A stretch of DNA of 27,113 bases from a virus, in IMG/VR virus record IMGVR_UViG_3300025430_000094, positions 1-27,113 of that record; one strand, given 5' to 3'. The notes under the pieces were generated by a model. That model did not search any database, was not told the DNA's origin, and was given only the letters and a program-made list of their open reading frames with translations. Shown in pieces: positions 1-27,113 of this stretch (its first letter is position 1; the number at the start of each line of letters is the position of its first letter). Position numbers and translations under genes: made by a program.

Positions 1-98
1 GTGTTTAACTGTTGCGTGAAATTGACAGCCGTTAGCGGTAACTCAGCAAGGATGGTGTTCGTTAAGAGATCGGCAAAGAGATAGCGGTAGTTAGCCAT
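1..98 (-). CDS. Partial phage minor tail protein (N-terminus only)
   Basis: An ATG at 98-96 opens a frame that stays open to the left edge, giving 32 residues beginning MANYRYLFADLLTNTILAEL. The pattern YRYLFADL..N.ILAELPLT is, from memory, like the N-terminus of minor tail (distal tail or hinge-type) proteins of actinobacterial siphophages. It starts 4 nt after the stop of the upstream 74-residue gene, so it looks cotranscribed. The ribosome site is weak. The function rests on recall of the N-terminal pattern and the gene is truncated by the window. Confidence 0.55.
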   Translation of the reverse strand, partial: MANYRYLFADLLTNTILAELPLTAVNFTQQLN

Positions 99-102
99 TG
101 GG

Positions 103-327
103 TTAGCCTACCAATGCGGCGATTTCCTCATCAGTCAAACCCAACTTTGCCAACTTAGAAACCGCGCTTGACTTAGCGGCTTGTGCATCGGCTTCAGCTT
201 TAGCCTTAGCATCCGCCTGCGCCTGTGCCGTTTGTGCCGCAGCCTCTTGAGCCGCAATCTCATCTGCCGTCTGTGGGCGAGTTGTCACTTCTCCTGTCGT
301 GCAATTTACTTCAATTACATCTGCCAT
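103..327 (-). CDS. Small Ala/Lys-rich tail-associated protein
   Basis: This 74-residue protein has an N-terminal segment IEVNCTTGEVTTRPQTADEI, an Ala/Gln/Lys-rich helical middle (about residues 24-55) and a C-terminal helix-turn-helix-like tail KLAKLGLTDEEIAALVG. Short proteins with this layout, a TTGE..RP.T..E head, an alanine-rich coiled coil and a LGLTEEE-type end, are common next to tail-fibre genes in phages. A fibre-associated role is inferred from position between the tip paralogues and the tail protein. No catalytic motif is visible. Confidence 0.7.
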   Translation of the reverse strand: MADVIEVNCTTGEVTTRPQTADEIAAQEAAAQTAQAQADAKAKAEADAQAAKSSAVSKLAKLGLTDEEIAALVG

Positions 328-337
328 TTATATCTCC

Positions 338-865
338 CTATGAGTTTTCGATGCCGTATAAATAAAAATTGCTGTACTGAACAAAGTTGCCAGAGTTAGG
401 CGTTAAGACGATTGAGGTGATTCCACTTGCGCCTCTGTAAAGATGAGCATTTGCTTGAATCTCAGCATGAGCCGCTGTCGTGTCACTTGTTTCAATCACA
501 TCAATTCCAAAGAACGGCTTGCTGCCCGTTGAGTTGTAGTTCGGTATGTAGATTTCCCACGCTCCGAAAGTTGAAGCCGTAGCACTTGCGCCGTCCATGT
601 TCACTATCAAGTCAGAGGTAGCACTTGAGGCTCTAGTGGATGAAGCCGCTGACGAATTGCCGAGCAGGTTTGTATAGGAATAGTTGGTCGCCGAATCTCC
701 GTTAATCGCAATTTTTACCGCGACTGGATACGCCGCGTTATCCCCCCTCGCACTTACAACCAACTTCAAGTCGTTATACGAGGTGGGAATCGAGGAGAAA
801 GTTACGCTGGCGGTTGTACCGCCAAGGGTCTGAGATGAGATGAGGGTCATTGTTGCGTTAGCCAT
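338..865 (-). CDS. Fibre-tip / receptor-binding-like structural protein (paralogue C)
   Basis: This 175-residue, Ser/Thr-rich, beta-strand-rich protein has no signal peptide or enzymatic motif. It begins with the pattern shared by the two genes upstream: a short head, ..QTLGGTTASVTFSSIPTSY.DLKLV.., then N.DS..NYSY, and ends in an aromatic strand YLYGIEN. This layout fits a jelly-roll-like phage fibre tip domain. The start ATG at 865 is preceded by TTTAGGAAA, a good ribosome site. It is the third of three tandem paralogues, probably receptor-binding or decoration proteins. The fold is inferred from pattern only. Confidence 0.65.
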   Translation of the reverse strand: MANATMTLISSQTLGGTTASVTFSSIPTSYNDLKLVVSARGDNAAYPVAVKIAINGDSATNYSYTNLLGNSSAASSTRASSATSDLIVNMDGASATASTFGAWEIYIPNYNSTGSKPFFGIDVIETSDTTAAHAEIQANAHLYRGASGITSIVLTPNSGNFVQYSNFYLYGIENS

Positions 866-869
866 TTTC

Positions 870-1367
870 CTAAATCCCCCAAAGCGTTGCGATTGTGCCA
901 GTTGAAAGATTTACTCCACCATTACCAAAAATCTTGATAGAAGTAATTGCTGCGGTTGATCGCCATAACCCAATCGCCAATTCGACTGCCCCCGCGCCGT
1001 TGGTATCGGTAGAAGCGGTAATTAAACAAGTTTTGTTGGTTGAACCTGCATAAGAAAAAATATCCACCGTGTCTAATATCGGAACCGTTGTTGAAGACAC
1101 ACCTTGACTTTGAAGTAAAATGTTTGATGCCGATGGGCCATTATTGGTTGAGTTAACGGAGGACCCGATTCCCGATAAAAATGTACCCGAGTAATTGGTG
1201 CCCGTATCGGCGTTGTATTGAATTGCTAAATCCGCCGCACTTGCCGTTGTCCCTGTCAGCACCAACCTCAAATCCGTATAGGTGCCGGGGATTGATGAGA
1301 AGGTGATAGAGGCGGCAGCAGAGCCAAGGGTTTGAGTGGCGATTGGAGTATAGGTAGCGGTAGCCAT
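870..1367 (-). CDS. Fibre-tip / receptor-binding-like structural protein (paralogue B)
   Basis: This 165-residue protein is a paralogue of the flanking genes. It shares TQTLGSAAASITFSSIPGTY.DLRLVL near the N-terminus, YNADTGTNYS in the middle, an AIGLWRSTAAITSI motif, and a short C-terminal strand ATLWGI. Its ATG overlaps the stop of the upstream gene by one base (TAATG), which suggests translational coupling. The product is a virion protein by context; host-receptor contact is inferred. Confidence 0.65.
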   Translation of the reverse strand: MATATYTPIATQTLGSAAASITFSSIPGTYTDLRLVLTGTTASAADLAIQYNADTGTNYSGTFLSGIGSSVNSTNNGPSASNILLQSQGVSSTTVPILDTVDIFSYAGSTNKTCLITASTDTNGAGAVELAIGLWRSTAAITSIKIFGNGGVNLSTGTIATLWGI

Positions 1368-1906
1368 TAGTTAACTCCGTAAAGTGAGATAGTGCCTGTG
1401 AAGGTTCCAGCAGAAACCGCAAAAGTTAGAGAGTTAATTGCGGCAGTTGATAGCCAAAGACCAGAATTAAGTTGAACATTTCCTGTTGAGGTATTTTGAT
1501 TTGCACCCATTAACGATTTAACAGTTTTGTTTTTGTTGGTATTGGCATAGTCAATAACATCCATAATTCCTACGGTTGGGTAGGTAATTACTGCTCCATT
1601 AGCAAATTGGAGCACATAACCAAAAACTCCCGAAGCGAAACCACCAGCAACCGTTGAGCCTCCATCCCCATAAAGCCTATGAGATACATAATTTGCCGAT
1701 GAGGAATCACCATTAAATTGAGTCTGAAAATTTGCTCCTGCACTTGTGCACACCAAGTTAAACCGCACCTGTAAGGATTTGTAGGTGGAAGGGATACTAG
1801 AGAAGGTGACGGTGGAAACGGCAGAGGGAGATAGTTGCTGGATTTGGTAGAACGATGCGGCTCTAGCCTGCTGGTTAGATGAGGCGATTACTCCAGCGAT
1901 AGGCAT
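1367..1906 (-). CDS. Fibre-tip / receptor-binding-like structural protein (paralogue A)
   Basis: This protein has 179 residues from the ATG at 1906, which overlaps the fibre-gene stop by one base (TAATG) and has GGGGAT upstream. A longer start at 1933 has no ribosome site and would overlap the fibre gene. Shared paralogue features are SAVSTVTFSSIPSTYKSLQV, the FNGDSSSANYVSHRLYGDGG block, SGLWLSTAAINSLTF and a terminal ISLYGVN. It follows directly on the collagen-like fibre gene, so it may cap that fibre or assemble on it. No known domain is identifiable with certainty. Confidence 0.65.
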   Translation of the reverse strand: MPIAGVIASSNQQARAASFYQIQQLSPSAVSTVTFSSIPSTYKSLQVRFNLVCTSAGANFQTQFNGDSSSANYVSHRLYGDGGSTVAGGFASGVFGYVLQFANGAVITYPTVGIMDVIDYANTNKNKTVKSLMGANQNTSTGNVQLNSGLWLSTAAINSLTFAVSAGTFTGTISLYGVN

Positions 1907-3471
1907 TAGACTATATCCCCAGTAATCAACCAAGTATCGGTAGCAAGTTTTAATGCGGTAGCCACAGAGTTAACAGTTCGTAGTTTGGGGCTGGCGGAAG
2001 TGGAGGCTGTAGATATTATGGTAGTTGTTGCAGGAGTCACAGCACTTATAGTTACTTGTCCAGCACCAGTAACCCAAGCAAAATTAAGTTGAGTACCAAC
2101 TGTGTACGAAACAGTGGCATTAGTGGGAATTGTCACAGAAATTGCAGATGCGTTATTAAAAGTTTGAAGTGTAGTAGAGTCTCCAAGTACAGGGGTGTAA
2201 GAGGTTCCTACTTGAGCATTTATAGATGAAAATGCCGTAGCGCTTCCAACTATCCCTTGAACACCTTGTGTACCAATAGTACCTTGCGTTCCTGTTAAAC
2301 CTTGAAGGCCAGTTGCTCCTTGAGTTCCAGTAGTTCCAGTTGCTCCTTGGCTACCAGTTGCTCCCTGAGTTCCAGTTGCTCCTTGAGTTCCAGTTGCTCC
2401 TTGAGCACCTGTAGTACCAGTTGTACCTTGTGCTCCAGTTGCTCCTTGTGCTCCAGTTGCTCCTTGCGTGCCAGTGGTTCCTTGCGTTCCTGTTAAACCT
2501 TGAAGGCCAGTTGTTCCTTGAGTACCTTGAATACCAGTTAAACCTTGAATACCCGTGACGCCTTGTGGGCCCGTTGCTCCTTGAGCACCAGTCGTACCTT
2601 GCGTTCCCGTAAGACCTTGGGCTCCAGTTAAGCCTTGCGTTCCTGTTAAACCTTGGGTACCTGTTGTGCCTTGCGTTCCATTAGTTCCTTGAAGGCCAGA
2701 GGTTCCTTGAATACCAACGGCACCGTCTAGGTTTACTGACCAAGAAGAGAAAGTACCAGTTCCAACACTTCGGTCATTAGTAAATGTAATAGAACCAGTA
2801 CCCGGTGTGTAAGCAGTTACTGTTCCGTAGACAATGTGAGAGCCGTCGGCCGCAACAACAATGTTTTGGCCAACAGAGTAGTTGAGGTTGGTACCGATAG
2901 TGATAGTTGTCGAGCCACCAGTTGTAAGAGCAAATGACGTTGTAGAAGTAGTTGCATACTTATCGCTGGCGGTACCTTGAACGCCTTGAGAGCCAAGTGT
3001 CCCCTGCAACCCTTGCGTTCCCTGCGCGCCGGTTAACCCCTGTGTGCCTGTTACACCCTGAGTTCCTGTTGTTCCCTGTGACCCAGTAAGGCCTTGATTA
3101 CCAAAGGTGCCTTGGATTCCTGTAAGTCCTTGGGCTCCAGTTAAGCCTTGAGTACCGGTAGCACCCTGTAATCCAAGAGTGCCTTGTGTTCCTTGAGTGC
3201 CCGTTGTTCCTTGAGGACCAAGAAGTCCTTGAGTGCCTGTAGTACCTTGAGCACCAACTGTGCCTTGGACTCCAGTTACCCCTTGTGGGCCAATAGGTCC
3301 TTGAGCACCCTGTAATCCAAGAGTGCCTTGTGTTCCTTGAGTGCCCGTTGTTCCTTGAGGACCATAAGTAGTTGTCGTGGCAATCCAAGCAACCCCTGTC
3401 CATTGCCATGTGCGCGTACCATAGGTATACGACTGGCCGGGGGTAGGAGACGTTGGAAACTGTATAGCCAT
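1906..3471 (-). CDS. Collagen-like tail fibre protein
   Basis: This 521-residue protein has four parts. Residues 1-36 are a head with IQFPTSPTPGQ.YTYGTRTWQWTGVAW, a motif often found at the N-terminus of phage fibres. A Gly-X-Y collagen-like tract follows (about 37-165, mostly GTQG/GLQG/GAQG triplets). Then comes a globular insert of about 80 residues (DKYATTST... to ...SWSVNLDG), and a second Gly-X-Y tract (about 250-405). The C-terminal domain of about 110 residues is beta-rich and may drive trimerisation. The chain should form a triple-helical stalk on the virion. Y positions are rich in Gln and Thr instead of hydroxyproline-type Pro, as in other phage collagens. Receptor binding is probably done by the C-terminus or by the three genes downstream. 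Confidence 0.85.
   Translation of the reverse strand: MAIQFPTSPTPGQSYTYGTRTWQWTGVAWIATTTTYGPQGTTGTQGTQGTLGLQGAQGPIGPQGVTGVQGTVGAQGTTGTQGLLGPQGTTGTQGTQGTLGLQGATGTQGLTGAQGLTGIQGTFGNQGLTGSQGTTGTQGVTGTQGLTGAQGTQGLQGTLGSQGVQGTASDKYATTSTTSFALTTGGSTTITIGTNLNYSVGQNIVVAADGSHIVYGTVTAYTPGTGSITFTNDRSVGTGTFSSWSVNLDGAVGIQGTSGLQGTNGTQGTTGTQGLTGTQGLTGAQGLTGTQGTTGAQGATGPQGVTGIQGLTGIQGTQGTTGLQGLTGTQGTTGTQGATGAQGATGAQGTTGTTGAQGATGTQGATGTQGATGSQGATGTTGTQGATGLQGLTGTQGTIGTQGVQGIVGSATAFSSINAQVGTSYTPVLGDSTTLQTFNNASAISVTIPTNATVSYTVGTQLNFAWVTGAGQVTISAVTPATTTIISTASTSASPKLRTVNSVATALKLATDTWLITGDIV
3160..3220. repeat. 61-nt exact direct repeat, copy 1, inside collagen-like gene
   Basis: This segment recurs without mismatch at 3304-3364. 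The offset is 144 nt, a multiple of nine, so recombination between copies would remove or add 16 whole Gly-X-Y triplets without breaking frame. Confidence 0.85.
3304..3364. repeat. 61-nt exact direct repeat, copy 2, inside collagen-like gene
   Basis: Identical to 3160-3220. A shorter pair, about 33 nt, lies at about 2282-2315 and 2480-2513 in the same gene at a 198-nt offset, also a multiple of nine. Confidence 0.85.
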
Positions 3472-3475
3472 TTAG

Positions 3476-6400
3476 TTACCAGACTAAGGCTCTAGTGAAC
3501 TGCGTTCCTGTATCTTGAAGGACGTATAAGAACTTGTTTCCTGTTGCAGTGTTAATAAGGGCCATTTTATTTCCAGCAGTTGCTCCAGCAGAAAGCATGG
3601 TAGTAGTAGCGGCTCCATTTATTTGTTGTGCATTTAAGTCATAACGAAAAACACGAACAACAGCACCGGATGCAGTACGGGTTAAGTAAATAGTGTCCGC
3701 GCCATCGTAGGCGTAAGCAGAACCTAACTGCCAAAGTTCTGATTGAGAACGGGTCATTGGCGCAAGAATCCACTTACCAGAAGGTATGTCGTAAATGTCA
3801 ATAGCGCCGTTAGTAGCGCCACCACGCGGAGAATAAAAATACCTAGCGGTCTTGGCAGTATCGGTAGAGCCCCAGTTCCATAGCATTTCAATTCCAGTTA
3901 CACGAGCAGGAGCACCAATAATGCAATACGCCGACGTTGTTGCTACAGGAGTAGAGGCTGCCGCTGTACCAAGAGTAATAGTGTTAACGGTGTTGCTGGT
4001 TATCGTGTTCTCATACCCTACGTCAACGGTTCCTGCCGTAAAGCGCAGGCGCTTACCGGCATAAATGTTTACAGGCCAGTTGTGGGCAGTATCAGTAAAT
4101 ACTGTAGTAGATGTGCCAGTTGTTACAAGCCCCCATGAGTCAGCAATTTCGTACTTAGTTGTTGTGTCTGGCGTAAACGATTGGGTAGCAAAAGTAAGGG
4201 ATGTGGCGTCGTTGGCTGTAATAGCAATACGTGTAGAAGAAACTGCATAACCAGTTCCTGCTTCAATCTTAAAGTAATGACCAACCCATTGTCCGGGAGT
4301 CCATGACTTTGTTGAATCTACAAGCGTAGTTGTAGAGCCGCTTGTTGCCCACCCGTTGTACTGCTTTCCAGCAGTTTTAAGCATGTCATCCGTACCAAAC
4401 AATTTGGCATCGTGAAGAACATACTTAGAAGTTCCGTTAACGGCCGCGGTAATTGTAGAAGCAAGGGTTAGCGTCGTTGCCGTATTAGCCGTAATCCAAG
4501 AAACCTGAGTTGTTGGGTTAATACCAGAGACAAAGATTGCTACCAAACGACCGACATGCTCATTAGTAGTCCAGTTTTTAGAAGCATCTACAAGCGTAGT
4601 TGTTCCTTGAGAAGATGTGGCTGTTGGGCTTGCGGTAGAAGAGGGCGCTGAGATGCTAAAAGTGCTAACAGCAGAAGGCCCAATAACAGTAAAGGCCGCG
4701 TTAAAGGTTGTATCTGTTGCACAACCGGCAATAGTTACAGAGTCACCAGACTTAAAGAAATGGTTAGATGCGGTGACTACGTTTGCAGTTGGGCCAATAG
4801 CAGTAATTGAAATAGTGCAAGCAGTACCAGTTCCACCAGTTGTTGCGGATGTTGTTACGGTGTAGCCGGTAGTTGTTCCAGAGTTAATAAGAGTTACTGA
4901 GTTAACTGCTCCGGCAGAAGTAACGCTGGTAACAATTACTTGAGCACCAGCACCACCAGTAGATAGAGTAAGTATGTCGCCAATTACATAGCCTGAGCCT
5001 GCGGCTACGGGAGTAGGGTTAACTGAAACTACTCCTGATGCAATTCTTGTAATAGATGTAACGCCAATAGGGGCCCAGCCGTTAAGGGTGGCAGAGATGT
5101 TAGTTGCGACTCCTTGGTCAAAAATTTCAGCAGGCGCCCAGTTATCTGTAACTGCGTCGTACTGAAACATTCCAGAGTTATTGCCCGGAATAAACCAAAC
5201 TTTATCAAGGTTAGGCAAGACAGAGTAAGTAGCGTTAGTGGACGGGGTAGTTGTCCATGCGGGAGTTACTGTAAAAGTAGTTGCAGAGTGAGCAACAATA
5301 CGGCGCTTTTGTCCAATAGCGGCAGGTGTTGTGGAGTCACCAGTAATTTGGATAGTGTGGTTTGCATACCTGTCATTAGTTAGGGCAAGGCCAGCATCCG
5401 TAAGAGTTTTTGCTGTAGTAGTGATGGCTCCTACTTTGGAGACCAAAGGTGATGCCAATACGTTACCTGTACGTTCAAGAACTTGGTCACCAGCAAGAGC
5501 AGCCAAAAGGTAGGTTTGTGGCGTTGTTTTCTGTGCCCATTGGTCGTTAGCAATGTCGTAGTAATAAAAGTTAAAGAATGGAGTAGCGGCCGCAGAAGTG
5601 ACCATGTATAGGCCACCTGTTCTAGTAGTCCAAAATGTAGATGTATCGGGAGTAATAGAGAAAGGTGCGCTTAAAGTTACTGTCTGGGAAGAGATTGTGT
5701 AATGAGTCTGAGAACCAGCAGTTGTTACTGGAAGTGCGTAAGGCGCTGTTGCTGTAAATACCTGTTGGCCCCAAGGGTCATGGGGTTGAAGGTTGTAATC
5801 AGAAATGTAAAGAGTTGTCGTATCGTTATAGATAACACGACGGTATTGAGTGGCATCTGTGCCAAACGTAATGCCAACGGTGTAACCAGCCCATTGGTTA
5901 TAACGCCACTTTTTAGTAGAATCAACAAGAGTAGAGGTCGTTGTTCCGGTAATAACTCCAGAGTCTGCAATCGTGTCTGTTACTGTTCCAATAGTAAACG
6001 ATTGGCCTTGCCCAGTTCCGTACTCAAAACTCAAAGTTTCACCTTGAAGGTTTTGCAAACGCAGGCCGCCAATAGTCAATGAAGTGACTGTAGCAGTTCC
6101 TCCAGATGTATAAGTAGAACCAGCGGTAACAGTAGTTGCAATCGTAAATTGGGAACCTGTTGCGGCCGTAACGTACCCAACTAGGTTAAAAGAACCCACG
6201 CTAGAGGTTGTTCCTGTTACAGCAACGTACTGTCCAACAGAGAATGTATTTGTAGCAGTGTACGTGGCGCTAGTAGTTCCGCTTGCTGTTGCCGCTGTAA
6301 CTGTTGCTGTTACTGCGGCCGGTACTGCTAGAACACGGCCATGAGTTCCACGGCGTTGGGTGTGTGTAATTCCAACGATAGTTGAAGCCGCGGCGGGGCT

Positions 6401-6592
6401 GTTGGCAAGTTGCTGCCACGTGTCTTTGTAGGTGTCATAGCGATAAAGAGTTGTGGAGTTGTAATAGTAAATGTACCTATCCATACCAGACTCAGTAGTA
6501 GAAACAGCAGAAAGCGCAGAAGAGGCTACAGGGGCTTGGTTAAGAAGTTCCCAAAAAGGAAGGTCAAGTTGGTTTGATAACGTATTAGCCAT
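3476..6592 (-). CDS. Large repeat-rich virion protein with kelch-like segments
   Basis: This 1038-residue protein is the largest here. Kelch-like strands occur several times (LYRYDTYKDTWQQLANSP near residue 50, FYYYDIANDQWAQKT, MFQYDAVTDNWAPAEI, IDIYDIPSGKWILAPM, VFRYDLNAQQI near the C-terminus), consistent with one or more beta-propeller units. Between them are about five copies of a 45-50 residue module of pattern TLVD...W....W.G..V.I..G....I..N..TTLTL. There are also one or two copies of a T.TN.FS.GQ.V.VTG module that recurs in the 543-residue protein at 21717-23348. One GSGYVIGDILTLSTGG unit resembles common phage-fibre repeats. A virion adhesin or tail-spike role is inferred from repeats and neighbours. 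The gene abuts its upstream neighbour with no gap. Confidence 0.75.
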   Translation of the reverse strand: MANTLSNQLDLPFWELLNQAPVASSALSAVSTTESGMDRYIYYYNSTTLYRYDTYKDTWQQLANSPAAASTIVGITHTQRRGTHGRVLAVPAAVTATVTAATASGTTSATYTATNTFSVGQYVAVTGTTSSVGSFNLVGYVTAATGSQFTIATTVTAGSTYTSGGTATVTSLTIGGLRLQNLQGETLSFEYGTGQGQSFTIGTVTDTIADSGVITGTTTSTLVDSTKKWRYNQWAGYTVGITFGTDATQYRRVIYNDTTTLYISDYNLQPHDPWGQQVFTATAPYALPVTTAGSQTHYTISSQTVTLSAPFSITPDTSTFWTTRTGGLYMVTSAAATPFFNFYYYDIANDQWAQKTTPQTYLLAALAGDQVLERTGNVLASPLVSKVGAITTTAKTLTDAGLALTNDRYANHTIQITGDSTTPAAIGQKRRIVAHSATTFTVTPAWTTTPSTNATYSVLPNLDKVWFIPGNNSGMFQYDAVTDNWAPAEIFDQGVATNISATLNGWAPIGVTSITRIASGVVSVNPTPVAAGSGYVIGDILTLSTGGAGAQVIVTSVTSAGAVNSVTLINSGTTTGYTVTTSATTGGTGTACTISITAIGPTANVVTASNHFFKSGDSVTIAGCATDTTFNAAFTVIGPSAVSTFSISAPSSTASPTATSSQGTTTLVDASKNWTTNEHVGRLVAIFVSGINPTTQVSWITANTATTLTLASTITAAVNGTSKYVLHDAKLFGTDDMLKTAGKQYNGWATSGSTTTLVDSTKSWTPGQWVGHYFKIEAGTGYAVSSTRIAITANDATSLTFATQSFTPDTTTKYEIADSWGLVTTGTSTTVFTDTAHNWPVNIYAGKRLRFTAGTVDVGYENTITSNTVNTITLGTAAASTPVATTSAYCIIGAPARVTGIEMLWNWGSTDTAKTARYFYSPRGGATNGAIDIYDIPSGKWILAPMTRSQSELWQLGSAYAYDGADTIYLTRTASGAVVRVFRYDLNAQQINGAATTTMLSAGATAGNKMALINTATGNKFLYVLQDTGTQFTRALVW

Positions 6593-6946
6593 TTAACTTA
6601 TCTTTCCTCTTATTGCTTGGTTATACCCAGCACGGCTTATGTCGTGGATTTGAGCAAAAGCGTTGACGCCACCCAACTGTGCTTGGTTTGTCATTGTTGA
6701 GACGGTAGATACTGTGGTGACGGTAGATACCGTGGTGACGTTGGACAAGGTTGGAAGTGTTGTAATCGCGTTAACGTCTACGTTAAGGCGGTTTGAACCA
6801 CCGCCCGTTACAACTCCAAGAGGCTTCAGTAATTGAGCAATGCGCTGTAAAGTCTGTAAAAGCGGAGTTTGCGCGTTAGTGGCAGCCGTGTTAGTAGCAA
6901 TAGACGTGTCTAGTGCTAGGTTACCGAACTGGTTTACTAAAGGCAT
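6593..6946 (-). CDS. Small virion-associated protein of unknown function
   Basis: This 117-residue protein sits between a collagen-like fibre gene and the kelch-like protein, and abuts both. The N-terminal half is helical (TPLLQTLQRIAQLLKPLG, about residues 27-45). Residues 60-90 carry a short repetitive VTTVSTVTTVSTVS strand region, and the C-terminus is SRAGYNQAIRGKIS. No enzyme motif is present. It may link or chaperone the fibre proteins, which is an inference from position alone. Confidence 0.6.
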   Translation of the reverse strand: MPLVNQFGNLALDTSIATNTAATNAQTPLLQTLQRIAQLLKPLGVVTGGGSNRLNVDVNAITTLPTLSNVTTVSTVTTVSTVSTMTNQAQLGGVNAFAQIHDISRAGYNQAIRGKIS

Positions 6947-8158
6947 TTATGTACCGTCCGCAATCCATAGTGTGTAGTTTCCGGAACCTAGAGAAGTTTC
7001 CTGCCACCACACGTATGGCGTTCCGCCGGCCACGGTAGGAGCAGAGACCTGCACGTAGGTTGCTATACCTAATTGTGCCGTGCCCTGTAAACCCTGTAAG
7101 CCTAAAGTGCCTTGAATACCTTGGGCACCGGCACCAGTATTTCCCTGCGTACCTGTTAAACCCTGCGTTCCAGTAGTTCCTTGAGTGCCTTGTACACCAG
7201 CACCAGTAACGCCTTGAATACCTGTTAAACCCTGTGTGCCGGTTAGGCCTTGAGCCCCTGTTAAACCTTGTATTCCTTGTGTCCCTGCTCCGGTTAATCC
7301 TTGTAAACCAGTATTTCCCTGAACGCCTTGAGAACCTTGAACTACTCCAACATTTGTCCACGCACCAGCAAGCCAAACATAAAGATAAGGGTCAATGATG
7401 TATCCATCACCATTGTTACCTGTTGGGTGTGCAAGTTGTAATGCGGCCAAAGTTGCGTATGAGCCAAGGATAGTTACGCTAGTTCCAGCAGTTCCTTGAA
7501 CTCCAAAAAATCCTTGAACACCTGTAGCCCCTTGAATGCCGGCGCCAGTTGTACCCTGTATACCAAAAGTTCCTTGAGTACCCATAGTGCCTTGTATACC
7601 TTGCACGCCAAGTTGGCCTTGCAAGCCAAGAAGACCTTGAGTACCAGTGGCTCCTTGGGTCCCAGTTATGCCTTGTGTGCCAATAACTCCTTGAAGGCCA
7701 ATAGGGCCTTGGGTTCCAAGTAGTCCTTGAATACCAAATAGACCTTGTACACCTGTGGTTCCTTGTATGCCTTGGGGGCCAAGGCCTCCCTGTATACCAA
7801 AAGGTCCCTGTACACCTGTTACCCCTTGAGCACCAACATAGCCAGAGGCGTCTGTCTCTACCCACCAATAGTTAGCACCATCAAATACCCATGTGTACTC
7901 AACACCAGAACCAGAATCTACCCAACGGTCTCCGAGCAAAGGTGCCGTTGGAGGTGTTGAGGAAAAAGTTATAGCCGCATTTGGTCCTTGTACACCTTGG
8001 TTACCTTGAATACCTTGGGAGCCAATAATTCCACTTGTACCTTGAAGGCCCCTAGCGCCACCGGTTCCGGGCGCAACAATGATAGGGCCAATGACATTTG
8101 GAATGACTGTAATGGCTTGGACAACACCATCATCATCGTAGTCCCAAGGATTAGACAA
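6947..8158 (-). CDS. Collagen-like virion protein
   Basis: This 403-residue protein starts at TTG 8158 with CAGGTAACGA just upstream; no other in-frame start exists in the first part, and it overlaps the adaptor gene by 8 nt. After an acidic head (NPWDYDDDGVVQAI) it alternates Gly-X-Y tracts with two aromatic globular inserts: GDRWVDSGSGVEYTWVFDG at about 75-110 and YATLAALQLAHPTGNNGDGY through VWLAGAWTNVG at about 230-275. The C-terminus (VSAPTVAGGTPYVWWQETSL) is a beta-rich cap with several Trp. The inserts resemble small modules that interrupt phage collagen stalks. It is probably a fibre or head decoration, the first adhesion-cassette gene after the adaptor. Confidence 0.82.
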   Translation of the reverse strand: MSNPWDYDDDGVVQAITVIPNVIGPIIVAPGTGGARGLQGTSGIIGSQGIQGNQGVQGPNAAITFSSTPPTAPLLGDRWVDSGSGVEYTWVFDGANYWWVETDASGYVGAQGVTGVQGPFGIQGGLGPQGIQGTTGVQGLFGIQGLLGTQGPIGLQGVIGTQGITGTQGATGTQGLLGLQGQLGVQGIQGTMGTQGTFGIQGTTGAGIQGATGVQGFFGVQGTAGTSVTILGSYATLAALQLAHPTGNNGDGYIIDPYLYVWLAGAWTNVGVVQGSQGVQGNTGLQGLTGAGTQGIQGLTGAQGLTGTQGLTGIQGVTGAGVQGTQGTTGTQGLTGTQGNTGAGAQGIQGTLGLQGLQGTAQLGIATYVQVSAPTVAGGTPYVWWQETSLGSGNYTLWIADGT

Positions 8159-9215
8159 TCGTTACCTGCTGTAAAGTAAATACGTTTCCACGGATGTACG
8201 TCTGCGCGTAGTTAGGGTCTGTTTGAGAAGTAAGTAGCAAATCCCAAAAAGCGCGAACAGGCATGTACTCAGTATTGGAGTTAGTTAAGGAGATAGTTAC
8301 CTTGCTAAGGGTTGAACTTGTAGAGGTAATAGCGCAAGTAAAAGTGGCATAAAGAGATGGCGCGTTAGGATAGGTACGGATTTGTGCGGCCACGTTATAC
8401 CCAGTAAGGTCAAATGGAAAATCAAACTCAACTGCAAAGTTGTTGCCTTGGTAAAGGGTAATGTCGTAGATTTGGTTGTAGACAGGTTGAGGCTCACGGC
8501 CAGTAAGGTCGTTCTTAATGTAGACGCGCTCCGGTCTACGGGAATCATCAATCTCTTGTGTAATGTAGATTGGCACATACTTGTTTGTAGTACGTGAGGT
8601 ACGCAATAGAGTACCCATCTCTATCCGCCACAAACCTACATTGAGTTGTGAGCAGAGCAAGCGATACTGTTCCCAACGCTGTTGAATAATGTTAGACAAC
8701 TGTTGAAAGCGTTGTGCGCGAGGAATGACAACCCCGTCAGGGGCGGTAATGTTAATGTCAAACGCCGTGTCAGTGGCCAGCGCCCACAGCGCTTCGATAG
8801 AAGCCAAGATAGCGATTGGATACTCTTCTATGGGCGGTAACGTATAAATGTTAACTGCCGAGCCATAAGAATCAGTGCGGTTGTATGTGTGCTGTGTTAC
8901 AGCGTCATTTACGAATGTAGTTATGTCAGCATCTGTAAAGTAACGAAAGTTGTTACCAGTAATGACAATGTTGGCCGCCGCGGCCGGGGCCGTAACAAAG
9001 TGCACAATGCCTAGATTGGCCTCTAAAGTGTAATTAGCCGGTGTAGGTTGGGCAGTGCCATTAACAGTTATGTATAAAGTGGCAGGGTCTATAGGGTATT
9101 TACCTATAGGAAAGGCTGTTGTGCTTCCGTCACCTGTGGCCGTAAAAGTAAATTGGGACTCTGAATCACCTATCTCAAGGCGAACTCTTGAAATGAGGTT
9201 TGCTAAAAGGGCCAC
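8151..9215 (-). CDS. Head-tail adaptor-like protein with C-terminal BppU-like domain
   Basis: The start is taken as GTG 9215 because GAGGAG lies 7 nt upstream; TTG 9218 is possible but closer. Three parts are visible in 354 residues. Residues 1-17 are LISRVRLEIGD, as in head-tail connector proteins. A beta segment follows (GDGSTTAFPIGKYPIDPATL, about 28-75), then a helical part (DADITTFVNDAV to IIQQRWEQYRLL, about 92-195) typical of adaptor folds. The last 110 residues (YDITLYQGNNFAVEFDFPFDLTGY...) resemble the N-terminal domain of BppU-type baseplate proteins, which attach fibres. The protein may join the neck to the fibre cassette. The domain calls are from pattern recognition. Confidence 0.65.
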   Translation of the reverse strand: MALLANLISRVRLEIGDSESQFTFTATGDGSTTAFPIGKYPIDPATLYITVNGTAQPTPANYTLEANLGIVHFVTAPAAAANIVITGNNFRYFTDADITTFVNDAVTQHTYNRTDSYGSAVNIYTLPPIEEYPIAILASIEALWALATDTAFDINITAPDGVVIPRAQRFQQLSNIIQQRWEQYRLLCSQLNVGLWRIEMGTLLRTSRTTNKYVPIYITQEIDDSRRPERVYIKNDLTGREPQPVYNQIYDITLYQGNNFAVEFDFPFDLTGYNVAAQIRTYPNAPSLYATFTCAITSTSSTLSKVTISLTNSNTEYMPVRAFWDLLLTSQTDPNYAQTYIRGNVFTLQQVTIV

Positions 9216-9273
9216 CAAAAACTCCTCACGCTACAGACTCAATGGTCTCGGAATTTTCTAAAAAAATCTGCCC

Positions 9274-9301
9274 AAACGAAAGGGCGGCTGTTAGGCCGCC
9301 C
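9274..9301 (-). terminator. Intrinsic terminator after the head gene block
   Basis: A 7-bp GC stem GGGCGGC/GCCGCCC (9282-9288 with 9295-9301) has a 6-nt loop. On the minus strand it is followed by TTTCGTTT. It sits after the stop of the 120-residue gene and before the adaptor gene, so it should separate head from adhesion transcripts. Confidence 0.8.
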
Positions 9302-9325
9302 GTCGCTCTTTACCGCGAATGAAGA

Positions 9326-9688
9326 TTAAATCACTCCTGCGAGGTAGCCTTTTTCTTTTAGGTGCTGTGCAACAAGTTTTGTTACCTTGTACTTAACACC
9401 TGCTTTAAAACTGTAGTTATTGCCCTTACCTAGGGTCATGTTATCTAGGTCTTGTACTACACGAATTTCAACTGTTGACTCGTCCTCTGCACCAAGGGTA
9501 ATTGGGTCATCAACAATAATTGTTTGACGCGAGGGCTGGGTGGCGTCAATGACTTGGGTTTCTAGATTTACCTTTGCCTCGGCCGTGGCCATGGACATTT
9601 GGTTAGCGGCTTCTTGCTGCTTCTCTAGTGCTTCTGTGGCTAACTTGTCGCGCAAGCGGCCGGTTACATCGTTGGGCTTTGATGCCAT
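9326..9688 (-). CDS. Small head protein downstream of capsid gene
   Basis: This 120-residue protein has an N-terminal helical, charged half (GRLRDKLATEALEKQQEAANQMS) and a C-terminal beta-rich half (TVEIRVVQDLDNMTLGKGNNYSFKAGVKYKVTKLVAQHLKEKGYLAGVI). The FKAGVKY.V...VA.HL.EKGY end matches small proteins found just after capsid genes in actinophages, whose function is uncertain. TAGGAGAAT precedes the ATG. It is the last gene before the terminator at 9274-9301. A head or head-completion role is inferred. Confidence 0.7.
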   Translation of the reverse strand: MASKPNDVTGRLRDKLATEALEKQQEAANQMSMATAEAKVNLETQVIDATQPSRQTIIVDDPITLGAEDESTVEIRVVQDLDNMTLGKGNNYSFKAGVKYKVTKLVAQHLKEKGYLAGVI

Positions 9689-9713
9689 TAGATTCTCCTA
9701 TTTAGTGTCTCGG

Positions 9714-10286
9714 TTAGAAAGTCAGAACTCCTGACTTTAAGTACTTAATTGCTGAACTTAAGGTATTAACCTCGTCCTTGGCACAACCAAGCATTTGGTT
9801 ACACCCTCTACAAAGGAGTCCTCTAACACACTTTCCACAAGAAGCCATTTGCTCGTTACAGCAAGAGTGGTCGTGGTCAATGTGAGGCGAGGATACCTCG
9901 TCCCAGAATTTTCCTTTGCAAATGGCACATCTTGAGTTTTGGCTATCTAGTAGTGCTTCAAACTTTTCTTTAGTAAGTCCGTAACGTTTGACGTTTTGGG
10001 TTACCATGTTGGCTCTAGCGCACGCTCTACAGCATCGTCTTGATTTGCCATTAGGTTTTAAGTATGTAATTGTATTTTTTTCATCATAGGGGTGCCCTTT
10101 GGGACACTCGGTTTTAGAGGAGTTATTTACTCCTCGTCCAACTCTTACGTTATGTTCTCTGCGAAGCCTCATCGTCTTAGTACGACAAGTTTTACAGTGT
10201 CTATAGCCGTTTTTATCTATGTATGAGTTTTCTTCTGTGTACTTGTGCCCTTGCGGGCATTGTTCTTTTTTATGAACTACTGCCAT
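9714..10286 (-). CDS. Recombination endonuclease VII-like nuclease
   Basis: This 190-residue protein has two N-terminal zinc-binding units of pattern CP.GH.Y..N...C..C (C10/H14/C31/C34 and C61/H65/C86/C89), then a His-Me nuclease core of the endonuclease VII family: GLTKEKFEALLDSQ, CAIC at 120-123, HIDHDH at 135-140, and CVRGLLCRGCN at 153-163. Enzymes of this family cleave branched or double-stranded DNA. In phages they are often free-standing homing endonucleases, and insertion between capsid and head-completion genes fits that. Its ribosome site AGGAGG lies 9 nt before the ATG, inside a strong hairpin (10297-10325). Confidence 0.9.
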   Translation of the reverse strand: MAVVHKKEQCPQGHKYTEENSYIDKNGYRHCKTCRTKTMRLRREHNVRVGRGVNNSSKTECPKGHPYDEKNTITYLKPNGKSRRCCRACARANMVTQNVKRYGLTKEKFEALLDSQNSRCAICKGKFWDEVSSPHIDHDHSCCNEQMASCGKCVRGLLCRGCNQMLGCAKDEVNTLSSAIKYLKSGVLTF

Positions 10287-10296
10287 TGTGTAAGAC

Positions 10297-10325
10297 CTCC
10301 TAGCAGGCTATTTACCTGCTAGGAG
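10297..10325 (-). promoter_or_regulatory. Hairpin that sequesters the endonuclease VII ribosome-binding site
   Basis: An 11-bp perfect stem (10297-10307 with 10315-10325, 7-nt loop) lies between the capsid stop and the endonuclease start. On the minus-strand RNA its 3' arm ends in CTAGGAG, and the AGGAGG ribosome site for the gene at 10286 is inside or at the edge of that arm. No U-tract follows, so it is a poor terminator. It should lower translation of the nuclease from the abundant capsid transcript, and it may also protect the capsid mRNA 3' end. Confidence 0.75.
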
Positions 10326-10344
10326 AATCTTACCACTGTTTAGG

Positions 10345-11418
10345 CTAATTGGTCTCGATTATTACTACGCTTTGGTCAGTAATAAGGCCAAGACCGAAGA
10401 TTGAGTACCAAGCCAATGCGTGCTCACGGCCGAAGTCGAGAATACCGCCATCGCGGAGTTCAACTGGAAGTGAGATAGCGTGACCAAAGGCGTTGTCACC
10501 AATCATAATTGCGGCATAGCGGTCAGAAAGACCATTACCTGTTAGGGTTGCAGGAGTTGTGTAACCTCCACCGGGAACAACTACTGGGTTAGCAACAGCG
10601 GTATCTGTTGTGTAGTTGGTTCCGGCTCCACCAGTGACTTTGAGAACCTGAGTGGTCTCAATGAACACAACGTCATACAGACGTCCGATTTCACCGAGCA
10701 TGAAGTTGCCGGGAGCGGCGTACTTCGTTACTTCGATGAACTCAGGGTTATCACGCAGAGTACGGCTCTGGTGAGGGTGCACGAAGCACACGTAGGTTTC
10801 GCCCAACCTTGGGATGTTCTTGGTAGCAAGGGTCTCAACAGTGTCCTTAATGACGTGAGGTGTCAAATAAGCGGCACCGGTCATTCCAGCACGGTTGGCC
10901 GCAAAGGTTCCATAGCCATACCAGTTGTTAACAGCAGACGATACAGATGAGCGGTCTTCACCATAAAGGGTAGAAGAAGCAGCATAGAGAGTATCGCGTG
11001 AAAGTTGGTCAAGATAGATAGCCATGTTACGGCCAAGAAGACGAGAAGCCGAAGCCATAACGTCATCGAAAGAGGCGTTGAGCAAGAGTTCTGATACAGC
11101 AAGAGCATAGCCATGCTCTGTTACTGTGATAGAAAATTGCTGTGCTGTGAGTGCGTTTGTCTGCATACGGACACCTTCAACGAGAGGTGAAGCGAATCCG
11201 AGGTTGTTGTAACGCATAAAGTTAATTTGAAGACCGGGGGCTACGCCGAGTTCAGTCTTCTTTACCGCAAATTGCTCAAAGCGAAGGATAGGCATTGCTT
11301 GGAACAAGATTTCCTTGGACCAGATTGTCTGAATCGCTTGAGTCAACTGGGTATTAGTACCTGAGTACGCTGTAGGTGCAGCGGCTAGGTTTCCTGTACC
11401 AGTAATTCCTGATGCCAT
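10345..11418 (-). CDS. Major capsid protein (N4-gp56 family, HK97 fold)
   Basis: This 357-residue protein is recognised from the N4-gp56-type pattern: an N-terminus with TQLTQAIQTIWSKEILFQA and PILRFEQFAVKKTELG (about 25-62), then ALTAQQFSITVTEHGYALAVSELL (about 88-112) and LLGRNMAIYLDQLSRDTLY. The middle carries YVCFVHPHQSRTLRDNPEF and GEIGRLYDVVFIETT, and a late segment carries FGHAISLPVELRDGGILDFGREHALAWYSIFG. The length is normal for the family. It forms the icosahedral shell. AAGGAG lies 9 nt upstream of the ATG. It follows the scaffold-like gene, as expected, with no separate head protease visible. Confidence 0.93.
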   Translation of the reverse strand: MASGITGTGNLAAAPTAYSGTNTQLTQAIQTIWSKEILFQAMPILRFEQFAVKKTELGVAPGLQINFMRYNNLGFASPLVEGVRMQTNALTAQQFSITVTEHGYALAVSELLLNASFDDVMASASRLLGRNMAIYLDQLSRDTLYAASSTLYGEDRSSVSSAVNNWYGYGTFAANRAGMTGAAYLTPHVIKDTVETLATKNIPRLGETYVCFVHPHQSRTLRDNPEFIEVTKYAAPGNFMLGEIGRLYDVVFIETTQVLKVTGGAGTNYTTDTAVANPVVVPGGGYTTPATLTGNGLSDRYAAIMIGDNAFGHAISLPVELRDGGILDFGREHALAWYSIFGLGLITDQSVVIIETN

Positions 11419-11459
11419 TTGGCTTTGACTCCTTGTTAGTAGGTTTAGTTAGTTAAGTT

Positions 11460-12266
11460 TTATCCCAGTATGCCGCTGGTTTTACCTTGCGCTCTTTGGC
11501 TCAGTATCTGCGGGCGGATTTTTGCGTATTCATTCATCGGCATTGCCGCAATTTCTGCGGCAGTGAACTGACGTGATTCCAAATTAGTTTCCAACGGTCC
11601 AAACCCGGGATTGGTCGCTCTTGTTCCCGGCATTGCTTGTCGCTGTGCCTGTGCAGTTGCCTGCACATCTCCCAAAATACTGTTGGATTGCTCTGTCCAG
11701 TATGCGACGCTTTGGTTTAACTCTTCCGGAGTATTGCCTTGGATGGAGTTAATTAACTGAGGAATAATGCTGTCACGGTTCTGCTCAATAAGTTGTTGGC
11801 GGTATGTTTGCAGTTCAGTAAACTTACGTTCTTGGTCTAGAAGGGCGAAGGCCGCTTCGCGTTCTTGACGCTCGCGTGCCAACTGCTGACGCAACTCTTC
11901 GGCTGTCTCCTTGGCATAATCCTTTGCAGTGGACTCTTCCAATAGTCTTGCCTTTTCAGCGGCCTCTCTAGCAGCATTTTCTTCTGCTTCTTTGGCCTGC
12001 TGACGTGCTAGTTGCTCTTCTCTTTCTTTTTCATAAGCGCTAACCTTCGTCTTGAGTTCTTCAATCGAAGTGTAGAGTTTATCTTTTTCCTGTGACCGGA
12101 CTCGGTTCAAGTCATCTTCCGTGTAGAACTTCGTTCCCGGAGTTTGTACTGGAAGAGTGTTGACGTAGCCCGAGTTAGCAGTAAGCGCTCCAGCGCCTAA
12201 CGCTTCATTAAGACCAGTTTGCAACCCTGTTGGGTCGCCTGCTTGTGAGTTTCCTGCTTCTGTCAT
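11460..12266 (-). CDS. Capsid scaffolding-like protein
   Basis: This 268-residue protein lies directly upstream of the capsid gene. Residues about 50-150 form a long charged coiled coil rich in Glu, Arg and Gln (EDDLNRVRSQEKDKLYTSIE, then KEREEQLARQQAKEAEEN and onward). A more compact C-terminal region follows, with PQLINSIQGNTPEELNQSVAYW and FTAAEIAAMPMNEYAKI. This coiled-coil plus helical tail plan is that of phage scaffolding (GP20/DUF4355-type) proteins. It should act inside the procapsid with the capsid and portal proteins. AAGGAT precedes the ATG. Confidence 0.8.
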   Translation of the reverse strand: MTEAGNSQAGDPTGLQTGLNEALGAGALTANSGYVNTLPVQTPGTKFYTEDDLNRVRSQEKDKLYTSIEELKTKVSAYEKEREEQLARQQAKEAEENAAREAAEKARLLEESTAKDYAKETAEELRQQLARERQEREAAFALLDQERKFTELQTYRQQLIEQNRDSIIPQLINSIQGNTPEELNQSVAYWTEQSNSILGDVQATAQAQRQAMPGTRATNPGFGPLETNLESRQFTAAEIAAMPMNEYAKIRPQILSQRAQGKTSGILG

Positions 12267-12345
12267 TGGGTATCCTTTTTATCCTAGGGGTCGTTTTACG
12301 ATGTAGTAGCCCGTGTGACCTAACTTTGTTAGTACAGTCTTTATT

Positions 12346-12371
12346 CTGACAACAGATGGTCAAATTGTCAG
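12346..12371. repeat. 7-bp inverted repeat in scaffold leader
   Basis: CTGACAA (12346-12352) and TTGTCAG (12365-12371) form an inverted repeat with a 12-nt gap, within the 116 nt between the portal stop and the scaffold start. It could be an operator, an RNA hairpin or chance. No clear promoter was identified in this gap. Confidence 0.35.
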
Positions 12372-12382
12372 GGTAAAGTCTT

Positions 12383-13948
12383 TTATTTTTCGTAGTCCTC
12401 TGGAACTCTTCGTTGTGGAATCTTTGTTCCATAGGCGTCCGTTACTAGACGAGAGCGGACTGCTTCGTTGCCGATTTGGGCCGCGATAGTTGCATCATCT
12501 AGCAATTCTGGTTTTGTTGGTGGTGGCACCATTTCATCTGCACCGCCGGCGCCTCCGCCCCCCGCGGGTGCTCCACCCGGACCTGCACTAGTTGGCAGTG
12601 AGCCAGTAAGAGCCAGAATGTCTTGCTCAATCTGGGTTTGAATGAGTTTAAGAGCACCGTCAGCCATAGCGTCATCTTGGAGTTCTTGACGAATCTCTGT
12701 GAGTTTCTCAGCAGGGAAGGCTTCACCAAGGGCACGCAGAGCACCTTCTTTAGACTCAAAGCCAAGGGACAACTTGGTTTGGATTTCATTGAGAGCAATG
12801 AGTTTGTCAAGAGGAAGTGGCTGTGGAAATACGACGTTAGAACGGAAAGTAATGGGGTCATTAACATCTAGTTGAGCCACTTGGCCGGGGCGCAAAGGAA
12901 CTGTGCTAGTTGATTCGTCCCAGATAAAAGTCTCTGGTTCTTTAAGAGCAAGGCTTAATAGGATAAGTTCATTGACGCGCTCTAGGCCATGTGCATACTG
13001 AATAATTTTCTGGTGGTAACGGTTCATCAAAGGCTGGAACTGAATAGAAAGTGCGACGCCTGAGGTGTTAGAAATAGGAGTGGCTTGGCCAAGAGCGGTT
13101 TCTGGAACACCAATCATTTCGTGCATGGCCTTTTTAAGCATGGCCAAAAGTTCCATGGCGCCTTTTAGTCCTTCGGCTCCACCCTCAAGATTTTGGATGA
13201 CAGCATCTTTTGGTAGGCTCCAGACTTTGTTGGCTCCCTTTTCAAGTTGAGAAGCCTTTGCTCCAGTAATAACTGTGACCGGTGCAGCGTGATAATTAAC
13301 AATGTCGGCAATGTCAGTAGCAACTTCATTGTAAGCGCGATTAATGTTAATAAGGTCGTTACAGTCAGAAAGACCCCAAGGGCTACCACTGATACGAACA
13401 TTCGGAATGTGAATAACAGGAATAGTGCCAAGCGGATTAGGGCGCGAGTCAATAAGTTCATCGTTGATGTACTCCTCAATGACATCATCCGTAAGAATCT
13501 CTGTGTAGGTAAATACTTGACGAGTACCTTCTAAAGATGTGCCCCAGAAACGGTACTTCAACTTAAAGCGCACAAGACGTTCGCGGTCATGGGGGTGAAA
13601 CTCGGGAAATGCAAAAGAGGAGTTAAGAGGCAGGATACGAACGCGGCCGGGATGGTTTCTACCTGCTGGGTCTCTCCACGCCTCTTCATAAGCAACTTTA
13701 ATAAAGCAGTCACCAGAGACTGTTCCTTGCTGCCCAATCTCCCAAAGGACAGTGGCTTTATTGTTGTCTACTTCCCAGACACGCTCTAACAAGTCCGGAA
13801 CGATGGCTTCCGTTTCTTTTGGGGAACGAAAGGAAACCCCCTTGCCAAAAGTAAAGTTGATAATAAAGTCAGTAAAAGCGCGGTAATAGTTAAGGACCAA
13901 CTGTGTCTCGCCTGTCTGACGGCGATAACTCCAATGATGACCTAGGTA
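12383..13948 (-). CDS. Portal protein, main part (SPP1 Gp6-like), N-terminus in another frame
   Basis: The frame is open from 13948 to the stop at 12383 (521 codons). It resembles SPP1-type portals of tailed phages: LGHHWSYRR, LNYYRAFTDFIINFTFGKGV, a clip/stem region with MHEMIGVPETALGQ and SGVALSIQFQPLMNRYHQKI, and a Gly/Pro-rich C-terminal tail (SAGPGGAPAGGGGAGGADEM). The portal forms the dodecameric ring at the packaging vertex and docks the terminase. The first conventional start in this frame is TTG 13900, which would remove conserved-looking residues LGHHWSYRRQTGETQ. The natural N-terminus lies at 14108-13950 in the -1-shifted register; see that entry and the finding. Confidence 0.88.
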   Translation of the reverse strand, partial: YLGHHWSYRRQTGETQLVLNYYRAFTDFIINFTFGKGVSFRSPKETEAIVPDLLERVWEVDNNKATVLWEIGQQGTVSGDCFIKVAYEEAWRDPAGRNHPGRVRILPLNSSFAFPEFHPHDRERLVRFKLKYRFWGTSLEGTRQVFTYTEILTDDVIEEYINDELIDSRPNPLGTIPVIHIPNVRISGSPWGLSDCNDLININRAYNEVATDIADIVNYHAAPVTVITGAKASQLEKGANKVWSLPKDAVIQNLEGGAEGLKGAMELLAMLKKAMHEMIGVPETALGQATPISNTSGVALSIQFQPLMNRYHQKIIQYAHGLERVNELILLSLALKEPETFIWDESTSTVPLRPGQVAQLDVNDPITFRSNVVFPQPLPLDKLIALNEIQTKLSLGFESKEGALRALGEAFPAEKLTEIRQELQDDAMADGALKLIQTQIEQDILALTGSLPTSAGPGGAPAGGGGAGGADEMVPPPTKPELLDDATIAAQIGNEAVRSRLVTDAYGTKIPQRRVPEDYEK

Positions 13949-13958
13949 CCTAATACAT
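13943..13958 (-). other. Frame-break site in portal gene (TAT TAG G TAC)
   Basis: On the minus strand the sequence reads ATG TAT TAG G TAC CTA GGT. The codon before the stop (TAT) and the first useful codon in the portal frame (TAC) are both read by the same tyrosine tRNA and are separated by only TAGG. A 10-base perfect palindrome, TAGGTACCTA, covers 13943-13952. Skipping from TAT to TAC would give WAMYLGHHW without a gap. Confidence 0.6.
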
Positions 13959-14108
13959 CGCCCAGTTGAGACTGTAGCGATTTAAGCGCGGACCGTGGAC
14001 TTCAAATTCTTCATCTGCAAGTTCAACAAGACCTAGTGGGCTAATTGAAATAGTTAAGTCGCTTGATGCGGCTCTGTACGATGGGGGTGAAAAATCTATT
14101 CCTGACAT
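13950..14108 (-). CDS. Portal protein N-terminal fragment, ends at TAG
   Basis: This frame has 52 residues from ATG 14108: MSGIDFSPPSYRAASSDLTI, then SISPLGLVELADEEFEVHG, then PRLNRYSLNWAMY and TAG (13952-13950). The PRLNRY.LNWAMY end runs into LGHHWSYRR of the main portal frame, so the two pieces read as one protein broken at this point. GGGGAGG lies 12 nt before the ATG, within the 3' end of the HNH gene that it overlaps by 13 nt. It may be joined by frameshifting or hopping, or the break may be a mutation or sequence error. Confidence 0.7.
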   Translation of the reverse strand: MSGIDFSPPSYRAASSDLTISISPLGLVELADEEFEVHGPRLNRYSLNWAMY

Positions 14109-14737
14109 TGCGCTGTAGCACCTCCCCTCTGTCCGTGAGGGGCCGAAGCCCGGGATGCACGTAATGCTCGCACATCGTTAGCAATTTTATCTTTTATTTC
14201 ATTTGTAAAAGGGTTAATAGAGCCTTTTCTACTATTGCACTCTTTGCATGAGGGCTTAAGGTTGTTACGATTATGTAAACCACCTTTTGATAATGGAATC
14301 ACGTGGTCCCATTGGACGATTTCAAGATTTACTTGACAAATCCAACAAGTGTTATTGTTCTTTTGTAAAATTTGGTCAAAAACAGCGGAAGATACTTTTT
14401 CTACAACACCTGTGTAAGAGGTGGCTCTTTTTTGAGCGCGTCTTGCTTTATTTAAGCGCACCCTGTATGCAGACGTTTTAGAAAGACCATGTGTAGTCAT
14501 TATTTTTTGTACTTGCTCAGTGTGCAGGCACCCGCAAGACGAAGTGTTACCATTTTTTACAGAGTATGGAACTAAAAAAGTAGTTGCCCCACATAAACAC
14601 AAAAACTTTTGATAGCAACGGTTTCTTCCGTCGGGTCGTTTACGCATGTGGTACTCATCTGTTGCAGTTAACCGTCCAAAAGTTATACCTATAGGCAGCA
14701 AAGTTGGGGCAGTACGCTTATTAAGCGTCTTTACCAT
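14096..14737 (-). CDS. HNH homing-type endonuclease
   Basis: This 213-residue protein has two parts. Residues 15-71 are a small zinc domain of pattern G..FGRLT...(Y)QKFLCLCG.....NTSSCGCL, often seen at the N-terminus of phage HNH or AP2-type nucleases. The HNH core lies at about 131-171: CWIC, WDHVIPLSKGG with D144-H145, N159, and CKECNSRKG. Such enzymes cut DNA with a beta-beta-alpha metal finger and often behave as mobile genes. It has its own upstream promoter motif (14763-14786) and ribosome site AAGGAAGT. Its 3' end overlaps the portal start, which points to insertion just before the portal. The last 25 residues (ALRASRASAPHGQRGG...) look like read-through tail sequence. Confidence 0.9.
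   Translation of the reverse strand: MVKTLNKRTAPTLLPIGITFGRLTATDEYHMRKRPDGRNRCYQKFLCLCGATTFLVPYSVKNGNTSSCGCLHTEQVQKIMTTHGLSKTSAYRVRLNKARRAQKRATSYTGVVEKVSSAVFDQILQKNNNTCWICQVNLEIVQWDHVIPLSKGGLHNRNNLKPSCKECNSRKGSINPFTNEIKDKIANDVRALRASRASAPHGQRGGATAQCQE
14124..14142 (-). promoter_or_regulatory. Hairpin overlapping the portal ribosome-binding site
   Basis: CCCCTC (14124-14129) pairs with GAGGGG (14137-14142) across a 7-nt loop. On the minus-strand RNA the 3' arm GAGGGG runs directly into AGG, so part of the portal ribosome site GGGGAGG is inside the stem. It lies in the end of the HNH gene. Ribosomes finishing the HNH gene could open it, coupling the two genes. Confidence 0.5.
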
Positions 14738-14762
14738 TCTTTAACTTCCTTTCTGGTCATTG

Positions 14763-14786
14763 GACAATTCTAGCATGAATGTCTAT
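14763..14786 (-). promoter_or_regulatory. Extended -10 promoter motif, upstream of HNH gene
   Basis: On the minus strand this reads TTCATGCTAGAATTGT, with TAGAAT as the -10 (14772-14767) and TG one base before it. The 24-nt segment is identical to 17350-17373. No good -35 is seen; AT-rich sequence lies upstream. The HNH start follows about 30 nt downstream. The ends GACA...TGTC form an imperfect inverted repeat, so a bound regulator is also possible. Confidence 0.6.
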
Positions 14787-14804
14787 AAATCTATAAATAG
14801 ACAA

Positions 14805-15110
14805 TTAGCGAAAGTGCTCGCCCTTAATAAGGTTTCTACCAACAGGCTTAGTAACCTTTTTCTTTTTGGCGGCTTCTTCCTTCTCTTGCTTTTCATGCTC
14901 GTAATCACGCATACGTGGGTCAACGTCTTTAGCGGACTCTACAAATTTACCGCCGAGTTGTAGGTAACGTGAATGAATCCAGTGAGCCTTAGCAGGGGAG
15001 TTTTTAGAAAACTTGGCACCCGCTTGGGCGGTAATGGTGTTCCAAAGTTTTGGGTTGGCCGGAAGTTGCTTTGGCCCTTGCTTTACTTCTTTACCTTGAA
15101 TCAGTGCCAT
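14805..15110 (-). CDS. Small basic phage protein of unknown function
   Basis: This 101-residue protein has the central segment NPKLWNTITAQAGAKFSKNS...AHWIHSRYLQLGGKF (about 20-60), which looks folded, and a Lys/Glu-rich C-terminal helix (MRDYEHEKQEKEEAAKKKKV) followed by a basic end. It lies between the terminase/131-residue pair and the HNH gene. AAGGAC stands 5 nt before the ATG. The position suggests a head-assembly or packaging accessory, but I do not recognise the family. The promoter at 14763-14786 begins just past its stop. Confidence 0.65.
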   Translation of the reverse strand: MALIQGKEVKQGPKQLPANPKLWNTITAQAGAKFSKNSPAKAHWIHSRYLQLGGKFVESAKDVDPRMRDYEHEKQEKEEAAKKKKVTKPVGRNLIKGEHFR

Positions 15111-15129
15111 GAAAAGTCCTTAAAGTTAG

Positions 15130-15172
15130 TTCCCACCCCTACTGCGATGTCGGGGTCGCTAAGAGGTGGGAA
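15130..15172. terminator. Intergenic hairpin, possible terminator
   Basis: TTCCCACC (15130-15137) pairs with GGTGGGAA (15165-15172), and a second short stem GCGA/TCGC lies inside. On the plus strand it is followed by ACTTTATTTT; on the minus strand by CTAACTTT, a weak U-tract. It lies between the 131- and 101-residue genes and may only slow transcription or stabilise the mRNA. Confidence 0.4.
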
Positions 15173-15185
15173 ACTTTATTTTCTG

Positions 15186-15581
15186 TTAGTCGTGAACGAC
15201 TGCTGGATTTCCGGCCTTCTGTGGGCCACCACTGCGGAACTCTTCTTCAATGCGGTTATCGCCAAAGTCAGCGAAAGCGCCCTTAGCAAAGTTTGAGATG
15301 TGGTCAGGAGCCTCTGTCCAAGCGGCAGAACCTACGTGAGCACGCTCACGCATTGTCTCTTCTGGAAGTTTCTCAAAGACATTCTTGTTGTGGTTAGGAC
15401 GAGAGCCGGGAATGTAGCCGGACATAGCGCCCTTAGTAAATTCATTTGGAACATCGGTATCTGTTGCGACACCCTCTTCAAAGCGAAGTGGGCCACGCTG
15501 GCCGGGAGTTGCGGGAGAGACCTTACGGTCATACACCTTATCTGCAACCTCGGGGAACTTTGGGTCTGGGGCAATAGCCAT
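15186..15581 (-). CDS. Phage protein of unknown function downstream of terminase
   Basis: This 131-residue protein is rich in Pro, Gly and charged residues and low in hydrophobics, so much of it may be extended (MAIAPDPKFPEVADKVYD, then KGAMSGYIPGSRPNHNKNVF, then HISNFAKGAFADFGDNRIEE). No domain is recognised. AAGGAG precedes the ATG. The next gene in the transcript toward the portal is the 101-residue protein. A structural or head-completion role is possible from context only. Confidence 0.65.
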   Translation of the reverse strand: MAIAPDPKFPEVADKVYDRKVSPATPGQRGPLRFEEGVATDTDVPNEFTKGAMSGYIPGSRPNHNKNVFEKLPEETMRERAHVGSAAWTEAPDHISNFAKGAFADFGDNRIEEEFRSGGPQKAGNPAVVHD

Positions 15582-15663
15582 TGTTTCTTACTCCTTATAA
15601 GGGTTGAGGGCCTCAGTTAAAAGTGTGCCCTGTAACCGCTAATAAAACAGCCTAAACGCAGGA

Positions 15664-17262
15664 TTATCGCCAGAAGGGATTACTGCTTACCTCTACCAAA
15701 GGAAGGGTATGTTCAAGGGTTAATGAGCAAGCAATAGCCAAAGAGTCGGCGTAATCGTCATGGGCGTGTGCGGCATCTGGGGCGTGGGCTAGAAAGTTTG
15801 GGCCCTGAATCTTGGTCTCTAGGCTTTCCATTTGCTCTACAAAACGGCGGTACTTAACAAGGCGGCGTGTCTTAGCGTGGGCTGGCCAACTTACTAACTC
15901 TCTATCAATCAACTGACGAAGGTGCTTCCAACGCTTGGATTGTTCTTGCTGGCTACTTCCCACAGAGATAACCTCAGCGCGGGGAAGAAGAAGTTTAAGT
16001 CTTTGGGCTACGGCGTCCCCTACACCGTTGGCATCTACTCCAACATACATGACGTTGTAGTTTTCAAGAAACTTAGTTATCTGGAAGTACTGGTCTTCCC
16101 AGTCATCCCCCTGAATCTCTAGCCAATTCAGGATACGGTGGTCGTAGTAGCCAAACTCATCCGGCCGGTCCCAGTCCACCCAGACAACCGTTACTACAGT
16201 AGAGTCAATCTTTCTGGCAGGGTCAATTCCTACAACTACTGGGGTTCTGTGCCAAGAGTGCTGAATCTCCATGGAGGTATCGCCCAGTTTGTCCATCGTG
16301 GTAGTAGACACAAACATTCCACGCTCAAGCATCCATTTACAACAGTAAGACATAAGGAACTCATCTGAGTCCTCACCAATTTCTAACTTCTGCTGTCTAA
16401 TGTGTTTCTCATAGTTCTTATTGACCTTCACGACGTCACGCCAGTCCCACTCAAAGTGGTTTTGACGTTTATGCTTTCCAGAAGTCTGTTCACGCTTGTT
16501 AATCATGATGCTCTGGTAAAAGTTGTTTTTATGGGTAGTTGGGGTCCCTGTCTTTACCATTGTTCCAGCGTAGTAACCCAGCATAGGGACAATGGATTTA
16601 GTTACTACAAAGTCGTCAGCCTCTTGGCACTCGTCAATAATGATGAGTTGGAAGGACTTAGACTCAATCTTAGCCTTAGGGTTAGCGGTCATCATTGATA
16701 GCGAAGAGCCAGAGTTCTTTAGCCTAATCTGGCGGGTAACCCCCGGAACCTTGCCTACGCTGTCATCTATCTGTGGGTCACCCAGAAGTTCAAGCGCTTT
16801 CTCAGAGGTAAGGCGATTTACGGTTCTGCCGTAGAGCGTTTCAACTTGGCCTTCAACGGGGGCGAACATGCCAATCATAATTCCGTTTTTGTACTGGCCA
16901 AGGAGGTCTGGGTACATAACTGCCAGCCTAGGCATAAGAATCATCAGGGTGGCCGCGGTATTGGCGATAGTCTCCGATTTGCCTGACTGACGGGCGGCAA
17001 GAGCGGTAATGGAGGCGCTGTCATTAATAATGACCGACTCAATGATTCTTCGCGCCAATGGCATTTGGTAGGAGTGAAGAGGGTGGCCAACAAGCGTGGT
17101 CATAAACTCAATGCACTTGTCTATAAGGGATTTGACGAACTCTTTAGAGAACTCATCTAATTCGGCCTCTTCGGCCAGACTTTCTTGCTGGGCCTCATCA
17201 TCCAGCATCTCATCAATAAAGGGCTCGTCGTCCTCTGAACTACTCATAAATGCGGGGTTCAT
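15664..17262 (-). CDS. terL: Terminase large subunit
   Basis: This 532-residue protein has an N-terminal ATPase with Walker A ARQSGKS (about 90-96) and Walker B LIIIDE (about 206-211). The C-terminal RNase H-like nuclease has VVVGIDPARKIDST (Asp347), YVGVDANGVGD (Asp410) and HAHDDYADS (Asp502/503/506 region). It should drive DNA into the procapsid through the portal and cut the concatemer. The acidic N-terminal 40 residues (EDDEPFIDEMLDDEAQQES) may contact a small subunit, which is not evident in this window. AGGTG lies 6 nt before the ATG. A terminator-like stem stands in its leader (17287-17318). Confidence 0.96.
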   Translation of the reverse strand: MNPAFMSSSEDDEPFIDEMLDDEAQQESLAEEAELDEFSKEFVKSLIDKCIEFMTTLVGHPLHSYQMPLARRIIESVIINDSASITALAARQSGKSETIANTAATLMILMPRLAVMYPDLLGQYKNGIMIGMFAPVEGQVETLYGRTVNRLTSEKALELLGDPQIDDSVGKVPGVTRQIRLKNSGSSLSMMTANPKAKIESKSFQLIIIDECQEADDFVVTKSIVPMLGYYAGTMVKTGTPTTHKNNFYQSIMINKREQTSGKHKRQNHFEWDWRDVVKVNKNYEKHIRQQKLEIGEDSDEFLMSYCCKWMLERGMFVSTTTMDKLGDTSMEIQHSWHRTPVVVGIDPARKIDSTVVTVVWVDWDRPDEFGYYDHRILNWLEIQGDDWEDQYFQITKFLENYNVMYVGVDANGVGDAVAQRLKLLLPRAEVISVGSSQQEQSKRWKHLRQLIDRELVSWPAHAKTRRLVKYRRFVEQMESLETKIQGPNFLAHAPDAAHAHDDYADSLAIACSLTLEHTLPLVEVSSNPFWR

Positions 17263-17286
17263 AGCACACCTAGTCTAAGTTAAAAC

Positions 17287-17318
17287 CAATAGCCTAGGTC
17301 GTTAAACCTAGGCTATTG
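17287..17318 (-). terminator. Terminator-like stem in the terminase leader
   Basis: A perfect 13-bp stem (17287-17299 with 17306-17318, 6-nt loop) is followed on the minus strand by GGTTTTAA. It lies between the promoter motif at 17350-17373 and the terminase start at 17262. It may end the upstream small-gene transcript, or attenuate transcription into terL. Confidence 0.65.
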
Positions 17319-17349
17319 AACCTTCTACGGGGAGAGGAAGAGAGGCGTA

Positions 17350-17373
17350 GACAATTCTAGCATGAATGTCTAT
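17350..17373 (-). promoter_or_regulatory. Extended -10 promoter motif, upstream of terminase
   Basis: The 24 nt are identical to 14763-14786. The -10 is TAGAAT (17359-17354) with TG one base upstream. TTGTAG at an 18-nt spacing is a weak -35. A start would fall near 17347, about 85 nt before terL, and the RNA would at once enter the stem at 17318-17287. Flanking TAGACA and TGTCTA give a 6-bp inverted pair that might bind a repressor. Confidence 0.6.
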
Positions 17374-17383
17374 TTGTCTACAA

Positions 17384-17623
17384 TTACTTGCGAGGTGTTC
17401 TTTGCCTTAAGTTGTCCACAAGGGCGTGGAAAGTTTCGGCGCCAAGGAGAAGTTCATCAAGGTAGACATCTTGCTTAGAGCGCTCATAGATAGCCACGCA
17501 TCTGCCTAGGTCATTGAGCAGGGAATCTAGTTGGCCCCGCAACTGCACTGTAGTAAGGGTTTCAATACGGCGCAGGGTGCGCTCAGGAAATGGTTTAACC
17601 CATGTCTCTTTCTTTTTAAACAC
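17384..17623 (-). CDS. Small helical protein of unknown function
   Basis: This 79-residue protein starts at GTG 17623 with GGGGTATC just upstream and overlaps the previous gene by 8 nt. It is mostly helical and charged (RTLRRIETLTTVQLRGQLDS, LNDLGRCVAIYERSKQDVYL, LLLGAETFHALVDNLRQ). It is the last gene before the promoter and terminator region ahead of terL. A small-terminase-like DNA-binding role is conceivable by position and helical content, but there is no clear HTH, so this is not claimed. Confidence 0.65.
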   Translation of the reverse strand: MFKKKETWVKPFPERTLRRIETLTTVQLRGQLDSLLNDLGRCVAIYERSKQDVYLDELLLGAETFHALVDNLRQRTPRK

Positions 17624-17885
17624 GATACCCCAATCGTCTACCGCGCTCTAAAGAGCGTTTAATGTTGTTACAGTCTGTTTTTATTGAGCCCGGAGACCAG
17701 AGAGGTCGGTACTGGATTTCTTCGGCTTCCCGCAAAGGGCCTACGGGTGAAAGACTAAAAGACGCCATTCTTTCATAGGCCCGTTTAACTAACTCTTTGT
17801 GCATCTGGTCTTGTTTTTGGGCTAAACGGACGGCCTTAATGGACTCGTCAATAGAAATAGGAGCAGTACTTATCTCTTTACGCAT
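17616..17885 (-). CDS. Small phage protein of unknown function
   Basis: This 89-residue protein has a helical N-terminal half (SIDESIKAVRLAQKQDQMHK, ELVKRAYERMAS) and an Arg-rich C-terminus (KTDCNNIKRSLERGRRLGYRV) that could bind nucleic acid. It overlaps both neighbours by 8 nt, so it belongs to the operon running to 17384. The family is not recognised. Confidence 0.65.
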   Translation of the reverse strand: MRKEISTAPISIDESIKAVRLAQKQDQMHKELVKRAYERMASFSLSPVGPLREAEEIQYRPLWSPGSIKTDCNNIKRSLERGRRLGYRV

Positions 17886-18198
17886 TGGGCGCGAACCCCC
17901 GTCCTAAAGGCTCTTTGCTTAACCCAAGGTTGTCTTTCCCTAGCAAAGTGTTGACAGACAGAGCCTCAGACAAAATCTTATCAATCTGCTCGTCATCATC
18001 TGGGTCTACTTCAGGGTCAAATACCCAATGGCCGATAAAGAACCCTTGATAAGTAAAGGGGATTCTAATAACAAAAGTCTTTCCAAAACGGAAGGGCATC
18101 TCTGTTTCCTGTGTGTAACCCCACTCAAAGACTGGTAAAAACTTTCTATGCCAGTACCTAAGTTTTCCAGAGTAGTGATTTGGTCCAACGGCAATCAT
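17878..18198 (-). CDS. Small phage protein of unknown function
   Basis: This 106-residue protein has an aromatic, beta-rich N-terminal half (YSGKLRYWHRKFLPVFEWGY, FRFGKTFVIRIPFTYQGFFI) and an acidic stretch DPEVDPDDDEQIDKIL near residues 70-85. Its ATG overlaps the upstream stop by one base (TAATG). No catalytic or binding motif is recognised. Confidence 0.65.
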   Translation of the reverse strand: MIAVGPNHYSGKLRYWHRKFLPVFEWGYTQETEMPFRFGKTFVIRIPFTYQGFFIGHWVFDPEVDPDDDEQIDKILSEALSVNTLLGKDNLGLSKEPLGRGFAPNA

Positions 18199-18677
18199 TA
18201 AACTCCTATCGTCGTACCACGTAGTCTAGTCGCACTCATGGCGATTTGTGCAATTTGTGCACGTACTGGGGCAGGTATAGCGTCAATGTCTGCCTCACCC
18301 ATGTCACCCCAACTGTTAAGCCCACTGCTGTGTAAGTAGCCACCTGTAGATTCAGAGCCACTAATTCCCATCCACATGTCTACTGGCACGTCGTTGTATT
18401 GCCACCATGTATTATCCCAAAAGACAACAATTAAAGTGTTATTCGTAGAGTTGTAGGCAATAACTCTGGCGCGAGGGTTGCGGCCAGTAGTGTCACTTAA
18501 AGTCGGTGCTAGTCGTGGGTCATAGTTTGCATCATTTACTTCTCTGACATTCCAGCCACCATCTAACTTTTCCTGCATACGAAGGCGCAGGTTTAGAAGG
18601 CGGTTGGCCTCGTTGGCCCTTAACTCTTTGAGTTGAGCCTCTTTCTGTTTACGAGTTGTGTAGTAATCGCCAGCCAT
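18198..18677 (-). CDS. KTSC-domain protein
   Basis: This protein has 159 residues from ATG 18677, chosen because it forms TAATG with the upstream stop and has GGTGGG just before it; a start at 18731 would run deep into the upstream gene. Residues 1-40 are a charged helix. Residues about 70-120 match the KTSC pattern: RVIAYNSTNNTLIVVFWDN, WWQYNDVPVDMW, then SESTGGYLHSSGL. KTSC domains are small beta folds found in phage and bacterial proteins with no settled function, sometimes next to nucleic-acid enzymes. Confidence 0.75.
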   Translation of the reverse strand: MAGDYYTTRKQKEAQLKELRANEANRLLNLRLRMQEKLDGGWNVREVNDANYDPRLAPTLSDTTGRNPRARVIAYNSTNNTLIVVFWDNTWWQYNDVPVDMWMGISGSESTGGYLHSSGLNSWGDMGEADIDAIPAPVRAQIAQIAMSATRLRGTTIGV

Positions 18678-19018
18678 TACCCACCACAAACATGGAATTC
18701 GGTTTCTGAGGCCAAAACCTTTGCGTAGCACTCCCCGCAGAAAAGGTAAGAAACCGGCTTAAAGTTGTTTTGAGTTGTGGCGCCTAATGGAAAGTCAGAG
18801 CCGTCCTCATTCATTGCAGGTTGGACGATTACAACGTCTGGTTCTTTAAGAAGTTCTGGGGCAAATGGGCCGTAAGCATAAGTAATCTTTTCAGGAACAG
18901 GGTGGACCTGTACAGCGTCAAGGCGGGCAACCCTATAGGGGTCAACCATGTTGAACTCTGGTGCCTTTTCACGACTTCGGGGCAGGTATTGTCCAAAAGC
19001 CTCGTAGTCGGTGGCCAT
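18677..19018 (-). CDS. Small protein with C-terminal zinc-binding pair
   Basis: In this 113-residue protein the N-terminal 75 residues have no recognised domain. The C-terminus has CGEC at about 94-97 and ends in FHVCGG, so C, C, H and C could bind one zinc. It overlaps the upstream zinc-ribbon gene and the downstream KTSC gene by one base each (TAATG at both ends), so the three should be translated in step. Confidence 0.65.
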   Translation of the reverse strand: MATDYEAFGQYLPRSREKAPEFNMVDPYRVARLDAVQVHPVPEKITYAYGPFAPELLKEPDVVIVQPAMNEDGSDFPLGATTQNNFKPVSYLFCGECYAKVLASETEFHVCGG

Positions 19019-19179
19019 TACTTCTTCTTAGAGTTGTCCACTAAAGGGAAATGCCCCGCATCAGCGCGAGCACGAAGCCAATGGGGAAGGCAACCATTGC
19101 AGTAATTAACGGGGTTAACCCCCGGGTCTGCCGAGGTATAGACCGCTGTGTTAGAGCAGTTATCACATTTTACAGCCAT
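19018..19179 (-). CDS. 53-residue zinc-ribbon protein
   Basis: The ATG at 19179 is preceded by AAGGAGAT at ideal spacing. The protein begins MAVKCDNCSNTAVYTSADPG, continues NYCNGCLPHWLRARADAGHF, and ends in KKK. C5/C8 and C27/C30 are a four-cysteine zinc ribbon. From memory, close relatives of this small ribbon are widespread in actinobacteriophages. It begins the operon after the terminator at 19219-19241. The function is unknown; protein or nucleic-acid contact is likely. Confidence 0.85.
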   Translation of the reverse strand: MAVKCDNCSNTAVYTSADPGVNPVNYCNGCLPHWLRARADAGHFPLVDNSKKK

Positions 19180-19212
19180 AGTTATCTCCTTGAGCGTTTT
19201 TCTCGTATTACG

Positions 19213-19221
19213 AGTATAACA
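19213..19221 (-). promoter_or_regulatory. Possible extended -10 promoter for the small-gene operon
   Basis: The minus strand reads TGTTATACT, an extended -10, just after the U-tract of the preceding terminator and about 35 nt before the ribosome site of the zinc-ribbon gene. No independent -35 is visible because the terminator stem occupies that place. A short inverted repeat CTCGT/ACGAG follows. Confidence 0.4.
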
Positions 19222-19241
19222 AAAAGCGCCCCGTAGGGCGC
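19219..19241 (-). terminator. Intrinsic terminator after the lysis cassette
   Basis: The stem GCGCCC/GGGCGC (19226-19231 with 19236-19241, 4-nt loop) is followed on the minus strand by TTTTTGTT. It stands right after the holin-like gene and ends the lysis transcript. Confidence 0.88.
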
Positions 19242-19261
19242 CCTTTGCTCCGGATTAGGGA

Positions 19262-19597
19262 TTAAGCAGTTGGGGGGGTTGTTCCCGGGGTAGCGTCAGC
19301 AACAGGTGCTGGGGTAATCAACTTAGTTGCATCTTGTACAGCCACGTTAGCAACATTCTGAACAAGAGCGGTAGGAAGCCCCGTGTCCTTAGCGATGGCA
19401 TTGACAACGCTCTTGCTGTTAGCGCGAGCAAAAAGTGGGCCGACTAGACCACTAACAAACGCCATAAAGACGTAGTAATAAGAAACTTTAGCCTGCCATG
19501 CAATAACGGAGGCAATGGCCGCTGAACCAGCGGTTGCGTAAAGGTAGTGTTCTAAGTACAAAACTGCTTTGTTAATTTCAACGTTTACTTTGGCCAT
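19262..19597 (-). CDS. Holin-like membrane protein
   Basis: This 111-residue protein has two hydrophobic segments, about 18-35 (YLYATAGSAAIASVIAW) and 40-57 (YYYVFMAFVSGLVGPLFA), separated by a short polar turn. A soluble tail of about 50 residues ends in Pro/Thr. Size, two membrane spans and a place directly after the amidase gene fit a holin, which would time lysis by making membrane lesions. AGGAG precedes the ATG. The family match is not certain, and a general membrane anchor is the alternative. Confidence 0.7.
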   Translation of the reverse strand: MAKVNVEINKAVLYLEHYLYATAGSAAIASVIAWQAKVSYYYVFMAFVSGLVGPLFARANSKSVVNAIAKDTGLPTALVQNVANVAVQDATKLITPAPVADATPGTTPPTA

Positions 19598-19614
19598 AGT
19601 GGTCTCTCCTGTAG

Positions 19615-20154
19615 TTAGGCTAACGATTGGATAAAGTGTACCAAAGGAAAATTAATTCCCGGGTCGGTGTGACCGCCAACTATCTTCAACGCACGGCTAA
19701 TGTCTGCATGGGTACAGATGCCCTTAATAGTTGTGTTTCCGTTGTGGATGGCCACAATCTGGGAATCTGTGAGGTGAACGGCAGGAATCCCGTGCTTGGC
19801 CATCTCAGCCTTAACCGCAATAGCGGCCTCTTTAAGGGTGGCTGTTTCGTAAGGGTCCCCCCATTGAGCCGCAGTATTGGAGGCGTGGCCTGTGATTTCT
19901 ACGCTCCAAGTGACAAGGTTAAGGGGGAAATCCCCAACGGCCCAAGCAGTATCCGTGTCATCTACCGAAGTAACAATCGTGGCGTTATCCACCATTGCGT
20001 TGGCCGAAGCCTCTGGAGCAGTATTTCCAGCAAACCATTGAGCGAGGTGGGTGGCTTGGCCGGGAAGTTCTTGGTTTTCAGCAGAGTGAAGAGCAATAAC
20101 TTGAACTTGGTGGCCTTGGCGGCCGGCTGTGTAATGTGCAGCAGTCGTAGTCAT
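19615..20154 (-). CDS. Endolysin, N-acetylmuramoyl-L-alanine amidase type
   Basis: This 179-residue protein has the layout of the zinc amidase (Amidase_2/PGRP) fold: IALHSAEN with His23, SVEITGHA with Glu86, then THADIS with His149 and GGHTDPG with Asp164. The likely zinc ligands are His23, His149 and Asp164, with Glu86 supporting catalysis. It should cut the bond between muramic acid and L-Ala in peptidoglycan at lysis. There is no signal peptide and no separate wall-binding domain, so it probably relies on the holin-like gene that follows. The ribosome site is weak. Confidence 0.88.
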   Translation of the reverse strand: MTTTAAHYTAGRQGHQVQVIALHSAENQELPGQATHLAQWFAGNTAPEASANAMVDNATIVTSVDDTDTAWAVGDFPLNLVTWSVEITGHASNTAAQWGDPYETATLKEAAIAVKAEMAKHGIPAVHLTDSQIVAIHNGNTTIKGICTHADISRALKIVGGHTDPGINFPLVHFIQSLA

Positions 20155-20186
20155 ACTGCTACTTTACCAAAGAGTAGGGCAGTTAA

Positions 20187-20669
20187 TTACATCAACTCTA
20201 AGCGTCTGGACAAATCTCCGGGTACTACCTCGTAGTCAGGCTTTTGGAAGAGTTTTATCCCTGCGGAGGAGTAGCACTCGGCCACCAATTCAGAGCAAAT
20301 GTACCCCTCTTTGGTGGCAGCCCAGACCATGAACTTATTGTCAGAGAGGAACTTGGCCCCCAAAATCCTAAGGACGATAAGGGCAATAGTGATGAAACTG
20401 TAGGGCTTTCCAACCAAGGACCGAGCATGGGCGGCGATGGCCTCACGTTGGGTATCAGTTAATTCCTCATGCTGGTTCCACGCAATGAGCGGGTACTCAT
20501 CTATAGAGTTAATTTTTACTCCATGTGGGGTGGCTTCTACCAGTAGACCATTACCAATGTAGATGACAGCATGGTTATCGGGAGAAGAGGTGCCTAACCG
20601 AATTAACTTGCCAAATACCCCTGAAGTGCGAACAACGCCGTAGTCACCGATACGAGGGGTATAACTCAC
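20187..20669 (-). CDS. Permuted NlpC/P60 (YiiX/LRAT-like) cysteine hydrolase
   Basis: In this 160-residue protein the catalytic order is His first, Cys last: DNHAVIYIGNG (His33), a polar LLVEAT (Glu45), and YICSELVAECY (Cys125). That is the circularly permuted papain-like fold seen in YiiX- and LRAT-type members. GDYGVV near residue 8 and GKPYSF near 87 are also typical. These enzymes act on peptide, amide or lipid-ester bonds; a cell-wall target is inferred from its place between a membrane protein and the amidase. The ATG overlaps the upstream stop by 4 nt. The hydrophobic stretch ITIALIVLRILG at about 93-104 is unusual for a soluble enzyme. Confidence 0.82.
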   Translation of the reverse strand: MSYTPRIGDYGVVRTSGVFGKLIRLGTSSPDNHAVIYIGNGLLVEATPHGVKINSIDEYPLIAWNQHEELTDTQREAIAAHARSLVGKPYSFITIALIVLRILGAKFLSDNKFMVWAATKEGYICSELVAECYSSAGIKLFQKPDYEVVPGDLSRRLELM

Positions 20670-20941
20670 TCTTTGTGGTCCTCTACGTACTGTGAGAATC
20701 GTCCTTCTAATCCTGCGTTATCAACAGCCAGTTGTTGAATTTGACCCTCCATGCGCTCAATGGCGGGAAGGATTTTCTTAGTAATAGTGTCATTCATTGA
20801 AGAGCCACCATTGGGCTTTAATTCTTTTGTGTTCTCTATTAATTCCTTTAGATAATTTCTAATGAGCCAACCAACCGCAGTTGCTAGCCCTCCAAGTATT
20901 ACCACAACAGACGCAGCAATACCAAGTACATAGCCCCACAT
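20666..20941 (-). CDS. Single-span membrane protein of the lysis cassette
   Basis: This 91-residue protein has an N-terminal membrane segment (about 3-27, GYVLGIAASVVVILGGLATA) followed by a polar, helical domain with a coiled-coil-like tail (ITKKILPAIERMEGQIQQLA). It resembles DUF2746-type small membrane proteins of actinophages. A second holin, or an anchor for the next gene product, is plausible. It is first in the lysis operon and has GGGAT before the ATG. Confidence 0.72.
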   Translation of the reverse strand: MWGYVLGIAASVVVILGGLATAVGWLIRNYLKELIENTKELKPNGGSSMNDTITKKILPAIERMEGQIQQLAVDNAGLEGRFSQYVEDHKE

Positions 20942-21126
20942 AATAAATCCCGTTCTTTACAGTTGAGTGTGTAGAGAGCGTGTGGTTGTCCAAATTAGTA
21001 TCACAATGCAATGAATACGCTAAGTTTTTCATAAAAATTAAAAAAATACAGGCTTAAATAGCCATCTGCCTTGACATGCGCTGTATGCCTCTGGGTATCC
21101 TAAGGGTCCAACTGAGAGGAGCAGCG
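20942..21126. promoter_or_regulatory. Divergent intergenic region between lysis operon and lytic transglycosylase
   Basis: This is 185 nt without a gene. The middle (21025-21060) is strongly AT-rich and could act as an UP element. Leftward, TGTGATACTAAT near 20995-21006 is a possible extended -10 for the lysis operon. Rightward, a TTGACA stands at 21071 (separate entry). Confidence 0.5.
21071..21101 (+). promoter_or_regulatory. Promoter for the plus-strand lytic transglycosylase
   Basis: A perfect TTGACA (21071-21076) is followed after 19 nt by TATCCT (21096-21101). The spacing is longer than ideal. The gene starts 26 nt later. This is the only consensus -35 that I found before a gene in the window. 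Confidence 0.55.
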
Positions 21127-21660
21127 ATGCTTAACATCAGAATACAGTTTGCGATTAACGTGAAAAAGTCACTCGCAACATTCGGAGCAGTCATTATTGT
21201 GCTGTCGCACTTAATGGCAACCCCAGCCACCGCGGCTGAGAGCACTAACTTCCGAAAGGAATTTACCATAAAAGAAGAGGTAGTTAGCGTCTCGCTTAAC
21301 TACATGAATGTAAAGACAACTAAGTCAGAGGCCAAGAAAATCTTGGAGGGAGATACCCGCTATTTTGACCCACAGACTCTGGCGTTTTTAACCGTTTACG
21401 CTTCCGGTGCCACTATGGCCCAATGGAAGTGTCTCAATACTCTGTGGTCTGAGGAGAGCCACTTCAACCCCAAGGCGCTCAACATGAGTTCTAAAGCCCT
21501 TGGAATCGCGCAGTTCTTGCCTACTACATGGGCAAATTACAAGGTAACAAAGACGTTATCAGCAAGGTTACAGATTAAGTATGGACTGCACTACATTAAA
21601 GTGCGCTATGGAACCCCTTGCACTGCGCTTTCCTTCCATAACAAGTATGGTTGGTATTAA
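21127..21660 (+). CDS. Secreted lytic transglycosylase-like protein
   Basis: This protein has 177 residues from ATG 21127, chosen for AGGAG 5 nt upstream and because it begins a proper signal peptide (basic INVKK, hydrophobic ATFGAVIIVLSHLM, then ATPATA-A near residue 37). The mature part has the lysozyme-like goose/Slt core: LWSEESHFNPKALN with likely catalytic Glu110, SKALGIAQFLPTTW, and a terminal HNKYGWY. Such enzymes cleave the MurNAc-GlcNAc bond. A Sec signal on a phage muralytic enzyme is uncommon beside a holin system and suggests action on the outer wall before lysis, or acquisition from an actinobacterial host. It is alone on the plus strand with its own promoter and terminator. Confidence 0.88.
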   Translation: MLNIRIQFAINVKKSLATFGAVIIVLSHLMATPATAAESTNFRKEFTIKEEVVSVSLNYMNVKTTKSEAKKILEGDTRYFDPQTLAFLTVYASGATMAQWKCLNTLWSEESHFNPKALNMSSKALGIAQFLPTTWANYKVTKTLSARLQIKYGLHYIKVRYGTPCTALSFHNKYGWY

Positions 21661-21672
21661 CGACGGAAATGC

Positions 21673-21706
21673 AAAAGCCCCCAGCCATAACGGTTGGGGG
21701 CTTTTT
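21673..21706. terminator. Bidirectional intrinsic terminator
   Basis: The stem AAAAGCCCCCAGCC pairs with GGTTGGGGGCTTTT (21673-21686 with 21692-21705, one G-U pair, 5-nt loop). It gives a U-tract in both directions. It lies between the convergent transglycosylase and the 543-residue gene. Confidence 0.93.
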
Positions 21707-21716
21707 ACTGTAACTG

Positions 21717-23348
21717 TTAGGCGACGTAGGTATACGTTCCTGCTTGTGTGCCGGGCCTTGCAGCATCTGGTAGTGCGTAAACCACGAGATTTACGGAGGT
21801 ACCAAGAGTCTGGGTTCCTGTAACGCTCTGTGAGTAAACAGTTCCTGCGTTAGCGGCTGTAGCACCAGAAGTTGTGGTTGTCACTGTTCCAGTGTTGAAA
21901 TCAGCAACACCAAGCAAACGGCCTGCTTCCTTAACTGTCAATCCAGTAACAGTAGGAACTGTTGCTGTTGAGGCAGATGCGGCAACTGTTGCAGTTGCTA
22001 CACCGTACACACTGCCATTTGTATTAACAAGAGCAGTACCGGTTGTTGAGTTAGTAACAGTAAAACCAGTTGCGTTAGCAGTAGCGATTGTTACTGGACC
22101 CAAGTTAAACACAGATGGGGTTGTGTAGGTTGGTGTGTAAATTGCTGTAGCAATAGGCTGAGTTTGTCCAGCAAGCACGTAGTTGTAAAGACCAGTAATC
22201 GTTACGGTCTGCCCCGCAGTAAAGGAGTTGTTTGCTACGTAGGTAACAGTAGTTCCGTTTCCTGAGGCGCCAGTTACAACAGCGGTCTGTGTGTATGCTG
22301 GGTTAAAATTACCTTGAGTACCAGAGGGCTTGTAAGCGGACTGAGCATTTGCAGGAAACGCATCAAAGTTATTCAAGACGTTAACTACGTTATCCGCAGG
22401 CACTGTTAAAGTAATTTGTCCAACGTTACGAGTAAGTTGAGACTGAACAAGAGGGCTTGATTGGAAATCAGTTGTTTTGTTCCAACCAAAGTCTGCACCG
22501 AGGCCCGGAATAGTCTCTACGTTCTGAATTGCAGAACCAGTAGCACCAGCAACAGCGCGGTCTGTAACAGCGCTAGTAACAGTGAACTGGGTAGCAGAAG
22601 CCGTAGCAACAGTTGCATTAGTAAGGTTAAATGCAGAGGAGTAGGTTCCTGTAGCGGTAGAAGTAGCACCTGTAGCCCCTGAGGTAATGGTGAAGTTTGT
22701 GTTGGCGACTACTGCCAAGATGGTGGCGTTAGTAAGGTTGTAAGCACCAGTTGTAGCACCAGTAATAGAAATGGTTTGTCCAGCACTAAGTCCAGTGGTG
22801 CTTGCAGTTGAGTAGGTAACAACTGTTCCAGAACCAGAGATTGCTGTAATAGCGACGGAACCGTTAAGGCCTGTAACTGTAACTGGGCCACCAGCAGTAA
22901 ACTCGTTGTTTGCTGTGTAGGTGATTGTTCCAGCGGCTGCTGAAGCAGCAGTTACCTGTGCAGAAAGGTTATCCGAACCAGCCGAACCAGTTGTTCCACC
23001 AGTAGCATTGAAAACAAACGCCTGAGCAACACCAGAAACACCAGAAACAGAGGCACCAACAACTGTGCTTGCTACTGTGAACTGGGAGCCTGAAGCCGAA
23101 GCAATCGCCATGTCGTTGACGTTAAAAAGTGGGGTTGAAAGTCCTGTAATTGTTACACGCTGTCCAGCCGCAAAAGAGTTGGTTGCTGTATAAGTAATTG
23201 CAAAACCGTTTGAAGAGGCCGCGGTGACGGTAGCAACGGCAAGGCCGGTACGGTCATCATTTGTCTGTGGAGGCATGTTGCCCCAAGCAAAATCTACGGC
23301 TACGTTTCCGCCGGGTACGCGGGTGTACCCAGAATCTCGAATTGCCAT
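21717..23348 (-). CDS. Repeat-rich virion-type protein with C-terminal PASTA-like domain
   Basis: This is a 543-residue, Thr/Ala/Val-rich protein. Residues about 35-460 hold several copies of a beta module of pattern ITYTATNSF.AGQ.VTITGL....FN......A..S..FTV.S, also present in the 1038-residue protein. Residues about 464-525 match a PASTA domain: VPTVTGLTVKEAGRLLGV, a GTV strand, then GTVYSQSVTGTQTLGTSVNL. PASTA domains of bacterial kinases and PBPs bind peptidoglycan fragments. The likely role is a virion or wall-contact protein, which is inferred. A promoter core (23406-23411) lies upstream and a strong terminator follows, so it is its own transcription unit. Confidence 0.8.
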   Translation of the reverse strand: MAIRDSGYTRVPGGNVAVDFAWGNMPPQTNDDRTGLAVATVTAASSNGFAITYTATNSFAAGQRVTITGLSTPLFNVNDMAIASASGSQFTVASTVVGASVSGVSGVAQAFVFNATGGTTGSAGSDNLSAQVTAASAAAGTITYTANNEFTAGGPVTVTGLNGSVAITAISGSGTVVTYSTASTTGLSAGQTISITGATTGAYNLTNATILAVVANTNFTITSGATGATSTATGTYSSAFNLTNATVATASATQFTVTSAVTDRAVAGATGSAIQNVETIPGLGADFGWNKTTDFQSSPLVQSQLTRNVGQITLTVPADNVVNVLNNFDAFPANAQSAYKPSGTQGNFNPAYTQTAVVTGASGNGTTVTYVANNSFTAGQTVTITGLYNYVLAGQTQPIATAIYTPTYTTPSVFNLGPVTIATANATGFTVTNSTTGTALVNTNGSVYGVATATVAASASTATVPTVTGLTVKEAGRLLGVADFNTGTVTTTTSGATAANAGTVYSQSVTGTQTLGTSVNLVVYALPDAARPGTQAGTYTYVA

Positions 23349-23405
23349 TTAGTCATTTCCTATCTATAGAAGGGAGGTACATCCCATGCGCTTAGGGACT
23401 TAACA

Positions 23406-23411
23406 ATTCTA
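23406..23411 (-). promoter_or_regulatory. TAGAAT promoter core upstream of the PASTA-like gene
   Basis: The minus strand reads TAGAATTGTTAAG. The TAGAATTGT core is shared with the motifs at 14763-14786, 17350-17373 and 26843-26858, but the TG of the extended -10 is absent here. It stands about 60 nt before the ATG at 23348. Confidence 0.45.
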
Positions 23412-23440
23412 CGGCGAGTATTTAAAGCGGTGGGGTTAAA

Positions 23441-23611
23441 TCAATTTTGATGTTCGCCATTTACCCCACGGCCGGGGGTTTGGTATGTAGCGATACGGGG
23501 GCGTTCCTGTGCAGTAAGGAACATTCTGCGAATACCAAAACGAGAATCTTGAATGGTGGATTTCTTTATCTTTGGTGTTTTAAACTCTTTTTTACGGCTC
23601 ACGGTGACCAT
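23441..23611 (-). CDS. 56-residue basic protein of unknown function
   Basis: From ATG 23611 it reads MVTVSRKKEFKTPKIKKSTI, then QDSRFGIRRMFLTAQERPRI and a Gly-rich end. GTG 23602 is an alternative start that overlaps the upstream TGA by 4 nt. TGGAAT precedes the ATG. The protein is highly basic and could bind nucleic acid or the virion DNA. It is supported by coding continuity with its neighbour and by the lack of any other gene there. The family is not recognised. Confidence 0.55.
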   Translation of the reverse strand: MVTVSRKKEFKTPKIKKSTIQDSRFGIRRMFLTAQERPRIATYQTPGRGVNGEHQN

Positions 23612-23760
23612 CTATTCCACTGTATCGCTTTGGTCTGTTTGCCGGGCACTACGGGGGATGTAACACGTGTCAGTGCGTCTCTAAACTGACGTGATTCAAT
23701 AGTCTTGACGGAAGAGGTAACAGAAGAGGTAACAGACTTCTTCTTTTTCTTACTGGCCAT
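23599..23760 (-). CDS. 53-residue basic protein of unknown function
   Basis: From ATG 23760, overlapping the upstream gene by 11 nt, it reads MASKKKKKSVTSSVTSSVKT, then IESRQFRDALTRVTSPVVPG, then KQTKAIQWNRWSP. It has a poly-Lys head and a Ser/Thr-Val repeat (SVTSSVTSSV). The ribosome site is weak. The ATG followed by a long open frame, and the overlap style shared with its neighbours, support it. Confidence 0.5.
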   Translation of the reverse strand: MASKKKKKSVTSSVTSSVKTIESRQFRDALTRVTSPVVPGKQTKAIQWNRWSP

Positions 23761-24160
23761 TTACGTCTTTGAACTGCCTAGTGTTATAGAGGCCGGGAAG
23801 AGTTGATTGCTTCCACTTGCCCTCTTTACTAGTGGCTGACTTTGCCACACGCTTTGATTTAGCAGGGGCGCTAATTGCAATGTGCCCCGGCTTTTTACTA
23901 GGGGTGTTTGGCTCATCTTTGTCCAAGCGCTCGGACTTTACATACTGAGGCTCTTCTTTGCCTTCATAACGCTCTTCTTTTGAAGATTCTTCTTCGCGTC
24001 CCTTACTAGGAGACGACTCTTTTTTCTCAGCAGTCTCTTTCTTAGAAGAACTTGCCTTTTTAGATACAGCCTTTTTAATAGCCTTGCCGGTTTTTAGGCT
24101 AGCACTTACTTGGCCATGGATGGCGGAAGCGGCATCTAACTCTACGGCGCGTTTACTCAT
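23750..24160 (-). CDS. Lys/Glu-rich low-complexity protein
   Basis: This 136-residue protein is mostly low-complexity: a Lys/Ser/Glu-rich stretch about 25-80 (KKAVSKKASSSKKETAEKK, EEESSKEERYEGKEEPQ), then a basic part and a compact C-terminus WKQSTLPGLYNTRQFKDVNG. It is probably largely disordered. It overlaps the small zinc-finger ORF upstream by 8 nt. No function is recognised; such proteins may bind nucleic acid or act as internal virion proteins. Confidence 0.65.
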   Translation of the reverse strand: MSKRAVELDAASAIHGQVSASLKTGKAIKKAVSKKASSSKKETAEKKESSPSKGREEESSKEERYEGKEEPQYVKSERLDKDEPNTPSKKPGHIAISAPAKSKRVAKSATSKEGKWKQSTLPGLYNTRQFKDVNGQ

Positions 24161-24266
24161 GCTCTGATTTTAGATGCTTCTGCTCGCAATGGCGGGCTAA
24201 AGAGGCGACCACATAAGTGACCCTACATTCTTTACAGGTATACCGGTCAATCTCTGGAGATTTCAT
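24153..24266 (-). CDS. 37-residue zinc-finger-like protein
   Basis: ATG 24266 has AAAGGA 8 nt upstream. The protein is MKSPEIDRYTCKECRVTYVV, then ASLARHCEQKHLKSEHE. C11, C14 and the pair H26 or C27 with H31 make a C2H2-like finger. It overlaps the downstream Lys/Glu-rich gene. The small size and good ribosome site favour a real gene. Confidence 0.65.
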   Translation of the reverse strand: MKSPEIDRYTCKECRVTYVVASLARHCEQKHLKSEHE

Positions 24267-24277
24267 GGAAATTTCCT

Positions 24278-24472
24278 TTAGTTGAGTAGGGCTAACTCAC
24301 CTTCTGGGTCATACACAGTTAAGGCTTTAGTGAGGAAGTTAAAGGAGCGGGCATGGTGACCACAGAATAGAAGTTCTCCTGCTAAGAAAGTAGCGGCTAC
24401 TTTGGCCGGTCCTCCACAGCGGTCACAACGGTCTACAGCAGTTAATTGCCGATAATCTAAAGTTGTTTCCAC
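24278..24472 (-). CDS. DUF7455-like zinc-ribbon protein
   Basis: This 64-residue protein starts at GTG 24472. DRCDRCGGPAKVAATFLAGE and LLFCGHHARSF give C16, C19, C37 and H39/H40 as zinc ligands. This ribbon, with its LLFC.HH end, is characteristic of actinobacterial DUF7455 proteins and supports an actinobacterial host. The role is unknown. It lies between the 41- and 37-residue genes. Confidence 0.78.
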   Translation of the reverse strand: METTLDYRQLTAVDRCDRCGGPAKVAATFLAGELLFCGHHARSFNFLTKALTVYDPEGELALLN

Positions 24473-24475
24473 TGG

Positions 24476-24601
24476 TTACTTCTTATCTAGAATGTCTTTA
24501 AGAGACGGTACTCCTTGTGTGGGCGCAGGCTTTTCAGCGTCCAACATAGTCTTGAGGTCAGGAATACCTGACTGGGTGAATTGGTCTTCACTGCGGTTCA
24601 T
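24476..24601 (-). CDS. 41-residue protein of unknown function
   Basis: ATG 24601 overlaps the HNH-like gene stop by 4 nt (ATGA). It reads MNRSEDQFTQSGIPDLKTML, then DAEKPAPTQGVPSLKDILDK, with a terminal K. It contains two similar short units (GIPDLKTMLD and GVPSLKDILD), an internal duplication in a very small protein. No function is recognised. Confidence 0.6.
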   Translation of the reverse strand: MNRSEDQFTQSGIPDLKTMLDAEKPAPTQGVPSLKDILDKK

Positions 24602-24894
24602 TTTTCATTCTCCTTTTTACCCGCTCTGCGCTTATTCTCTTTGGCTGTGTTCTTGCTTCTAGAGATAGCACGGAGATTGCCCTTGGAGTCATTATTGTGG
24701 TTGTTGTCCTTGTGGTCAACTGTAGTGTCTTTGCTCTTAATCTTGCCATGCTCAGACTCATAATCGGCACGTGCCTTATTCTTAGAGGTGGTATGCCACT
24801 TGCCATCTTTGCCTTTTTCTTTATAGACATAGATAGGGCGGCCGCCATTTTCTTTAGACCCCTTGTAGGGACCAAACCTTTTCTTTTCTCCCAT
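24598..24894 (-). CDS. Small HNH endonuclease-like protein
   Basis: This 98-residue, very basic protein has an N-terminal part RPIYVYKEKGKDGKWHTTSK, then the HNH-type pattern VDHKDNNHNNDSKGNLRAIS with a terminal NTAKENKRR. D-H, the spaced Asn and N-L of that pattern match the beta-beta-alpha metal site of phage HNH proteins. It may cut DNA in packaging or recombination, or be a mobile gene. Its ATG overlaps the upstream stop by one base. There is no cysteine zinc knuckle, unlike the nuclease at 14096-14737. Confidence 0.7.
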   Translation of the reverse strand: MGEKKRFGPYKGSKENGGRPIYVYKEKGKDGKWHTTSKNKARADYESEHGKIKSKDTTVDHKDNNHNNDSKGNLRAISRSKNTAKENKRRAGKKENEK

Positions 24895-25118
24895 TAGACA
24901 TTAGTTCCAATGGAGCCCATGATACTTCCAGTAGTGACTCCATGAGGCTTAGGGGGATTTTCGTGGTCAGTAGTTCCCTTTTGGAAATTGGGGGTATGGC
25001 CGCTCATACTTGCCTCAGCACCTTCAGCACCAGCGCTGACTGCACCGCTTTCGGCGGCTCCAACACTTGCGGCTTCTCCGCCACCAAGGGTTTCTGCAAC
25101 AGGGAGTAAGAATGACAT
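24894..25118 (-). CDS. Small Ala/Gly-rich protein of unknown function
   Basis: In this 74-residue protein the first 35 residues are Ala/Gly/Glu-rich (LGGGEAASVGAAESGAVSAG) and the rest is polar (HTPNFQKGTTDHENPPKPHG). It overlaps both neighbours by one base (TAATG). It is probably disordered and no family is recognised. Confidence 0.6.
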   Translation of the reverse strand: MSFLLPVAETLGGGEAASVGAAESGAVSAGAEGAEASMSGHTPNFQKGTTDHENPPKPHGVTTGSIMGSIGTNV

Positions 25119-25339
25119 TAGCGCATGTCCATGTTTCTCTTAGAGCGGTTGAGTATGTCCGCGGATTGCTCAGATACATTGTAACGGCCGTAAGAGGGCT
25201 TAGGTCCGTCAAATTGGCCGATGTTTACAGCGCGAAACTCATTTAGGCGCGAACGCTTTGCTTTTAACTCGGTTTTCTTAGGGGCATCAGAGCCAAAGGC
25301 TCTCTCTGCTTTAGTCCTACCTAGAGCCGGGTCTTTCAT
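25118..25339 (-). CDS. Small basic protein of unknown function
   Basis: This is a 73-residue, highly basic protein (RTKAERAFGSDAPKKTELKA, KRSRLNEFRAVNIGQF, LNRSKRNMDMR). AAGGAG 7 nt before ATG 25339 lies inside the end of the upstream YozE-like gene, with a 23-nt overlap. Nucleic-acid or virion-protein binding is possible from charge only. Confidence 0.62.
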   Translation of the reverse strand: MKDPALGRTKAERAFGSDAPKKTELKAKRSRLNEFRAVNIGQFDGPKPSYGRYNVSEQSADILNRSKRNMDMR

Positions 25340-25559
25340 TTTTTAACTCCTTCATCATCGCTAGGTAAGCAACTACTATCAATTCCCCTAGTATGACCTT
25401 ATTGTCAGGGTGGCGCACAGCAAAGTGCTCCGTCCATTGACGGGCAGTAAACCTCGCGCTACCACAACCGTTGTTTGCATCATTCCAGCAAACTTTGGCT
25501 ATTTTGCCGACATCACCGGGAAGGTCTGTCTGCTCAAATAGCCAACTTGAAAAATTCAT
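25317..25559 (-). CDS. YozE-like SAM-fold protein (tentative)
   Basis: This 80-residue protein has the pattern FSSWLFEQTDLPGDVGKIAK, then WNDANNGCGSARFTARQW, then ending VAYLAMMKELKNE. It resembles small YozE-type SAM-like domains (F..WL..Q...GD.A...). The fold is helical. These are small DNA-binding or adaptor proteins in Gram-positive bacteria and phages. The match is by pattern only, and a weak ribosome site precedes the ATG. Confidence 0.55.
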   Translation of the reverse strand: MNFSSWLFEQTDLPGDVGKIAKVCWNDANNGCGSARFTARQWTEHFAVRHPDNKVILGELIVVAYLAMMKELKNERPGSR

Positions 25560-25561
25560 AG

Positions 25562-26332
25562 TTAAGCGTGACGCACAGAGCCTTTAGGTATAGCGGTCAA
25601 AACTCCCTTAGAGTCTTGGGTATAGCCATAAAAACTTGGGGAAGTTGTGTCAAAAGGAGTTGCAGAATCATTACCCGAATCAAATGGGGCTTTACCTGTA
25701 AGCGAGTAGTAAGAAGGATAAGTGGCCGCCGGTACAACGCAAGTGTTTCCTCCGACGTTATCTACTGTGTAGTAGCCACTCACATGGTCTGCAACTTCTA
25801 TTAGCCAGCAAGCGCCCGTTTTATCTGGGCTGGATAACTTATCAATGTGACTGTCTGCAAGCATCTCTAGTATTTCATGCACTAATACAGAACAGACGCC
25901 TTCCCGATAGCGGGCCACGGTTCGCAACTTAGCGGGTCTAATCACTTTGCCAAATGAGGTAATTGCTTTGGAATACGTTGCTGGGGCGTAATACCCATAA
26001 ACACTATTGAGAAGTGCGGCCGGACTAATGTATGAAGTTGGAACTGAACCAGCCGGGATGTGGTCTTTAGGAGGAACTACAGTGTGGCCGCCCCCTACGT
26101 TATAGAGTTGAACACCGTTTTCTACTGTATGGTAGCCATAAGCCCCTGTATGCCGGTACATGTTCGTAATGTGGGCTACGGCATCAAAAGGCAGAGTTTT
26201 ATCTGCGGTTACTACTGCGGTGATTCCCCATTGAAGTCCCCACTTAACAAGGGCGCGGTTAACTACCTCTATGTTATTGGCCAAATCTACTGAAGATAAT
26301 GTGTCTGTATCAACAAGAACTGTGGTTGTCAT
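25562..26332 (-). CDS. Zincin-like protein with HExxE motif
   Basis: This 256-residue protein has VLVHEILEMLADSHID at about 150-164 (His152, Glu153, Glu156), followed by CWLIEVADHV (about 175-184) and a Gly/aromatic end (PSFYGYTQDSKGV). The H-E-x-x-E...D plus a later E-x-x-D/V-D unit matches a group of bacterial and phage proteins with a SHE(L/V)xE..xDP motif and EVxDPV, thought to be zinc metallopeptidase-like. Gly-rich YNVGGGHTVVPP at about 77-88 precedes it. There is no signal peptide. The substrate and location are unknown; a virion-associated or host-wall activity is possible. Its ATG overlaps the upstream gene by 4 nt. Confidence 0.65.
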   Translation of the reverse strand: MTTTVLVDTDTLSSVDLANNIEVVNRALVKWGLQWGITAVVTADKTLPFDAVAHITNMYRHTGAYGYHTVENGVQLYNVGGGHTVVPPKDHIPAGSVPTSYISPAALLNSVYGYYAPATYSKAITSFGKVIRPAKLRTVARYREGVCSVLVHEILEMLADSHIDKLSSPDKTGACWLIEVADHVSGYYTVDNVGGNTCVVPAATYPSYYSLTGKAPFDSGNDSATPFDTTSPSFYGYTQDSKGVLTAIPKGSVRHA

Positions 26333-26847
26333 CGTGGTCCCGTTCCCCTACGTTTACGGACTGCTTCGTTTCTAATGTTTCGCATAGAGCCCATGTTCCA
26401 AATAGCGTCCTCACCGCGCTCAAGCATCTTGTCCTCGGCTGGCTTACGGTTAATGTGGCCAGTAGACATGTCAATTTGAACGCCCTTACGGGTGTTCTTT
26501 TTACTCTTGGTATCTATCCAAGAGCCCATCATAGCCTTAGGGTCGCCAGCCTCCATCTTGAGGCGGTTAAAGTGTTTAGCAAACTGACGAGGCTCTAAAC
26601 GGGGGGAAGAGGAGCCTTGGTCCACATACTCAGTGTCTACGCGCTTTCCAGTGTTTTTAGAAGTTTCCCCGCCCACAATAAACATCTTGTCACCGGGCTG
26701 AGGCATCTTCATAGATTTCAAATTCATAGATGCCCCATTAAAGTTATGGGTAGAGTCAATGAAATCTTGCGCTTCTTGAGGGTGTTCGGCTAGAGTTCTA
26801 ACCTCACGCTTCTCCTGCTCGACAGGACTGAGGTCGCTATAGTTCAT
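26329..26847 (-). CDS. Polar phage protein of unknown function
   Basis: This 172-residue protein is basic and polar. Residues about 15-35 are helical (VRTLAEHPQEAQDFIDST). The middle has PGDKMFIVGGETSKNTGKRV and RQFAKHFNRLKMEAGD, and the C-terminus is very basic (RNEAVRKRRGTGPR). No domain is recognised. The start ATG (26847-26845) has no ribosome site on the minus strand and lies within the plus-strand promoter motif at 26843-26858, so the two genes may compete. An alternative start at Met41 or later is possible. Confidence 0.6.
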   Translation of the reverse strand: MNYSDLSPVEQEKREVRTLAEHPQEAQDFIDSTHNFNGASMNLKSMKMPQPGDKMFIVGGETSKNTGKRVDTEYVDQGSSSPRLEPRQFAKHFNRLKMEAGDPKAMMGSWIDTKSKKNTRKGVQIDMSTGHINRKPAEDKMLERGEDAIWNMGSMRNIRNEAVRKRRGTGPR

Positions 26848-26858
26848 GTTAGAATTGT
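26843..26858 (+). promoter_or_regulatory. Extended -10 promoter motif, plus strand
   Basis: TTCATGTTAGAATTGT matches the minus-strand motifs at 14763-14786 and 17350-17373 with one change. TG (26847-26848) precedes TAGAAT (26850-26855) by one base. The predicted start is near 26862, and the plus-strand gene begins at 26889. Confidence 0.55.
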
Positions 26859-26888
26859 GACGTAAAGAGTTAAAAGATAGGGGCTAAA

Positions 26889-27062
26889 ATGGCAGTAGAT
26901 GTAGTTGCCGTAGACGTAAATCCAACCGTCTGGCAAGCGTTTTGTAATGACTGTGACAAGTATGTCAGTGATACTTTTACACAGGACGAGGGAGAAAAAG
27001 CAGTTAAGGTAGGCCTAGTTCACTGGGCGCAATTTCACCCAGAGGCTGCTAAGGTTTTTTAA
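26889..27062 (+). CDS. 57-residue protein with CxxC motif
   Basis: ATG 26889 has AGGGG 5 nt upstream. The protein begins MAVDVVAVDVNPTVWQAFCN, continues DCDKYVSDTFTQDEGEKAVK, and ends WAQFHPEAAKVF. C19-x2-C22 with later His46/His50 could bind zinc. It is one of only two plus-strand genes supported here and opens a rightward unit with its own promoter motif. The function is unknown. Confidence 0.72.
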   Translation: MAVDVVAVDVNPTVWQAFCNDCDKYVSDTFTQDEGEKAVKVGLVHWAQFHPEAAKVF

Positions 27063-27113
27063 TCGTCCTGCAAGTCACAAAGATAACCCGTGTATGGGGA
27101 GTTCTTTCCGTAT

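Follow-up and report, generated by a model that had tools for sequence, protein, structure and literature searches.

A stop codon inside a phage portal gene that is most likely jumped by ribosomes and is linked to an HNH endonuclease gene

How a complete portal protein can be produced from a gene that is divided by a stop codon is the question raised by this locus. The window, which is the whole 27,113-nt stretch of DNA analyzed, is a 27-kb virus record with terminase and capsid-like genes near the portal gene, and its minus strand reads ATG TAT TAG G TAC CTA GG from 13958 to 13941. The portal split TAT-TAG-G-TAC of the original prediction was found exactly as described (13958-13943, minus strand), and the coordinates given for the N-terminal frame, 14108-13950 with TAG at its end, and for the portal frame from TAC 13948 to 12383 were also correct. 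The N-terminal part (13953..14108, minus strand) starts with ATG at 14108, comprises 52 codons to the putative take-off codon TAT, which is followed by TAG, and is the same as the N terminus in intact relatives. After the ATG at 13958-13956 come the take-off codon UAU for Tyr (13953..13955), the position of which was deduced from the seamless product in relatives, the stop codon UAG (13950..13952), which would be in the A site at take-off, a G (13949..13949) as the final nucleotide of the 4-nt gap UAGG, the landing codon UAC (13946..13948), also Tyr and read by the tRNA for UAU, and CTA for Leu (13943-13945), with which the C-terminal part (12383..13945, minus strand) resumes. This portal frame extends from TAC 13948 to TAA 12385-12383, and its 521 aa from TAC match an SPP1-type portal (PF05133, 4.6e-21; PHROG 64, 1.4e-34) with at least 80 relatives. 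An actinobacterial host is likely because the closest cultured relatives, with about 55% portal identity, infect Streptomyces; their portal is uninterrupted, with no HNH gene directly upstream. Elsewhere in the window, a long collagen-repeat protein (1906-3471; PF01391, 2e-46) adjoins a protein of 1038 aa that matches kelch weakly (3476-6592), and both are probably tail or fiber proteins.

Nearly all of the 80 close portal loci read ...RYSLNWAMYLGHH... unbroken, and 74 uninterrupted relatives read straight through NWAMY-LGHHW, which is exactly what a hop from UAU to UAC across UAGG would produce. Both the NWAMY-LGHH and the neighboring FE-VHGP joins are without length change in these 74 intact loci. 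Comparison of the translated join with homologs, a check suggested originally, revealed seamless relatives and none that ended at the TAG, and inspection of related phages at this codon showed that identical or different interruptions recur. Three of the 80 loci (L002, L014, and L022) share the TATTAGGTACCTAGG of the window; a dedicated pattern scan for this 15-mer found it in 8 IMG/VR contigs, each with an HNH gene, or its visible end, just upstream, and the encoded HNH proteins are 54-100% identical to that of the window. Scans for a stop pattern after either conserved join yielded many more interrupted loci with different sequences, further element types came from scans with the HNH alignment, in which no stop pattern was used, and L262 came from the final portal scan. 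Differing versions of the short stop interruption occur in dozens of related phages, nearly always beside an HNH gene, and 17 further element types occupy the same two joins. This recurrence is far beyond chance, and a sequencing error at the site is excluded, as many independent contigs contain the same or a different interruption. The 10-base palindrome TAGGTACCTA (13943..13952, minus strand) noticed earlier over the site is present but incidental, since most sister elements lack it. The otherwise uninterrupted portals of L023 and L052 contain single in-frame nonsense codons in the C part, far from both joins, and these are background noise or read errors.

A total of 18 kinds of interruption, written here as take-off codon, gap, and landing codon, were found at the joins FE^VHGP and AMY^LGHH. 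The AMY^L join contains TAT-TAGG-TAC of the window, TAT-TAGT-TAC, TAT-TAGTT-TAC (+8), TAC-T-TAC with UUA in the A site (L155), TAT-T-GAC, and TAT-T-AAC, while GGT-TGAATA-GGT (L149) is located two codons downstream of this join. The elements at the F^E^V join are GAA-TAGT-GAA/GAG, GAA-TAGC-GAA, GAA-T-GAA with UGA in the A site, GAA-TAGCCC-GAA, TTC-TGACGA-TTT (L225), TTC-TTACC-TTC with UUA in the A site and an offset of +8 (L230/L231), TTC-TAGC-TTC (L262), GAA-TAA-TAA (L112), GAG-TAAG-TAG, TTC-TGA-CTC, and GAA-TAGT-GTA. L093, L097, and L128 possess two elements each. The A-site codon is a stop in 16 of the 18 types and the rare UUA in 2, with the types derived from the stop-pattern scans being biased towards stops and those from the HNH scans and L262 not so biased; UUA occurs about once per 1000 codons in the two high-GC records. 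The offsets of +4, +6, +7, +8, and +9 cover all three frames. In 12 of the 18 types, the landing codon is one that the take-off tRNA also reads (P about 4e-14 with uniform codons; 0 of 100,000 permutations), and this p-value is inflated by the relatedness of the loci. The 6 types with noncognate landing have the mismatch at codon position 1 in five cases and at position 2 in one. This sole position 2 mismatch, GTA instead of GAA, belongs to L095, L102, and L108, in which the HNH looks degenerate with altered cysteines. The GAA-TAATAA element of L112/L224 may reside in a damaged gene or stem from an assembly error; a further frameshift is present in the portal C part of both, about 50 codons past the AMY^L join.

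Signals for the ribosome may also be present in the mRNA around these sites. A hairpin of 10 bp with one bulge is predicted to end 1 nt before the take-off codon of the window (13957..13981, minus strand), with -10.7 kcal/mol and a z of -3.9 against synonymous shuffles, and in L149 a predicted hairpin of different sequence ends directly at GGU. The stem requires GCG as the Ala codon, which was found in 15 of 15 interrupted versus 8 of 77 intact loci. In loci with an E break, the predicted hairpin is positioned about 22 nt upstream of take-off in a register that differs among lineages. An increase in hairpin stability is confined to the interrupted join and is not seen at the other join (p 2.5e-6 at AMY^L, and 3.3e-5, versus intact loci), with both p-values inflated because the loci share ancestry; some loci, such as L014 and L095, have a weak upstream hairpin. 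A Shine-Dalgarno-like GAGGA precedes 13 of 16 E breaks versus 5 of 76 intact sites.

This GAGGA motif and the stop behind the P-site codon would also suit a mixture of ordinary recoding events, in which the +4 and +7 sites would undergo +1 frameshifting, the +6 and +9 sites stop readthrough, and the +8 sites a +2/-1 shift, and the portal would gain one to three residues. Among the +4 elements, those with GAC or AAC might be +1 shifts that insert Asp or Asn, and UAU UGA C resembles the prfB +1 site. Such a mixture is nevertheless unlikely: it requires three mechanisms, does not predict the matched landing codons in 12 of the 18 types, and lengthens the protein at joins that do not vary in length among intact relatives, and tRNA-Tyr re-pairs poorly at +1 (UAU to AUU). 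A +1 shift as such, mentioned as an alternative for the window, fails for the sister elements with offsets of +8, +6, and +9.

Directly upstream of the portal gene of the window, and overlapping its start, is an HNH endonuclease gene of subtype A (14096..14737, minus strand), which had been overlooked in the original prediction. Its nuclease domain matches PF01844 (2.4e-8, above the cut-off) and PF14279 (1.3e-8). Subtype A relatives precede every visible subtype A interrupted portal and no intact portal. Wherever an HNH locus has a visible join, the break lies at the join matching its HNH subtype: subtype A with a visible join is followed in every locus by a break at, or adjacent to, AMY^L, and subtype B in every locus by a break at F^E^V, with the AMY^L join intact wherever it could be scored. 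The HNH gene is absent from 74 of the 74 intact loci, in which both joins were scored. After dereplication, 22 of 26 interrupted versus 0 of 59 intact loci carry HNH, and subtype versus site is distributed 13:0 versus 0:9. Between the portal and the gene before it, intact loci have a gap of 51-102 nt and HNH loci one of about 625-730 nt, and intact portals of close relatives without the HNH gene represent empty sites. L260 and L261, with 90% portal identity to L230, are intact and without HNH. In L094, L096, L101, L107, L099, and L123, an intermediate-sized HNH remnant or none is left, and the interruption remains. In most pairs at the E join, the N segment is 0-7% divergent versus 11-35% for the downstream portal, a pattern that would be expected from endonuclease-driven copying with co-conversion and that is less clear for subtype A. 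The portal with TTC-TAGC-TTC has a different nuclease upstream (L262:711-1379; PHROG 374 and 3377, HNH endonuclease, 2e-47; no Pfam match), which extends the association beyond a single nuclease family. Genome contigs scanned with the HNH alignment contained no relatives and, therefore, gave no host link.

Codon differences bear on whether the interrupted genes still function. In the C part, close pairs with a common element show 38 synonymous versus 2 nonsynonymous codon differences, the N segment has a dN of 0 in many pairs, and the N and middle segments often combine a dN of 0 with a dS up to above 1, part of which divergence may predate the element. These differences indicate that the portal sequence is under purifying selection. 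The N-terminal peptide is conserved in intact relatives as well, and the portal parts are situated in disjoint frames with a gap that appears not to be translated. A second portal gene was not found in nine records of up to 96 kb, each with one portal split into N and C pieces, nor in five further records of up to 112 kb with one portal each. Damaged genes, either as endonuclease-cleavage scars in dying or helper-dependent phages or as assembly artifacts, would agree with short insertions resembling repair footprints at an endonuclease-linked site, with the further frameshift in L112 and with the degenerate HNH in L095. The purifying selection (38:2) and the lack of a second portal (nine plus five records) oppose this explanation and the scar in a dead gene considered at the outset, as do the same elements across many independent contigs, interruptions that outlast HNH loss in L094, L096, L101, and L123, and the rarity of point nonsense codons in intact loci (L023 and L052 only), leaving it extremely improbable.

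The two parts might instead be made separately, with the N part ending at the stop and the C part produced by re-initiation. An ATG or TTG follows 11-13 codons past the join in some AMY^L-interrupted loci, and the ATG of AMY is kept in E-interrupted loci. Comparison of the interrupted loci revealed no conserved restart codon downstream of the AMY^L break, however: no start codon appears after this join for 73 codons in L014 and 135 in L120, and the TTG at 13900, considered as a possible portal start in the window, is replaced by CTA in two interrupted sister loci, L014 and L022. In double-interrupted loci, a 13-aa middle segment is located between the breaks with the protein unchanged, and the N and middle segments stay conserved. 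Separate synthesis is, on this evidence, very unlikely.

A homing endonuclease and a minimal ribosome-bypass site very likely form a mobile cassette here, which would resemble T4 gene 60/mobA but be far more compact. The free-standing, homing-type HNH gene upstream of the portal would pass between related phages along with the N-terminal segment of the portal and the interruption, and the latter would disrupt the presumed target of the enzyme in the conserved portal sequence, so that the carrier should be immune to its own endonuclease. Such protection, as proposed for T4 gene 60, is probable. Ribosomes most likely jump the portal stop codon: the ribosome would hold peptidyl-tRNA-Tyr on UAU with UAG in the A site, let go, move 7 nt forward, re-pair on UAC, and continue in the new frame, yielding NWAMY-LGHHW. 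Across the elements, a move of 4-9 nt with a stop or UUA waiting in the A site would lead to re-pairing on matched codons, and a hairpin forming behind the ribosome would probably help to drive the forward move. The tRNA-Tyr hop from TAT to TAC proposed originally thus gains support, since it matches the conserved protein exactly and most elements have a matched landing; from these comparisons we infer the hop and its efficiency, as well as cleavage of the target and self-immunity. The features of a gene-60-type bypass, as far as they are readable from sequence, are present. Against the cassette and the hop stand the noncognate landing codons in 6 of the 18 types and the lack of a strong upstream hairpin in L014 and L095. 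ARAGORN found no tRNA, and hence neither a phage suppressor nor a four-base tRNA, within the window, a probably incomplete contig.

The precedent for bypassing is T4 gene 60 (PMC5009743, PMC11194080, PMC2988022), near which the HNH gene mobA is listed at 60.1/39 (PMC2988022) and the interruption of which was proposed to protect the carrier from its own endonuclease (PMC5009743). The gap is 1-6 nt here and about 47 there, and many sequence-unrelated elements, several tRNAs, and an A-site UUA in two types occur here; the gene affected is a portal gene instead of a topoisomerase gene, and the portal elements are known from sequence comparison. Synthetic stop-hops in Escherichia coli (Weiss 1987, as cited in PMC5009743) share the short hop and the matched codons flanking a stop, but these were reporter constructs, whereas the portal elements are natural, inherited, and selected. 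The 2016 review knew of no natural in-frame stop-hop, and shorter matched-codon counterparts had long been presumed (PMC5009743). The Byp elements in mitochondria of Magnusiomyces capitatus, 81 sites in 12 genes, are likewise many short inserts neutralized by bypass with imperfect landing matches tolerated, although a mitochondrial ribosome acts there and the excerpts of PMC5009743 describe no linkage of endonuclease subtype to site. A likely UUA bypass in the terminase gene of Streptomyces phage Hau3 (PMC5009743), by its description, also concerns an actinophage packaging gene and shares the A-site UUA of L155 and L230, while the portal elements mostly use stop codons and are linked to HNH genes. 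For the Corndog tape-measure gene with its HNH insertion, ribosome bypass was considered by the authors, with unusual initiation still possible (PMC4351075); an HNH gene is similarly located upstream of a structural gene, but no stop between matched codons is described there (PMC4351075). A prior description of a phage portal bypass with HNH was not found in the open-licence literature.

So far, T4 gene 60 and yeast mitochondria have been the main examples of bypassing, and the portal elements, if the hop is true, would add a recurring, compact, and testable family. It is likely that they are widespread minimal mobile bypass elements with gaps of 1-6 nt, which would have evolved repeatedly as self-immunity marks of several homing endonucleases, been kept after endonuclease loss, and been tuned by hairpins, with stop or UUA as the trigger depending on the host. 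The portals provide a natural mutant series of 18 types with all three frames, several tRNAs, and four A-site codons, which can define the requirements of a hop, and they suggest a way for a selfish nuclease to leave a mark within the coding sequence of an essential gene with no need of splicing. Such portals will be overlooked or truncated by annotation pipelines. In a cultured phage, Mycobacterium phage Optimus (L250:2486-4500), an HNH gene distantly related to subtype B (28%) overlaps the gene for the LysA endolysin at its start, which is a possible site of a hop or shield.
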